Part shown: one piece after another, positions 1 through 64,000 of the stretch
How positions within the stretch are numbered: the first letter of the stretch is position 1
Layout: every line of letters starts with the position of its first letter
NCBI RefSeq assembly: GCF_000145255.1
Contig: NC_014394.1
Span: 2,728,001 to 2,792,000, forward strand
From: Gallionella capsiferriformans ES-2
Lineage (GTDB): Bacteria > Pseudomonadota > Gammaproteobacteria > Burkholderiales > Gallionellaceae
Direction: 5' to 3'
DNA: 64,000 bases
Notes under the pieces: generated by a model
Database searches by the model: none
What the model was told of the DNA's origin: nothing
What the model saw: the letters and a program-made list of their open reading frames with translations, nothing else
Made by a program: the position numbers and the translations under genes

Positions 1-1
1 A

Positions 2-115
2 ATCGAGCAACTGGAACTGGCAAAACAGGTGGGAGGCAGTTTTTATCAGCTCTCAACCATCGAAACCGACTTGCGCGAACTGCATGAGATGATGGATGCG
101 AGAGTCAAAAAATAA
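2..115 (+). CDS. C-terminal fragment of an unidentified protein
   Basis: An open frame enters from the left edge and stops at the TAA at 113-115, giving the last 37 residues of a protein. The visible tail is charged and helical-looking (ends ELHEMMDARVKK) and shows no domain I recognise. It converges on the YkgJ-type gene with 24 bases between them. Function cannot be assigned. Confidence 0.5.
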   Translation: MEQLELAKQVGGSFYQLSTIETDLRELHEMMDARVKK

Positions 116-139
116 CCCGCCGGAAATGCTGACTCGCGC

Positions 140-910
140 CTACTCCGCACGGGCCACAGCGCGCTTTGCCAGATAGTCCATCTCTTTAGCCCATCCCGCG
201 TAGTGCTTATGATAGTCGGCAAGCTCAGGCACCCCCTTAGTCTTCTCTGCAAATTCCAGAAAAACCGGTAGTTGCTGTGCCGCAATACTTCTGGAATCCA
301 AATGCTTGATGGCGGTTAAAAACGATGACAGACTAGTTAGCAGCGTCCCATCCGGCGTCGACGCCAGTGCATTGAGGCTGTCGATCATCCACGGCGAATA
401 CTTGAACATATAATCGGCATATTGCCGCATGATATCGCTTTGAGACAGCAACGCACGGCGCTCCAGCTCAAAATCCTGACAGGCAAGAATTTTTCCATCA
501 CGATAAACCGCCTGTGCCGCAGGCGTAATATCGCAAAGCCAGTCTTTGCGCGGCACCAGCATGGCGCGCTGATCCGACTCTTCCCGGTACGGATAAAAAG
601 GCATCGTTTTACAGCGACTGGGCTTATTCTCATGAATCCGGCATAAGCCCTCGGCGCTCAGTTCAGGACAAGGAAGTGCGCTTGGGATATAGGCAGTCGG
701 CATAATCACGACTGCCATGCGCTTACCTGACTTTAAGGTGACGCCCAACTGCTTCGCCAGAGCATGGTTTCGCGTGCCGGGCGGCACGACCGACCAGATG
801 AACGCCAAAGGAAAACGCCCTGCGTGCAACAAGGCATCCTCCAGCGTGAGTGGCAGCCAGCCAAAACAGCACTTCCCGCACGAGGTACAGCTAAATCTGG
901 ATTCCATCAT
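140..910 (-). CDS. YkgJ-family cysteine-cluster protein
   Basis: 256 residues. The N-terminus has the family's Cys-rich motif (C8-x2-C11-x2-C14-C15, in SCTSCGKCCF), followed by further cysteines in PCPELSAEGLC and SRCKTMPFYP. Such YkgJ/UPF0153 proteins are thought to bind a metal (Zn or Fe-S); their substrate is unknown. The C-terminal half is helical and unassigned. Two adjacent ATG codons (907, 910) could start it. It lies 6 bases after the stop of the SEC-C protein on the same strand, so the two are probably co-transcribed. The family is secure; the role is not. Confidence 0.85.
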   Translation of the reverse strand: MMESRFSCTSCGKCCFGWLPLTLEDALLHAGRFPLAFIWSVVPPGTRNHALAKQLGVTLKSGKRMAVVIMPTAYIPSALPCPELSAEGLCRIHENKPSRCKTMPFYPYREESDQRAMLVPRKDWLCDITPAAQAVYRDGKILACQDFELERRALLSQSDIMRQYADYMFKYSPWMIDSLNALASTPDGTLLTSLSSFLTAIKHLDSRSIAAQQLPVFLEFAEKTKGVPELADYHKHYAGWAKEMDYLAKRAVARAE

Positions 911-916
911 GGGTGA

Positions 917-1390
917 TCATGCACCGCAGCACTTTTTGTATTTTTTGCCTGACCCGCAGGGACACGGGTCATTACGACCGATTTTAACCACCTGACGCGG
1001 TGGCGGTTTCGCGCCCACCTGACCGCTGACATACAACCAGCGCCCCTGCTCGCGGCGAAAACTCGCCCGCTCATACTGACCGAACTCCTGGCCATCGCGG
1101 CGAAAGCGGATCGAAAACTCAACGATGCCCGCATCCTCCGTCTCGCTGGATGACAAAACCTCCAGCCCCAACCATTCAACATCGGAGGCCGTGCGCTCGG
1201 CTTCGGCACGGTTAAAATCATCGCCGATCTCCGGCGCATGGGTGCGCTCGACATGGTCGAGTTCACCCAGCACAAACGCCGAATAGCGCGAACGCATCAG
1301 CGACTCGGCCGTCGGCGCATTCACGCCTGCAATAATCGGCCCGCAGCACGATTCCAAATTCAGACCACTACCACAAGGACACACCCGCAT
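917..1390 (-). CDS. YchJ-family protein with two SEC-C motifs
   Basis: 157 residues. A SEC-C zinc motif opens the protein ([13 protein letters not shown]) and a second closes it ([13 protein letters not shown]). Between them is the YchJ middle domain, recognisable from [25 protein letters not shown] motifs bind zinc and, in SecA, contact SecB or the ribosome; the role of stand-alone YchJ proteins is not established. ATG at 1388-1390 is preceded by AAGGAA. A paralogue lies at 9085-9510, which lacks the C-terminal zinc motif. Probably transcribed with the YkgJ gene downstream. Confidence 0.88.
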
Positions 1391-1433
1391 TGCACGATTC
1401 CTTTATATTTTGATCATCCGCCAGTTTAAAAAA

Positions 1434-2195
1434 TCAGCCGAAGTCTTTAACGATATGCTGCTGGCGGCGACTGATAGGCAGCGCTTCCGGCAATCCTTTG
1501 AGCTTTACTAACCAGCCGCTGCCCTCCCCCTCATCGCCGCCGCGCTCAAATCCCTCTATCGCATCCCGGGCCACCAGACAGTTGCGATGGATGCGCACAA
1601 AGCGTGTGATAAATTCCTTCTCGAGCGCCGTCAGCGACTCCTCAATCAAATACTCGCGCTCACCGGTGCGCACCGTGATGTACTTTAACTCGGCACGCAA
1701 AAAAAGCACTTGTTCGATAGCGATCAGATGAATCTTACCCCGCTCGTGGATCGCCAGATGACGACGCGGCTCGGGCAGCAAATCGCGCAACACCTCCAGT
1801 TGAACCGGCACAGCGGCGCGCGCGCGACTGAGGGCATCAAACAATCGCCCCAGCCGTATCGGTTTGAGCAGGTAGTCGATCGCGTGTAATTCAAAGGCCT
1901 TGATCGCATAGGCATCATAGGCGGTGGTAAAAATCACGACAGGCGACCGGGGTAATTTTTGCAGGTGTTGTGCAAGTTCAATCCCATCCATCTGCGGCAT
2001 GCGAATATCGAGCAGTACAACATCCGCCGGCTCTACCATCAATTTATCCAGTGCCTCCTGACCGTTGCCCGCCTCACCCGTGATTTCCAGTGCCAGCTGC
2101 TCGTTACAATCACTGAGTAATTCACGCAACCGGTTACGCGCAGGCGGCTCGTCATCGACAATAAATATGCGCAATGCCCGCGCGATCGTACTCAT
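1434..2195 (-). CDS. LytTR-type response regulator (AlgR-like)
   Basis: 253 residues. An N-terminal receiver domain (residues about 8-125) has the acidic pair in IVDDEP, the phospho-acceptor Asp in VVLLDIRMPQMDG (about residue 60) and the switch Lys in LLKPIRLG. A C-terminal LytTR DNA-binding domain (about 150-250) is visible in FITRFVRIHRNCLVARDAI. The start overlaps the end of the kinase gene by 4 bases (ATGA), the normal coupling of this pair. AlgR-type regulators in pseudomonads control alginate and type IV pilus genes; whether this one does is inference only. Confidence 0.9.
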   Translation of the reverse strand: MSTIARALRIFIVDDEPPARNRLRELLSDCNEQLALEITGEAGNGQEALDKLMVEPADVVLLDIRMPQMDGIELAQHLQKLPRSPVVIFTTAYDAYAIKAFELHAIDYLLKPIRLGRLFDALSRARAAVPVQLEVLRDLLPEPRRHLAIHERGKIHLIAIEQVLFLRAELKYITVRTGEREYLIEESLTALEKEFITRFVRIHRNCLVARDAIEGFERGGDEGEGSGWLVKLKGLPEALPISRRQQHIVKDFG

Positions 2196-3235
2196 AACAT
2201 CTCTTTCAAATAGGGCAAGTTAATCTCCACCCGATAGGTATTGTTGCTGCTAAGCACCTGATAACTGGCCTCAGCGTCAAACAGCAACGCCAGCCGCTCC
2301 CGTATATTTTGCAGTGCAATCTTGTTTCCCTCATGACTGCGCACCGCATTACTTTCCGGACAAGGATTATCGATCCGTATCTGCAGTGACGCACCACTTC
2401 GTTGCAGCATAATATGAATACAGCCGCCATCAATCAAGGGCTCGATACCGTGATACACCGCATTTTCCAGCAAAGGCTGTAACAAAAATGCCGGAATCAG
2501 CGTGTCATCAGGCAGATCTTTGATGATCCACTCCACGCGCAGCCGCCCTTCCATGCGCAACTGTTCGAGCGCGATATATTGCCGGCACAATTGAATCTCG
2601 TTGCCCAGCGACACCAGATCCTGTTCATCTGACATGGCCATGCGAAACAAATCCGCCATGTCTTCCAGCGCGGTTTCAGCCCGGCGCGGCTGCGTGCGCA
2701 AGATCCCCAGCACCGCATTGATGGTGTTGTATAAAAAATGCGGGCGTATGCGTGCCCGTAAAACCTGCAAGCGCCCGTCATCCAGTGCGCGCGACAACCA
2801 CTGAGCGCGCAGACGAAAATAGGCCAGCAACAAATTGCATAGAATGAGGCTCGTCAACAGACAGCGTATCAGCTCAAAACCTCTGTCCGTGCCAAAATCC
2901 GGACGATACAGCTCGCCGCCAAAAACATAGATGCCGGTGGATATCAGACCCACAGCGATATTGACACTCAACACCCCCCGCCAGTAAGCAAGCTTCTTGA
3001 GCCACGCGCACCCGACCCACAACAACAATAAACTGGCGAGCATAACAGGCGTGAGTAAACTCTCGATTTGCATGAACTGCAAGGCCATAGCAGACCATCC
3101 ATTGGCCTGAAAAAGTGCGCCAATTAGCGCCATCCCGTTGCCCAGCAACAGGATACGCAGGGTCACACCGAGGTTGCGAAAGTCGGGCAACGCGTCGAGG
3201 CGGTAATTTTGTTTTATACTGCGCGCCTTATTCAT
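2192..3235 (-). CDS. Membrane sensor histidine kinase, LytS/AlgZ type
   Basis: 347 residues. Four to five hydrophobic segments lie at about residues 25-150. The His_kinase domain follows, with the phospho-acceptor His in [16 protein letters not shown] (about 167) and the ATPase N-box in [15 protein letters not shown] canonical DHp helix pair is absent, as expected for the AlgZ/LytS class. It is the cognate kinase of the LytTR regulator that follows it. It is divergent from argH with only 45 bases between start codons, so the two promoters must overlap; a TATACT hexamer for argH lies at 3215-3220, inside the kinase 5' end. Confidence 0.88.
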
Positions 3236-3280
3236 GGCGAAGCGTCTCTTTCTGCCTTAACTAGCATCTGGATTTTAACA

Positions 3281-4681
3281 ATGGCAAGCATACAAGATAA
3301 TGACACCTGGTCGGGGCGTTTTTCAGAACCTGTCGCAGAATTGGTCAAACGTTACACCGCTTCGGTCGATTTTGACCGTAAACTGGCGCTATTCGACATC
3401 AGGGGATCGCTGGCGCATGCGCAGATGCTCGCCGCGCGCGCCATCATCAGCGATGCGGATCTTGCCGACATCCGGCGCGGTCTGACGACCATCGAAGCCG
3501 AAATCCTAAGCGGAGAATTTATCTGGTCGCTGGATCTGGAAGACGTCCATCTGAATATCGAAAAGCGTCTGACCACACTGGTCGGAGATGCCGGCAAGCG
3601 ACTGCATACGGGACGTTCGCGCAATGATCAGGTCGCGACCGATGTGCGGCTTTATTTGCGCAGCGCGATTGACGATTTGCTGATACTGATCCGCGCACTA
3701 CAAAGCGCATTCCTCGATCTGGCAGAAAATCATACCGACACCATCATGCCCGGCTTCACCCATTTGCAAGTCGCCCAGCCGATCAGCTTCGCGCACCACC
3801 TGATGGCGTATTACGAGATGCTAAAACGGGATGCCGAGCGATTGCAGGATGCAAGGCGCCGCGTCAACCGCCTGCCGTTGGGTGCTGCCGCCTTAGCCGG
3901 CACCAGCTACCCCATCGACCGCGAGATGGTCGCAGGCCTGCTGGACTTTGACGGCGTGTGCGAAAACTCGCTCGACGCGGTCTCGGACCGTGATTTTGCC
4001 ATCGAATTCACCGCCTGCGCCGCCCTCATCATGACGCATCTGTCGCGCTGCTCGGAGGAATTGATCCTGTGGATGAGCCCGATGGTCGGCTTCATCGATA
4101 TCGCCGATCGTTTCTGCACGGGTTCCTCCATCATGCCGCAGAAGAAAAATCCCGACGTACCGGAACTGGTGCGCGGCAAAACCGGTCGCGTGAATGGTCA
4201 TCTGGTAGCGCTCTTAACCCTGATGAAGGGGCAACCTCTGGCTTATAACAAAGACAATCAGGAAGACAAAGAACCCCTGTTTGACACCGTGGATACGCTA
4301 AGCCAAACGTTGCGCATCTATGCCGACATGATTACCGGCATCAAAGTCAAACCGGAAGCCATGCGCCGTGCCGCACTGCAAGGCTATGCCACCGCAACCG
4401 ATCTTGCCGACTATCTGGTCAAAAAGGGGCTGCCTTTCCGTGATGCACACGAAGCGGTTGCGCTCGCCGTCCGTTTCGCCGAACAGCGCGGCGTTGATTT
4501 GAGCGATATCAGCTTAGCAGAACTGAAATCCTTTTCGGTGCTGATCGAGGATGACATCTATCAGGTGCTGTCTCTCGAAGGCTCGCTCGCCAGCCGCAAC
4601 CACATCGGCGGCACAGCCCCTAATCAGGTGAAAGCGGCCATTGCACGGGCACGCCTGTTTCTCGCTCAACAACCTGATTGA
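3281..4681 (+). CDS. argH: Argininosuccinate lyase
   Basis: 466 residues from ATG 3281 ([14 protein letters not shown]). Cleaves argininosuccinate to arginine and fumarate, the last step of arginine synthesis, in the cytoplasm. Diagnostic features are the N-terminal WSGRFSE, the HTGRSRNDQ loop (about residue 107) and the fumarase-superfamily signature [12 protein letters not shown] (about 280), which holds the catalytic Ser. Length fits the family. The frame is open further upstream to 3209, but that region overlaps the divergent kinase gene and lacks family similarity, so 3281 is preferred. Confidence 0.97.
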
Positions 4682-4683
4682 GC

Positions 4684-4711
4684 AAAAAAACGGGCGATCA
4701 TCAGATCGCCC
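4684..4711 (-). terminator. Intrinsic terminator, minus-strand orientation
   Basis: A perfect 8-bp stem (GGGCGATC 4692-4699 with GATCGCCC 4704-4711, loop ATCA) is preceded on the plus strand by seven As (4684-4690), so on the minus strand the stem is followed by a T-run. It can end transcription coming from grxD. It sits 11 bases after the argH stop and may also slow argH transcripts, but there is no T-run in that direction. Confidence 0.7.
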
Positions 4712-4812
4712 TAAAGGAGGAGAGTTTGAGAAATCAGACTGTTACCAGCTACAATCCTCATCACCCGGCGCAACTATATGCGCACTCCATTTTTTTTGAT
4801 ATAGGCCAAATA

Positions 4813-4834
4813 GCCTAGTCTCAACAGACTAGGC
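4813..4834 (-). other. Perfect hairpin overlapping the grxD stop codon
   Basis: A 9-bp inverted repeat (GCCTAGTCT 4813-4821, AGACTAGGC 4826-4834, loop CAAC) contains the TAG stop of grxD. No T-run follows it on the minus strand, so it is not a standard terminator. It might stabilise the mRNA 3' end or act with the terminator about 120 bases further on. Confidence 0.5.
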
Positions 4835-5158
4835 AGCGGTCGCCAGCTCACCCAGCAGCTGTTTGAGCTCACCGCTCTGATACATCTCAGTCATGATGTC
4901 CGAGCCGCCGACGAATTCCCCTCTGATGTAACACTGGGGCAATGTCGGCCAGCTCGCATATTCAACTAGACCTGGCACCATCTCAGGATCTTCAAATACA
5001 TTGACCGCCAAAAATTCTTTCACACCCAGCAAATTCAGAATCCGCACCACATTGGCAGAAAAACCGCACTGAGGGAATTTTGCCGAGCCTTTAATGAACA
5101 ACACGACGGCATGTTCGGTAACGAGCTGGTGGATGCGCTGCTGAATGTCTTGAGTCAT
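4829..5158 (-). CDS. grxD: Monothiol glutaredoxin (Grx4 type)
   Basis: 109 residues with the monothiol active site CGFS (in FPQCGFSANVVRIL, about residue 32) and the glutathione-binding segments WPTLPQCYIRGEF and GGSDIMTEMYQSGEL. Class II monothiol glutaredoxins carry and transfer [2Fe-2S] clusters, usually with BolA partners. It is last in a minus-strand run hemA-prfA-prmC-grxD, 53 bases after prmC, a linkage common in betaproteobacteria. Confidence 0.95.
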   Translation of the reverse strand: MTQDIQQRIHQLVTEHAVVLFIKGSAKFPQCGFSANVVRILNLLGVKEFLAVNVFEDPEMVPGLVEYASWPTLPQCYIRGEFVGGSDIMTEMYQSGELKQLLGELATAA

Positions 5159-5211
5159 GATTATTACCTTAATTTAATAGTCTGGTATATTACCGAACAA
5201 CCGTCTCAGGG

Positions 5212-6078
5212 TCAAGCTTGCCCCTGCGTCACCCGCTCGATTCCAGATAAATCTAACACTGAGGAAACGCCGAAAAATCCGGCATCCTGCAACAGCCCGC
5301 GCACGCGCTCTGCCTGATTGTAACCGTGCTCGAACATCAGCCAGCCGCCCGCGTTTAGATACGCTTTAGCCTCAACAATAATGCGCCGAATATCATCCAG
5401 ACCGTCCGCACCTGACGCCAGTGCGCTCAGCGGCTCGAAACGCACATCGCCCAAAGACAGATGCACATCACCGTTTTCAATGTAGGGCGGGTTCGATGCG
5501 ATCAGATCAAAGCGCTCACCCGACAAGGCAGAGAACCAGTCGCTACGCAGCAACCGCACACGCCCCAAATTGAGGCGCTGTGCATTCTCAGCCGCAACAA
5601 TAAGCGCCGCCTCCGAAGCATCCACCGCCACCACACGCGCATCGGGTCGTTCACGGGCAATCGACAGTGCAATCGCGCCACTCCCCGTGCCCATATCCAG
5701 CACCGCCCCGCCCGCAGGAATGTGCTGCAGAGCCATCTCGACCAGCAATTCGGTATCGGGGCGAGGAATCAAGGTAGCGGGGGTGACCTTGAAATTCAGG
5801 CCAAAAAATTCACGTTCCCCCAGCAAATAGGCGATGGGTTCACCCGCAAGACGACGCGCAAACAGTTCAACATAGCGAGCCGTCTCACGGACGGTGAGGA
5901 TGCGTTCAGGATGGGTCAGCAAATAGGCGCGATTAACGCCCAACACCGATTGCAACAGGCATTGCACTTCGATGCGCGCCGTCACCGAATCATGATGGAG
6001 GGCGTCTTCGAGATGCCGGCTGTCCTGTTTTAGCAGCGCGCCCAGCGTTAACGGGGGAGTCGAATCAGAAATTGACAT
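5212..6078 (-). CDS. prmC: Release factor glutamine methyltransferase
   Basis: 288 residues. Methylates the Gln of the GGQ motif in release factors, whose gene (prfA) lies immediately upstream. The N-terminal helical domain is followed by a Rossmann SAM-binding fold with [16 protein letters not shown] (motif I) and the substrate-binding NPPY (about residue 197) in [12 protein letters not shown]. The start overlaps the end of prfA by 14 bases, indicating translational coupling. Confidence 0.95.
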
Positions 6079-7153
6079 CTTCCGCCATGGCGGCGAGTTG
6101 TTCGGCCTGATGTTCAGCCATCAGCGCACCAGTCAGTTCGCTAATTTCGCCGTCCATGATCGCGTCCATTTTGTACAGCGTCAGATTGATGCGGTGGTCG
6201 GTGACACGCCCTTGCGGATAATTGTAGGTGCGGATGCGTTCGGAACGGTCGCCGCTGCCCACCAGACTCTTGCGGGTGGCCGCCGTCTCAGCATTTTGGG
6301 CACGCACTTGCGCGTCCTTGATACGGGCGCACAGCACGCGCATCGCCTGCGCCTTGTTCTGGTGCTGCGAACGGCCGTCCTGGCATTCGACCACCACCCC
6401 TGTCGGAATATGCGTGATGCGCACCGCAGAATCGGTCTTGTTGATGTGCTGTCCACCGGCACCTGAGGCACGGAAGGTGTCGATGCGCAGATCGGCGTTG
6501 TTCAGCACCACGTCATTGACTTCATCGACTTCCGGCATGATGGCAACCGTACAGGCCGAGGTGTGCACGCGCCCCTGCGTCTCGGTCGCCGGCACGCGCT
6601 GCACGCGATGCGCACCCGATTCAAATTTCAACACGGAATAGGCGCCCTGTCCCGCGATACGGGCGATGATTTCCTTGTAACCGCCCATTTCGCCCGGGCT
6701 CTCAGACACCACTTCAACTTGCCAGCGGCGGCGCTCGGCAAAGCGCGAATACATGCGGAACAAATCGCCCGCAAACAAGGCCGCCTCGTCGCCGCCGGTA
6801 CCGGCGCGCACTTCGAGAAACACGCTGCGTTCATCGTTAGGATCTTTAGGCAACAACTGCGTCTGCAGCTCTTTGTCCAGCAGCGCCAGTTTCGCCTCGC
6901 CTTCCTTGATCTCGGTATCGGCAAATTCCCGCATCTCCGGGTCTTCCGCCATCTCACGCGCGGCGGCAATATCGCCCTCGCAGGCCTGATAGGCATGGAA
7001 CAGATCCACCACAGGTTCGAGCTCGGCGCGTTCGCGATTGAGCTTGCGATAGGTGTCCATGTCGCGGGTGGCTTCTTCAGTGCTCAACAGCTGGTTGACT
7101 TCGAGCAGGCGCTCACTCAGCTGCCCGAGTTTAGTAGCGATATTTGGTTTCAT
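6065..7153 (-). CDS. prfA: Peptide chain release factor 1
   Basis: 362 residues, standard for RF1, which ends translation at UAA and UAG. The peptidyl-hydrolysis motif GGQ sits in [14 protein letters not shown] (about residue 235), and the codon-recognition tripeptide PAT in [12 protein letters not shown] marks RF1 rather than RF2 (SPF). Start overlaps the hemA stop by 4 bases (ATGA). The downstream prmC product modifies this GGQ glutamine. Confidence 0.97.
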
Positions 7154-8403
7154 TCGTCGTTATGGAGGTGATGCAGGCGGCGTGCAACATCGAGAAAATT
7201 ATCGCGATCTTTGCCGTGTGCCTGATTAAGCGCATGAGTCGGCGCATGCAGAAATTTATTGGTCAGACCGCGGCTCATCGCTTCGAGCACTTTTTCAGGG
7301 CTCTCGCCTTTCGCCAGCAGACGCACCGCTTTTTCGAGTTCCTGACGGCGGCTGTGCTCGGCATTTTCGCGCAAAGCGCGGATGGTCGGCACAACATCGC
7401 GCGATTCCATCCAGTGCAGAAAATCGGACACCCCAGACTCGATAATGACTTCGGCTTCCTTGACCGCACCCTGACGCGCCTCAAGGCCGTCCTTAACCAC
7501 CTCGGCGATGTCATCCACGGTGTACAGGAACACGTCGTTCAATTCAGAAACTTCGGTTTCCACATCGCGTGGCACAGCAAGATCAACGATAAACAGCGGT
7601 TTGTGGCGGCGTGCTTTTAACGCGCGCTCGACCATCCCTTTACCCAGTATCGGCAACTGACTGGCCGTACAGGTCACGATAATATCGTTTTGCGCCAATT
7701 GTTCGGGCAAATCGGACAGCGTGATCGCGTGACCGTTGTATTGCCTTGCCAGTGTCTGCGCGCGCTCCAGCGTGCGGTTGGCGACCGTGATGCGTTTAGG
7801 GTTACGCGCCGCAAAATACACCGCGTTCAGCTCGATCATCTCGCCCGCACCAATAAACAACACGTTTTGCTCTTCAATACTCGGAAAGATGCGCTCGGCC
7901 AGTCGCACGGCGGCGGCGGCCATCGAGACTAGATTGGCGCCGATTTCGGTTTCCGTGCGCACTTGCTTGGCGACCGAAAACGTATTCTGAAATAATTTAT
8001 GCAGCAGGATACCCATGGTGCCTGCCTGCTCGGCCTGACGCACCGCCTGCTTCATCTGCCCCAGTATCTGCGGCTCGCCCAGCACCATCGAATCGAGGCC
8101 GCTGGCCACGCGGAACGAGTGCTTCACGGCCAGATCACGCGGCAGGGTATACAGATAGGGCTCGAGCTCCTGACGCGGCAGCTTGTGATATTCCGCCAGC
8201 CAGTCAATCGCATGTTCAGGTTTAGCCGCATTGCAATACAGTTCCATGCGGTTACAGGTGGATAATATCGTGGCTTCTTTAGCGGCGCCGTTTTCGACCA
8301 GATCGCGCAGCGCGTTCTCTATCCCGTCCACATTGAACGCGACCTGCTCGCGCACGGCAAGCGGCGCAGTCTGATGATTTAGGCCAAAGGCGAACAACTG
8401 CAT
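7150..8403 (-). CDS. hemA: Glutamyl-tRNA reductase
   Basis: 417 residues. Reduces glutamyl-tRNA to glutamate-1-semialdehyde, the first committed step of C5-pathway haem synthesis. The catalytic Cys is in [12 protein letters not shown] (about residue 50); the NADPH domain shows [12 protein letters not shown] (about 180), and the C-terminal dimerisation helices are present. First gene of the hemA-prfA-prmC(-grxD) run. A TATAAT hexamer on the minus strand (8440-8445) upstream of the start is a plausible -10 element, without a good -35. Confidence 0.96.
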
Positions 8404-8527
8404 CGTGTATTTGATGAATGGCTAACTTAAAGAAGGCGAATTATAGTCGTAACAGCGGTGCAACGCCATCCGGGCGGCATGGCCTGTTAGAATACAGCCC
8501 TGCCCACCAATCAAGAGCCGCAATTAC

Positions 8528-9097
8528 ATGGCCATCAAAGCAACTATTTTTAAAGCCAATCTGCAAATCGCGGATATGAACCGACACTACTATCAGGACC
8601 ACGTCCTGACGCTGGCCAGACACCCGTCAGAAACAGATGAACGCCTGATGGTGCGCCTGCTGGCCTTTGCACTGCACGCACATGAATATCTGGAGTTCGG
8701 CCAGGGCATGACAGCCGATGATGAAGCGGACTTGTGGCAAAAAGATTTAACCGGGTCGATCGTTTTATGGATAGACGTGGGTATCCCCGATGAAAAGCTG
8801 ATTCGAAAAGCCTGCGGCCGCGCCAATCATGTCGTGGTGTATTGCTATGGCGGACGTGTGGCCGATCTGTGGTTTGCGCAAAACAAGAGCCTGTTTGCAA
8901 GACAAAAAAATCTTACCATCATCAACCTGCCTGTTGCGAGCACACAAGCGCTGGCCAAACTGGCACAACGCAACATGAGTTTGCAATGCACCCTACAGGA
9001 AGGCAATCTGATGATGACCAGCGACGATGGCGTGGTGGAAATCGAACCTGTCATCTGGCATGGCAGCCCGTTAACCGGAAGTGCATGGCAAAGTTAA
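8528..9097 (+). CDS. yaeQ: YaeQ-family protein
   Basis: 189 residues, matching the family length. The N-terminus ([22 protein letters not shown]) and the central [20 protein letters not shown] are characteristic of YaeQ, a PD-(D/E)XK-like fold without proven nuclease activity. Exact function unknown. It is divergent from hemA. Its last 13 bases overlap the start of a YchJ-family gene in another frame, so both are probably translated from one message. Confidence 0.92.
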
Positions 9098-9510
9098 AAC
9101 CCTGCCCCTGCGGCGGCCCTGACTACGCAAGCTGCTGCGGGCCGTTCCACGCAAGCGATCCGGCACCCGACGCGCAGCGTTTGATGCGCTCGCGCTACAG
9201 CGCCTATGTCCTGAAACATGAAGATTACCTGCTCGCCACCTGGCATGAAAGCACCCGCCCGACCTCGCTCGATTTTAGCGGTGAAAAATGGCTGGGGCTG
9301 GAAATCAAAAAGTCGAGCGCTGAATCGAACACCGTCGAATTTGTGGCGCGCTATAAAATCGGCGGGCGCGCCCATCGCATGCACGAAATCAGCCGATTCG
9401 TATTTGAAGACGGCCGCTGGCTCTATCTGGACGGCGAGTTTCCGGATTCATCATCCGACGCTCTGCCACCCAACAGTTCGCCTATAGCGTTATTAGCAGT
9501 TACCCTATAA
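9085..9510 (+). CDS. YchJ-family protein, short form
   Basis: 141 residues from ATG 9085, overlapping the yaeQ end by 13 bases. An N-terminal SEC-C-like motif ([15 protein letters not shown]) precedes the YchJ domain ([25 protein letters not shown]). Unlike the paralogue at 917-1390 it has no second C-terminal zinc motif. Its end overlaps the convergent ccoG gene by 6 bases. Function not established; family call is firm. Confidence 0.85.
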
Positions 9511-10920
9511 TGCAGGTGCATTGAACAGCGTGCTGTAGTCTGCCGAAACAGTCGGATCTCCCAGACTCTCCACATGAAATTTAATGGGCGTGACAGCCAT
9601 GGCAATATTCCGGGCGGGTGCTTTTACGAACACCGTAAATGAGACACCCCGCTCATGCGGAACGAATATTGGTTTTTCGGACCCGATAATCAGTTGATCC
9701 TTTATGCCGCCCTCAGTCGTCACCGCGATCTGGATATCCCGGCTCGTTCTGTTCATCAACTTGAACTCATATCGGTTCTGGATAGCGCCATCGCTCATAC
9801 GCACGAACAAGGGCTGGCGTTCCGGTCTGACGTTGAGTGTCACCGATGACATATGAGTCAGGCCGTATACGACACCCAAACATGACGCCAGCAAGATGGC
9901 CGCATTAACCCAAAGCAAAGGGTTCTGAAATCGCATCGTCACGGGCTTCCCCTCAATATCATCCGTTGATGCGTAGCGGATCAAGCCGCGCGGTTTGTCG
10001 ATTTTGTCCATCACCGAATTGCACGCGTCAATACACAAGCCACAGGTGATGCAGCCCAATTGATGCCCCTGACGAATATCAACGCCCGTCGGACAGACTT
10101 GCACACACTGATAACAGTCGATGCAGTCGCCTTGTTTTGCCAGAGTTTCATCGCCCTTGCGCAACTTGCCGCGAGGCTCGCCCCGATTGAAGTCATAAAT
10201 GGGCATAACGGTTTGCCCATCGGCCATGACAGACTGAAATCGGGCGTAAGGACACATCCATTGACACATCTGTTCGCGCATCAAACCCGCATAAAGATAG
10301 GTGCCTCCCGTGATGAGAGCCAGCGCAACCCAACCCGCCCTTGGCAACTGGAGATGAAGCAGCTTGTTCCAGTATTCAAACGCATCAACAAACCAGATGG
10401 AAAAGCTGATGGCGGTGAACAATGACACCCCGAACCAGATAGCGTGCTTGGAAACTTTCCTGAGAATCTTGTCCGCATTCCACGGGGCGTTCGCCAACCC
10501 GCGCCGTGCAGACGGCTTTCCTTCTACCTTAGCTTCGATCCAGGTGAACAAGTCTACCCATGTAGACTGAAAACAAAAATATCCGCACCACACGCGCGAT
10601 GCGATGTTAGTCACCATGAACATCAGCACGGACCCGCCCAGTGAGAGCAACATCAACATCCATATTTCGTCCGGTCTGACGGTCAGGTTGAAGCCGTGAA
10701 ACTGACTGTGATCAATATCGATGAGGATGGCTTGCCTGCCGTTCCAGCGCAGATAGGGCAGCAACAGCAGCGGCAGCCATAAGCCCATCTGCGTAAAAGT
10801 TCTGAGTGAGCGAAAAAATCCCGGCATGCGTTTAGCATGGACAGTTTTCTCGCCGGTATTGACCGGATAGGACGCCAGTTCCTGATAGAGCGCCGTAATG
10901 GCGCCAACATTTTGTTGCAT
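9505..10920 (-). CDS. ccoG: Cytochrome c oxidase accessory protein CcoG (FixG/RdxA)
   Basis: 471 residues. A polytopic membrane protein with two [4Fe-4S] ferredoxin motifs ([12 protein letters not shown] and [11 protein letters not shown]), a CxxxC in [11 protein letters not shown], and a C-terminal Ig-like periplasmic domain. CcoG helps reduce copper for assembly of cbb3 oxidase. No ccoNOPQ or ccoI genes are in this window, so here it is separated from its usual partners or their cluster lies elsewhere. Convergent, with 6-base overlap, on the YchJ gene. Confidence 0.93.
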
Positions 10921-11062
10921 GCTGCCTCTCCTCTGAATAGTTATAGTGGCGACTAATGCTCTGTCGTCATACTAGGCAGTTTGCGACACGAGTTACAGAA
11001 TCAAAAACTGGAAAAAAGACCGTATCAGATTCATAATCACCGAAAATTTGCGAATCTCCGAC

Positions 11063-12490
11063 ATGAAACGATACGAACAACTGGCCAACGACCTCGCGCA
11101 CTCCATTAAAGAGGGCCTGCTGGCACGCGGCGAAAAGCTGCCTTCGATACGACAGGCAAGCAGCGCCCGCAAAGTCAGCCCCTCAACCGTGTTCCAGGCC
11201 TACTACCTGCTGGAAGCGCGCGGCCTGATTTCAGCACGTGAGCGTTCGGGCTACTACGTCTGCGGCGGGACGCCGCATCTGCCGCAGCTTCCTGAGCCCG
11301 ACATCCATCGCAACGCCGAAGCGGCTCCTGTGGATGTCAGCGAATTAGTTTTCGAGGTACTGGAATCGACCCGTGCCCGCAAAGTGGTGCCGTTGGGTTC
11401 AGCCTTCCCCAGCCCGCTGCTATTTCCGATGGCGCGCCTGGCGAAAACAATGGCAGCCTGCGTACAAGCAATGGATCCCTGGCGCAGCGTAGAAGACATC
11501 GGCCCCGGGGACGCCGAATTGCGTCGCCAGATTGCGTTGCGCTATATGATCGACGGCTTGCAGGTATCTCCCGACGAAATCGTGATTACCAACGGTGCAT
11601 TGGAAGGATTGAACCTCTGCTTGCAAGCGGTAACGCAACACGGCGATACCGTGCTGATCGCCTCGCCCACTTTTTACGCGGCATTGCAGGCAATTGAGCG
11701 CAACGGTTTAAAAGCGGTTGAAGTACCCTGCCACCCTCGAGACGGCATTGATCTGGACGCGCTGCACCGCGCGCTTGAATTACACAAACCCGCCGCTTGC
11801 TGGCTGATGACCAACTTCCAAAACCCGCTCGGCAGCTTGATGCCCGATGACAAGAAAATGGACATGGTCGCCTTGCTCACGCGCTACCACGTGCCCTTGA
11901 TCGAGGACGACGTTTACGGCGAACTGTATTTCAGTGACAAGCGCCCCAAACCCGCTAAAGCTTTTGATACCGAGGGACTGGTGATGCACTGCTCCTCTTT
12001 TTCAAAATGTCTCGCACCCGGCTACCGCGTCGGCTGGGCTGCGCCCGGACGCTATGCAAAAAAAGTCGAACGTCTGAAACTTGCCACCACGCTGGCAACC
12101 TCCGTCCCCGCACAAATCACCCTTGCCAGCTACCTGAATAAAGGCGGCTACGACAAACACCTGCGCGGCCTGCGCCACACCCTGTTACTGCAACAAATCA
12201 AATTCGTCGAAGCCGTGGAGCGTCACTTCCCGCCCGGCACGCACCTGACTGCGCCGAACGGGGGATATTTTTTATGGGTTAAATTACCGGACGGCGTCAA
12301 TTCGCTGGAGCTACATCATGCCGCATTAAATCTCGGCATCAGTATTGCGCCCGGGCCGATCTTCTCCGCACAAAAAGGATTTACAGATTATGTGCGCCTG
12401 AACTACGGGCACCTCTGGAACGATGAGATAGAGGGCGCCATTGCCGCATTGGGAAAAATTACACATCGCTTGTCGATGCGATCAACATAG
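11063..12490 (+). CDS. MocR-type regulator (GntR HTH fused to aminotransferase)
   Basis: 475 residues from ATG 11063; an in-frame TTG at 11048 is an alternative. An N-terminal winged helix-turn-helix of the GntR family (residues 1-70, LPSIRQASSARKVSPSTV) is joined to a class I aminotransferase fold whose PLP-binding Lys lies in SSFSKCLAPGYRVGW (about 315). Such proteins sense PLP-linked amines or amino acids and usually act on neighbouring genes. It is divergent from ccoG, with 142 bases between; no obvious PLP-pathway target is adjacent, so its regulon is unknown. Confidence 0.92.
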   Translation: MKRYEQLANDLAHSIKEGLLARGEKLPSIRQASSARKVSPSTVFQAYYLLEARGLISARERSGYYVCGGTPHLPQLPEPDIHRNAEAAPVDVSELVFEVLESTRARKVVPLGSAFPSPLLFPMARLAKTMAACVQAMDPWRSVEDIGPGDAELRRQIALRYMIDGLQVSPDEIVITNGALEGLNLCLQAVTQHGDTVLIASPTFYAALQAIERNGLKAVEVPCHPRDGIDLDALHRALELHKPAACWLMTNFQNPLGSLMPDDKKMDMVALLTRYHVPLIEDDVYGELYFSDKRPKPAKAFDTEGLVMHCSSFSKCLAPGYRVGWAAPGRYAKKVERLKLATTLATSVPAQITLASYLNKGGYDKHLRGLRHTLLLQQIKFVEAVERHFPPGTHLTAPNGGYFLWVKLPDGVNSLELHHAALNLGISIAPGPIFSAQKGFTDYVRLNYGHLWNDEIEGAIAALGKITHRLSMRST

Positions 12491-12605
12491 TCCCTTAACG
12501 AGCAGGGAATTTTCCCGCCTGTTATTACTTATACCTCACATGGAAAATCGCAGATAGCATTTCCCAGCGGGGCGTTAACGTCTTGATTCTGTTAAAATCG
12601 CTCCC

Positions 12606-13331
12606 ATGAGTAAATTAACCCTAGACCGCATCCTGCACACGCAAGGCTTTGGCACGCGCAAATATTGCCGTCAACTGATCGCTGCGGGCGCAATCCGCAT
12701 CGGCGGCGACACCATTACCGACACCAATACACCGATTGAAACCGACGGGCTGGAATTTTCCGTTGACGACGAGCACTGTATTTACCGCGAACGTATTTAT
12801 GTCGCGCTAAACAAACCGGCCAATATCGAGTGTTCCAGAAAACCCAGCCACCATCCGGGCGTACTGAGCATTTTGCCGGATCAGTTCACTCGTCGCGACG
12901 TCCAGCCTGTCGGGCGACTGGATCACGACACGACCGGCCTGCTGCTGATGTCGGATGACGGCGCATTCATCCATACGCAGTCATCGCCCAAGCATCACGT
13001 ACCCAAGGTCTATGTCGCCACCACCTACGCGCCGGTAACAGGCGAGCTGATCGAGCGCTTACTCGCCGGTGTGAAACTGCACGACGAACCCGGTACGCTG
13101 GCAGCCGAAATCTGCCGAATGATCGATGATCATCACCTGGAGATCGTGCTCGAACAGGGGAAATATCATCAGGTCAAGCGCATGCTGGCCGCCGCCGACA
13201 ATCACTGCACCGCGCTTAATCGCTCACAGATCGGCAACCTGAAACTGGCCGAACTGGCTTTAGCGCCCGGCGAATGGTGTTATCTGAATGACGCACAACT
13301 GGCGCTGTTAAAACCGCCTTTTACCAACTAA
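12606..13331 (+). CDS. rsuA: 16S rRNA pseudouridine synthase, RsuA family
   Basis: 241 residues. An S4-like RNA-binding N-terminus (LDRILHTQGFGTRKYCRQLI) is followed by the synthase domain with the catalytic Asp in GRLDHDTTGLLL (about residue 105) and the family motifs LNKPANIECS and EGKYHQVKRM-like EQGKYHQVKRML. The sequence matches RsuA (position 516 of 16S rRNA in E. coli) better than RluB/E/F, but subgroup is inferred. A TAAAAT hexamer at 12593-12598 lies only 7 bases before ATG with no Shine-Dalgarno, suggesting a leaderless message. Confidence 0.85.
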   Translation: MSKLTLDRILHTQGFGTRKYCRQLIAAGAIRIGGDTITDTNTPIETDGLEFSVDDEHCIYRERIYVALNKPANIECSRKPSHHPGVLSILPDQFTRRDVQPVGRLDHDTTGLLLMSDDGAFIHTQSSPKHHVPKVYVATTYAPVTGELIERLLAGVKLHDEPGTLAAEICRMIDDHHLEIVLEQGKYHQVKRMLAAADNHCTALNRSQIGNLKLAELALAPGEWCYLNDAQLALLKPPFTN

Positions 13332-13341
13332 GAAAGCAATA

Positions 13342-14286
13342 ATGGCCATACAGTGGTTTCCCGGTCACATGACCTCCGCCCGCCGCAAAGCCTCCGAGAC
13401 GATGGAGTTTACCGACGTCATCATCGAAGTGCTGGACGCGCGCGCCCCCGAGGCGAGCTGCAACCCGATGATCAAAGAGCTGCGCGAACACCGCCAGCGC
13501 CCCTGCTTAAAAATCCTCAACAAAATTGATCTGGCAGATCCCGCCATCACGCAGCAATGGCTGGATTTTTACAATGCTCAACCGGGCGTTAAAGCCGTCG
13601 CACTGAGCTGCAAGAGCGCGACCGATGCTGCCAAGGTACCCAAACTTTGCCATCCGCTTGCCCCGCATCGCGACAGCACGCACAAACCGCTGCGCCTGAT
13701 GATCATGGGCATCCCCAACGTCGGCAAATCCACGCTGATGAATATGCTGTTAAAGCGCCGCGTCGCCGCGGTCGGGGATGAGCCTGCCGTGACCAAATCG
13801 CAGCAAAGCCACAAAATCAACGATCACATGACGCTCACCGACTCTCCCGGGCTGATGTGGCCGAAGATCGAACACGATGCGGACGGTTTCATTCTGGCCG
13901 CGATTCACGCCATCGGACGCAATGCGGTGATCGAGGAAGAGATCGCCGAGCATCTTGCGAATAATTTGCTTGCGCGCTATCCGGACCGTTTAACCGAACG
14001 CTTCGGCTTTGACACCAACGGCATGGACGGCGTGAGCGTCATCGAAGCGGTCGCCAAAAAGCGCGGCTGTCTGCTCAAGGGCCGCGGCGGCGAACTGGAT
14101 CTGGAAAAAGCCTCCATCATCCTGCTGACGGAATACCGCGCAGGAAAACTCGGCCGCATCAGCCTTGAGTCACCCGCCTCACGCGCCGCAATGATACAAG
14201 ACGCGATCGACAATCCCGTCAAACCCCGCATCCATTCGCTGCGCGGCGATCCGACTGAAACCATGGCCGACCATGAAAACACCTAA
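13342..14286 (+). CDS. Circularly permuted ribosome-biogenesis GTPase (YlqF/RbgA-like)
   Basis: 314 residues. G motifs occur in permuted order: G4 NKID (about residue 56), G5-like SCKSA, then G1 GIPNVGKST (about 122) and G3 DSPG (about 168), which defines the YlqF/YawG group. RbgA in Bacillus acts in maturation of the 50S subunit; the same is likely here. It follows the rsuA-like gene by 10 bases and overlaps the RIO kinase by 14 bases, forming an operon. Confidence 0.9.
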   Translation: MAIQWFPGHMTSARRKASETMEFTDVIIEVLDARAPEASCNPMIKELREHRQRPCLKILNKIDLADPAITQQWLDFYNAQPGVKAVALSCKSATDAAKVPKLCHPLAPHRDSTHKPLRLMIMGIPNVGKSTLMNMLLKRRVAAVGDEPAVTKSQQSHKINDHMTLTDSPGLMWPKIEHDADGFILAAIHAIGRNAVIEEEIAEHLANNLLARYPDRLTERFGFDTNGMDGVSVIEAVAKKRGCLLKGRGGELDLEKASIILLTEYRAGKLGRISLESPASRAAMIQDAIDNPVKPRIHSLRGDPTETMADHENT

Positions 14287-15133
14287 ACGGATCGAACCGC
14301 TGGTCGAAGACGGACTGGTCGACGTCGTCCTGCGGCAGCTGATGAGCGGCAAGGAAGCGACCGTCTATGTCGTACAGTGCGGCGACGAAATCCGCTGCGC
14401 CAAGGTGTACAAGGAAGCCAACCAGCGCGGCTTTCATCAGGCGGTACACTACACCGAAGGCCGCAAAGTCAAAAACAGCCGCTCACAGCGCGCAATGGAA
14501 AAAGGCTCACGCTACGGACGTAAAGAGCAGGAATCGGCCTGGCAGCGCACCGAAGTCGACGCGCTGTACAAACTCGCGGCAGCCGGCGTGCGCGTACCGC
14601 TTCCTTTCGGTTTTTACGAAGGGGTACTGCTGATGGAACTGGTCGCCGACGAGGAAGGCATGCCCGCCCCCCGCCTTAACGATCTGTCACTGACTCGCGA
14701 GCAAGCGCTGGAATTTCACGCGATGCTGATTCGGCAAGTGGTGCTGATGCTGTGTGCCGGCATCATTCACGGTGACTTATCGGAATTCAACATACTGGTC
14801 GATGCCCATGGCCCGGTCATCATCGACCTGCCACAGGCCGTGGATGCCGCCGCCAATAATAACGCGCCGCGCATGCTGGATCGCGACGTGGAAAATCTGG
14901 CCAACTACTTTGGCCAGTTCGCACCGGAACTGCTCACCACCCAATATGCAAAAGAAATCTGGGCGATCTATCAAACAGGCGAATTGCTGCCCGATACACC
15001 CTTGACGGGGAAATTCAGCGTAAGCCACAAGGCGGCAGACGTGTATTCCGTGATGCGTGAAATCACCACCGCTCAAGATGACCATGAAGCCAAATTGCGC
15101 TACCAGCAAATTAAACGCGCAGAAGGTCGATAA
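14273..15133 (+). CDS. RIO-family serine protein kinase
   Basis: 286 residues. Kinase features include the glycine-poor loop GKEATVYVV, the ATP-binding Lys in CAKVYKEANQ, the catalytic loop HGDLSEFNIL (Asp about residue 166) and the metal-binding IIDLPQ. This is the bacterial RIO1-like form. In archaea and eukaryotes RIO kinases act in small-subunit maturation; the placement directly after an RbgA-like GTPase and an RNA pseudouridine synthase supports a ribosome-linked role, which remains inference. Translationally coupled to both neighbours. Confidence 0.9.
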   Translation: MKTPKRIEPLVEDGLVDVVLRQLMSGKEATVYVVQCGDEIRCAKVYKEANQRGFHQAVHYTEGRKVKNSRSQRAMEKGSRYGRKEQESAWQRTEVDALYKLAAAGVRVPLPFGFYEGVLLMELVADEEGMPAPRLNDLSLTREQALEFHAMLIRQVVLMLCAGIIHGDLSEFNILVDAHGPVIIDLPQAVDAAANNNAPRMLDRDVENLANYFGQFAPELLTTQYAKEIWAIYQTGELLPDTPLTGKFSVSHKAADVYSVMREITTAQDDHEAKLRYQQIKRAEGR

Positions 15134-16264
15134 ATGCACCCGCTCTTAACATGGATTGAAGCCGGCAAAGAACAGTCGGCACGCTGGCGCTCGGAGTCAG
15201 GCGCGCCGCCCCCTAAACGCGTTGTGATCGCGGACGACACGATGACCGCCGACGCCGCATATCGGCTGGCCTGCGAAGGAACGGCCCTGCTCTGGCGCGG
15301 GGACTATCAGAACGCACGTCAGTTGCTGCAGGCAATGGCCAGACGCACCCAGCCGCGCAAAAAAAAATCGCCACCTGCTACGAGCACCGAGGCATTCAAC
15401 CTGCATCGTCAGGCGCAATCGCAGCGCTCGCGCACCCTGAACATGCTGCTGCTGCCCTTCAACGCCGATCACACGATCCCACTGCGCCGCGCCCCCGACG
15501 TGATTGACGCCTGCCGCGAGGCTTACGGCGATGGCACAGAGGCGTATGTGCTCTCCCTGCGCGGCCTGCTGGGCGTCATCGGCGCGCACGAATGGCGTAA
15601 AAACGGCGTGCAGATTCCAGCACTGCAAGCGCGCATACACCCGCATTACGGCGTCTTTTCACCGGTACGCGGCGAATATGTGGAGCTGGTGGCGAATACG
15701 CCCTTGCCCGATCTGACAAAAACGCAATCGGTTGCCTTCGACATCGGTACGGGAACCGGCGTGCTGGCGGCCGTGCTGGCCAAACGCGGCATCCGCCACA
15801 TCACGGCGACCGACCAGGATGAACGCGCATTGGCCTGCGCGCGCGACAACCTGACCCGCTTGAAATGCACCATCGATGTGGTACAGGCTGATTTATTCCC
15901 TGAAGGACGCGCAGCCCTGATCGTATGCAATCCGCCCTGGCTGCCCGCCCGCCCCAGCTCACCGCTGGAATACGCTGTCTACGATCCGGAAAGCCGTATG
16001 CTAAAAGGATTTTTAGGCGGACTTGCCGCACATCTGGAAGATGAAGGCGAGGGCTGGCTGATCCTGTCGGATCTGGCAGAACATCTGGGACTGCGCACCC
16101 GTGACGAACTGCTGGCATTGATCGACGCGTCAGGCTTGCAGGTTTTAGGAAAAATCGACGTCAAACCCCATCACCCAAAAGCCGCTGACGACAACGACCC
16201 GTTGCATGCAGCGAGGGCGGCTGAACTCACCTCACTGTGGCGGCTAGCCGCAAAAACTAGCTAG
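15134..16264 (+). CDS. Class I SAM-dependent methyltransferase
   Basis: 376 residues, starting directly after the RIO kinase stop. The SAM site is FDIGTGTGVLAAVLAKRG (about residue 205) and the catalytic motif IV is CNPPWLP (about 260), typical of N-methyltransferases acting on RNA bases or glutamine. An N-terminal segment of about 180 residues is specific to this subgroup. The substrate is unknown; the operon suggests rRNA or a ribosomal protein. It ends with an 8-base overlap on the convergent amidotransferase gene. Confidence 0.82.
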   Translation: MHPLLTWIEAGKEQSARWRSESGAPPPKRVVIADDTMTADAAYRLACEGTALLWRGDYQNARQLLQAMARRTQPRKKKSPPATSTEAFNLHRQAQSQRSRTLNMLLLPFNADHTIPLRRAPDVIDACREAYGDGTEAYVLSLRGLLGVIGAHEWRKNGVQIPALQARIHPHYGVFSPVRGEYVELVANTPLPDLTKTQSVAFDIGTGTGVLAAVLAKRGIRHITATDQDERALACARDNLTRLKCTIDVVQADLFPEGRAALIVCNPPWLPARPSSPLEYAVYDPESRMLKGFLGGLAAHLEDEGEGWLILSDLAEHLGLRTRDELLALIDASGLQVLGKIDVKPHHPKAADDNDPLHAARAAELTSLWRLAAKTS

Positions 16265-18041
16265 GCGTAATGGTATCTACGTTGATTTGCAGCCACCACT
16301 CGAGCAGCGCCAGATGCCACAGCTTGCTGCCCCCGATGCGTGTGAGATGCGCCTCAGGATCGGCGAGCAGTTTTGCCACGTAGTCGCGACGATACAATCC
16401 GCGCTTGATGCAGGCGTCCGAATTTAAAATCTGCGTCATCCGCACCAGAAACTCACCGCGTATATATTTCAACGCCGGGACCGGAAAATACCCTTTAGGT
16501 CGATCGATCACTGCATCCGGGACAATGCCGCGCGCGACCGCCTTGAGCGGAAATTTCCCGCCTTCCTTCAGTTTTAGCGAGGGCGGCATCTTCGCGGCCA
16601 ACTCGACCAGCTCGTGATCTAAAAACGGCACGCGCGCCTCCAGCCCCCATGCCATCGTCATATTGTCGACGCGTTTCACCGGATCATCGACCATCAGCCG
16701 CGTGACATCGAGGCGCAGCACCCCGTCGAGAAATTCATCCGCACCAAGGACCTCAAGTTGCGCCTCGACCCACGCAGAGGTCACATCAGGCACGGCATAT
16801 TCATCGCTGATCATGTCCAGATATTCGGCATGATCGCGATCAAAGTAATGCGAGGAAAAACGCTGCAAAGGCGTGCCAGTTTCAGCCTCCATCAGCGGAT
16901 ACCAAAAGTAGCCGCCGAATACCTCATCTGCACCCTGCCCCGCCAGCACCACCTTGACCTCCTGCGAGACCTTTTCACCGAGGAGATAGAACGCCGTCAC
17001 GTCGTAACTTGCCATCGGCTCGGACATCTGGGCGATCGCCTCCGGCAGGCGCTTTAACACTTCCTCATTCGGCACGGCATATTTGTGATGACGCGTATTA
17101 AATTCCTGCGCCACCCGATCCGAATATTCAAATTCGTCGGCCAGCTCCCCTGCAACAGACTCGAAACCGATGGAAAAGGTATTGAGCTGCTGCACATGTT
17201 CGGCAAGCAACCCGACGAGCAGGCTCGAATCCAATCCCCCTGACAGCAACACGCCCACCGGCACATCGGCTGCCAGACGGTGGCGCTCAACCGCCCGGCG
17301 CAACACGAGACGGGTGGCCGTCAGCCAGTCCTCCTCGGATAACGCCTCGGCAGGGCGCGTCGCATCCAGTTGCCAGTAGCAGCGCTGCGTCAATTCACCG
17401 GCAGCAGAAATTTTCAGCGTATGGGCGGGCGGCAGTTTTTTGATGCCCTGCAACAGGGTTCTGGGTGCCGGCACGACGCCGTGCAGTGTGAAATGCTGAT
17501 GCAGCGCAACCGGATCGAGGCGGGTATCGATGCCGCCACCGGCCAGCAGCGCTTGCGGTGTGGACGCGAAACGCATCCTGTCCCCGTCCAGTGTGTGATA
17601 CAGCGGCTTGATCCCCAGCCGGTCGCGTGCGAGAAACAACGTTTGGGCCCGTATATCCCAGATTGCGAAAGCGAACATGCCGAAAAAACGCGGCACGCAA
17701 TGCTCGCCCCACGCGTGATAGGCCTTCAGAATGACTTCGCTGTCTCCCTGAGAGACGAACGTGTAGCCCATTTCGATCAACTCCACCCGCAACGCCTGAT
17801 AATTGTAGATCGTGCCGTTGAACACCAGCACCAGCTGCAACTCACGATCGACCATGGGCTGATCGGCGTCTGAGCTCAGATCGATGATCGCCAGCCTGCG
17901 ATGGCCGAAAGCCACTGCACCGTCGCTAAAATAACCTTCGTGATCGGGGCCGCGCCGGGACAGTCGTGCCGTCATGCGCTGCAGCGCCTCCCTATCAGGC
18001 TGTACCTGATCGAATCGAAATTCACCACAAATACCGCACAT
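16257..18041 (-). CDS. Asparagine-synthase-family amidotransferase
   Basis: 594 residues. An N-terminal class II glutamine amidotransferase domain begins with the catalytic Cys (MCGICGEFRF) and includes RRGPDHEG and FNGTIYNY; the synthetase domain has the ATP PP-loop [13 protein letters not shown] (about residue 265). It resembles the amidotransferase for N-acetylglutaminylglutamine amide (an osmolyte) as much as AsnB, but the acetyltransferase and peptidase genes that accompany that enzyme are not beside it. Glutamine-dependent amide formation is sure; the acceptor is not. Confidence 0.85.
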   Translation of the reverse strand: MCGICGEFRFDQVQPDREALQRMTARLSRRGPDHEGYFSDGAVAFGHRRLAIIDLSSDADQPMVDRELQLVLVFNGTIYNYQALRVELIEMGYTFVSQGDSEVILKAYHAWGEHCVPRFFGMFAFAIWDIRAQTLFLARDRLGIKPLYHTLDGDRMRFASTPQALLAGGGIDTRLDPVALHQHFTLHGVVPAPRTLLQGIKKLPPAHTLKISAAGELTQRCYWQLDATRPAEALSEEDWLTATRLVLRRAVERHRLAADVPVGVLLSGGLDSSLLVGLLAEHVQQLNTFSIGFESVAGELADEFEYSDRVAQEFNTRHHKYAVPNEEVLKRLPEAIAQMSEPMASYDVTAFYLLGEKVSQEVKVVLAGQGADEVFGGYFWYPLMEAETGTPLQRFSSHYFDRDHAEYLDMISDEYAVPDVTSAWVEAQLEVLGADEFLDGVLRLDVTRLMVDDPVKRVDNMTMAWGLEARVPFLDHELVELAAKMPPSLKLKEGGKFPLKAVARGIVPDAVIDRPKGYFPVPALKYIRGEFLVRMTQILNSDACIKRGLYRRDYVAKLLADPEAHLTRIGGSKLWHLALLEWWLQINVDTITPS

Positions 18042-18129
18042 GCCTGCCCCCGCAAAATTCAGATATCAGATTATCGCCCACGATCGGTTGCGAAGCGAAT
18101 CATTCCGGCGTGCTGCCCAATCAACCTAT

Positions 18130-19767
18130 TTACGGTGCAACCTTAGCCGCGCCGACCTTGTCGCACCCCCGCTTGCCGTTAAGCCTGCAACTTACCTGAT
18201 AGTCGGCTGCTGCCGCCGTTCCCTGCCCGCTTGCCTCAAACGCGATGGCTCGCCCATAGTAAAACCTGAAGTTCATCGGAGCTGCCAGCTCGCGATCCAG
18301 CTCTATCGCACGGCTGAATGCCGCTATCGCCAACTCATTCTGGGCCGCTTTTGAATATGCAAGCCCCAGATTATAAAAACCGGCTGACATCCTTGGATTA
18401 AGGGCTGTCGCTCTTTGCATGTCAGGAATCGCACGGTCAACCATACCCTCATTCAACCATGCAGTCCCCCGATTGTAATAGATGCGACTAACACCAATCG
18501 CCGACTGCCTATCTTTGACTAATTTCTCCGCATCATCCCAAAGCAAGACCGGATGCGAAAAACTGGAGAGCCGCTCCATTGAAACCATAAATAGCGTCGC
18601 GGCAAACAAAACAGACAGCATCAGCGCCAAGCGTGCGTTCAATTGCATCAAGAGCAGCGGCAAGACAATGACGCCGCCCAGCGCCCAGATGTAACTGCGG
18701 TACAAAACGAAAATTTCCTGCAGGCGCACCGTAGAAAATTCCGTTGCGAACATCAGCCACGGAAAAAGCAGCGCAAAGCCGATCAACCCCGCTCTATCGC
18801 GCTTGAACAACAAACGTATCGCCGCAAAACCGTACAACAAATAGCCCAAAAACGCCAAGCCGTAAACAGAAAATACACCCTGCGCCATCGGCTCCCTCAT
18901 ATCGACCGATATCCAGCTAGGATTAGGCAACAACCACAACAATCCGTATTTGAAAAATAGCCACGATTGCGTCAACAGGCTATACAGCCACGCATGCTCA
19001 GATTGCGCGCTATCGAGCATTTCACCCGCGTTGATTTCATAGGAGTGCCCGAGAACGCCGCGAATCTGGGCAACCGTCAGCAAGGCAATCGCGACATAGG
19101 CCGCAAAAACAGGCCAATTGCGCAGAACGCGCGCGCGCCAGTCAGCGTGGACCAGCACCGTCATCGCGATCACCACGGCCGGCAGCATGATTACATGCTC
19201 CTTGCTGTGCGTGGCCAAAAAATAAAGAACAACGCTGCCCCATAGCCAGACGCGGTTTTGCGATGCGCAGCCGCGTAGCCAGGCGTACAGGGCCAATACG
19301 CTGAACAGGGTCGCCATCACGATGGTGCGCTGCACCAGGTAGCCTGCCGCGTACACTGCAAGCGGGTGCACCGCGAATAGGCTGACGACGATCAACACCG
19401 CAGACATTACACCGGTTTTTTCGCCAGACAAATTAGTCGATGGCAGCACCGCGCGATACAAACTTAAAACAAACAAGCCCATCGCTGCCACGACAGCCCA
19501 GTGCAACAATAAATTTTCAATTCTAAACGGCAATAAATCAAAACCAAACAGCGCTGCATTCCACGCCAACGTGGCGTAAGGCAAGGCGCGCAAGTCCCAT
19601 AGAGCTGGTGAAGAAAACTTTTCGATCGCCGAATGGCCTTCGTTGTCCAGCATGAAGAAGTACAGATCGTCGAACACGATCGGGTTGTGTAAAAACTGTC
19701 CGTACAGCGCTGCAATCAACGCGCCAGCCAGCACCAACCACAACGTCATTTTTTTAGATTCGCTCAT
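18130..19767 (-). CDS. Polytopic membrane protein with C-terminal TPRs, candidate pilin glycosyltransferase
   Basis: 545 residues from ATG 19767 (preceded by GAGGGCGG; an upstream TTG is less likely). About ten hydrophobic segments span residues 10-400. The first periplasmic loop has an acidic motif (VFDDLYFF) like that of GT-C glycosyltransferases. Residues about 420-530 form tetratricopeptide repeats (YYNRGTAWLNEGMVDRAI, FYNLGLAYSKAAQNELAI). The architecture recalls TMTC-type mannosyltransferases. It lies directly downstream of the pilin gene on the same strand, where pilin oligosaccharyltransferases are often found. Enzymatic activity and target are inferred. Confidence 0.6.
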   Translation of the reverse strand: MSESKKMTLWLVLAGALIAALYGQFLHNPIVFDDLYFFMLDNEGHSAIEKFSSPALWDLRALPYATLAWNAALFGFDLLPFRIENLLLHWAVVAAMGLFVLSLYRAVLPSTNLSGEKTGVMSAVLIVVSLFAVHPLAVYAAGYLVQRTIVMATLFSVLALYAWLRGCASQNRVWLWGSVVLYFLATHSKEHVIMLPAVVIAMTVLVHADWRARVLRNWPVFAAYVAIALLTVAQIRGVLGHSYEINAGEMLDSAQSEHAWLYSLLTQSWLFFKYGLLWLLPNPSWISVDMREPMAQGVFSVYGLAFLGYLLYGFAAIRLLFKRDRAGLIGFALLFPWLMFATEFSTVRLQEIFVLYRSYIWALGGVIVLPLLLMQLNARLALMLSVLFAATLFMVSMERLSSFSHPVLLWDDAEKLVKDRQSAIGVSRIYYNRGTAWLNEGMVDRAIPDMQRATALNPRMSAGFYNLGLAYSKAAQNELAIAAFSRAIELDRELAAPMNFRFYYGRAIAFEASGQGTAAAADYQVSCRLNGKRGCDKVGAAKVAP

Positions 19768-19799
19768 ACCGCCCTCATCATTTACACCCAAACCACATA

Positions 19800-19828
19800 A
19801 AAAAAGCCCCTCGTTGAGGGGCTTTTTT
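19800..19828 (-). terminator. Bidirectional intrinsic terminator after pilA
   Basis: Perfect hairpin with stems AGCCCCTC/GAGGGGCT and a GTT loop, with six As before and six Ts after it, so it works on either strand. It lies 15 bases beyond the pilin stop. Readthrough would supply the downstream glycosyltransferase-like gene at a lower level than the pilin. Confidence 0.93.
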
Positions 19829-19842
19829 AGCTGCTAACTATA

Positions 19843-20295
19843 TTATTTACAGATATTTGCAGCAATACATGTACTAGTGCCACCAGCACCACTTGTCGAC
19901 CAAGATACACCTTTAGCCGCATCATATGTTGGTGTCAGGATGTAAGTGTATTGCGTAGCATCCATTACGGTGCTATTAGCTGCAGTGATGACGCCATTCG
20001 CCCCGGTGACGACATAGGCAACATACTTGCCAGCTGTAGTAGTTGTTGTCGCAGTCGTGCCGATATCTGCGGGAACACCGTTACTACCTGCCGTACAGGC
20101 CGTTAAGGCACCCAAATCTTGAGCGCAAACTTCAACTGCAGTCTTCAACGCTTGTGTTGCCTGTGTTACTTCAACGAACTTAGCCTTCTTGGTGTAGTTG
20201 CTGTAAGCCGGGATCGCAACAGCAGCCAAGATACCGATAATTGCTACAACGATCATCAGTTCGATCAAGGTAAAGCCTTTTTGTACGTTTTTCAT
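19843..20295 (-). CDS. pilA: Type IV major pilin
   Basis: 150 residues from ATG 20295, preceded by GGAGC; the frame is open 21 codons further but that part is unlike a pilin. A short leader (MKNVQKG) precedes the type III signal [20 protein letters not shown] with Glu at mature position 5. Prepilin peptidase cleaves after Gly. Two Cys pairs are visible: one near residues 57-68 and one closing a C-terminal loop (TCIAANICK). A run of five threonines in the middle ([11 protein letters not shown]) is a plausible O-glycosylation patch. Confidence 0.95.
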
Positions 20296-20353
20296 TTGAA
20301 GCTCCTGTTTTAAGTTTAACTTGTGAGGCCATCCAAACTTATTACGTCTGGTT

Positions 20354-20368
20354 AACACACTGTGTGTT
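20354..20368. promoter_or_regulatory. Perfect 7-bp dyad just downstream of the pilA transcription start
   Basis: AACACAC (20354-20360) and GTGTGTT (20362-20368) form an inverted repeat around one base. Measured from the sigma-54 element it would lie about +1 to +15 of the pilA transcript, either as a 5' hairpin or an operator. No partner is known from the sequence. Confidence 0.45.
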
Positions 20369-20379
20369 GCCTGTATAAA

Positions 20380-20396
20380 AGCAATAGCCGTGCCAA
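20380..20396 (-). promoter_or_regulatory. Sigma-54 promoter of pilA
   Basis: On the minus strand TTGGCACG, four bases, then TTGCT matches the -24/-12 consensus TGGCACG-N4-TTGCW. It predicts transcription from about 20370 and a 5' leader of about 75 bases before the pilin ATG. Sigma-54 control through PilR is usual for pilA; pilRS are not in this window. Confidence 0.93.
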
Positions 20397-20528
20397 CAAG
20401 ACAGGATTCAGGATTAAAAATGCAGAATACCCAGCGTAGATGGTACTTGCAGCGGATTTTTATATCTTTTTATAAACACCCGCAACGCCGTACCCCCTGA
20501 TTAGATCACATCACCTACTTCCTAAAAT

Positions 20529-20550
20529 CGTCAGGCAGGTGACGTTTTTT
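20529..20550 (+). terminator. Small hairpin with plus-strand T-run
   Basis: CGTCA (20529-20533) and TGACG (20540-20544) pair around GGCAGG and are followed by TTTTTT. The orientation would stop plus-strand transcription, although no plus-strand gene lies upstream. On the minus strand it follows the HD-GYP stop by about 25 bases and could weakly end that transcript. Confidence 0.4.
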
Positions 20551-20566
20551 GTCAGTCGGGACAAAT

Positions 20567-22198
20567 TTACGCTCCAAGATTGATGCCCGGGATGGTATTT
20601 AAATCGACCTCATCGATTTGCTCCGGCGAGAGAAACAATTTGACGTACTCGACATAAACTTTTTCACGGATAAATACGTCAAAAATATCCGGATCAATAT
20701 GTCCGTTGAGCTTGAGCTTACCTAAGATGGTCAGCGATTCGATCAGCGTCTTGCCCGATTTGTAAGGCCTGTCCTTGGCAGTCAGCGCCTCAAATATATC
20801 CGCTATCCCCATAATTCTCGCCTGCAACGACATCTGCTCGCGATTCAAGCCGCGCGGATAGCCCTTGCCATCCATACGTTCGTGATGCCCGCCCGCATAT
20901 TCGGGCACGTTTTTCAAATGCTTGGGCCAGGGCAGTGATTCGAGCATCTTGATCGTCACATCGATGTGGCGGTTGATGATTTCGCGCTCGGCGCCGGTGA
21001 GCGTACCAAAGAGTATGTTCAGATTTTCGACCTCGTTATCGGTCAAAAAATTCGTCATCTGCCCGGTGCTATCCCGCCATTGATAGGCGGCAATGCTCAA
21101 CACGCGCTGCCGGTCTGCTTCCGGCATTTTTTCCACGCCAATATTGCTCAAGCGCAAGAATTCCCGGTCATCGTCGAGTTGCCGGATGCGCGCCGCATAC
21201 TCGGCACGAATAGAGTCCCTCTCCGCATCCTCCATCCTGCTTCCATCACACAGCTTTTTAAGCATTTCAATTTCAGCATCGCGCTTGAGCACTTCGAAGC
21301 GCGTAACGATCAGATCGATACGGTCAAATAACGTGTGCAGCTTGGTCGGTTTATCCACCACATGCACCGGCGTGGTGATTTTTCCGCAATCATGCAACAA
21401 GCCAGCAATCTTTAATTCATACTGGTCTTCCTCAGTCATCACAAAGCCCTTGAGCGGCCCCGTTTCTGTGCGGGTGATCGCATCGGCAATCATCATAGTC
21501 AACAACGGCACGCGCTCGCAATGTCCACCGGTGTAGGGCGATTTATCATCGATCGCGGTATTGATCAGCTGAATGAACGCCTCGAACAACTCTTCCATCT
21601 GCCGGATCAGACGCCGGTTGGTCAGCGCAATCGCGGCCTGAGAGGCAAGCGACTCAACCAGCTGACGGTCTTCCGTTGAAAAGGACACAATTTCGCCCGA
21701 TTCGCGGTCTTGCGCATTAATCAACTGCAACACACCGATCACTTCGCGCTCGTGATTGATCATAGGCACAGTCAAAAACGACCTTGAACGATAGCCGGTT
21801 TTTGCATCGAATTTTTTTGTTCCGGAAAAATCATAGCCCTGCGCGGTATAGGCATCGAGAATATTCACCGTCTCTCCGCTCAACGCGGTATGACTCACCA
21901 CCGTTGCATGATTGGGCCGCCCCTCCTTGTCATACAAATCAACCGGCATAAAACTGATAGGCGCACCCCCAACTCCCCCCATCGCAATAGACAGGGAATC
22001 GGTGCGCACGATCTCAAAACGCAAGGTTTTATGCACGGGATCATGCAGATAAAGCGTCCCAGCATCCGCATGCGTGATCCGCTTGGAAGCTTCCAAAATA
22101 AGCTCAAGCAGACTATTGATATCCGGCTGATACGACAGCGCAATGCCAATTTCATTGATTTCTTTAAGCCGTGAAACTAAATTCGTATTAGCGGACAT
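20567..22198 (-). CDS. GAF and HD-GYP domain protein, likely c-di-GMP phosphodiesterase
   Basis: 543 residues from ATG 22198; an in-frame TTG at 22207 is an alternative. An N-terminal GAF domain (about 25-195) has the typical TGYRSRSFLTVPM core. The HD-GYP domain (about 215-520) shows the metal-binding HD in LLHDCGKI and the signature HHERMDGKGYP, both intact, so hydrolysis of cyclic di-GMP is expected. A helical insert separates the HD from the GYP motif. Last gene of a same-strand signalling run. Its GAF domain resembles that of the GspE-like ATPase upstream. Confidence 0.9.
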   Translation of the reverse strand: MSANTNLVSRLKEINEIGIALSYQPDINSLLELILEASKRITHADAGTLYLHDPVHKTLRFEIVRTDSLSIAMGGVGGAPISFMPVDLYDKEGRPNHATVVSHTALSGETVNILDAYTAQGYDFSGTKKFDAKTGYRSRSFLTVPMINHEREVIGVLQLINAQDRESGEIVSFSTEDRQLVESLASQAAIALTNRRLIRQMEELFEAFIQLINTAIDDKSPYTGGHCERVPLLTMMIADAITRTETGPLKGFVMTEEDQYELKIAGLLHDCGKITTPVHVVDKPTKLHTLFDRIDLIVTRFEVLKRDAEIEMLKKLCDGSRMEDAERDSIRAEYAARIRQLDDDREFLRLSNIGVEKMPEADRQRVLSIAAYQWRDSTGQMTNFLTDNEVENLNILFGTLTGAEREIINRHIDVTIKMLESLPWPKHLKNVPEYAGGHHERMDGKGYPRGLNREQMSLQARIMGIADIFEALTAKDRPYKSGKTLIESLTILGKLKLNGHIDPDIFDVFIREKVYVEYVKLFLSPEQIDEVDLNTIPGINLGA

Positions 22199-22211
22199 AT
22201 TGAACAATCAG

Positions 22212-22313
22212 GGGTAAGTGAAAAGTGGGACGTGAAAAGTGAAAAGTGGTAAGTGGTAAGTGGTAAGTAATACGCTTTTGCTACTTACCATTGCCTACTC
22301 ACCACTTCCCGCC
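22212..22313. repeat. Short heptamer tandem repeats with inverted copy
   Basis: Between the GspE-like and HD-GYP genes, the seven-base unit AAGTGGT recurs in tandem (about 22244-22268) with variants AAGTGAA and AAGTAAT, followed at 22280-22310 by complementary units (CTACTTACCA, CTCACCACTTCCC). The whole can fold into a long imperfect hairpin. A related tract is at 28337-28379. Confidence 0.8.
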
Positions 22314-24689
22314 CTATTTGATACAAACTGCACGGATCTGATGCATATCAGTGATCCCCTGCAACACTTTCTCCATACCATCCTGCTTCAGGGTATGCAT
22401 TCCTTCGTCCAGCGCAATCGCCAATAATTCCGCAACGCGTGCGCGCTCCTGTATGGCCTTTTTCACCGAATCGCTGCCGATGAGCAGCTCGTGCAAACCG
22501 ACACGCCCCCGATAACCGGTGCCGGCACATTTTTCACAGCCCACCGGGGTATACAACGTGAATTGCTTCTTGTCATTGGCAAACAGCTTTAGCCATTGCT
22601 CAAAAAGTGCAGCACGAGCGCCTGCCTCATCCATCTTCCAGCTGACGGTGTATTTGAGTTCTTCGCTGTACTCTTTGAGCATCGCCTGAATCTCATCCTC
22701 GCTTGCCAGATGCGGTTTTTTGCAATCCCCGCACAGTCGTTTTGCCAGACGTTGCGCCAGTATTCCTAACAGCGCATCGGCAAAATTAAACGGGTCCATA
22801 CCCATATCGAGCAGCCGCAAAATCGACTCGGGCGCACTATTGGTATGCAAGGTTGCAAAAACCAGATGCCCGGTCAGCGAGGCTTCGATACCGATCGACA
22901 CCGTTTCCTTGTCGCGCATTTCACCGACCATGATCACATCCGGATCAGCCCGCAAAAAAGCACGCATGATGGTTGGGAAATCAAGCCCCGCCTTTTTATT
23001 GATCTGAACCTGACGCAAGCCCTTCTGGGTGATTTCTACCGGATCCTCAGCCGTCCAAATTTTGGTCTCAGGCTTGTTGATGAATTTCAAAATCGAATGC
23101 AGCGTGGTGGTTTTACCGGAACCGGTCGGGCCGCAGACAAAAAATAATCCATACGGTTTACTGACCGTATTTTTGATCAGCTCGCTATTGCGCTCTGAAA
23201 AGCCCATTTTTTCCAGCGGCAAGGGTTCGCCTGAGGCCAGAATACGCATCACCACATCTTCGACACCGCCCTGCGACGGGATGGTCGCGACGCGCAACTC
23301 GATATCCAGCGGCCCGAATTTCTTGAACTTGATCTTGCCATCCTGCGGCTTGCGTTTCTCGGAGATATCCAGATCGCACATGATTTTAATGCGCGTGACC
23401 AGTGCATTGCGGTAAGTCGATGGCACTTCGATGTAATTGAGCAAAGATCCGTCCTTGCGCAGCCGGATCTGCGTCTTGGCTTTGCCCGGTTGCGGCTCGA
23501 CGTGAATGTCCGACGCGCCCATCCGATAAGCGTCCACAATGATCTTGTTGACCAGCTTAACCAGCTCGTTATCCGCTGCCGCATTTACATCGTCCTGAGT
23601 GAGCGAAGAAATTTCTTCTTCATCGCCCCCCATGCTGGAGAGTAAATCATCCATCGATGACTCATCCATGCCTCCCGTAGCACTCGACTCGCCGCCGCCG
23701 TAAAATAGATCCAGTGTTTTTTTGAATTCACGCTGCGAGCAGACCTTGTATACCAGCCTGTTGCGCGGAAAAATATTGTTAACGACGCGAGAAGTCTGAA
23801 TCCTTTCCGGATCCGTGGTCAGAATAACCACGCCTTCCTGCGTTTCTTCTATCGGCAGCCAGTGACTGCTCTCGACATACTCGCGCTTCAAATTACGTAA
23901 CAGATCGGGTGGTTTAATACGGTCGGCCTTATAAGGCTCGTACACCACCCCGAAAAAACTCGACAAGGCTTTACCTAACGGTGCTGCACTGACCTGAAAC
24001 TCATCCAGCAGCACCTCTTCGATGTCCACACCTTTTCGTCTGGCCGTACGCGTTGCCAGTTCGAACTCGGCAGCAGACAAGACCGCATCCCCCACCAGAT
24101 AATCGTATTTTGTCTTAACGAGGGCTTTTTCCTGGCGCTGACGCAAAGCAACCGCCATCGTGTGCGCTAATTCGTGCACACCGTCTTCAACTAACGCAGA
24201 AAAAGGAACACCGGCCTTGTTATTGATGACTTGAATGACCCCTACCAGCTCATTGCTGCCCGCATCCAAGATAGGCGCGACCAGCATCTGCTTGGTGCGA
24301 TAACCGGTGCGTCGGTCTACTTCCTGCAAAAAACGCAGATGAGAACTGTAACGCGACAATTCCTGTTCGTCATACACATCTTCGATGTTAAGGAGTTTTT
24401 TATTGACCGCAACGTAACCTGCTACGCTCTGTTCGGCGATCGGCAGTTTCAAATCCTTAAACGAATTGAGCCCCGTCTTGACCTTGGAAATCAGCGACAC
24501 GCCGTCATCGCCGACGACATAGATCGTCAGCCTGTCTGCATTGAACAGGGCACAGATATCGCGACTGACATCCAGCATGATTTCATCGATATTGCTCGTC
24601 GCATGAATCTTGTTGATGACATGATTGAGGTTCTTGGTGAACTCAAGTTTGGCACCGATATCCTCGTCATTATTTACTGCTGACCTCAT
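22314..24689 (-). CDS. GAF-domain GspE/PilB-type secretion ATPase
   Basis: 791 residues. An N-terminal GAF domain (about 20-180) precedes an MshEN-like region (about 205-320) and a complete T2SSE ATPase with Walker A GPTGSGKTTT (about 515), the Asp box and Walker B (DPDVIMVGEMRD) and the Cys zinc finger (CGDCKK...CEKCAGTGYRGR). Such ATPases extend pili or power type II secretion. No other secretion genes adjoin; it is instead embedded among signalling genes. The GAF fusion is unusual and suggests ligand control. Missing partners may lie elsewhere. Confidence 0.88.
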   Translation of the reverse strand: MRSAVNNDEDIGAKLEFTKNLNHVINKIHATSNIDEIMLDVSRDICALFNADRLTIYVVGDDGVSLISKVKTGLNSFKDLKLPIAEQSVAGYVAVNKKLLNIEDVYDEQELSRYSSHLRFLQEVDRRTGYRTKQMLVAPILDAGSNELVGVIQVINNKAGVPFSALVEDGVHELAHTMAVALRQRQEKALVKTKYDYLVGDAVLSAAEFELATRTARRKGVDIEEVLLDEFQVSAAPLGKALSSFFGVVYEPYKADRIKPPDLLRNLKREYVESSHWLPIEETQEGVVILTTDPERIQTSRVVNNIFPRNRLVYKVCSQREFKKTLDLFYGGGESSATGGMDESSMDDLLSSMGGDEEEISSLTQDDVNAAADNELVKLVNKIIVDAYRMGASDIHVEPQPGKAKTQIRLRKDGSLLNYIEVPSTYRNALVTRIKIMCDLDISEKRKPQDGKIKFKKFGPLDIELRVATIPSQGGVEDVVMRILASGEPLPLEKMGFSERNSELIKNTVSKPYGLFFVCGPTGSGKTTTLHSILKFINKPETKIWTAEDPVEITQKGLRQVQINKKAGLDFPTIMRAFLRADPDVIMVGEMRDKETVSIGIEASLTGHLVFATLHTNSAPESILRLLDMGMDPFNFADALLGILAQRLAKRLCGDCKKPHLASEDEIQAMLKEYSEELKYTVSWKMDEAGARAALFEQWLKLFANDKKQFTLYTPVGCEKCAGTGYRGRVGLHELLIGSDSVKKAIQERARVAELLAIALDEGMHTLKQDGMEKVLQGITDMHQIRAVCIK

Positions 24690-24720
24690 TCCTGCTCCTG
24701 ACTTACCGCTTGCCGAACAA

Positions 24721-25485
24721 CTAAAATATAAATTCCTGATTATTGATCAGCATTCTTGCCCCGCTACCGCCGAGACACATCTCGATTTCGCGCATGATCA
24801 GTTCGGCCTCATCCGGCTTCAAATGGGAAATAAATATCTCCGCCTGACCGGTGAACTTGGCCAATTCCTCCGACAGCAGGCTCGGACACAGATGCTGCGA
24901 CAGGACAGCAAGTTGCTTTTCCGCGTTTGAAAAAGCCGTTTCGATAATCAGGTAGCGTAAATTCGCAATTTGATTAACCACGCGCCACAAAGCGTCATTG
25001 CTACAGGTATCCCCGCTGAACACAAGGCTCGCCTCACCGCTGTCGATGTGATACCCCACCGCCGGAACTGCATGCACGGCAGGAACTGAGCTAATCTTGC
25101 GCCCCTGCAAGGTGATGACCTCACCCAGTTCCATCGCCTGATAACGCATCACCGGATGCGCCACATTGGGAATTTCGCTGAAATCAGGCCAGATTTCCCA
25201 GTTAAAGATATGACGCTGAAGCATTTCAAGCGTCGCCTGTGCAGCGTAAACTGTCACAGGGCGGGCGCGCATACCACCGACACTGTCCATCAGCAGGGGC
25301 AGACTGCAAATATGATCCATGTGAGCGTGCGTGATGAAAATATGGTCAATCTCACTCATCTCCTTCAAGCTGAGTTCGCCGACACCGGTTCCGGCATCGA
25401 TCAGAATATCGCGATCAATCAAAAACGATGTCGTGTGAAGATTGCCGCCTATTCCTCCACTGCACCCTAGTACCTTAAGCCTCAT
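24721..25485 (-). CDS. Metallo-beta-lactamase-fold hydrolase, cyclic-nucleotide phosphodiesterase-like
   Basis: 254 residues. The metal site HxHxDH is in FITHAHMDHICSLP (about residue 52), with a later His in FISHLKPDEAEL and Asp in VFSGDTCSNDAL. The N-terminus MRLKVLGCSGGIGG and this arrangement fit class II 3',5'-cAMP phosphodiesterases or RNase Z-like hydrolases. Co-directional with the GAF-GspE gene (31 bases) and the FHA gene (42 bases). The substrate is inferred. Confidence 0.8.
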   Translation of the reverse strand: MRLKVLGCSGGIGGNLHTTSFLIDRDILIDAGTGVGELSLKEMSEIDHIFITHAHMDHICSLPLLMDSVGGMRARPVTVYAAQATLEMLQRHIFNWEIWPDFSEIPNVAHPVMRYQAMELGEVITLQGRKISSVPAVHAVPAVGYHIDSGEASLVFSGDTCSNDALWRVVNQIANLRYLIIETAFSNAEKQLAVLSQHLCPSLLSEELAKFTGQAEIFISHLKPDEAELIMREIEMCLGGSGARMLINNQEFIF

Positions 25486-25527
25486 GCCTGCTCACCCTCT
25501 GCAGAAAAATACCGGTTCTGCCGACTA

Positions 25528-26292
25528 TCAGTTCTTAAAATAAAACTCCATCTTAACGCCCGCCAGTTCGATCAAATCGTGATCTTGCAATTGTCGCGGC
25601 TGGTTGCCCAGCGCCTCGCCATTTACGACGGGGAAACTAGCGCCTTCTACATGAGTGATAAAAAATCCTTGCGGCCGCCGGGTCAATACCGCGACCTGCA
25701 CCCCGGGTTTACCCAGCGTCGTGAGGCCTTTGACCAAATCGAGTTCTTTACCCGCATTCGGACCATTCAGGATCTGAATGGCTGCCAGCAACACCGCTCG
25801 CGCAACCGGTGCAGGCTCGATAACAGGAAGTCCTTCCGGATGCGCATCAACTTTCACCAGCTTTTCATAAGCACCGGACTGAGAGGCAACCTTCTGAAAA
25901 TATCCTGTATCGCCCGGCTTTTCTGCTTGAGGATTCAAGGCTGCTACTGGAGCACGCAAAATCATCGTTTTTTCGAAATCTTCAGGGCTCGTTTGACTTA
26001 CGTGATCGTTCAGATATTTCAGCACGTACTTGCCGATTTCAATCACATCATTGTTTTTCAGAAAATGCTTTTTAACTGCCACGCCGTTAATGGACAGCCC
26101 GTTAGTGCTGTCCAAATCTTCCATGAACGAATCGTGCCCGATGGTGATCACCTCGGCATGATGACTGCTCACAGCGAGATTGTTGATCACGACATCGTTG
26201 TCAGGCTTGCGTCCTATCCTCACGCGTTCTTTGTTCAACGAATATTCTTCAATGAGCTCGCCGTCCAGGCTCAAAATCAATTTCCCTGTCAT
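25528..26292 (-). CDS. FHA-domain protein with two FHA-like modules
   Basis: 254 residues from ATG 26292 (preceded by GAGAGGGG); the longer open frame overlaps the phosphatase gene. The first FHA domain (about 5-95) has RIGRKPDNDVVI, SSHHAEV and DSTNGLSING, the phosphothreonine-binding residues. A second, weaker FHA-like module (about 160-250) has lost most of these. FHA proteins bind Ser/Thr-phosphorylated partners, and a PP2C phosphatase is encoded just upstream; no Ser/Thr kinase is in this cluster. Confidence 0.88.
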   Translation of the reverse strand: MTGKLILSLDGELIEEYSLNKERVRIGRKPDNDVVINNLAVSSHHAEVITIGHDSFMEDLDSTNGLSINGVAVKKHFLKNNDVIEIGKYVLKYLNDHVSQTSPEDFEKTMILRAPVAALNPQAEKPGDTGYFQKVASQSGAYEKLVKVDAHPEGLPVIEPAPVARAVLLAAIQILNGPNAGKELDLVKGLTTLGKPGVQVAVLTRRPQGFFITHVEGASFPVVNGEALGNQPRQLQDHDLIELAGVKMEFYFKN

Positions 26293-26305
26293 CGTAATGC
26301 CCCTC

Positions 26306-27133
26306 TCATTCTTTGAACCAGCCGAGCAACCCTGACAGCCAGCTGCGCGGCTGCGCAAATACCTGTTTTACTCTGACCAGAATCACCGATACATTGTCGC
26401 GACCACCGTTGTCGTTCGCGGTCTGTATCAACTGCTCTGCGGCAAGCAGCAGATTGCCTTGCATCGCATACAGTATGGACTGAATGTCATCCTCTTCCAC
26501 CATATCGTTAAGTCCATCCGAACAGAGCAAATAGACATCACCGACCTGCACATCGTGCACATGAATCTCCGGGAGCACGTCGGCATCGATACCCACCGCT
26601 CGCGTGACCAGATTCTTATTTTGCGAATGACGTGCATTCTCAACGCTGATCATCCCGCAGTCGATTTGCTCCTGCAACAAGGAGTGATCGCGGGTCATTA
26701 AACTCAGCGACTCGCCGCGCAGACGGTACATGCGCGAATCGCCGACATGCCCGACTGCCACGCGATTGTCGTAAAACAAGGCCGACACAATGGTCGTGCC
26801 CATGCCGGCATATTGCTCATGGGTTTGCGCAGCCTGAAAAATCGAGGTATTAGCGCTGTGTATACTGCCGGCTAGTAAAGCGACTGCATTCTCTTCGCCC
26901 GTCCGCTCATCGCGCACCACAGGGCTGACGCTCTTAAGTGACTGAGTAATTTCAGCCATCATGACATCCACTGCCAGACCGCTCGCGACCTCTCCGGCAT
27001 TGTAGCCGCCCATACCATCGGCCAGCACCGCAAGACCGCAAGCCGCATCAACGGCGATGCTATCCTCATTGTGCGCACGCACCATGCCCGAATGAGTTTG
27101 GGCGACGATTTCCAGCGCTTCTTCCAGTTTCAT
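26306..27133 (-). CDS. PP2C-family Ser/Thr protein phosphatase
   Basis: 275 residues with the PP2C motifs in order: GMVRAHNEDS, VLADGMGGYNAGEVAS, GHVGDSRMYRLR, LLCSDGLNDMV and GGRDNVSVILV, including all metal-binding aspartates. Removes phosphate from Ser/Thr residues, likely on the FHA protein's partners. It is 13 bases upstream of the FHA gene and 10 bases after uspA; the run is probably one operon. Confidence 0.93.
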   Translation of the reverse strand: MKLEEALEIVAQTHSGMVRAHNEDSIAVDAACGLAVLADGMGGYNAGEVASGLAVDVMMAEITQSLKSVSPVVRDERTGEENAVALLAGSIHSANTSIFQAAQTHEQYAGMGTTIVSALFYDNRVAVGHVGDSRMYRLRGESLSLMTRDHSLLQEQIDCGMISVENARHSQNKNLVTRAVGIDADVLPEIHVHDVQVGDVYLLCSDGLNDMVEEDDIQSILYAMQGNLLLAAEQLIQTANDNGGRDNVSVILVRVKQVFAQPRSWLSGLLGWFKE

Positions 27134-27143
27134 AACCCAGCCT

Positions 27144-27569
27144 TTATTTGACCAGCAACACCGGACATTCAGCCAGATGCAAAACTTTCGTCACGACCGA
27201 GCCTAGCAGAAAAGTCTGCAAGCCGCCCTGACCTTGCCTGCACATCACAATCTGGTCCACGCCCTGCTCGCAGGCATATTGTGCAATGGCATCCGAGGGT
27301 GTTCCGACGCTGACGTGATACTGGTAGGGCAGCGCGGCCGCATCAAGTACATCGCGCGCCGGTTGCAGCGCGAGCATACCTTGCTCGCGGTAGTAATCGT
27401 TGATCGTATCCTGATTGATGAATAGTTTAACGTTGCCCGTCGCGACTTTCCATTGCACATTCAGCAGCAATATGACAGGCGTCTCGCCAAACAGTTGCCG
27501 GTGGCTGGCAACGTAATCAACCGCATGCAGGGAACCTGCCGAACCATCGAGTGGAATCAGTATTTTCAT
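27144..27569 (-). CDS. Universal stress protein (UspA family)
   Basis: 141 residues. Begins ILIPLDGSAGSLHAVDYV and ends with the nucleotide-binding G-x2-G-x9-G(S/T) region as GQGGLQTFLLGSVVTKVL, so it should bind ATP. Such single-domain Usp proteins act in stress survival in ways that differ between species. Lies between terC and the PP2C gene with gaps of 9 and 10 bases. Confidence 0.93.
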   Translation of the reverse strand: MKILIPLDGSAGSLHAVDYVASHRQLFGETPVILLLNVQWKVATGNVKLFINQDTINDYYREQGMLALQPARDVLDAAALPYQYHVSVGTPSDAIAQYACEQGVDQIVMCRQGQGGLQTFLLGSVVTKVLHLAECPVLLVK

Positions 27570-27578
27570 CTTACCCCC

Positions 27579-28316
27579 TTAGCCTTTTTGATCCGGCATG
27601 ACAGAATTCCCGTCAAGCAGATCAACCGCTTTAATATCGCTCATCTGGCGCAAAGCCAGCCACTTGCCGATCAGCAAAACCAGCAGCGCACAAACACCCG
27701 GCACCAGCCAGTGTAGATAGTGGCGCGCCTCAACAATCGTCGCGAACAAGGCTTCTGTCACCAGCATTTCTCCGGCCACGTAACCCAGCAAGGCTCCTCC
27801 ACCATAAATAATATAGGGGAAACGGTCGATCAGTTTGAGCACCAGCTGACTACTCCAGGCGATCAGAGGAATACTGATCAGCAAACCGAACACCAGCAAC
27901 GAGACATTACCCTTAGCTGCAGCCGCCACTCCCAACACATTATCCAGACTCATCACAAAATCCGCGATGATAATCGTTTTTACCGCACCCATCAGCCGGG
28001 CATCGGCCTTGATATTGCCTTCGTCGTGCTCATCTTCCGGCAAAATCAGCTTGATACCGATCCAGATCAGCAAAAATGCACCTACCAGCTTAAGATACGG
28101 CAGTGCAAGCAGACTGACCGCAAAAAAGGTCAATACGATGCGTAAACCCACTGCGCCGGCCATACCGAACCAGATGCCCTTTTTGCGTTGCGCCGCCGGC
28201 AGATTGCGGCATGCCAATGCGATGACCACCGCATTGTCACCCGACAACAGGATATCAATCATAATGATTTTTAACACATCCACCCAAAACGAGGTGGTCG
28301 CAAACATTTCTAGCAT
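27579..28316 (-). CDS. TerC-family membrane protein
   Basis: 245 residues from ATG 28316, preceded by an AGGA motif; the longer frame starts in repeat DNA. Seven or so membrane segments include the family's acidic signatures DILLSGDNAVVIALA (about residue 18) and FVMSLDNVLGVAA (about 120). TerC/YjbE-type proteins are thought to export manganese or act in metallation of exported enzymes. First gene of the run that continues to the HD-GYP gene. Confidence 0.9.
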   Translation of the reverse strand: MLEMFATTSFWVDVLKIIMIDILLSGDNAVVIALACRNLPAAQRKKGIWFGMAGAVGLRIVLTFFAVSLLALPYLKLVGAFLLIWIGIKLILPEDEHDEGNIKADARLMGAVKTIIIADFVMSLDNVLGVAAAAKGNVSLLVFGLLISIPLIAWSSQLVLKLIDRFPYIIYGGGALLGYVAGEMLVTEALFATIVEARHYLHWLVPGVCALLVLLIGKWLALRQMSDIKAVDLLDGNSVMPDQKG

Positions 28317-28336
28317 TGAGAATCCTATTGAATCGT

Positions 28337-28379
28337 TAGTGGCAAGTGGCAAGTAGCAAGCGGTAAAACCTACTCACGA
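28337..28379. repeat. Heptamer repeat tract between terC and sucD
   Basis: Units AGTGGCA, AGTGGCA, AGTAGCA and AGCGGTA stand in tandem (28339-28366), followed by ACTCACGACTAACT-like complement. Same family as the tract at 22212-22313. It ends at the sucD stop codon. Confidence 0.7.
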
Positions 28380-29264
28380 CTAACTACGCCCCAGTATCTT
28401 TTGCATCACGCGGCCCATGTCGGCCGGATTGCGCGTGATATGAATGCCGCATTCTTCCATGACAGCGAGTTTGGTGTCCGCCCCGCCCTGCCCGCCTGAG
28501 ATAATCGCACCGGCATGCCCCATGCGTTTGCCGGGAGGCGCGGTGATGCCGGCAATAAAGCCGACCACGGGTTTTTTCATATTATCCTTGATCCAGCGGG
28601 CACAAGCTTCCTCGTCGCTGCCACCGATCTCGCCTACCATGATCACAGCCTCCGTTTCAGGATCCTCATTGAACAGGCGCAGTATATCCAAATGCTTCAT
28701 CCCGTTGATCGGATCACCACCGATCCCGACACAGGACGACTGCCCCAACCCCAGCGCGGAAAGTTGCCCGACCGCTTCATAAGTCAGCGTACCGGAGCGC
28801 GAGACGACACCAATACGGCCCTTCTTGTGGATATGGCCCGGCATGATGCCGATCTTAATTTCATCAGGGGTAATTAAACCCGGGCAATTCGGCCCGATCA
28901 AGAGCGTGCGTTTACCCTTCATCTTGTCGCGCGTGCGGATCATGTCATGCACCGGAATACCTTCGGTGATGCAGATCACCAGATCCAGATCGGCTTCGAC
29001 TGCCTCATCGATAGCGGCGGCAGCATAAGCCGGCGGCACATAAATCACCGAAACCGTGGCACCGGTCTGTTGTTTGGCCTCCAGCACGCTGTTATAGATC
29101 GGCACGCCTTCAAAATTTTGCCCGCCTTTATTGGGCGTGACGCCCGCGACGAAGCAATTCGCACCATTGGCATAACCTAAGCAACCCAGCGTATGAAACT
29201 GCCCTACTTTACCGGTCATGCCCTGAGTCATCACCCGTGTATTTTTATCGATCAGAATGGACAT
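28380..29264 (-). CDS. sucD: Succinyl-CoA synthetase, alpha subunit
   Basis: 294 residues. The Rossmann CoA-binding domain starts with [23 protein letters not shown]; the phosphohistidine is in [10 protein letters not shown] (about residue 250). With SucC it converts succinyl-CoA to succinate with NTP formation in the TCA cycle. Its ATG overlaps the sucC stop (TAATG), the usual coupling. Confidence 0.97.
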
Positions 29265-30430
29265 TATGCACCTCTCGCAGCGGCAACAACTTTTTGAGCG
29301 GCATCCGCCATGTCGGCGCCTGAAATAATCGGCAATCCCGAATCGGCCAGGATTTTTTTACCCAAATCCACGTTGGTGCCTTCCAGGCGCACAACCAGCG
29401 GCACGCTCAAATGCACTTCGCGCACCGCAGCGACGATCCCCTCGGCAATCACATCGCACTTCATAATGCCGCCAAAGATATTGACCAAAATCGCTTTCAG
29501 ATTGGGATTTTTCAGCATCAGCTTAAAGGCTTCGGTGACCTTCTCACGCGTCGCACCGCCGCCCACGTCGAGGAAATTGGCCGGATTGCCCCCATACAGT
29601 TTGATGATATCCATCGTCGCCATCGCCAGCCCCGCACCGTTCACCAGACAGGCGATATCGCCGTCCAGCGAGATATAGGAGAGATCAAATTTGGAGGCCT
29701 CAATTTCAGCCGGATCCTCTTCATCCAGATCGCGATAGGTGGTAATTTCGGGATGACGGAACAAGGCGTTGGAATCGAAGTTGAACTTGGCGTCCAGCGC
29801 GATCACACGACCATCGGCGGTCAGCACCAGCGGGTTAATCTCCGCGAGCATCGCCTCTTTTTCGACGAAGGCCCGATACAAGCCTTGCAGCACGACAACT
29901 GCACCGGCAATCGAATCTTCAGGAATACCGATCAGTCGCGCGACGTCTGCCGCGTCCGTATCGATCAATCCCAGAACCGGATCGATGCGCAGCGTGTGAA
30001 TTTTCTCCGGCGTATTTTTGGCAACTTCTTCAACTTCCATGCCGCCTTCGCTGCTGGCTAACAAGGCCACGCGCTGCGAATCGCGATCGACTACCATGCC
30101 CAAATAAAATTCGCGCGCAATCTGCGCCCCTTCTTCGACAAGCAAACGGCGCACCACCTGGCCGTCCGCGCCCGTCTGATGCGTCACCAGATGCATACCG
30201 AGGATTTGTCCGGCAGCCTGTCGCACTTCGTCGAGTGAACGCGCGACTTTGACGCCACCGCCTTTGCCGCGGCCTCCCGCATGAATCTGCGCCTTGACCA
30301 CCCAGAGCCCACCGCCCAACACTTCCGCTGCAGCGACCGCCTCATCTACACTGAAGCACGCCACCCCGCGCGGTGTTGGCACACCGAACTGCCGCAGAAT
30401 TTCTTTACCTTGGTATTCGTGAATTTTCAT
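29264..30430 (-). CDS. sucC: Succinyl-CoA synthetase, beta subunit
   Basis: 388 residues, the same length as E. coli SucC. The ATP-grasp N-terminal domain has [18 protein letters not shown] and AEINPLVLT; the C-terminal CoA-ligase fold has [18 protein letters not shown] and [17 protein letters not shown]. Pairs with SucD, whose gene overlaps by one base. No sucAB is adjacent. Confidence 0.97.
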
Positions 30431-30702
30431 ATTGATCGCCCGAACGATACGCCTGCCAGTTTTGCACGCAGTCGCAATCTTACCGAATTATCTGCTTGAG
30501 TGGAGAGATTTGCACGATAAGCGCCAAATTGTGCTGTGCGGATGAGGCCGCATCTACACACGAACGATAGCCACGACCGAAATTCATTCTGATTACCGCT
30601 GAGGCTATCAGCTCATGAAAATCCCCCGCCTGCCGATAAGTAGGATATTTAGAATCGATACTTTACAACGCTCCCTATCAGCACTCGCACAGAGGAGATC
30701 TC

Positions 30703-31458
30703 ATGAACCTCACGATCAGTCAACGCAACAATTTTATGGCGCCGTATTTAAAGGCGCCCGTCAAGCAACCCGATATTGCCACGCCTGACAATACGAGCGC
30801 TGCCGACACGATAAAAGCGCAACTGGATGCCTACCAGAAACGCTGCGACGAATCACGTCAGGCGATTGCCCAGTTACGCAGCAGCGAACAGGACGGGGCG
30901 CAATGGAAGAAAGCGGATGCAGCCCAAAAGATCCAGCACCTCAAGGATCAAATCAGAATGCTCCGCATGATGGGCGGCATCGGCGACCCTAAATCCAATC
31001 TCAGACAAATTGCCCAGTTATCCAAAGAGTTAGCAGCTGCCGCACGCGAATATTCCTCGGCTTGCAGCGACATTTCGGCCGCCAGCACGACACCCAACAC
31101 CTCCGACGCGCCAACAACATCCACTGAGACGACACCCGCTTCGAAACCGGAGGCCGTCACGGCTACAGCAGAGGGCACGGAGCAAAACCCGCAGGCTGAA
31201 TTAAAAGCGATTACACCGGCGCAGGAATCATCCGTGACAGAGGCTGACCGCAAATTTGCTGCAGAGGTGGTCAATCTGGCGAATCAGCTCAAAGCGCTTG
31301 CCAAACAACAAGAGATGCGACTGCAACAAAACGATGTCTCATCGACCAACGGCGAGCGCGCAAAAATGCGCGAAGCCTTCGCCGAGATCGAAAAAAGTGT
31401 CACCGCGATACTGACACCCGCCGAGGCAGCGCCCCCGTCGATTAATATCTTTGCCTGA
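30703..31458 (+). CDS. Uncharacterised soluble coiled protein, partner of the ATP-grasp gene
   Basis: 251 residues, with ATG 30703 preceded by AGAGGAGATCTC, a strong ribosome site. No signal peptide or membrane segment. Residues about 35-125 are heptad-rich helix (QLDAYQKRCDESRQAIAQLR); the middle (about 125-165) is Thr/Ala/Glu-rich and likely disordered; a second helical stretch is at about 180-240. No family recognised. It overlaps the following ATP-grasp gene by 8 bases if that starts at TTG 31451, so the two are likely co-translated. Codon use resembles the neighbours. Confidence 0.65.
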   Translation: MNLTISQRNNFMAPYLKAPVKQPDIATPDNTSAADTIKAQLDAYQKRCDESRQAIAQLRSSEQDGAQWKKADAAQKIQHLKDQIRMLRMMGGIGDPKSNLRQIAQLSKELAAAAREYSSACSDISAASTTPNTSDAPTTSTETTPASKPEAVTATAEGTEQNPQAELKAITPAQESSVTEADRKFAAEVVNLANQLKALAKQQEMRLQQNDVSSTNGERAKMREAFAEIEKSVTAILTPAEAAPPSINIFA

Positions 31459-32683
31459 CCTGTTCAAATCACAACGAGCCACTGAATTGACCTACGCACT
31501 GACTCCGATGCACCTCGAGCCGATTTTATCCATGGCAGCGCTTGCCCGCACCCCTGACGAAAAAATACCCGAACTGATCACACAAATCATCAGTCGGCCC
31601 GGCAACGCCAATTTATACATGAATCAGTTCCAGCTGTTTTCGATTTTCGGCAACAAGTCGTTCGCACTGGACATGCAGTCGCTGGCATTGCAAGAGGGTA
31701 CGATTTACCGGATAGAAGGAAGCAAATCCCCCTCGATCCGGCTGCTGGCGCTGATGGCACCGGGGGATGCGACCGACAATGCGCCGCTCGATTATCTGAT
31801 CGAGAACACCGACATCCAGTTGGATCTGCTCTACCTTATCCCGGGTCAGCCGCTGCCAGCCGCCCTCCCCGAACATGATGTGATGATCGTGGCAGCCGGA
31901 GAATCGGGCAAAAACCGCGCCGTACTGCAAACCCTAGATCCACTGATCGAATGCTGGCCGCGCCCGGTGCTCAACCCGGCAAAATACATCCTGAACTGCT
32001 CAAGAGATAACGTCTATCAAAAGCTCAAAGACCTGCCCGGCCTGACCATTCCGCCCACACGGCGCGTCAGCCGGCAGGCGCTGGTAGCATTATCAAACGA
32101 GCATGAAGCGCCGCACGCGCCCTATACCGTCAGGCCGCTAGACTCACAGGCTGGGTACGGCCTGGCCAAAATAGACAGCGCCGCCGCGCTGGCAGCATAT
32201 CTCACCGCATCAAACGCACAGGAATTTTACACCTCGCAATTTATCGACTACCGCAGCAAGGACGGCCTGTATCGCAAGGTACGTATCGCGCTCATCGACG
32301 GTGCGCCCTATGTCAGTCATCTGGCGATCAGTGAGCACTGGATCGTGCATTACGGTTCGGCCCGCATGTCGGAACACGCCGAAAGACGGCAAGAAGAAGC
32401 GCAATTTATGCGTGATTTTGATACCGGATTCGCGCAGCGTCACAGGAATGCGCTGCGAAGGGTATCAGAACGGCTAAAGCTGGATTATGTCGTGATCGAC
32501 TGTGCCGAGACAATGGGGGGTGACTTGCTGATATTCGAAGCCGACAATCGCGGCTGGGTGCATGCCACCGACCCCGTGGAGCGCTACCCTTACAAACAAG
32601 CGACGATGCAAAAGCTGTTCGCCGCTTTCCGCGCCATGCTATTAAGCGCGATGCAGGCGACCAATAGCACGGCACCTCAATAA
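31451..32683 (+). CDS. RimK-like ATP-grasp family protein
   Basis: 410 residues if translation starts at TTG 31451; ATG 31508 is an alternative (391 residues) and neither has a clear ribosome site. The N-terminal half (about 1-190) is a specific helical/Rossmann region. The C-terminal part looks like an ATP-grasp ligase: YTVRPLDSQAGYGLAKI (substrate-nucleotide loop), FIDYRSKDGLYRKVRIAL, and the metal-binding IFEADNRGW near the end. ATP-grasp enzymes join a carboxylate to an amine or thiol; substrate unknown. Coupled to the coiled protein gene. Confidence 0.65.
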   Translation: MPDLFKSQRATELTYALTPMHLEPILSMAALARTPDEKIPELITQIISRPGNANLYMNQFQLFSIFGNKSFALDMQSLALQEGTIYRIEGSKSPSIRLLALMAPGDATDNAPLDYLIENTDIQLDLLYLIPGQPLPAALPEHDVMIVAAGESGKNRAVLQTLDPLIECWPRPVLNPAKYILNCSRDNVYQKLKDLPGLTIPPTRRVSRQALVALSNEHEAPHAPYTVRPLDSQAGYGLAKIDSAAALAAYLTASNAQEFYTSQFIDYRSKDGLYRKVRIALIDGAPYVSHLAISEHWIVHYGSARMSEHAERRQEEAQFMRDFDTGFAQRHRNALRRVSERLKLDYVVIDCAETMGGDLLIFEADNRGWVHATDPVERYPYKQATMQKLFAAFRAMLLSAMQATNSTAPQ

Positions 32684-32702
32684 ACCTAAAAAAAGCTGCC
32701 GC

Positions 32703-32820
32703 CCACGAACCACACGAAAAATACCAACAAATTCAAACGCATACCATTGCTAGCACGAACACCTGATAAGCGATTCGCTGAATTTATGTAATTTATTGAT
32801 TTGTTTCGTGACTTTCGTGG
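32703..32820. repeat. Short element with terminal inverted repeats
   Basis: A 17-base end at 32703-32719 and its inverted copy at 32804-32820 match except for a 3-base centre; each end is itself two copies of an ACGAA-type unit. The 118-base interval contains a small dyad (AGCGATTCGCT, 32770-32780) and no gene. It resembles a miniature inverted-repeat element. It lies in the 200-base gap between the convergent ATP-grasp and ppsA genes. Confidence 0.5.
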
Positions 32821-32840
32821 ATTAAAAAAGGTTTTTAGGA

Positions 32841-32882
32841 TAAACGCCCCCAACGCCCATTTGATTGATGCCGGGGCGTGCG
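32841..32882 (-). terminator. Probable ppsA terminator
   Basis: GC-rich inverted arms (AAACGCCCC near 32842 and GGGGCG-TGCGTTT at 32873-32885) flank a loop just past the ppsA stop on the minus strand, and T-rich DNA (CCTTTTTTAATCC) follows. The loop is long and imperfect, so strength is uncertain. Confidence 0.4.
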
Positions 32883-32883
32883 T

Positions 32884-35250
32884 TTATTTTTCGACTGCAC
32901 CCAGTCTTCGCCATGTCTCCAGCAGCGTATCCGGATTGAGCGACAAGGTCTGAATACCCGTTTCCACCAGCCACTGGGCGAAATCAAAATGGTCCGACGG
33001 CCCTTGCCCGCAAATGCCAACGTATTTATTGAGCCGGTTACAAGTAGTAATTGCCATTTTCAGCAGCATCTTGACCGCCTCGTCGCGCTCATCGAACCGG
33101 TCGGCCACCAAAGCGGAGTCGCGATCCAACCCCAGCGTCAGCTGCGTCAGATCGTTCGAACCAATCGAGAAACCGTCGAAGTATTCGAGGAACGCTTCCG
33201 CCAGCAGCGCGTTAGACGGAATCTCGCACATCATAATCAAACGCAAGCCGTGTTCGCCGCGCGTCAAGCCATGCGAGGCCATCGAGGCGACCACTTCGCG
33301 CGCCTCCTGCACGGTGCGCACAAACGGCACCATCAGCTCCACGTTGGTATAGCCTAATTTTTCGCGTACCCGTTTCATCGCACGGCATTCCAGCTCGAAA
33401 CAGTCAGAAAAATTAGGCGCGACATAACGCCCGGCGCCTCTGAAGCCTATCATCGGGTTTTCTTCCATCGGCTCGTAAATTTCGCCGCCTAAAAGTTTGC
33501 GATATTCATTCGACTTAAAGTCTGACAGCCGTACGATTACAGGTTTAGGCCAGAACGCGGCGGCTAGGGTCGCGACACCCTCGGTGATTTTTTCGACATA
33601 AAATTCTTCCGGATCAGCATAACCTGCCGATCGCAGCAACACAGCCTCACGCAGTTTGCCGGGCAGCTTGTTGTATTCGAGCACCGCTTTCGGGTGGATG
33701 CCAATCAGATTGTTGATGATGAATTCCAGGCGAGCCAACCCGACACCGGCCGACGGCAGATGGGCAAATTCAAACGCCAGATTAGGGTTGCCGACGTTGA
33801 GCATCAGCTTAACCGGCAAGGGCGGTAATAAAGTTTCGCTGTGCACGACCACATCGAACGGCAGACGGCCGTGATACACATAACCGGTATCCCCTTCGGC
33901 GCAGCTTGCCGTGACGATTTCACCTTCCCGAAGCGCGCTGGTAGCGTGTCCGCAGCCAACAATGGCAGGAATACCCAGCTCGCGCGCGATGATCGCCGCA
34001 TGGCAGGTACGACCGCCGCGGTTGGTGATAATCGCGGAGGCCTTCTTCATCACCGGTTCCCAGTTAGGGTCGGTCATATCGGTGACCAGCACATCACCTG
34101 CTTGCACCTTGCTCATTTCGTCAGCGCTCAAAATGATACGCACCCGCCCGCAACCGATCTTCTGACCGATGGCACGACCTTCGACCAACACATCACCGCG
34201 CTGTTGCAACTGATATTTTTCCGTGCCGCCGTTGCCCGCATTGGATTTAACGGTTTCGGGGCGCGCCTGCAAAATGTATAGATGGCCGTCCAGCCCGTCC
34301 TTACCCCATTCGATATCCATCGCACGTCCGTAATGCTGTTCGATCGACATCGCATAGCGCGCCAGCAGCAAGACGTCTTCATCCGTCAGCGAGAAACGCG
34401 TCTGATCGACTGCGGGGATAGACTCGATCTTAGTCGAGCGTCCGGCAGAGCGCTGCTCGTCAAACACCATGCGCAGCTGTTTCGAGCCCAGCGTGCGCCG
34501 GATGATGGCGGGAAATCCTGCCGCCAGTTGCGGCTTGTGCACATAAAATTCATCCGGATTAACGGCACCTTGCACCACCATCTCGCCCAGCCCATAACTT
34601 GAGGTGATGAACACCGCATCGCGAAACCCCGATTCCGTATCCAGCGTAAACATCACGCCTGAGGCACCCAGATCCGATCTGACCATGCGCTGTATGCCCG
34701 CTGACAGCGCGACATCGGCATGGGTAAAATCCTTGTGCACGCGGTAAGAAATGGCGCGGTCGTTATAAAGGGAGGCAAACACCTCGCGGATCGCATGCAG
34801 AATATTGTCGATACCGTGAATATTGAGGAACGTTTCCTGTTGCCCTGCGAACGAGGCATCGGGCAAATCTTCCGCCGTGGCGGAAGAACGCACCGCAAAG
34901 CTGGCATCGGACTCGCCCGCCAGCATCGCATAATGGGCTCGCACTTCCTGCTCTAAGCGGTCCGGCAAGGGCGCATCTACGATCCAGCTGCGTATCATAC
35001 GTCCGGCTTCGGCGAGCGCCGTGACATCTTCCACATTCAGTTTTTCAAGCAGCGCTTCGATACGCTTGCCCAGACCGCCGTGCGCCAGAAAATCGCGGTA
35101 CGCCTGCGCCGTGGTCGCAAAGCCACCCGGCACCTGTACGCCGGACGAACTCAGATTGGCTATCATCTCACCCAGAGAAGCATTTTTTCCGCCCACCTCG
35201 GAAATGTCATTAAGGCCCAGGGACTGAAATGGAATGACATAAGCTTGCAT
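32884..35250 (-). CDS. ppsA: Phosphoenolpyruvate synthase
   Basis: 788 residues. The N-terminal nucleotide-binding domain ([32 protein letters not shown]), the phosphohistidine domain ([21 protein letters not shown], His about 420) and the C-terminal PEP/pyruvate barrel ending in [19 protein letters not shown] are complete. Makes PEP from pyruvate and ATP in gluconeogenesis. Its regulatory kinase/phosphorylase is encoded at 36384-37187. Terminal residues match the family; no anomaly. Confidence 0.97.
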
Positions 35251-35391
35251 GATCTTCTCCTGAGTAGATGAACTTTGCTATCAGCGCCGCACGGTGGCAA
35301 TTGTGAACCTTCTGCGGCAGAAATGCATTACACCTTTGATCTGCCACTCAAATTTTATTCTCGAACGCAGACTAAATCAGGCTACAATCAT

Positions 35392-35441
35392 TTCACCAAT
35401 CAATTGTTTCAATCATAATTATTGGCCAATCAAATACTAAA
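35392..35441. promoter_or_regulatory. Candidate operator between ppsA and the LysR gene
   Basis: A perfect 10-bp palindrome ATTGGCCAAT (35421-35430) sits among three copies of CAATCA (35398, 35411 and 35428 areas), about 35-60 bases upstream of the LysR start codon and 170 from ppsA. The spacing suits a LysR-type binding site controlling its own gene and possibly ppsA. No footprint evidence; pattern only. Confidence 0.45.
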
Positions 35442-35464
35442 TCAGCCATACGCACCCAATCATC

Positions 35465-36394
35465 ATGAACACAGACAAGCAAAGCTATTACAAAAATAAT
35501 CGCTTAAAACAAATGCGCGCATTTTGTGAAGTGGTTCAAACCGGCAGCATGACGCTCGCCGCCCAGCGACTGTTCCTGAGCCAGCCATCGGTGACCTTGC
35601 AAATCCAAGCGATGGAGCGTGAATTGGGCGTAACGGTGTTCGAGCGGCGTGGCCCGGTGCTCAAACTCACCCCCGATGGCGATGTGCTGTATGCACTGGC
35701 CAAGCCTCTGGTCGATGGCATCGACAGCCTGCAACAAAACTTTACCGCGCTGCACGATAAACTCGAATCGGGCGAGCTCAATATCGGCGCGGGCGAATCG
35801 ACCATCCTGTACATTTTGCCTGAAGCTGTGCGCCGTTTTGTCGCCGCCTACCCGGGCGTGACACTGAAAATCCACAACGAAACCGGACGGGATGGCTTGA
35901 AGATGCTGCGCGCCGATGAAATCGACTTTGCCGTCGGCTCTCTGCTGGATGTGCCCGATGACATCACCTATCAATCGGTGGTGACCTACGACCCGGTGCT
36001 GATCACGCCGACCGATCACCCGCTGGCAAAGCTCGCCAAAGTGACCCTCTTGGACATCAGTCAGTACGGGCTGATCCTGCCTCCTAGACATCTTTCGACC
36101 TGGCGCATGGTCAAATACGTGTTCCAGCAGCACAACCTGAACTTTACCGTCACGCTGGAAGCGGGTGGCTGGGAAGTCATCAAAAAGTATGTTGAACTGG
36201 GCATGGGCATCTCGGTTGTGACCGATATCTGCCTCACCGGCAGCGAAAATCTGGCGCGCATCCCGCTGGGACAATATTTCCCGCAACGGGGCTATGGGCT
36301 GGTGTTTCGCAAAGGCCGCTTCCTGTCGCCGCAAGCACGCCGCTTCGTCGAAATCCTCAACGAGGTCTACAGCATCGCGCCCCTCAGCGATTGA
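35465..36394 (+). CDS. LysR-type transcriptional regulator, CysB-like
   Basis: 309 residues from ATG 35465. Winged helix at residues 12-75 (FCEVVQTGSMTLAAQRLFLSQPSVTLQIQAME), then a two-lobed effector domain typical of the CysB group (IGAGESTILYILPEAVRRFV). It is divergent from ppsA and overlaps the convergent ppsR gene by 11 bases; the effector and targets are unknown. The position between a PEP synthase and its regulator suggests a link to gluconeogenic or sulfur supply, but this is inference. Confidence 0.88.
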   Translation: MNTDKQSYYKNNRLKQMRAFCEVVQTGSMTLAAQRLFLSQPSVTLQIQAMERELGVTVFERRGPVLKLTPDGDVLYALAKPLVDGIDSLQQNFTALHDKLESGELNIGAGESTILYILPEAVRRFVAAYPGVTLKIHNETGRDGLKMLRADEIDFAVGSLLDVPDDITYQSVVTYDPVLITPTDHPLAKLAKVTLLDISQYGLILPPRHLSTWRMVKYVFQQHNLNFTVTLEAGGWEVIKKYVELGMGISVVTDICLTGSENLARIPLGQYFPQRGYGLVFRKGRFLSPQARRFVEILNEVYSIAPLSD

Positions 36395-37187
36395 GTTCCT
36401 GCATCAACTGCACGGCAAGCTCCTCTATCGAACGTGAGGTGGTGTCGAACCACTTGATATTTTTCAGCCGCATCATGCGTTCAGCCGCCGCCACTTCATA
36501 ACGGCAATTATCCAGCGAGGCATATTTGCTGTTCGGACGACGTTCGTTGCGGATGCGGTGCAACTGTTCGGGCGCGATCGTCAGACCAAACAGCTTGTCG
36601 CGATAGGGCAGCAACTTGGACGGCAGATCGTCGCGTTCGAAATCTTCTGGAATCAGCGGGTAATTGGCTGCCTTCAGCGAAAACTGCAATGACAGATACA
36701 GACTGGTCGGCGTCTTGCCGCTGCGCGACACCCCGACCAGTATGATATCCGCGTTTTTAAGATCGGCATCCGACACCCCGTCATCGTGCGCCAGCGCAAA
36801 ATTCATCGCCGCGATGCGTTTGGTATATTCACGATTTTCCTGACCGTGGCTGCGGCCGACCCGATGCGTGGAACGCTGCCCCAACTCCTGTTCGAGCGGC
36901 GCGATAAACGCCTCGAACAAATCTAAAAACAGCGCGTCCGCCTGCCTGAGCCGGGCGCTGATATTCATATCCATCATGGTCATGATGATCAGCGATCGCT
37001 GACCTTCTGTGCGGGCGATCTCGGCGATGCGCATTAAGCAATCATCGGCTTTTTCCAGACTGTCCGTAAAGGGGAATCTTACATGGCGAAATTCGATACC
37101 TTCGAATTGCGAGAGTAGGCCGTTGCCCAGCGTTTCGGCAGTAATGCCGGTTCCATCGGATACAAAGATGATCGTTCGACCGTTCAT
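36384..37187 (-). CDS. ppsR: PEP synthase regulatory kinase/pyrophosphorylase
   Basis: 267 residues. The nucleotide P-loop GVSRSGKTPTSLYLS (about residue 152) and N-terminal IIFVSDGTGITAETLGN define the DUF299 family. It inactivates PpsA by ADP-dependent threonine phosphorylation and reactivates it by phosphate-dependent removal. Its target ppsA is encoded on the same strand 1.1 kb downstream, separated by the LysR gene. Confidence 0.95.
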   Translation of the reverse strand: MNGRTIIFVSDGTGITAETLGNGLLSQFEGIEFRHVRFPFTDSLEKADDCLMRIAEIARTEGQRSLIIMTMMDMNISARLRQADALFLDLFEAFIAPLEQELGQRSTHRVGRSHGQENREYTKRIAAMNFALAHDDGVSDADLKNADIILVGVSRSGKTPTSLYLSLQFSLKAANYPLIPEDFERDDLPSKLLPYRDKLFGLTIAPEQLHRIRNERRPNSKYASLDNCRYEVAAAERMMRLKNIKWFDTTSRSIEELAVQLMQELNR

Positions 37188-37308
37188 GGCAGACCTCGCA
37201 ATTGGGCAAGCTCAGATTATACGAGCGCAATCTGGCCGAAAGTGCAAAATCTGACCGCAAATGCAACAACCCGTGCAGACTCTGTCGCAAGCTGGGATAA
37301 TCGCGCCT

Positions 37309-38715
37309 ATGAACGATACTATCCAAAACCCATTCCCCTCCGCCCGCACCTTCAACGAACTGCCCCTGTCGCCGGGACTGCTCTCCACCTTGCAGCAACT
37401 GGGCTATCTGACCATGACGCCGATACAGGCGGAAAGCCTGCCGATCACGCTGGCCGGAAACGACCTGATCGCTCAGGCCAAGACCGGCAGCGGTAAGACC
37501 GCCGCCTTCGCGCTGCCCCTGCTCACGCGCCTCAATCCGCGACGCTTCGCGATCCAGGCGATGGTGTTATGCCCGACGCGAGAACTCGCCGATCAGGTGA
37601 CGCAGGAAATCCGCCGTCTGGCGCGCTCGGAAGACAACATCAAAATACTGACGCTGTGCGGCGGCTCGACCATGCGCCCGCAGATTGCAAGTCTGGAGCA
37701 CGGCGCACACATCGTTGTCGGCACGCCCGGTCGCATCATGGATCACCTCGATCGCAACACGCTCGAACTCTCAGCGCTCAATACGCTGGTGCTCGACGAA
37801 GCCGACCGCATGCTGGACATGGGCTTTTATGACTCACTGGCCTATGTGGTCAAGCACTGCCCGAAAGATCGCCAGACGCTGATGTTTTCTGCAACCTATC
37901 CCGATGGCGTAATGCGACTGGCGCGCCAGTTCATGCGTCAGCCGCAGCAGGTCAAGCTCGAAGAACAGCACGAAGAGAGCAAAATCCGCCAGCGCTTCTA
38001 TGAAGTGAGCAATGAGGAACGTCTGGCGGCTGTCGGCACCCTGCTGCGCCACTACCGTCCGGTCAGCACGCTGGCTTTTTGCAACACCAAACAACAGTGC
38101 AGGTCCCTGCTTGAAGTCCTGCACGCGCAGGGCATTGTGGCCCTCACCCTCAACGGCGATATGGAGCAGCGCGACCGCGATCAGGTTTTGATCCAGTTCG
38201 CCAATCGCAGTTGCTCGGTGCTGGTCGCGACCGACGTGGCTGCACGGGGCTTAGACATCACCCAATTGGAAGCCGTCATTAACGTCGACGTCACGCCCGA
38301 CCCAGAGGTTCATGTCCACCGCATCGGACGAACGGGGCGCGCGGGTGAAGACGGCTGGGCACTCAGTCTGGTCGGCCCTACCGAACGTCACCGCGTCATC
38401 AGCATCGCCAAGCTAAGCGGCAACGTGCCGGAATGGCACGAGATCGCCGAACTGAAAGACGAGGACGAAGCCCCGCTGGTGCCGCCCATGGTGACCTTGC
38501 AGATTTTAGGCGGACGCAAGGAAAAGATACGCCCCGGTGACGTACTGGGCGCGCTGACAGGTGATGCAGGTTACACGCGCGAACAGGTCGGCAAGATCGC
38601 ACTGACGGATTTTTCCACCTACGTGGCCGTGGTACGCGACATCGCCCAGGAAGCGGTACGCAAACTCTCAGCCGGCAAGGTCAAAGGAAAAACGGTCAAG
38701 GTACGCGCACTATAA
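37309..38715 (+). CDS. dbpA: ATP-dependent RNA helicase DbpA
   Basis: 468 residues from ATG 37309; an in-frame ATG at 37261 lacks family similarity. Conserved motifs: Q-motif region (FNELPLSPGLL), Walker A AKTGSGKT, DEAD in LVLDEADRML, SAT, and HRIGRTGR. The C-terminal RNA-binding domain (about 395-468, TLQILGGRKEKIRPGDVLGAL) is the one that ties DbpA to 23S rRNA helix 92. A GATAAT hexamer at 37296-37301, 7 bases before ATG and with no Shine-Dalgarno, suggests a leaderless message. Confidence 0.94.
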   Translation: MNDTIQNPFPSARTFNELPLSPGLLSTLQQLGYLTMTPIQAESLPITLAGNDLIAQAKTGSGKTAAFALPLLTRLNPRRFAIQAMVLCPTRELADQVTQEIRRLARSEDNIKILTLCGGSTMRPQIASLEHGAHIVVGTPGRIMDHLDRNTLELSALNTLVLDEADRMLDMGFYDSLAYVVKHCPKDRQTLMFSATYPDGVMRLARQFMRQPQQVKLEEQHEESKIRQRFYEVSNEERLAAVGTLLRHYRPVSTLAFCNTKQQCRSLLEVLHAQGIVALTLNGDMEQRDRDQVLIQFANRSCSVLVATDVAARGLDITQLEAVINVDVTPDPEVHVHRIGRTGRAGEDGWALSLVGPTERHRVISIAKLSGNVPEWHEIAELKDEDEAPLVPPMVTLQILGGRKEKIRPGDVLGALTGDAGYTREQVGKIALTDFSTYVAVVRDIAQEAVRKLSAGKVKGKTVKVRAL

Positions 38716-38739
38716 TCTCGCGCGCCCAACGGATACACG

Positions 38740-39255
38740 CTACCAGAGCGGCTCATCCGTTGCAGCCAGCCAGGTCAGATAAGCCCTGAGATCGAATTCA
38801 AACTGGTGATAATCCGGCTCCATATGCAGGCACAATTGATAGAAAGCCTTGTTGTGCTGAGCCTCTTTGAAATGCGCCAGTTCGTGCACCACGATCATCT
38901 GTAAAAACGCCACGGGCATTTCCCTGAATACGGCGGCAACGCGAATTTCACGCTTGCTCTTAAGCCCGCCGCCTTGCACCCTTGAGATCGTCGTGTGCAT
39001 GCCGAGTGCGCGACGCTCCACATGCAGCGTACTATCAAACGCGACCCGGCTCAGCGAACCGGTATTGCGCAGATATCGCCCCTTAGCTTCCGACACGAAC
39101 TCGTAAAGGGCACGATCATTACGGACGCTATGCGCTAACGGATATTTTTGCAGCAAGTGACCAGCCAGCGTTCGCTGATCGATAAGTTGCTGCACTTTTT
39201 CTGCCAGTGCAGCCGGATAAGCGGCAAGATAATTCGGTGCTGATTCTGGACGCAT
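38740..39255 (-). CDS. YgjP-like zinc metallopeptidase-family protein
   Basis: 171 residues. The zinc motif HELAH (in IVVHELAHFKEAQHNKAFY, about residue 125) with the downstream His and acidic residues is that of the DUF45/YgjP group. These are small soluble proteins; no substrate is known. Convergent with dbpA (24 bases between stops). ATG 39255 is the only upstream start near the family's expected length. Confidence 0.85.
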   Translation of the reverse strand: MRPESAPNYLAAYPAALAEKVQQLIDQRTLAGHLLQKYPLAHSVRNDRALYEFVSEAKGRYLRNTGSLSRVAFDSTLHVERRALGMHTTISRVQGGGLKSKREIRVAAVFREMPVAFLQMIVVHELAHFKEAQHNKAFYQLCLHMEPDYHQFEFDLRAYLTWLAATDEPLW

Positions 39256-39286
39256 GAAAATCCGTTGAATGAAAGAATCCCGCCGC

Positions 39287-42200
39287 CTACCACTGGTAAG
39301 CTTTAATCGCGGCGATCAATTCAGTCAGTGCTACCTCCATCTGTGCGACTGCAGCCGCACATTCAGGTTCGCCCGCCGTTTTTTCCACCAGTTCGGAAAA
39401 ATGCATCGTCGATTCGGCAGCGTAAATTCCTGCCATGCCTTTAATGGTGTGCGCACTGTGTCGCACGGCAGCAGCATCTCCGCGCAGCGCCCCCTCTTTG
39501 ATCTGTTGCATATGCGATGGCGCATCAAGCAGAAATAAACTTGAAATCTCATCAAACAGTTCACGGCTATCGTCCATGATTTGCCGCGCCTGTTCGAAAT
39601 CGGCCACCGCAAGTACGGCTGCCGGCACTACAGCATCAACTTCGGCACGCTGCACCAGACTATCGAGCTCCTGCCACAACGCTTCAGTGTCAATCGGTTT
39701 AGTCAGATAGCCATCCATACCATTTAACAGACATTCTTCGCGCGCACCCTGCATCGCATGAGCGGTCATCGCCACGATACGAATATGCGCCCCTACTCCC
39801 AGCTGCTGTTCCTGTTCACGGATACAACGTGTCGCATCATAACCATTCATCTCCGGCATATCCACGTCCATCAGAATTGCATCGAATGAACCATTTTGCC
39901 AAAGCTGAACAGCTTCAATCCCATTATTGGCGACGGTCACGGTATGCCCGAGCTTAGTCAGCAGACGCGTCGCCAGCGTCTGATTAACCGCATTATCTTC
40001 GGCCAGCAGCAAATTCAACCGGCGACGCATTTCCTTGAGCGAATGTCGTGTCGTTAACGGTTGCTCGGACACCCCCAACGCCGTCATGATGGCATCGAAC
40101 AACTCCGACTGTGCAATCGGTTTCATCAGATAAGCAGCTACCCCGAGTTCGCGGCAGCGTGACGCGTGACCGCGCTGCCCCTCGGAGGTCAGCATCATCA
40201 ACGTTTTAACAAGATATTCAGGATGCTCACGGATGTGCTCGGCCAATTCAAACCCATCCATATCCGGCATCTGCAAATCCAGCAAAGCCAGCCCGTAAGG
40301 ATGTCCACTAGCCGTTGCGCGCGCCAGTTCATCGAGCGCTTCCTGACCATTGCTCGTCACGACAGGATGCATTTTCCAGTTTGTTAACATCTCCTGCAAC
40401 AGGCGACGGTTAGTCGCATTATCGTCGGCGATCAGCACCGTCATACCCGCGATGCGTCCGGTCTGCTGATACTCCGCCAAAGGACTGACGGACAGCATCG
40501 GCATATCCAGCGTAAAGTAAAAATTGCTGCCTTGCCCGACTTCACTCTCCAGCGCGATGCTGCCGCCCATCAGGCTGACCAGTTGCGCAGAAATGGTGAG
40601 CCCGAGTCCCGTACCGCCATACCGGCGCGTCGTCGATGTATCGGCTTGAGAGAAAGATTCGAAGATAGTCTGAAATTTATCGCGCGCAATGCCAATACCT
40701 GTATCGCGGACACTAAACTGCATACGCATTTGTCCCTCGGGCGCGCCCTTCAGGCATTGCACATCGACTTCGATCTCACCGCTCGCAGTAAATTTGATCG
40801 CGTTGCCGACCAGATTGACGATTACCTGACGCAGACGTCCCGGGTCACCCAGCAGGCGATCCGGCACATCCGGCGCGACATGCAGCAACAGTTCAAGCTG
40901 TTTTTGGTGTGCGCGTACCGCCAGCGATTTCATCGTCTCCCGCAGCATGTGCTCCAGCGAAAACTCAATATTTTCGATATCCAGTTTGCCCGACTCGATC
41001 TTAGAAAAATCAAGAATATCGTTCAGTATCGTCAGCAGGGCATCGGCGGATGATTGAACCAGCCCCAGATACTCACGCTGTTCAGAATTAAGCTCGGTAT
41101 CCAAAGCCAATTCGGTCATCCCGATAATTCCGTTCATCGGCGTACGTATTTCGTGACTCATATTGGCGAGAAAATCGCCTTTGGCGCGACTGGCCGCTTC
41201 CGCCGCCTCCTTTGCCTGCCGCAACGCAGCTTCGGCCTCCCGACGCGCGGTAATATCCGCATTAGTACCAGTCATACGCGTCACACGCCCATTGCTATCG
41301 CGATCGACCACTTTGCCATGCGTATGAATCCAGATCCAGACACCATCCCGGCGCTGTACCCTGAATTCCACCGAATAAAACTCATTCTGCCCTTTGAGTA
41401 CGGCAACTAAATCGCTCTCAATTTTAGCGCGCTCGTCCGCATGAACCAAACTGAACAATTGCGTACTGGTAATGACCACCTCTTGCAGCTCATCTCCCAG
41501 TATCAATGACCAGCGATCACTCAGGTAAACCTGATCGTGCGCAACATCCCAGTCCCATAATGCAAGCCCCGATCCCTCCAGCGCCAGATTGAGGCGCTCC
41601 TGAGCCAGTCGAACGATCCGTTCGCTATTTTTTCGTTCCGAAATATCGGAAAAAGCAACGACCGATCCGTAGCTCACGCCATCGCGAATGATCGCACGCG
41701 ACGTACCTTCAACAGGAAAGGTCGTACCGTCTTTGCGCACAAAGACCTGATCATCACCCTGCCAGTCACCATTTTTGCGAACCGCCAGCAAAATAGGGCA
41801 TTGCTCAGCAGGCAATACATCACCTTCTGCCGTAACGCAATGAATCGTGTCATGCACAGGACGGCCTAACAATTCCTCACGCGTCCAGCCCAACATGTGT
41901 TCAGCTTCTGAGTTCATGTAAGTACAGCGACCTTCGCTATCCTGCACATACAAGCCCTCTCCCATCGTCTCGCTGATGCGCTCATAAAACGCGCGCTGCT
42001 CGGACAATTGCTCTTCAAGCATTTTACGGGCAGTAATATCGGTACGGACGGAGATATATCGCTCCGGCCGCCCCTCTTCATCCATAAACGGCACGATGGT
42101 CGATTCAACCCAGTAAAACGTTCCGTCCCGCCGGCGGTTTCTCACCTCGCCATGCCACACCTGACCGCCCTCAATCGTACGCCACATGTCAGTAAAAAAC

Positions 42201-42988
42201 GCTCTGGAATGGTAACCGGAATTGAGTATGCGATGATCCTGCCCCGTCAACTGATCAGTCGTATATTGGCTTATCTCACTGAACTTACGGTTAACGTAGA
42301 CAATACAACCCCGCTTGTCTGCAATGCTGACGATCGCATGCTCATCAAGCGCCAACTGCTGAAATTCGAGCTCTCTTAGCGCAGAGCTCAACTTATCGTT
42401 AGCCAGCCTTAATTTATTGGCCGCTTCAATATGTAAACTCGTATCCTGAAACGACACTAACGCCCCACTGACCTTACCATTTTGCAAAATCGGACTGGAA
42501 CGGAATTCAACCGGGATAAGTTCTCCGTTACGGCCGGAAAAAATAGCATTGGCCTGCAGTGAAACACCGTCACGAATCGACTTCAAGTGGGGACAGTCTT
42601 CCGGCTGTTGCGCTGAACCATCGGGGAGTAGACATTGCACATGCTCTTGCACTGGCAGTCCGATCAGTTCCTGCTCGGACCAGCCCAGTTTTTTTTCAGC
42701 CGCCGCATTCATAAAGGTCAGACACCCCTCAAGATCGGTGGCATACACACCATCGCTCAGCGTGTTCAGCAGCGTACGCGTCATCTCCGTGTTCTGAATA
42801 CGCATACGCTCATTTACCGCGTTGAGCTCGGCCGTATTCATCGATAACGAGTTCTGCAGCAGGCGCTGCTCCTTATCCACTTCGTGATAATAGCTATCGA
42901 CGATATCGAGGAACGACGTCAGTGCTGCATCAGCCTGAAAATCCTTGCCTAATTGACGCCTCAGCTGACGCTCGAGCAAACGGTGCAT
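39287..42988 (-). CDS. Multi-PAS hybrid histidine kinase with two receivers and Hpt
   Basis: 1233 residues. Four PAS modules (about 70-580) carry repeated YMNSEAEHMLGW/FMNAAAEKKLGW-type cores with PAC tails. The kinase core has the H-box FLANMSHEIRTPMNG (His about 612) and an intact ATPase domain (about 710-830). Two receivers follow (Asp in LLDLQMPDMDG about 904 and LMDVDMPEMNG about 1039), then a C-terminal Hpt (SAHTIKGMAG, His about 1173). No membrane segments, so it senses cytoplasmic signals. It follows the FIST gene by 7 bases; the pair forms one system. Confidence 0.92.
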   Translation of the reverse strand: MHRLLERQLRRQLGKDFQADAALTSFLDIVDSYYHEVDKEQRLLQNSLSMNTAELNAVNERMRIQNTEMTRTLLNTLSDGVYATDLEGCLTFMNAAAEKKLGWSEQELIGLPVQEHVQCLLPDGSAQQPEDCPHLKSIRDGVSLQANAIFSGRNGELIPVEFRSSPILQNGKVSGALVSFQDTSLHIEAANKLRLANDKLSSALRELEFQQLALDEHAIVSIADKRGCIVYVNRKFSEISQYTTDQLTGQDHRILNSGYHSRAFFTDMWRTIEGGQVWHGEVRNRRRDGTFYWVESTIVPFMDEEGRPERYISVRTDITARKMLEEQLSEQRAFYERISETMGEGLYVQDSEGRCTYMNSEAEHMLGWTREELLGRPVHDTIHCVTAEGDVLPAEQCPILLAVRKNGDWQGDDQVFVRKDGTTFPVEGTSRAIIRDGVSYGSVVAFSDISERKNSERIVRLAQERLNLALEGSGLALWDWDVAHDQVYLSDRWSLILGDELQEVVITSTQLFSLVHADERAKIESDLVAVLKGQNEFYSVEFRVQRRDGVWIWIHTHGKVVDRDSNGRVTRMTGTNADITARREAEAALRQAKEAAEAASRAKGDFLANMSHEIRTPMNGIIGMTELALDTELNSEQREYLGLVQSSADALLTILNDILDFSKIESGKLDIENIEFSLEHMLRETMKSLAVRAHQKQLELLLHVAPDVPDRLLGDPGRLRQVIVNLVGNAIKFTASGEIEVDVQCLKGAPEGQMRMQFSVRDTGIGIARDKFQTIFESFSQADTSTTRRYGGTGLGLTISAQLVSLMGGSIALESEVGQGSNFYFTLDMPMLSVSPLAEYQQTGRIAGMTVLIADDNATNRRLLQEMLTNWKMHPVVTSNGQEALDELARATASGHPYGLALLDLQMPDMDGFELAEHIREHPEYLVKTLMMLTSEGQRGHASRCRELGVAAYLMKPIAQSELFDAIMTALGVSEQPLTTRHSLKEMRRRLNLLLAEDNAVNQTLATRLLTKLGHTVTVANNGIEAVQLWQNGSFDAILMDVDMPEMNGYDATRCIREQEQQLGVGAHIRIVAMTAHAMQGAREECLLNGMDGYLTKPIDTEALWQELDSLVQRAEVDAVVPAAVLAVADFEQARQIMDDSRELFDEISSLFLLDAPSHMQQIKEGALRGDAAAVRHSAHTIKGMAGIYAAESTMHFSELVEKTAGEPECAAAVAQMEVALTELIAAIKAYQW

Positions 42989-42995
42989 GGGTAGC

Positions 42996-44111
42996 CTATT
43001 CGTAGAGGGTCGTCAGCGTCATGGTTTGATTATGCAGCTGACACTGCATGACATCACTGAACGGTGCCAATTCGCCATATGAATAGAATCCGGCAATTGC
43101 AGTCGCATCCCCTAATGTTTCCTGAACGATTTCCAATTCTTCCTCGGTCAGTTGCCCCATCACCAGACGGCGGCCCACGCAACTGACCACCAGACACAAA
43201 CCGGCTGCACCATCGCTTGCGGGCTGCGCGGCCTCAGCAGCAAGTCCGGCACTATCAATCAGATTATCCAGATTGGTACGCATCAGTTTACACAGATATC
43301 CTTGAGGAACATCACCGGCAAATGTTAGGCTTTGATCGGCCTCGCTCACCGCCAGCAAAGTACGGATCAGCGCCTTGTCGGACCGGCTCGCCTGCATGCT
43401 CAATGGAAAGCGCAGCCCACTGGCCGGCAAATTTTCAGCCTGCTCGCCCAGATATTTTTTATACAGCGCCAGCGCGGGTTCGCCATCGATTTCATACACC
43501 ACGTTACCCGCCGACTTTGTAACGATGCGCTCGGCACCGAACTCTTCCCATCCGGCAAAGCAACCGCTCTTGACAGTCACGTTCCCATAAAATCCCAGCG
43601 CAGCGATGCGTCCTGATCTCGCCGGTGCATTTGCCATCACCCAAGTTTGGCCAAAACGCGTGCCATCCCCTGCCAGCCCACCCGTGACAGGAATCCCAGC
43701 TGCATTCAAACCCTTGGCCAGTTCACTACCGTTCACCTGCAGTCCGTCTGACAAGATAAACGCATGACGCAAATCGGGAGCCGCCAGCTCCGCCATCAGT
43801 GCAGCCCCCAGCGTCTGAACACTCTCTTGCGGCTGCACATCCACCGTTGCCAAGCGAACCCGAGAATTTTCCAGCTTGACGATGGTCGCTACCATGTCGC
43901 CGTCGCTAATCTCGACACCCATCACGCTGCCTGAAGAAGTGCATCCGATGATATGTGCAGCAGGAAACAAGCTGCATAACTCGCTATAACACGCTTCGGT
44001 TTGAAATGCCGCATCATCGGCAAATACCAAAACCAGATCAGCTGTCGCTGAAAAACTGGGAGCTGGCTCCCAACCTGACTTACCAGACCACCCGATTTGA
44101 CCGATTTGCAT
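42996..44111 (-). CDS. FIST-domain sensory protein
   Basis: 371 residues with FIST N (about 25-215) and FIST C (about 220-355) regions; GLAGDGTRFGQTWVM, AAIAGFYSYGELAP and the paired layout are typical. FIST domains are predicted small-ligand (perhaps amino acid) sensors that lie next to histidine kinases or chemoreceptors. Immediately upstream of the hybrid kinase on the same strand. Ligand not shown by the sequence. Confidence 0.9.
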   Translation of the reverse strand: MQIGQIGWSGKSGWEPAPSFSATADLVLVFADDAAFQTEACYSELCSLFPAAHIIGCTSSGSVMGVEISDGDMVATIVKLENSRVRLATVDVQPQESVQTLGAALMAELAAPDLRHAFILSDGLQVNGSELAKGLNAAGIPVTGGLAGDGTRFGQTWVMANAPARSGRIAALGFYGNVTVKSGCFAGWEEFGAERIVTKSAGNVVYEIDGEPALALYKKYLGEQAENLPASGLRFPLSMQASRSDKALIRTLLAVSEADQSLTFAGDVPQGYLCKLMRTNLDNLIDSAGLAAEAAQPASDGAAGLCLVVSCVGRRLVMGQLTEEELEIVQETLGDATAIAGFYSYGELAPFSDVMQCQLHNQTMTLTTLYE

Positions 44112-44245
44112 GACGCCTCCCCCTTTTTTATTTATATTTATTTACATCGCCCGCCAAACAAAAACTTTTGCAGTGGGATTCTGACACAGATAATTGATAA
44201 AGTGAGACAGGGCAAGTAAAAATGTCGATAAATTTAAGTTATTTA

Positions 44246-44674
44246 TCATAGTTCATAGATATACATAGGCGGATCAGCATACTTGGAGTGCTTTTCCATT
44301 TGAGAAGTAAAAGCTTTGCAGTTAATGGCTAAGCCGTTTTCATGCGACGCCGCCCTGCTGTCCGTGCGGCGCCAGGCATAGCTAAATAACCGCTTAACGT
44401 GCGGTCCGATCAGCGCCACGTCGTTCATGACGCAATACATTTTATTAGTTACTACAAAAAACCTGCTTAAAGAAGACGCCTCGAGAGTCCAATTTTTTGG
44501 GGGAGTGTTAAATTTTACTCGTTCATAACTTTTGAATAACGCCTGATTGCACCTCGGGCATTGCACGGCATACGCCCGAATAAACCTCGACTTGGTACTG
44601 CAACAAATATCGCCCGAAAATAAACAACGTGAGGACCAATTCGAACAGGAGCACTGAAAACAGTAACGTGCCAT
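44246..44674 (-). CDS. Doubtful small Cys-rich protein
   Basis: 142 residues from ATG 44674. Paired cysteines (YCFQC, CPRCNQALFKSYERVKF) suggest a zinc ribbon in the first half. The second half has no recognisable pattern, and an overlapping frame reads nearly as long, so this may be chance or a broken gene. No ribosome site is clear. Included because nothing else accounts for the interval. Confidence 0.25.
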   Translation of the reverse strand: MARYCFQCSCSNWSSRCLFSGDICCSTKSRFIRAYAVQCPRCNQALFKSYERVKFNTPPKNWTLEASSLSRFFVVTNKMYCVMNDVALIGPHVKRLFSYAWRRTDSRAASHENGLAINCKAFTSQMEKHSKYADPPMYIYEL

Positions 44675-44980
44675 TGGCAGAGATAACCGACCTCACATAC
44701 CCTCCTCAATGCAGAAAATGAAGACGCCAATCAACAGTTAGACAAGCTCATTTGGGAGGAGACGAAAATCTGGCAATTACACCTGTCGATTGGCAAGTGT
44801 TAATTTACACGAATAGCTTCAAGTGAGGAATGCGACATTTTGTCGCACCTTTTGACTCTCAATCTCATTCATTCAGTCAATCAACAGATGTACGAAATAG
44901 CATTTGCAGGCGCGCTGAACCTTACGGTATTGAAAAAGCATGGTTATAAACTGGTTACAATTTTCCAAACACCAGAAACG

Positions 44981-45014
44981 ACAAAGGCCTACATTTCTGT
45001 AAGCCTTTGTTTTT
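44981..45014 (+). terminator. Intrinsic terminator at the island edge
   Basis: Twelve-base arms (44981-44992 and 44999-45010) with one mismatch around loop ATTTCT, followed by TTTTT. It abuts the leftmost copy of the tRNA-end sequence at 45016. It may be the original terminator downstream of tRNA-Thr before the islands were inserted, although its T-run is on the plus strand. Confidence 0.7.
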
Positions 45015-45015
45015 A

Positions 45016-45054
45016 TTGGTGCGCCATAAGCGATGAGTCAGGGCAATGGCAAAC
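45016..45054. repeat. Leftmost att-like junction of the tandem islands
   Basis: TTGGTGC (the tRNA-Thr 3' end read on this strand) is followed by GCCATAAGCGATGAGTCAGG, which aligns with the sequence after the 47225 junction (GCCACAGACGATAAATCTGG; about 15 of 20 identical). This marks the far end of the older island A. Confidence 0.6.
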
Positions 45055-45311
45055 AAAAATTTCATTGATTTGACCATCAATTTCGGCAATGCATTTTTAA
45101 ATAGCGACTGGCATGAGTTGGAATTTCTGCTTCACGGAGCGGTAAGCTATCTAATTTTCCGTGCTGCTATCGGTTTAAACCGACTATTTTTAAAACGCAG
45201 CCTTGGTAATAACCAACCAGCTGGCTTGACCATCTGCTCTCGAACAGGCAATTCTCAAACTCGTCCATCCGCTGCCGTGCCATTTCGATAAATATTAAAA
45301 ATCGGGAAAAA

Positions 45312-46118
45312 TTACATATTTGATGCTGCGGCGGCCTTTCTAGCTTCCAATTCGTTGAGTTTTTTCTGAGATACTTCTGACTCTTGGATCCGTTTCGCTT
45401 CCTGTCTCTCAAAGCCATATTTTGTATAAAAAACTAAATCTGCATAAGCTGTACCATCAATCGGATCACGCAACTTGAGGATAACTTCATTTCCATCTTT
45501 GTCTTCCCACTTACTGAAAGTTTTACTAACTTTATCAACATAACTGGAATCTGATTTTGTAGGTTGACCAAATTTATTAACTAAGATTTCTTTGAAATAG
45601 GCGTGAGTTGAGACTTCGTCGGAAGTAGGAGAGGTTGAAATAGCGAGTAACTTATCTTCTCCAACCTCAAAATAATATTTATCATCGCGAAATCCATAGG
45701 TTACATAAAAATTCATTTGCTCAACTCCCATGAACAATTCTTTCTTTCCGCATACTTTAACGCTGTTCTTCTTGTTTTGTAAGCAAAGCTTCTTCAATGA
45801 TACAAATGCCCCAGTTTGGTTAAAAGGAATATCCTTGAACGAGAGAAATTCCTTCGTAGTATTTCTAGTGGATGGTGCAATAGTTGACTTATTTGAGTCC
45901 GTAGATTTATCTTTACCAAAAGTGGCCATGCATGCTGCCAAATCACTTTCTGCTTGACGTGGGTCGACTGATGATGGATTGGCATTAGCATAACTTATGA
46001 GCCTTTGTTTACACCTGGCAACAGCCTCATCAATCGAAATTCCTGAGCCGCTTGAAGTTTGTTGCCCACAGGATGCCAACAAGAATAAGGAACTAAAAAT
46101 ACATAATTGTCTAATCAT
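45312..46118 (-). CDS. Uncharacterised lipoprotein
   Basis: 268 residues. A type II signal with lipobox LASC (Cys about residue 17) predicts a lipid-anchored envelope protein. Several paired cysteines follow in the first 135 residues; the C-terminal 40 residues are charged helix. No domain recognised. Codon use is AT-richer than in the core genes, as for other island genes. It lies at the left end of island A in the same position and orientation as the lipoprotein at the left end of island B. Confidence 0.65.
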   Translation of the reverse strand: MIRQLCIFSSLFLLASCGQQTSSGSGISIDEAVARCKQRLISYANANPSSVDPRQAESDLAACMATFGKDKSTDSNKSTIAPSTRNTTKEFLSFKDIPFNQTGAFVSLKKLCLQNKKNSVKVCGKKELFMGVEQMNFYVTYGFRDDKYYFEVGEDKLLAISTSPTSDEVSTHAYFKEILVNKFGQPTKSDSSYVDKVSKTFSKWEDKDGNEVILKLRDPIDGTAYADLVFYTKYGFERQEAKRIQESEVSQKKLNELEARKAAAASNM

Positions 46119-46275
46119 TTAGATGCCTCAATATACTTGTTTCTGATACAGAAAACACTGATCAATTCAGGGACAGAAGCTGCCATCCAGTCAGAATATT
46201 ATTTATTTACCAGCAAATTTTCGTTTACAGGTCATTTTGACAATTATCCTACCGGAACCAGCACAAACCAGACAG

Positions 46276-46303
46276 GCAATAACAATAACGCAATAACAAT
46301 AAC
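46276..46303. repeat. Perfect 14-base tandem duplication
   Basis: GCAATAACAATAAC occurs twice with no gap (46276-46289, 46290-46303), at the left edge of the GC-rich block. Could be slippage, or the scar of an insertion. Confidence 0.8.
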
Positions 46304-46750
46304 GCCCGCCATAATACACCCGGCTTGCTACCCTTGCTACCCCCTCGCTCGCTGGCCTCTGCCATGGGCCGAGGCACGACACGAACCGCGAAAATTCTGC
46401 CGCCGACCGACCCGCCGGACACTCAAGGTGACGCGAGAGGTACCCGACTCCAAACTGCTGCCGGTGCCGGATTGGGGCAGTCAGGCCGGGTGCGTGGCGG
46501 TGACGACATCGGGCAGTTTCGGACAACTCACCCGCAACCCGACGCCTCAACGCCAGCGAGTCCCCCGCAAGTCCATGCAGCGCAAGGCAGGCGTCAAGTT
46601 CGTCGGATGCGACGGGTATTTCCGGAAAATTTGGGGGATGGAGGGGTCGCAAAACTGGCGCACTGCATCATCACAACACACATCGACCCGACATTCCGCT
46701 TACTGGCAACCTATGGAGAACAGACGATCTGCAAGCGAGACAATGCAGAC

Positions 46751-46801
46751 GCTTAACGTCAAGGTTAATCGGCGGCAATGCGAAGCATTGGCGCGTTGAA
46801 C
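46751..46801 (-). other. Weak attC candidate in island A
   Basis: On the minus strand GTTCAAC at one end and GTTAAGC at the other fit the R'' and R' consensus (RYYYAAC, GTTRRRY), and a central perfect hairpin CAATGC-TTC-GCATTG lies between. Arm pairing beyond the hairpin is poor and 51 bases is short for attC. It follows the broken gene at 46827-47142, where a cassette attC would be expected. Confidence 0.35.
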
Positions 46802-46826
46802 CGATAGTTAAAAATTTGCTGCCATG

Positions 46827-47142
46827 CTATCGATGAGTTGTGATGCCATTGGTTGACGCCAACACCGCACTTTTAATTTTGCTTATAAGGGTGCCAAATT
46901 CATGCATTGAGCAGACAATTGTTTGCGAAAACAAACCTTGAACGCTGCGCCCATCCGGTTCTATTAGAGTTGTGCAAAAATTTGTGGGCAGTCGGTGCTT
47001 GTATTCGCCGATACTCTCGCGGTAAGCATCAATCTTGGACTCGACGAAGTGAGGAATAAGTTCTTGCAATGGAGCGCAGTCCCCTCGTTCTATGGCGATC
47101 AAAGTCTGGCGTCCAATCGGCTCCGATGATGATGTATGGCAC
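46827..47142 (-). pseudogene. Broken small gene of island A
   Basis: A GTG at 47142 preceded by AAGGAAG begins PYIIIGADWTPDFDRH, while the longer frame running to the stop at 46827 (AIERGDCAPLQELIPHFVESK) is in another register. The two parts join into one plausible protein of about 105 residues if one base is gained or lost near 47095-47105. No family can be named with confidence. Whether the shift is real decay or a sequence error is not known. Confidence 0.4.
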
Positions 47143-47225
47143 GGTTATGCTTCCTTTCAAATGCGATGCATCAAATAAAAATAGGCACTAATAATATAGT
47201 GCCTACACTCATACCGAATTGGTGC
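47138..47225 (+). pseudogene. Recombinase 3'-end remnant of island A
   Basis: Reads NAMHQIKIGTNNIVPTLIPN in the plus frame, one or two residues different from the C-terminus of the serine recombinase of island B. Similarity extends weakly about 20 bases upstream of the 68-base repeat (TATGCT...CAAATGCG), then is lost. The rest of this gene has been deleted or replaced. Confidence 0.65.
47158..47225. repeat. Left copy of the 68-base att direct repeat
   Basis: Matches 52588-52655 in the same orientation with two mismatches (47177 and 47196), ending at GGTGC, where the tRNA sequence begins to differ. It contains a perfect 9-bp inverted repeat, TAGGCACTA (47182-47190) and TAGTGCCTA (47197-47205). 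It is the outer boundary of island B. Confidence 0.93.
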
Positions 47226-47252
47226 GCCACAGACGATAAATCTGGGAACTGG
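47219..47252. repeat. Inner att arm of island B
   Basis: TTGGTGC followed by GCCACAGACGATAAATCTGG aligns with the 45016-45054 junction; a further partial copy (GCCACAAGCGATAAATTATT) stands at 47351-47370, next to the lipoprotein stop. These are likely the element-side arms of the attachment site. Confidence 0.55.
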
Positions 47253-47365
47253 ATGCATCATATCACCCCCCCTAATTCAGTCAAACCGAATAATCTAAAC
47301 CAATCATTGGTGAGTAAGATTTTGGAAGTAAATTCCAATTTACCCGCTACGCCACAAGCGATAAA

Positions 47366-47722
47366 TTATTTTTTATCCTTACAGAAATTAAATGCATGAC
47401 ACGTAAATTTGCCTGGGGTTTTTCCTGAAGCATCGTATTTACGTGTACAGCTTCTATTGGAAAATCCAACATACGCACCGTATGAGTTTTTAGCGTTAAC
47501 CTCAAAACAGATGGTGTCCGTATCAAATTTCCCATCAGAGTATTCAGCATATTTTTCATGAAAAAACTCCACATTACGATATTGAACCGACGAAGGGTCC
47601 TTCAAATCGGCCTCAAATGTGGCTTTTGCCCCAGCAATTGCTTTAGACTCATCGACACCTCCGCTACAAGCCGCTAGTGCAAAGCAAACTGAAAAAATTG
47701 CATGTCTGAGAATTATATTCAT
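47366..47722 (-). CDS. Small lipoprotein with DPSSVQYRNV-type domain
   Basis: 118 residues. Lipobox LAAC (Cys about residue 19) after a hydrophobic signal. The mature part has DPSSVQYRNVEFF, CFEVNAKNSYGAYVGF and a C-terminal Cys pair, a pattern I associate with small secreted proteins carried on phages and plasmids. Function unknown. It ends at the partial att arm at 47351-47370, and follows the cassette attC by about 160 bases. Confidence 0.65.
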   Translation of the reverse strand: MNIILRHAIFSVCFALAACSGGVDESKAIAGAKATFEADLKDPSSVQYRNVEFFHEKYAEYSDGKFDTDTICFEVNAKNSYGAYVGFSNRSCTRKYDASGKTPGKFTCHAFNFCKDKK

Positions 47723-47883
47723 AACAGGATCTCTAATAGAATAGTAAATGTATGCTAGGGGTGCCCTTAAATTCGAGACTCTGCGCGTTGCAATTCCCGT
47801 GAATGAGATTCAGTAGGAGGATAGCAAGTAGGCGCTGCGTCATTTCTTTGCCTCAGACAGTAGTGATTGGATGGTCATTTTTG

Positions 47884-47955
47884 GCCTAACGTTAAAGCTG
47901 TGCGGCGTAAACGAAGCGCAGCGTAGTATGCGTCCGAACGAGCGCTTTGTTAGGC
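47884..47955 (-). other. attC recombination site of the gene cassette
   Basis: On the minus strand GCCTAAC (R'') and GTTAGGC (R') are perfect 7-base inverted ends, 72 bases apart, with AAAGC/GCTTT as the next inner arms and GC-rich imperfectly pairing DNA between. The cassette gene's TAA stop lies inside R'', the classic arrangement. Orientation is set by the AACGTTAGGC end. Confidence 0.88.
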
Positions 47956-48524
47956 ATTTGGCACAGAAATCATGTCGTGAACTTCTTTGCGCAACATTTC
48001 GACAGCTTCATTCAGCGCTTTATAAAGTTCGGATGCCTTTTCTTTAGCCGTATTGGTACATACAGCATCTTGTGCAGATGAATCCCAGTAGAATTCGAAT
48101 CTGCCATCTGAACAGGCATTAATGGCATTTCGAACTCGTTCCAATATTGCTGGCGACAATGTTGATTGATATTCACAAAGAAACTCGTCAAGTTTGACCT
48201 CGTGCTGACTGAATAATGCAGCTATCTCTTCACTAGCCTCATCCCAATCCATATCTGGGTGCGATCTTTTAGGTAGCATCTCATGAAATACTTTGTAGAG
48301 GGACTTTGATGCGTCTAGTTTAAACTGAAAAACCTTTTCGGAGTTTTTGAGCAAAAACTTGTGGTCTTCTAATTTTTTTTTATAAACGCTACCAATAGAT
48401 TCTTTGATGCCTGTTTCAAGAAATTTTATAAGGACAAAGCCTATACCTACTGCCGTAAATCCAGCGGTGCTTAGAGCAGTAATTATTATCTCTGTCGTAC
48501 TCATGATTTATCCTTGATGCCTAA
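47890..48524 (-). mobile_element. Integron-type gene cassette
   Basis: One gene plus its own attC, bounded by the recombination points in the two attC R' sequences; about 635 bases. The start codon is 14 bases after the upstream attC with AAGGAT as ribosome site, and the stop is in its own attC. No integron integrase is encoded in the window, so this is an orphan cassette array carried by a mobilisable element. Confidence 0.85.
47950..48504 (-). CDS. Membrane-anchored cassette protein of unknown function
   Basis: 184 residues. One N-terminal membrane segment (about 8-28, ALSTAGFTAVGIGFVLIKFL), then a charged helical cytoplasmic part (KKKLEDHKFLLKNSEKVFQFK) and a domain with DMDWDEASEEIAALF and CSDGRFEFYWDSSAQDAV. 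I do not recognise a family; similar single-span helical proteins are frequent in cassettes. Expression depends on an upstream promoter, since cassettes rarely have their own. Confidence 0.8.
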   Translation of the reverse strand: MSTTEIIITALSTAGFTAVGIGFVLIKFLETGIKESIGSVYKKKLEDHKFLLKNSEKVFQFKLDASKSLYKVFHEMLPKRSHPDMDWDEASEEIAALFSQHEVKLDEFLCEYQSTLSPAILERVRNAINACSDGRFEFYWDSSAQDAVCTNTAKEKASELYKALNEAVEMLRKEVHDMISVPNA

Positions 48525-48577
48525 CGTTAAATTGAGGGGCTGCGCGCTTTTTGCGCAGCCCCTCTCGAATGTTGGAT
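48519..48577 (-). other. 59-base attC preceding the cassette gene
   Basis: On the minus strand ATCCAAC (R''), then a perfect 12-bp stem GAGGGGCTGCGC/GCGCAGCCCCTC, then AATTTAAC and GTTAGGC (R'). Exactly 59 bases, the original length described for such sites. Its own cassette gene, expected upstream (48578 onward), is absent or eroded. Confidence 0.88.
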
Positions 48578-49008
48578 TAGGTTACTTACCGTGATTTTAC
48601 AGCGCGACCTGAAAAACCAGGTGGATAAAAATCTTAGATGCCTTATTCAATATACCGGAGAACCACGGATACAACTACTAGCCATTAGGGCTAGACAGTG
48701 AATCCTAGACGCAACCCGTGTGATAAAAGCAGAATAAACCTCATCCTGATTCATGCACGAAAAATTTTCGCGCACTGACGCATCGCAAGATGCGTAACGA
48801 TTTGTGAGCAACGCGAATGCTTCTGGCCTTCCGCAGGAACCGCATTTCCGTAGGAAATATAGTCGGTCACTATATTTCTTTGAATTTGCCTTTTGGGGTG
48901 ATTTAAGTTTTCCGCTATTTTTAATTTGGCTCCAGCTATCTTTTTGGTTAATGTGTAACTGATTGATTTATATCATTTATACTAACTGCCGAAAGGATTG
49001 TCAAGCCA
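48578..49008. other. Non-coding spacer between cassette and relaxase gene
   Basis: 430 bases without a supported gene. It holds a dyad CTAGCC/GGCTAG (48679-48695), a GTGTGATAA (48718-48726) like the relaxase nick site of the MobV group, a hairpin ACGCATC/GATGCGT (48778-48795), two TTCC-N3-GGAA dyads and a longer perfect repeat (next entry). A TATACT at 48977-48982 could be the -10 of the relaxase gene. This is where an oriT would be expected. Confidence 0.5.
48829..48878. promoter_or_regulatory. Cluster of dyads, operator-like
   Basis: TTCCGCAGGAA (48829-48839) and TTCCGTAGGAA (48846-48856) have centres 17 bases apart. The second runs into a perfect 10-bp inverted repeat GAAATATAGT (48854-48863)/ACTATATTTC (48869-48878) with a 5-base loop. 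Suits repressor binding or a regulatory hairpin ahead of the relaxase gene. No repressor gene is recognised in the element. Confidence 0.5.
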
Positions 49009-50193
49009 ATGTACCAGTTCATACACATCTCCAGCTATTCATCGCAAGCCTCAAAAAAGAGCAAATCGTCTGCCTGTGTCAAATCAACAGTATCAGAAGC
49101 GGACCGAAAACCGAGTTACACCCACCACATTAAAGAGGTCGAAGCGCCGATCATCTTGTTTGGCTGCTCTCCGACTGCCGCAGGTGATCTGGCAGAAGCA
49201 TGGGGAAAACAGAACAAAATCCGCAAAGATGGTCATGTGCTGTTGGCTGGGGTCATTTCGGTCAATGTCGAATTTGAAAGCTGGGATGATTACAAGCTGA
49301 CTTGTATTGAGTGGCTGCAAGACAAATACGGTGATCGTTTGCAATCCGTGGTTGAACATACTGATGAAGATCATCCCCACCTGCACTTTTTTGTAATCCC
49401 GCGTGACGGCGAACGATTTGACGGCCTGCATGAGGGAGAGAAGGCGCGCAATGAATCTCGGGCCTTAAAACAGCGCACGGCCGATCAGAATATTGCTTAC
49501 AAAGCCGCGATGAAAATTTTTCAGGCAGATTTTCATTCTGCGGTATCGGCGGGATATGGCTTAGCTAAAGACGGACCCAAACGGCGTCGATTATCACGAT
49601 CTGCTTATTTAGCTGAAAAAGAGGCGGTCAATATTGTATCGGCTGCCACCTTGGATAGAACCGGTCTGGTTGAACAAGGAAGGAAAGAACGCACGGGAAT
49701 TATTGAGCAGACAAAACGTGAAGCGGTGCAATACCGTCTCGACAACAACAAACTGGCAGATGCCGCCATAAAAAAGCGGATGGATGAGGCCACTGCCAAA
49801 AACCAACAGGAGGCAGCTAAGGTCAAGAGGCAGGCTGAGGTTCTCGGGCGACAGCAAGGTCAAAAATCCTTTGAGCGGCAACCATGGATTAAAAAAATCC
49901 GTGCAGTGATATATGGAATTGTTCAGCTGGGTAATAAACAGCTTGAACGACTCCGACAACAGCTGATTACCTCAAGGTTTCAGGTTGATTCCAGACTGGC
50001 GGCGGCTAAGCGTGAAATAGCTGAAATGGCCGCTGAAATTGCCAGCCAGAAGAAAGATGTTCGGCATATCAGCGATTTATATGAGTCGGCCTGCAAGCTG
50101 AACAGGGATTTAAAGTGGGAGGCACAGCATCGCTCATCGCTGACATTTTCTGAATCTGCCAATGTACCGGATCACTTTAAAAAGCCGAGATAA
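49009..50193 (+). CDS. MobV-type relaxase (Pre/Mob family)
   Basis: 394 residues. The metal/catalytic motif HTDEDHPHLHFF (about residues 115-126) fits the HxDExxPHxH of plasmid mobilisation/recombination enzymes. The N-terminal part (to about 200) is the relaxase; residues about 215-375 form long charged coiled coil (EQTKREAVQYRLDNNKLAD), as usual in this family. It would nick oriT and lead the strand to a recipient using another element's transfer apparatus. ATG 49009 follows AAAGGA with an 11-base gap. Intact frame. Confidence 0.85.
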   Translation: MYQFIHISSYSSQASKKSKSSACVKSTVSEADRKPSYTHHIKEVEAPIILFGCSPTAAGDLAEAWGKQNKIRKDGHVLLAGVISVNVEFESWDDYKLTCIEWLQDKYGDRLQSVVEHTDEDHPHLHFFVIPRDGERFDGLHEGEKARNESRALKQRTADQNIAYKAAMKIFQADFHSAVSAGYGLAKDGPKRRRLSRSAYLAEKEAVNIVSAATLDRTGLVEQGRKERTGIIEQTKREAVQYRLDNNKLADAAIKKRMDEATAKNQQEAAKVKRQAEVLGRQQGQKSFERQPWIKKIRAVIYGIVQLGNKQLERLRQQLITSRFQVDSRLAAAKREIAEMAAEIASQKKDVRHISDLYESACKLNRDLKWEAQHRSSLTFSESANVPDHFKKPR

Positions 50194-50524
50194 ATTCAGT
50201 TTGAATCCCTGAAAGCCTTATTTGATTGGGGTTTGCTGAATTCTGCAATCTAGTTTGTCGTGTATCAACCGCTCGGGTAGTCGGGGATTATCAGGCGAAA
50301 TTATCAAATACCAGCGCTGATGGGAAGCACCCCATTTAATTGAAAAAATATTTTATGGCTTTGCGTTTTTAAGTTGCATCGTCATTTGGATCCCTCTACT
50401 ATACTTATATAAATCAACAGGTTGACAAATATCATACTTGTTTGTATTTATAAAATAGCGGTTCTGGGCATCGATATGAAGCAGGCGATGACGGGCTCCA
50501 ACAAAAACAATAATAAGGAGTTTT
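50194..50524. other. Spacer before the accessory-recombinase operon
   Basis: 331 bases with no gene. Its right part contains the promoter of the next gene (separate entry). Left part shows an imperfect repeat of the form TTCAG...CTGAA around 50198-50250 and nothing else I can support. Confidence 0.5.
50414..50450 (+). promoter_or_regulatory. Promoter and operator-like dyad for the small-gene/recombinase operon
   Basis: TTGACA (50422-50427), 17 bases, then TATTTA (50445-50450). A palindrome TCAACAGGTTGA (50414-50425) overlaps the -35 hexamer, the place for a repressor. It lies about 75 bases before the first small gene, which has its own AAGGAG site. Confidence 0.6.
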
Positions 50525-50818
50525 ATGACAGCAATTTATCAGGAGCAATTATGTAAAAAATCACTCGGCGATGTAGTCATTTCGGCGGCAGCTCAATTGT
50601 CGCTGGTTATCGATGCACTCAACGAGCGAAAAAATCGCTTGTTACTCACCGCACAAGTCGGCTTGCCCGACCATCAATTTGAAGCCTACCGAAAAATCCT
50701 GCTCGATGAGCTGGGTCGGAATGGATTTGAACGGGATTTGGAAGAAATCCTGAAGCAGCACACGGCACGGAATGGATCGGGCAGGCCTATACATGCAGGA
50801 AAGGAGGTGCCAGAATGA
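50525..50818 (+). CDS. Small uncharacterised protein of the element
   Basis: 97 residues, start preceded by AATAAGGAGTTTT. Soluble, mostly helical (DVVISAAAQLSLVIDALNER, EAYRKILLDELGRNGFERDL). No DNA-binding motif stands out. Its stop overlaps the next start codon (ATGA at 50815-50818), and a GGAGG at 50803-50807 within it serves the next gene. Its place before the recombinase suggests an accessory or regulatory role, unproven. Confidence 0.6.
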   Translation: MTAIYQEQLCKKSLGDVVISAAAQLSLVIDALNERKNRLLLTAQVGLPDHQFEAYRKILLDELGRNGFERDLEEILKQHTARNGSGRPIHAGKEVPE

Positions 50819-50965
50819 GTGAACAAACCCACCCATATCATAATTCGCTTTAAACCGCAGTTGACGTTAGTCTCAGCGGAAGAGTTAGCACTGCTTGAGT
50901 CCATTCTGCCTGATTTAATTCAGGCGATGCAGGCCGCGGAAGTGCATCAACAACAACAAGAATAA
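50815..50965 (+). pseudogene. Small frameshifted gene between accessory gene and recombinase
   Basis: ATG 50815 has an ideal ribosome site (GGAGG, 7-base gap) but stops after 12 residues. The other frame, open from GTG 50819 to TAA 50965, continues HIIIRFKPQLTLVSAEELAL. Removing one C from the CCCACCC at 50828-50834 gives a single 49-residue protein beginning MSEQTH. Alternatively GTG 50819 is the real start. Function unknown. Confidence 0.5.
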
Positions 50966-52587
50966 CAAGAACGTCTGATGCGCATCATGAATAACTGCGC
51001 CTCATACAACCCGTGCATATCAGTCGTCTGGGGTGTACGGTTAACTTTATGGAGAACTTTTATGCATGTAGCGCTATACGCACGCGTATCAACAACACGG
51101 CAGGCTGACAACGACCTGTCAATTCCCGATCAATTACGCCAGCTTCGTGAATGGGCGGCAGCAAACGGTCATCTGGTCATACAGGAGTATGTGGAGCCTG
51201 GCGCATCGGCCACCGATGATAAGCGCCCTGTGTTTCAGCAGATGATCAGTGATGCAATGATGAAACCAGCTGCATTCGAGGTTATTGTCATTCACAGCCT
51301 GTCACGATTTTTTAGAGACGGCATTGAGTTTGGCGTCTATGAACGCAAACTCGCAAAAAACAAGGTTAAGGTGGTATCTATCACGCAACCAACTAGCGAT
51401 GATGCTGGCGGAGAAATGATGCGCCGTATCATCTGTATGTTTGACGAGCATCAATCCAAGGAAATATCCAAGCACGTCTCGCGCTCCATGAAGGAAACGC
51501 CCGGCAAGGGTATTTTAACGGCTCTAAAGCGCCGTTTGGCTATAAAGCTGTGGCAACCAGCACAACGGGCAGTCGCGGCCGTCAGAAAAAGAACTGGCCA
51601 TTGATCCCGATGAGGCGGAGGTGGTGCGACTGATATACCGTCTCTATCTGAACGGGATTGAAGGTCGTGGTGCTGGGGTTAAGGAAATTGCCAAATATCT
51701 GGCCACGCTGGGCTATCAGTCACGCGGGAAACCGTGGAGCATCCAGAAGGTGCATTGGACCTTATCAAATACGCTTTACATGGGGGATTACTACTTCAAT
51801 GTGATGGATTCGAAGGCTAAGAAACAGCGGCCGCCGGAAGAGTGGATTAAAACTGAGATTCCAGCCATTGTTGATGCGGATATTTTTGAGCGTGTGAGGG
51901 TGCTGCGTGAATCTCGCGCCCCGCAAAGCGGCACAGCGATCCCCAAGGTGATGTCCTCACCCGTTTTGCTGGCGGGGATTATCAAATGCGGTGAGTGTGG
52001 CAATCGCATGACCTTATCCACGGGCAAGGGTGGCAAATATCGTTATTACAAGTGCACCAGTCGTCGGGGTCAGGGCAACCATGCTTGCAGCAGTAAAAAT
52101 ATCCCGATGGAAAAGTTTGATGAGATGGTGCTGAACCAAGTCGCGAATACGATCTTCCATCCTGATCGCCTTCAGATTCTGATGAGTGAATTACGCGAGC
52201 GGATTCAGTCTGGCAAAAACAGTCGGCAGGAAGTGGTTTCAGAACTTGAACGGCAGTTGAAGATTATGGATGAAAAACAGAACCGCTTGCTCGATGCCAT
52301 TGAAAACGGCATCGTTGAACTGGATGAAATCACCCATCACAGATCACAGCAAAACAAAACAATACGCGAAGCGCTGCTGATTAAAATGGCTGAGGCACGT
52401 AGAACTCCACTGCCTGCTGCCATTGAATATTTGAAACCGAGTCAGGTTGACTTGCTTGGCAAAGCGCTGCGCAGCAAATTGCTGGCTAAGGATTCCAACT
52501 TAGCCAAGGGCTATATGCAACTGCTGCTGGATGAAGTGCTGGTGGAGGATGAGACCGCGACAATCAAGGGGAGCTATGCTGCCCTTG

Positions 52588-52655
52588 CAAATGCGATGCA
52601 TCAAATGAAAATAGGCACTAATAATCTAGTGCCTACACTCATACCGAATTGGTGC
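52588..52655. repeat. Right copy of the 68-base att direct repeat
   Basis: Matches 47158-47225 with two mismatches. Six bases at its right end (GGTGC with the preceding T) are the CCA end and discriminator of tRNA-Thr; the rest codes for the recombinase C-terminus. Contains the same 9-bp inverted repeat (52612-52620 and 52627-52635). Confidence 0.93.
52607..52635 (-). terminator. Terminator of the tRNA operon supplied by the element
   Basis: On the minus strand TAGGCACTA, loop GATTAT, TAGTGCCTA is followed by TTTTC. It lies 15 bases beyond the tRNA-Thr CCA. Because it sits in the att core and inside the recombinase reading frame, it is brought in by the element and also copied at 47182-47205. 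Confidence 0.75.
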
Positions 52656-52725
52656 CGCCTATCGGATTCGAACTGATGACCTACCGCTTACAAGGCGGTT
52701 GCTCTACCAACTGAGCTAAGGCGGC
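52650..52725 (-). tRNA. tRNA-Thr (anticodon TGT)
   Basis: 76 bases with encoded CCA. Acceptor GCCGCCT pairs with AGGCGGC; the anticodon loop reads CTTGTAA; D-arm AGCTCAGTTGGTAGAGC and T-arm GTTCGAATC are standard. Its 3' end is the integration site of the islands and remains intact after insertion. Co-transcribed with tRNA-Lys, 28 bases upstream. Confidence 0.97.
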
Positions 52726-52753
52726 GTGGTGAAACTAAACATCATTTGCAAAC

Positions 52754-52829
52754 TGGTGGGTCGGGCGAGATTCGAACTCGCGACCAACGGATTAAAAGTC
52801 CGCTGCTCTACCGGCTGAGCTACCGACCC
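52754..52829 (-). tRNA. tRNA-Lys (anticodon TTT)
   Basis: 76 bases with encoded CCA. Acceptor GGGTCGG pairs with CCGACCC; the anticodon loop is CTTTTAA; T-arm AGTTCGAATCT. First gene of the two-tRNA operon. Confidence 0.97.
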
Positions 52830-52845
52830 GCTGCAAGGAGGCCGA

Positions 52846-52873
52846 ATTATACGCATTAGGAGAGCGCTGTCAA
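52846..52873 (-). promoter_or_regulatory. Consensus sigma-70 promoter of the tRNA operon
   Basis: On the minus strand TTGACA, 16 bases, TATAAT: a perfect match to both hexamers. Transcription is expected about 10 bases before tRNA-Lys. A GC-rich stretch after the -10 (CGGCCTCC) is compatible with growth-rate control but is not a clear discriminator. Confidence 0.93.
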
Positions 52874-52891
52874 CGAAGAATGCTCAATAAT

Positions 52892-53569
52892 TCAATTTAA
52901 TTTACGATAACGGGTCGGATCACTCACACCGGCAGCAGCAAAACCCGCACTGCGCAGGCGGCAAGAGTCGCACACACCGCATGCCCGCCCCAAATCATCC
53001 GCCTGATAACAGGAAACCGTCGCGGCATAATCCACGCTCAGCAAGCTGCCACTTTTAATAATGTCAGCCTTGGACAGATGCAACAAGGGCGCGTGCAAGG
53101 TCAACGGATGCCCTTCGACGGCCGCCTGCGTTGCAAGATTCGCCATGCGTTCGAACGCCTCGATATAGGCCGGGCGACAATCGGGATAGCCAGAATAATC
53201 CACCGCATTCACGCCGATAAAAATATCCTGCGCGCGCAGCACCTCAGCCCAAGCTAGCGCAAGCGACAACATGATGGTGTTGCGCGCAGGAACATAGGTC
53301 AGCGGAATACCGGCAGACGCGTGTTCAGGCACGGCAATATTGTTATCCGTTAACGCCGAGCCGCCAAAACCGGTCAGGTCGATATTCACAACCCGGTGCT
53401 CGCGAGCACCCAGCGTTTCAGCGACACGTTGCGCTGCCGCCAGCTCTGAGTGATGGCGCTGACCATAATCCACGCTGAGCGCATAGCAGGTATACCCCTG
53501 AGCGCGTGCCATCGCCAGCACCGTTGCCGAATCAAGCCCGCCCGATAACAGCACGACCGCATTTTTCAT
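52892..53569 (-). CDS. queC: 7-cyano-7-deazaguanine synthase
   Basis: 225 residues. ATP PP-loop [16 protein letters not shown] at the N-terminus and a C-terminal zinc site ([17 protein letters not shown]). Converts 7-carboxy-7-deazaguanine to preQ0 for queuosine tRNA modification. Its ATG overlaps the queE stop by one base (TAATG). Ends 19 bases from the tRNA promoter. Confidence 0.96.
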
Positions 53570-54228
53570 TAATGCCCCGCCTCATTATTCCAAAGTATTT
53601 TGTGAAGTTGCAGCTGAAAGCGCACCGGCAGTCCATCCCGCAAAATCCAGTCCGCCAACTGCGTCGGATCCAGATCTCCCTGCGCTGGCGAAAACAATAC
53701 CGGACACTGGTCGGCCAGATGATATTGTGCAAGAATCTGGCAGGCCCAGTCGTAATCGTTTTCGTCGCACAGTACAAATTTGATTTCATCTTGCGGCGTC
53801 AGGATGGCGAGATTTTCCCAGCGGTTCTTGTCGACCTCGCCGGAGGCGGGCGTCTTGATATCCACTACGCGCATCACACGCGCATCGACCGCACCAATAT
53901 CCAGCGCACCGCTTGTCTCCAGCGAGACCTGATAGCCTGCATCGCAAAGCGCCTTGAGCAGCGGCAGACAGTTGCGCTGTGCCAGCGGCTCGCCACCGGT
54001 CACGGTGACATAGCGCGTCTTATATTGCGCAACTTGCTGCAGTATCTCAGCCAGCGTATGATTTTTTCCACCGCTAAAGGCGTAAGCGGTATCGCAATAC
54101 ACACAGCGCAACGGACAACCGGTCAGTCTGACGAACACTGTCGGCAAACCAATCAGACGTGTCTCACCTTGCAGGGAAAAAAAAATCTCGGTAATGCGCA
54201 GCTGCGCAGCTGAATTTTGTTCGGACAT
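53569..54228 (-). CDS. queE: 7-carboxy-7-deazaguanine synthase
   Basis: 219 residues. A radical-SAM enzyme; the iron-sulfur cysteines are in [13 protein letters not shown] (C-x3-C-x2-C, about residue 38) with the glycine-rich VTGGEPLAQ after it. Makes the 7-deazapurine ring of preQ0/queuosine; the next gene, queC, acts on its product. Five bases after cpoB. Confidence 0.95.
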
Positions 54229-54233
54229 AGAAA

Positions 54234-54974
54234 CTACTTAGCGAGTATTTTTTTTGCTTTGGCAGCGGCAGCGCTGTCGGGATATTTGCCGACCAATTGC
54301 TTCAGCGTTGCAGCAGCCTGCGTTACCGCCTTCAACTCCTGCTGGGATCCGGCAATGCCGAATAACACATCCGGTGCTCTGGCTGTGTCTGGCGAAGCTT
54401 TGAGCAAGGCGCGGTAAGTGACGAGCGCGCCCTTATAATCCTTCAGCGCAAACTGCGTCTCTCCCAGCCAGTAGGCGGCATTCGGGATATGTACCGAGGC
54501 AGGATATTTTTTTATAAACTCTTGCAATGCTTTTGCTGCATTGGCATAGTTTGCTGCTTTAAACAGACTATACGCCGCTTCAATGGCACGATTTTCAGCT
54601 GCAGGATCGTCGGGATCGCCGGATACAGCTGGCTCCGCTTTGGGTTGAACGGATACTTCCTGTGATTCGAAATGACGCAAACGCGTATCCAAATCTACAT
54701 AAAAATCTTTTTCTCGCTTTTCGGCATCTTGCAAGCCGTGCGCTGTCTCTTCATTCTGTCCGCGCAATTTGCGCAGCTCACCGTTCAACATATCAATCTG
54801 CCCTTGCAAATCGAAAATGGACTTGGTCTGTAACTTATCTTGCTCTTCTAACACAAGCACACGCGCCTCGACCTGCTGGATACTTTTTCGCGCATCGTCG
54901 TCCGAAAACAACCCCGCCTGAACGGGAGACGCGATACAGAAACCCAGCAACATCAAGGCGCGTAGCTTTTGCAT
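54234..54974 (-). CDS. cpoB: Cell division coordinator CpoB (YbgF)
   Basis: 246 residues. Signal peptide (residues 1-20, cut after PVQA), a coiled-coil trimerisation region (about 30-85, LVLEEQDKLQTKSIFDLQGQ) and C-terminal TPRs (AYSLFKAANYANAAKALQEF, AYWLGETQFALKDYKGALVT). Periplasmic partner of TolA and PBP1B that links outer-membrane constriction with peptidoglycan synthesis. Last of the Tol-Pal genes. Confidence 0.94.
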   Translation of the reverse strand: MQKLRALMLLGFCIASPVQAGLFSDDDARKSIQQVEARVLVLEEQDKLQTKSIFDLQGQIDMLNGELRKLRGQNEETAHGLQDAEKREKDFYVDLDTRLRHFESQEVSVQPKAEPAVSGDPDDPAAENRAIEAAYSLFKAANYANAAKALQEFIKKYPASVHIPNAAYWLGETQFALKDYKGALVTYRALLKASPDTARAPDVLFGIAGSQQELKAVTQAAATLKQLVGKYPDSAAAAKAKKILAK

Positions 54975-54978
54975 GGAA

Positions 54979-55488
54979 TTACTTGGCCTTGTAGTTCAGG
55001 TCAGTGCGGCGATTTTGCGACCATGATGCTTCATCGTGACCGGCAGCCTTAGGCATCTCTTCGCCGTAGCTAACGCTGGTTACCTGAGCGGCTTTCGCAC
55101 CACCCAATTCAAGCATCTTTTGTACGCCGTCAGCACGACGCTGTCCCAAACCCAGATTGTATTCATTGCTGCCGCGCTCATCGCAATTGCCTTCCAGCTT
55201 CACGGTACGGTTAGCATGCTCACTCAAATATTTGGCATGCGCTTGAACCAGAGGCTTGTCAGCATCTTGCACTGCAGAAACGTCGAACGGGTAAAACACA
55301 CTACGGCCAGCCAGAATACTCTTTGGATCATTCAGCGCATCAACCTCTGTCGAAGTCGATGTTGCCGGTGCTGTCACAACATCTGCAGCCTTAGCTACAG
55401 GAGCAGGTGCTGCTGTTTCGTGTGGCTTTTGGCTTGCACATGCGGCGAGCAAGTTCAACAAAACGATACTGATAACTAGTTTCTTCAT
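54979..55488 (-). CDS. pal: Peptidoglycan-associated lipoprotein Pal
   Basis: 169 residues from ATG 55488, with GGAAATTGCC upstream; a start five codons earlier is possible. Lipobox LAAC (Cys about 17), a Pro/Ala/Thr-rich linker, and an OmpA-like peptidoglycan-binding domain (KLEGNCDERGSNEYNLGLGQ). Tethers the outer membrane to the wall; released by TolA/TolB. Confidence 0.96.
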   Translation of the reverse strand: MKKLVISIVLLNLLAACASQKPHETAAPAPVAKAADVVTAPATSTSTEVDALNDPKSILAGRSVFYPFDVSAVQDADKPLVQAHAKYLSEHANRTVKLEGNCDERGSNEYNLGLGQRRADGVQKMLELGGAKAAQVTSVSYGEEMPKAAGHDEASWSQNRRTDLNYKAK

Positions 55489-55515
55489 GGCAATTTCCCT
55501 CAAGTTTTGGTTAAT

Positions 55516-56784
55516 TTAAAGATTGGGTCCCCACACTGGCTCACGTGCATCGCCGCTTTGCGTAAACATATGCTGCTTGACACGGCCATCGCTGGACACG
55601 GTCGCCAATATACCACGACCGCGCGCTTCGCTGGCAAACAGGATGAGTTTTCCATTTGGCGCATAACTCGGTTTTTTCTCCCAGCCCCCCTCAGTCAAGG
55701 CTTCCGCCTGCCCTGTTTGAAAATCTTGTACCGAAATATAAAAACGACCACCACTCAAATGTGTGAACACAAATGACTTGCCATCCGGACTATAACGAGG
55801 TGAAAAACAACTGCCAGATGCAAAGGTCATTCGCTGCGCGCCCCCTCCTTCCACCGGCATGCGATAAACCTGCGCACTGCCACCTCTGTCAGAGGTAAAC
55901 AACAAAGATAGTCCATCAGGTGAAAAATTTGGCTCAGTATCAATCCCGCCGCTGAAACTGATCCGGCGTAGCTCACTACCATCGGGGCGCATCAGATAGA
56001 TCTGTGAACCACCATCGCGAGTCAGCACAACCGCCAGCTGCCGTCCATCCGGCGACCAGGCAGGCGCACTGTTACTGCCGCGATAGTCCGCCACGACCTT
56101 ACGCAAATTGGTGTACAAAGATTGCACAAACACGGCGGCATGCCCGGTCTCAAAGCTCACGTAAGCCAGATGACTGCCGTCCGGCGACCATGAAGGCGAC
56201 ATGATGGGCTCATTTTGTTTCAATACGATTTGCTCGTTATACCCGTCGCTGTCGGCAACGATCAGACGGAACGAACGCCCCTGACGATTCACATAGGCAA
56301 TCCGCGTACTGAACACACCCGGATTACCGGTCAGCTTTTCATAGATCAGATCAGCAATCCTATGCCCCACGGCACGAACCTGACCGTTGCCGACCGACAC
56401 TGCCTGCCCGACCAGTTCGACATGTTTGAGCACGTCAAGCAAGCGAAAGCGCGCCTCTATCCGCCCGCTCGCCTGCAAACTGACCGTCCCTATCGCCAGC
56501 GCCTCGGCGCCTCGCAATTGCCAGTCGGTATAATTCACCTCAGCCGGTTCATGCGGCGCCTTACCCGTCGTATCCACCAGACGAAACAATCCAGTACGCA
56601 GCAAATCACCGCTGACCACCTCGTTGATCTCTTGCGCCAGCTTCGCATCTCCCCCCATCGGCACCAGCGATACTGGAATCTGATGTTCACCCGCACCGAT
56701 GATTTCGATATTCAACGCAGCGCTCGCCATCGACATATGCGCCAACATCAACAAGCCCAACAGACCAGACAATACTTTCAACAT
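55516..56784 (-). CDS. tolB: Tol-Pal system beta-propeller protein TolB
   Basis: 422 residues from ATG 56784 (GTG 56790 is possible). Sec signal peptide, N-terminal alpha/beta domain, then a six-bladed propeller with repeated SWSPDGSHLAY, AWSPDGRQLAV and RYSPDGKSFVF units. Periplasmic; binds Pal and TolA. Lies 8 bases after tolA and 27 before pal. Confidence 0.96.
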   Translation of the reverse strand: MLKVLSGLLGLLMLAHMSMASAALNIEIIGAGEHQIPVSLVPMGGDAKLAQEINEVVSGDLLRTGLFRLVDTTGKAPHEPAEVNYTDWQLRGAEALAIGTVSLQASGRIEARFRLLDVLKHVELVGQAVSVGNGQVRAVGHRIADLIYEKLTGNPGVFSTRIAYVNRQGRSFRLIVADSDGYNEQIVLKQNEPIMSPSWSPDGSHLAYVSFETGHAAVFVQSLYTNLRKVVADYRGSNSAPAWSPDGRQLAVVLTRDGGSQIYLMRPDGSELRRISFSGGIDTEPNFSPDGLSLLFTSDRGGSAQVYRMPVEGGGAQRMTFASGSCFSPRYSPDGKSFVFTHLSGGRFYISVQDFQTGQAEALTEGGWEKKPSYAPNGKLILFASEARGRGILATVSSDGRVKQHMFTQSGDAREPVWGPNL

Positions 56785-56792
56785 ACACACCC

Positions 56793-57524
56793 CTATTTAT
56801 TATCCGGCTGAAAACCCAGCTTTAATTCACGAAAACGATTAAAAAGCGCCGCGTCTGCCGGCAGCGGCAGCGGGTCTGATTTTAAAATTGCCCGTTCGAC
56901 CGCATTGTCATAAGCGGGATTGCCGCTCGACTTTAACAATCTGGGGGGCAACACGCGCCCCCCAGGCAGCACCGTCACTAAAAATTCGGCGCGCGCCTCT
57001 TTTGATACATCGGGCGGCTCAACCACATTGCGCCTAATCTTGCCCTGAATCTTGCCGACGAACTCATCGACAACGCGTCCAGTAGCTGCCTCTTGTGTGG
57101 CCTTATCGCGTGCGGCCTGCTGCTCTGCGGCCGATGGCTGAGCCGGCTGAGGCGCTGTTTTTTTCACATCAAGCGGCTTTTTTACCTCGGGTTTCACCAC
57201 AGGCTTAATCTCGGGCTTTTTTTCCGGGGGCTTAATCTCCGGTTTCTTTTCGGGCTTTTTTTCAGGCTTTTTATCAGGAACCACAATTTCAGGCTTGATT
57301 TCCACCTCAGGCTCAACGGGTGCGACTTCCTCGACTCGAGCCTCTACCGGCGTTGCTGGCGCACTATCGGGCATGCTTTGCCACAACTCCACACTCATAA
57401 CAACGGGCGGTTCGGTCTGCCATGAAAAGCCAAAATACAACAACGCCAAAAATGCGCCGTGCACCAGCACTGCCAGCAGGCAGGCCGGAAGCCGGTATAG
57501 GTCCTGATAAACAACCGTATTCAT
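56793..57524 (-). CDS. tolA: Tol-Pal system protein TolA
   Basis: 243 residues. One N-terminal membrane span (about 12-35), then a Pro/Lys/Glu repeat region (PEKKPEKKPE, PEIKPVVKPEV; about 70-125) in place of the long helix of E. coli TolA, then a TonB-C-like domain (VEPPDVSKEARAEFLVTVLP). Connects TolQR in the inner membrane with TolB/Pal. The linker is short and proline-rich, more TonB-like than the enterobacterial form. Confidence 0.9.
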   Translation of the reverse strand: MNTVVYQDLYRLPACLLAVLVHGAFLALLYFGFSWQTEPPVVMSVELWQSMPDSAPATPVEARVEEVAPVEPEVEIKPEIVVPDKKPEKKPEKKPEIKPPEKKPEIKPVVKPEVKKPLDVKKTAPQPAQPSAAEQQAARDKATQEAATGRVVDEFVGKIQGKIRRNVVEPPDVSKEARAEFLVTVLPGGRVLPPRLLKSSGNPAYDNAVERAILKSDPLPLPADAALFNRFRELKLGFQPDNK

Positions 57525-57940
57525 TTCGCCTGTGTCAACAGACCAACTTTTTTGATGTGTTGCTGTTGCAGCACGTCCATCACATTGATCACTTCTTCAT
57601 AACGCACGCTCTTATCAGCCGAAATCACCACCGCCTGCTCGCTCTGTAGCGCCTGTCTCGATTTGAGAATAGACACCAGTTCCTCGCGCGACACCTGGGT
57701 TTCTTCATCGCCCTTGGCGTGGTCACGCAGCGCCAGCGTACTGTCCTTTTTGATAATAACTTCCAGCGGCGCCGGGGCGGGCGTGGAGGATTTACTGACC
57801 TGCGGCAAATCGACCTGTCCCGGGTTCATCATCGGCGCCGTCACCATGAAGATCACCAGCAACACCAACATCACGTCGATGTACGGCACGACGTTGATAT
57901 CGTTCATCAGACGATTTTTGCTACGCATGCCGGATCTCAT
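57521..57940 (-). CDS. tolR: Tol-Pal system protein TolR
   Basis: 139 residues. ExbD/TolR family: N-terminal span with the conserved proton-pathway Asp (INVVPYIDVMLVLLVIFMV, about residue 22), then a periplasmic domain. With TolQ it uses the proton gradient to drive TolA. Overlaps tolQ and tolA by 4 bases each. Confidence 0.96.
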   Translation of the reverse strand: MRSGMRSKNRLMNDINVVPYIDVMLVLLVIFMVTAPMMNPGQVDLPQVSKSSTPAPAPLEVIIKKDSTLALRDHAKGDEETQVSREELVSILKSRQALQSEQAVVISADKSVRYEEVINVMDVLQQQHIKKVGLLTQAK

Positions 57941-58614
57941 GGCTGGCGCTGCAAGACGTTGGAGAATTCTTCGGTAAAACTCTCGAAGCGCGTCGAGAGC
58001 CGTTCGATATCGTGCGCATAGCGGTTATACGCCACCACCGCCGGAATGGCGGCGAACAGCCCCATCGCGGTTGCAACAAGTGCCTCGGCAATGCCGGGCG
58101 CGACGTGCGCCAGCGTGGCTTGCCCCACGTTCGCCAATCCGCGGAACGCATTCATGATGCCCCACACCGTCCCGAATAATCCGACATAGGGACTGACTGA
58201 GCCGACCGATGCCAAAAACGCCAGATGCGATTCCAGATGGTCCATCTCACGCTGGTAAGTGGCGCGCATCGCACGTCGCGTCCCTTCCATCACAGCGGCA
58301 GCATCCACGCCGTGCTGTTTTTTCAATTTAACGAACTCAACAAAACCGGCCGCAAAAATTCGTTCGAGCGCGCCCTGATCGGATCGCGAGGTATTGCTGA
58401 CCGTCTTGTAAACTTCATTGAGGTTGGGATTGCGCCAGAACGTTTCTTCAAACTCAGCGGTGAGCCTTTTCTCGCGCCGGATCGCAAACATCTTCATAAA
58501 GATGTACCACCAGGACATCATGGATACAAATAACAGCAAGCCCATCACCAATTGCACCAGCACGCTGGCGTTGCTGATCAGATGTATAAACGATAAATCC
58601 TGAGTCACTTCCAT
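57937..58614 (-). CDS. tolQ: Tol-Pal system protein TolQ
   Basis: 225 residues from ATG 58614, which has GGAAAGGCAG before it; an ATG at 58638 would overlap ybgC and lacks a ribosome site. Three membrane spans; the MotA/TolQ/ExbB signature is seen in PYVGLFGTVWGIMNAF and GIAEALVATAMGLFAAIPAV. Inner-membrane stator with TolR. Confidence 0.95.
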   Translation of the reverse strand: MEVTQDLSFIHLISNASVLVQLVMGLLLFVSMMSWWYIFMKMFAIRREKRLTAEFEETFWRNPNLNEVYKTVSNTSRSDQGALERIFAAGFVEFVKLKKQHGVDAAAVMEGTRRAMRATYQREMDHLESHLAFLASVGSVSPYVGLFGTVWGIMNAFRGLANVGQATLAHVAPGIAEALVATAMGLFAAIPAVVAYNRYAHDIERLSTRFESFTEEFSNVLQRQP

Positions 58615-58625
58615 AGCTGCCTTTC

Positions 58626-59033
58626 CTAATTTTTCCATTTTGAGCTCAGCGCGTCAGGCACCCTGACAGGCTTGAACGTCTGTCTTGAGACGCACACCAG
58701 ATGCACTTCACCGGTCGTCAGCAATTCATCATGACGGTGCACGCTTTGCTGCAAGGTCAGGCGAGAGCGCCCGATATCCATCACTTGCGCAGTAACGTTT
58801 AACATATCGTCTAACTCTGCCGGCTTCAAATAATCGAGCTTCATGGTGCGCACCACAAACATCACGCCGAACTCTTTCATCAGCCCCGCGTTGCTGTAAC
58901 CACAGGCGCGCAACCACTCAGTCCGTGCGCGCTCCATAAAGTTCACATAGCTCGCATGATAAACCACGCCGCCCGCGTCCGTATCCTGGAAATAGACCCT
59001 GACCGGCCAGTTAAAAATTGCGCGCTCATTCAT
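58626..59033 (-). CDS. ybgC: Acyl-CoA thioesterase of the Tol-Pal cluster
   Basis: 135 residues with a hot-dog fold; the catalytic Asp is in [22 protein letters not shown], the 4-hydroxybenzoyl-CoA thioesterase pattern. In E. coli YbgC hydrolyses short acyl-CoA and is linked with phospholipid enzymes. Overlaps the ruvB end by 8 bases and lies 11 bases before tolQ. Confidence 0.94.
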
Positions 59034-60081
59034 CCGTCAAATCTCCGCTGCCTAAATGACTCGCCACCGTCAGGCCGAAATGCAGGTAGGCATTGGCGGT
59101 GGCCATGCGGCCGCGCGGCGTGCGTTGCAGATAACCCTGTTGAATCAGATACGGCTCTAACACATCCTCGATCGTGTCGCGCTCCTCGCCGATGGCAGCA
59201 GCCAGATTATCGACGCCGACAGGGCCGCCCATAAACTTTTCGATGATGGTCAACAGCAGCTTCCTGTCCATCACATCCAGACCTTGCGAATCTACGTCCA
59301 GCATAGTGAGCGCCGCATCCGCCACGCGTCGCGTCGCGTCGCCGCCCGCCTTCACATCGGCATAGTCGCGCACCCGGCGCAGCAGTCGATTGGCGATGCG
59401 CGGCGTGCCGCGCGAGCGACGGGCGATCTCCATCGCGCCATCATGCGACAAATTCATCTCCAACAAGCCTGAGGAACGCATCACGATGCGCTGCAATTCT
59501 TCAGGCGTATAAAATTCAAGACGGGACACGATGCCGAAACGGTCTCGCAGCGGATTGGTCAGCATACCGGCGCGGGTGGTCGCACCCACCAGGGTAAACG
59601 GCGGCAAATCGAGTTTTACCGAACGGGCCGCCGGCCCTTCGCCGATCATGATGTCGATCTGATAATCCTCCAGCGCAGGATAGAGAATTTCCTCCACCAC
59701 CGGCGACAGACGATGAATTTCGTCGATAAACAGCACATCATTGGGTTCTAAGTTGGTCAGCAACGCAGCCAGATCACCGGCGCGTTCCAGCACCGGTCCT
59801 GAGGTGTGGCGCAGATTCACGCCCATTTCGCGTGCAATAATCTGCGCCAGCGTCGTCTTGCCCAAGCCCGGAGGGCCAAACAAAAGCACATGGTCAAGCG
59901 GCTCCTGACGCTGCTTCGCCGCCTGAATAAAGATTTCCAGTTGCTCGCGAATTTTTTCCTGACCGACATATTCGTCGAGCTGCTTAGGACGCAGGGCGCG
60001 CTCCAGCGCTTCCTCCTGACGGGATGCAACGGCAGGGGTCGTCAGACGAGGTTCGGCAGTGAGATTGTCGCTATGGATCAT
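59026..60081 (-). CDS. ruvB: Holliday junction helicase motor RuvB
   Basis: 351 residues. AAA+ ATPase with Walker [14 protein letters not shown], Walker [10 protein letters not shown], sensor 1 in LVGATTRAG and a C-terminal winged helix ([10 protein letters not shown]). Drives branch migration with RuvA. Between the SEC-C/UPF0149 gene and ybgC. Confidence 0.97.
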
Positions 60082-60117
60082 AGGTATTTTTCTGAAGTGA
60101 GCCGCATTTTAGCGTAC

Positions 60118-60822
60118 TCAATGCAGTGTCGGTGATGCGCCGCAACATTTCTTGAATTTCAGGCCTGAACCGCACGGACATTCTTCGTTGGGTGGCACTT
60201 TGACAGAGACGGCCTGCGACACCCTGCGCTGACGGGTTTCGGCTTCGCGCTGCTCGGCAAAGTACTCATAAAGTATCGCCACCGCATCGGCGATCGAGTC
60301 ATATGCCTCTTTCCTGGCCTGTTTAACATCGGCACTCTTTTCCAGCAACTCAGCGCCCTGTTGCGTCCCCAGCAACACCATAGGCGAGAGCGATTCCTGT
60401 TCATTCTCAAATACCACACGCCAAGGGTCGATAAACAGGAATACGCCGAGCATAAAACCCTCTGCCCAACCTTCCGCCTCATAGACTTTGCTGCCATCCT
60501 CCTGCGCCAAAGTATAAAACAGCGGTGAAAATCGATTGCCAGCAATCCCATCCAGCACGCCGTTGTAATAGCGCATCAGCAAAGCCATGATGCGATTAGC
60601 CTGTTCTATCGAGGCAAACCCCGGAGCATCCTCGCCCTCTTCACTATCCCATATCCACGGCAGATATTCGCTCGGCATGACGAGCCTTGGATTGAGTACC
60701 AGCGCTGCAAAAAATCCGTCCAGTCTGGAAATATCCATACAGCTTTCCGGCACATCGTCAGACAGCAAAAATTCATCCAACTCATCAATTTCAGCATCGC
60801 TCAATGCTTGTATCGGTTTCAT
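60118..60822 (-). CDS. UPF0149 (YecA-like) protein with SEC-C tail
   Basis: 234 residues. The N-terminal 180 residues are the YgfB/YecA helical domain (MDISRLDGFFAALVLNPRLV, WAEGFMLGVFLF). The C-terminus is a SEC-C zinc motif (CPCGSGLKFKKCCG). Function unknown. It splits ruvA from ruvB (32 and 36 bases). The third SEC-C-type protein in the window. Confidence 0.9.
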   Translation of the reverse strand: MKPIQALSDAEIDELDEFLLSDDVPESCMDISRLDGFFAALVLNPRLVMPSEYLPWIWDSEEGEDAPGFASIEQANRIMALLMRYYNGVLDGIAGNRFSPLFYTLAQEDGSKVYEAEGWAEGFMLGVFLFIDPWRVVFENEQESLSPMVLLGTQQGAELLEKSADVKQARKEAYDSIADAVAILYEYFAEQREAETRQRRVSQAVSVKVPPNEECPCGSGLKFKKCCGASPTLH

Positions 60823-60854
60823 TGCATACTCCTAGCGCGCGTTAAACAGATAAA

Positions 60855-61436
60855 TTACGCCCGTGACAAAAATTTGAGGGCCTGACGGATCCCGTCAGAG
60901 ACGCTCACATCTTTGGGTAACTGCTTTGCTGCCAGAGCGGCTTCCTTATCGTTGTAGCCCAACGCCTGCAAGGCATTAACAATATCGCCGCTAGCCGATG
61001 TGACCGGCACACCATGCGCCATCGCCACACCCATGACGGTAAATTTACCCTCTAATTCCAACAGCAGTCGCTCGGCGGTCTTCTTGCCTACGCCGGGAAT
61101 TTTGGTTAAACGGCCCGCCTCCTTGTTCGCGACCGCGTCGGCCAGATCGTTCAAACTCAGCCCCGACAGCACCGACAAGGCGAGCTTGGGACCGACACCG
61201 CTGATTTTAAGCAACTGGCGAAATGCGATACGCTCATCAGTGCTGCCAAAGCCATACAGCAGATGTGCATCCTCACGCACAATCAGCTGCGTGTGCAGCA
61301 CGACTTTTTCATGCAGCGGTGGCAAATTATAAAAGGTGCTCATCGGCACCTCTAGCTCATACCCCACCCCTTGCACATCCAGCAAAATCTGCGGCGGCGT
61401 TTTTTCCAGCAAAATACCCGACAATCGACCGATCAC
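60855..61436 (-). CDS. ruvA: Holliday junction-binding protein RuvA
   Basis: 193 residues. N-terminal OB fold ([20 protein letters not shown]), two helix-hairpin-helix motifs ([35 protein letters not shown]) and the mobile C-terminal domain that contacts RuvB. Follows the UbiA-family gene by 20 bases. Confidence 0.97.
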
Positions 61437-61456
61437 ACAAATCCCTTATAAATAAA

Positions 61457-62395
61457 TTAGTTATTCATTAAAATGGCCAGCGACAACAAAGCACCATGCA
61501 ACAACATCGCCGCAATCGTGAGCTTAATCGCACCACCCAGCTGTTGCGGTTCTGAGGCATGGCGCAACAAAATATGCGCCGCCTTCACGCTCAGCGGCAA
61601 CGCCAATAACGCCGCTAATGCGCTCCTCGGCAGCCCGCCCAGCGCCACGCTCATTATTAACCAGAGGTAGGCGAGCAAAACGATCAGCACATAGCCCCAG
61701 CGCGCCTGTGGCACGTCTAGGCGCGCAACCCAGTGCAGCTTACCGGCAGCCATATCCGCAGTCCGGTCGGGGAACTGATTGATGTAGAGTAAATTAGCCG
61801 CCAGCAACGCGTATGAAAGTCCGGCAATAAAAGGCGCAGCAGAAAAGTCCCGTCGCTGCACGAAATCAGCCCCCACGACAATCAACAAAAATCCCGCCAC
61901 GATGCACAGCTCGCCCCAGCCCCGGCTGTTCAGACGAAACGGCGGCGCAGAATACGCCCAGCCAATAAACAGGCCTGCCAAGCCGATGTAGGCCAACTGA
62001 AAGTCCGTGCGCAACATCAGCCACAATCCGGCCAGCGCGACCCCAAATAGCAAAGCAAAACCGAAGTTGCGCGTCTGTGCCGGCGTCAGCACGCCGTTCT
62101 GAATAAAACGACTACCGCCGGTAAACGGAAAGATGCGCTCCACGTTACACGCATCCGTGCCATTTTGCGCATCGTAATAGTCGTTCAGCACGTTGGCCGC
62201 CGCGTGCGCCAGCATGGCGAACAACAACGTAGTCAGCGCAAGCATTATGTCAAAGGAGGAACCCGCCAGCTTCGTCACGGCCAAGCCTATCAGGCAAGCC
62301 ATCAGACTTGCCGTCAAAAATGCAGGCCGTGTCGCCGCAAAATAGCGCGCGAGCGGATTTTTAAATGCGGCGACCGAAGGCTCCTGCGGCGTCAA
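61457..62395 (-). CDS. UbiA-family prenyltransferase
   Basis: 312 residues from TTG 62395, whose TTGA overlaps the TGA stop of ruvC and which has GGGAGG 5-6 bases upstream. Eight to nine membrane spans; prenyl-diphosphate motifs are [14 protein letters not shown] (about 65) and [15 protein letters not shown] (about 205). Closest in layout to MenA-type 1,4-dihydroxy-2-naphthoate prenyltransferases, but the aromatic acceptor cannot be read from the sequence. No menaquinone genes adjoin. Its place inside the ruv genes looks fortuitous. Confidence 0.82.
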
Positions 62396-62934
62396 ACCAG
62401 CCTCCCGCCGCGCACACGGAATCCTTTGGTCGCCAAAGCGCCTAGCCCCAAACCGCCGTGTGCATGACAAATCGCACAGGCCAGCGCATCGGCCGCATCG
62501 GGACTGGGCGTGCCGGATAATTTCAATAAACGCTGTACCATCAGTTGCACCTGTTCCTTATCTGCATGACCGTTTCCGACCACCGCCTGTTTGACTTGCA
62601 GCGCGGTATATTCGCCGACCGGCAAATTTGCCAGCACCGCAGCACAAATCGCAGCCCCCCGCGCCTGCCCCAGCAGCAAGGTCGATTGCGGATTGACATT
62701 CACGAATACTTTTTCGACCGCCGCCTGATCAGGCTGATGCTGCGTAATGACGACACCCAGTGAATTTAAGATGACTTTCAATCGCTCCGGCAAGTCGCCT
62801 GCGGGCGTTTTAATGCAACCGCTGGCAACGTAATGCAGCTGCTGACCCACCTTGTCGATCACCCCGAACCCGGTGATGCGCAGTCCGGGATCGATCCCTA
62901 AGATACGGATCGAGGCGCGAGGATTGAGCAACAC
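62392..62934 (-). CDS. ruvC: Holliday junction resolvase RuvC
   Basis: 180 residues from GTG 62934, which has GAGGTGGGG before it; GTG 62964 is possible, and the longer frame runs into yebC. Catalytic acids: Asp in [15 protein letters not shown], Glu in AAVEKVFVN, and the Asp pair in [15 protein letters not shown]. Cuts Holliday junctions with RuvAB. Follows yebC by 40 bases. Confidence 0.94.
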
Positions 62935-62974
62935 CTGCGACCCCACCTCTAACTCAAGCCTCACTCCTAGTTCC

Positions 62975-63700
62975 TCAATCCTCAATGACTGCCGTGGTAT
63001 AGACTTCCTGCACGTCGTCCAGATCTTCCAGCGCATCGAGCAGTTTCTGCATCTTTACGGCATCATCGCCGGTAAAAATCACTTCGTTGGCAGGCTTCAT
63101 AATGACTTCGCCAAACTCCGCCTTGTAACCCGCTGTCTCCAGCGCCTGTTTGACGTTAATGAAATCATTGGCAGCCGTGATCACCTCGATACTGCCGTCG
63201 TCATTGGTGGAAATATCTTCCGCTCCCGCATCGAGTGCAACTTCCATCAGACCGTTCTCGTCCGTGCCAGGCGCGAAGATCAACTGCCCGCAATGGGCAA
63301 ACATGAATGCCACCGAGCCGTCCGTCCCGAGATTGCCGCCATATTTCGTGAAAGCGTGGCGCACATCGGCCACCGCGCGCATTTTATTGTCGGTCATGCA
63401 ATCCACCATGACCGCAGCACCGTTAATCCCGTAGCCTTCATAGCGGATTTCCATGTATTGCACGCCTTCGAGCTCACCGCTGCCGCGTTTGATCGCGCGC
63501 TCCACATTATCCTTGGGCATATTGTTGGCATACGCTTTGTCCATCGCCAGACGCAGACGCGGATTACCGGTCGGATCTGACCCACCCATACGGGCTGCCA
63601 CGGTAATTTCCTTGATCAGACGGGTGAAAATTTTACCGCGCTTGGCATCCTGCTTGCCCTTGCGGTGCTGGATATTTGCCCATTTGCTGTGACCTGCCAT
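62975..63700 (-). CDS. yebC: YebC/PmpR-family protein
   Basis: 241 residues from ATG 63700 (GGAGAACAGC before it). Starts [20 protein letters not shown], the family hallmark, and has three alpha/beta domains of standard length. Members act as transcription regulators or relieve ribosome stalling at proline runs. Usual neighbour of ruvC. Confidence 0.96.
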
Positions 63701-63861
63701 GCTGTTCTCCAAATAAGTATCGCCTGATGTTATCATTTCCACCGGCACAACCCAATACGGGTCATTGCAAAACAGATAGCCATAGCCTGCGAGATAACAC
63801 CAGCGCACCGTGTAAACGCGGCTAAAAAACAGCTGTTGCTTCACCCTCAATCCGGGAAAAC

Positions 63862-64000
63862 ATGAAAACGATACTGATTGCAAATCCGAAAGGCGGCAGC
63901 GGAAAAACCACGCTATCCGTCAATATCGCGGGATTTCTGGCAAACCAAGGTCAACGCGTCGCGATGCTTGATCTTGACCGACAAAAGTCGGCCACCCAGT
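63862..64000 (+). CDS. ParA-family ATPase, 5' part
   Basis: The first 46 residues before the right edge. A deviant Walker [11 protein letters not shown] follows ILIANP, then [22 protein letters not shown], as in ParA/MinD-type partition ATPases. ATG 63862; a weak GGGAAAA lies upstream. Divergent from yebC with 161 bases between. Chromosome, plasmid or cargo role cannot be decided from this fragment. Confidence 0.85.

Follow-up and report, generated by a model that had tools for sequence, protein, structure and literature searches.

A Two-attC CALIN as Probable Cargo of a tRNA-Associated Integrative Mobilizable Element

The attC-gene-attC locus at positions 47884-48577 of the window (the whole 64-kb stretch of DNA analyzed here) is very probably a CALIN, i.e., an array fragment with two attC sites and one complete cassette but no integrase, which is carried as cargo by an integrative mobilizable element (IME) that sits at the 3' end of a tRNA gene and encodes a serine recombinase and a MobV relaxase. 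We should note that this is a well-resolved and well-documented example of a known arrangement and not a new system.

The Cassette and Its Two attC Sites

The locus comprises the following features, all on the minus strand:

47884-47955, minus strand: attC-down, 72 bp, GCCTAAC...GTTAGGC, 31.9 bits, E 2.4e-5
47950-48504, minus strand: cassette gene, an ORF for 184 aa without known domain
48519-48577, minus strand: attC-up, 59 bp, R'' box ATCCAAC and R' box GTTAGGC, 57.6 bits, E 1.6e-11
47890-48524, minus strand: predicted exchangeable cassette unit of 635 bp between the two G^TT cleavage points, from the sequence and the cleavage rule G^TTRRRY (PMC9892861)

Both attC sites lie on the strand of the cassette gene and are 563 bp apart. 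The ATG of the gene follows the R' box of attC-up at a distance of 14 nt, and its stop codon TAA is contained in the GCCTAAC box of attC-down. The preliminary description had placed two attC sites of 72 and 59 bases around a single gene with exactly this start and stop, and its coordinates proved exact. At least two clustered attC sites without a nearby integrase make up a CALIN, and this is what the locus contains; it is not a complete integron, in which intI and attI would accompany the array.

The sites were scored with an attC covariance model of our own (R1), whose training set consisted of 16 other attC sites and contained neither query site. Twelve of the 16 lie in or next to arrays of related genomes, the other array of the source genome among them, and four come from class 1 integron plasmids. 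The pairing in the model is backed by covariation within the 16-site set (27 cells changed on both sides, compared with 10.3 in shuffles). Scanning the 64-kb window at E<=10 returned exactly two matches, attC-up and attC-down. Since R1 assigns 25-65 bits to known cassette sites from class 1 and class 3 integrons, both sites fall within the normal range, and the low scores that the preliminary description had named as grounds for rejecting them were not obtained. Against dinucleotide-shuffled sequences, attC-up is predicted to fold far better (z about -5 to -6) and attC-down no better (z about -0.3 to -1.5), so the support for the latter comes from its model score and from homology: over 75 bp it shares 88% identity with an attC site on plasmid pTBH13 of Thiolapillus brandeum, a 13.5-kb plasmid whose annotation contains no integron integrase. 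The attC-up type is common in the host family, and the attC of a cassette in a same-genus genome (L065) scores 59.4 bits and is about 86% identical to it over 49 bp. Rfam gave no match at the attC-gene-attC locus.

The weak fold of attC-down would fit two inverted-repeat sites that are chance hairpins or terminators, a reading to which we give hardly any credence in view of the independent model scores, the orientation of the sites, the stop codon located in R'', the close likeness of attC-down to an attC from another class of bacteria, and the relatives of the cassette gene that are themselves found beside attC sites.

Relatives of the Cassette Gene

Such relatives adjoin attC at three loci (L067, L065, and L068), found in Aliivibrio sifiae, in the same-genus genome G015, and on a metagenome (MAG) contig. 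The best relative among named genomes is that in the cassette array of A. sifiae (55% identity); there, too, the stop codon falls within a GCCTAAC box, and long attC-like repeats of Vibrio type flank the following gene. The G015 relative (43%) is preceded by GTTGGGC and followed by the 59.4-bit attC mentioned above. On the metagenome contig, the last 49 residues match the cassette protein at 96%, after which an attC-like repeat and more cassettes follow. A more distant relative (L066, 28%) has no attC. Judged by its sequence context, with one ORF followed by its attC and relatives in arrays elsewhere, the 184-aa gene is a true cassette gene.

The cassette protein had no relatives in searches of plasmids, phages, and viral contigs, and a search through 369 genomes of the class returned the source window alone. 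Nothing convincing was obtained with the protein in Pfam, NCBIfam, and PADLOC searches. The predicted structure, which is of low confidence (pLDDT 63), has an N-terminal hydrophobic helix and an all-helical remainder.

The Carrier Element

The cassette lies within a 5.4-kb element, which is stacked on an older one next to a tRNA gene:

45016-47225: remnant of an older element, 2.2 kb, tandem accretion, with a TTGGTGC core in common with the IME
47153-47225 and 52583-52655: 73-bp direct repeats (96%), ending in the core TTGGTGC
47219-52655: IME, 5.4 kb, with TTGGTGC cores within the 73-bp direct repeats and an empty site in G018
47366-47722, minus strand: lipoprotein-like ORF, 118 aa, other cargo without adjoining attC
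48584-49008: conserved non-coding stretch upstream of the relaxase, kept in the sister copies L072 and L073
49009-50193, plus strand: MobV/Mob_Pre-type relaxase, 394 aa, HTDEDHPHLH motif, Pfam PF01076 at 32.0 bits (cut-off 25.5)
50525-50818, plus strand: small conserved ORF of the IME core, 97 aa, also in L072, L073, and L109
50978-52676, plus strand: large serine recombinase, disrupted, with the Pfam domains Resolvase, Recombinase, and Zn_ribbon_recom
52650-52725, minus strand: tRNA-Thr(tgt), integration target at its 3' GCACCA end

Within the core TTGGTGC, the 3' GCACCA of tRNA-Thr is found as its reverse complement. A third copy of this core is located at 45016-45022, and in the same-genus genome G018 the sequence to the left of window position 45022 is joined directly to that to the right of 52648, which represents the empty site. 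The window thus contains two stacked elements, the 2.2-kb remnant and the 5.4-kb IME. The left end of the remnant is also present at another locus of the element family (L109).

With a site-specific recombinase, att direct repeats, an empty site, and a relaxase that is not accompanied by a conjugation apparatus, the 5.4-kb element is an IME, albeit one in which the recombinase frame is broken in this copy. No conjugation-apparatus domains were found in its other ORFs (118, 184, and 97 aa, and the recombinase). The claim that the cassette resides in a mobilizable element bearing a relaxase is therefore borne out by the 5.4-kb IME, the Mob_Pre match over the cut-off, and the empty site in G018. 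The stretch at 48584-49008 is the probable position of the origin of transfer, a candidate oriT.

Compared with an intact 572-aa copy in the same genome, the recombinase of the window has two 1-base deletions (near 51495 and 51592), which makes the present mobility of the element doubtful without help in trans. The recombinase copy in L109 is intact and has 97% DNA identity to that of the window. Recombinase copies are broken into separate frames at different places in the window (50978-52676), in L072 (5250-6881), and in L073 (11271-12932); these breaks are either repeated post-integration decay or sequencing errors.

Sister Elements Without attC

Two other full copies of the region from relaxase to recombinase were found, one in the source genome at a tRNA-Arg gene (L072, 86% DNA identity) and one in G018 (L073, 84%). 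Their relaxases are 96% and 89% identical at the amino acid level, respectively. Core homology to both copies ends at 48584-48590, just outside attC-up (by 7 bp or a little more), and the attC model found no attC in either IME copy. The cassette is thus acquired cargo. The left 70 bp of the IME are common to the window and the G018 copy, but the cargo of the latter consists of two unrelated genes, indicating that the zone between the left end and the relaxase varies in cargo from copy to copy. The array fragment is what this variable zone took up in the window copy. Among 158 genomes of the family, the full IME core is present only in the source genome (two copies) and in one other, and the plasmid search returned no full-length close relative of it.

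Absence of an Integrase and Other attC Loci

The source genome consists of one 3.16-Mb contig with an estimated completeness of 100%. The IntI profile TIGR02249 had no match within the 64-kb window, as the preliminary description had stated, and its best match in the complete genome reaches 84 bits, far below the cut-off of 265. The best matches are XerC/XerD-like and miss most of profile positions 178-237. A regular integron nearby, which would have spoken against an integrase-less cassette, is thus not found, there being no intI in the complete genome. True intI is present in 83 of the 158 family genomes.

Model R1 detected three further attC loci without integrase in the genome, and nearly all of its matches outside the window are grouped in arrays:

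G000:C1:1627704-1636904 (L063 5704-14904): array of 12 attC sites, all on one strand, without integrase
G000:C1:1878186-1881567 (L097): array of three attC sites, with a 429-aa ORF between two of them
423812 (L098 7813-7875): lone attC directly after a SEFIR/TIR-domain gene

The cassette had been described as an orphan. This holds in that no integrase accompanies it, but it is not an isolated oddity, given these three loci and the frequency of intI in the family. The lack of intI, the other arrays, and the intI genes of the family together suggest that the genome probably lost an integron or received its arrays without one. Several TIR-domain genes are located among or beside the cassettes of the 12-attC array, and a 204-aa short tyrosine recombinase is encoded at one of its ends.

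Loss of an integron in the lineage, with which the other CALINs and the missing intI are consistent, could also mean that the array was part of a resident integron of the chromosome that has decayed and lost its integrase in situ, the IME having merely inserted beside it. We consider this very unlikely: the attC sites sit between the left end of the IME (47219, common to L073) and the relaxase core, the empty site in G018 contains no attC, and the main CALIN of the genome is located elsewhere (1.63 Mb).

Origin of the Array Fragment

Our preferred reading, with the array fragment as IME cargo, would proceed as follows. The IME inserts into tRNA genes at their 3' GCACCA end by means of its large serine recombinase, and the array fragment would have entered the variable zone of the IME in a host cell with an integron in its genome, as is common in the family. 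The IME could then carry the cassette between cells using a helper conjugation system and a recombinase in trans, and an IntI in a later host may excise the cassette as the 635-bp unit (47890-48524). Shuffling of the cassette would still need IntI in the recipient.

How the fragment entered is a separate matter. An IntI acting in trans may have loaded the cassette, using either a resident attC or a GTT site resembling attG, in place of homologous or illegitimate recombination. Insertion at attG has been described (Loot et al., 2024, as cited in PMC11389934) and, together with the intI of 83 of the 158 family genomes, lends this route some plausibility, as does a GTTAGCT motif that L072 has at the junction position where attC-up starts. 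L073, on the other hand, has GCTAGCT and not GTT at this position. A clean signature of an attC x attG insertion is absent at both junctions. The conserved IME core directly adjoins attC-up, running into its R'' box without an intervening gene or a TTRRRY cassette start, which is unlike the product of one attC x attG insertion. In addition, attC-up and attC-down both have full consensus R' boxes, suggesting a piece of a longer array and fitting such a fragment better than a single attG insertion. Loading by IntI is thus possible but the less likely route.

A further-reaching idea is that the IME family serves as a cassette shuttle for this integron-rich bacterial family, with a docking place by the transfer origin at which the IntI of the host loads cassettes while the element is single-stranded in conjugation; we regard it as quite improbable.

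Relation to Known Systems

CALINs are clusters of attC sites lacking an integron-integrase (Cury et al., 2016; IntegronFinder 2.0, PMC9024848). In over 20,000 genomes, 2961 CALINs were found with almost 6 attC sites on average (IntegronFinder 2.0, PMC9024848). As in these clusters, the attC sites of the window locus number at least two and share one orientation, a cassette gene is present, and an integrase is lacking, but the locus is at the minimum size (two attC sites) and its carrier is resolved as an IME with an empty site. The attC sites of phage CALINs recombine with attI1 (Qi et al., 2023, PMC9892861), and CALINs have been described as hitchers that are mobilizable in trans by integrons and are present on conjugative elements (PMC11389934). 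Phage and plasmid CALINs (e.g., that on pTBH13) are likewise integrase-less attC arrays on mobile elements; the carrier in the window differs in being a chromosomal element with a relaxase and a serine recombinase.

SGI1-type IMEs with class 1 integrons also have integron cassettes as variable cargo (e.g., PMC7056807). This they have in common with the window element. SGI1 contains a complete class 1 integron with intI1, plus a tyrosine integrase, whereas the window element is 5.4 kb in size, has no intI, and encodes a serine recombinase and a MobV relaxase. IMEs that combine a MobV-type relaxase with a serine recombinase and occupy tRNA 3' ends share with it the relaxase, the site-specific recombinase, the lack of conjugation machinery, and the direct-repeat att ends, but the family found in the window is narrow. 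Mobilizable islands with integrons (SGI1 group) have long been known. The preliminary description had seen in this mobile carrier a route for cassettes between cells that is independent of integrons; the carrier is supported and may offer such a route, but the idea had already been described, CALINs being known from plasmids and phages and integrons from mobilizable islands. The window is a clean example from an environmental, integron-rich lineage, with the cassette, the limits of its carrier, the empty site, and sister elements lacking the cassette all resolved. It supports the view that small mobilizable elements can carry cassettes as cargo into genomes without integrase and leaves the picture of how integrons work unchanged.

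Neighboring and Related Loci

At 39287-44111, next to the integration site, the window encodes a hybrid histidine kinase with PAS domains and a FIST-domain (NosP-like) protein, likely a sensor pair. The remnant at 45016-47225 contains a lipoprotein-like ORF of 268 aa and, at 46290-46790, an unusual region without clear genes; its clear recombinase trace is limited to the last codons, located in the 73-bp repeat. L109 (G000:C1:1819000-1838000) also holds stacked elements of this family, without relaxase, and parts of it correspond to the left ends of the two elements in the window.

Two other ORFs were considered as possible further cassettes. The ORF at 47736-47843 (minus strand), to the left of attC-down, has no significant relatives, and a third, truncated cassette is not claimed. 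The 118-aa lipoprotein ORF has no adjoining attC, and its relatives in G018 and G071 are without attC as well; in L093, attC sites are found nearby. The cargo of the G018 copy (L073 6353-8695) encodes a 514-aa protein without domains and a 234-aa Hypoth_Ymh protein, the latter with a weak match to the PADLOC candidate defence model PD-Lambda-3_B.
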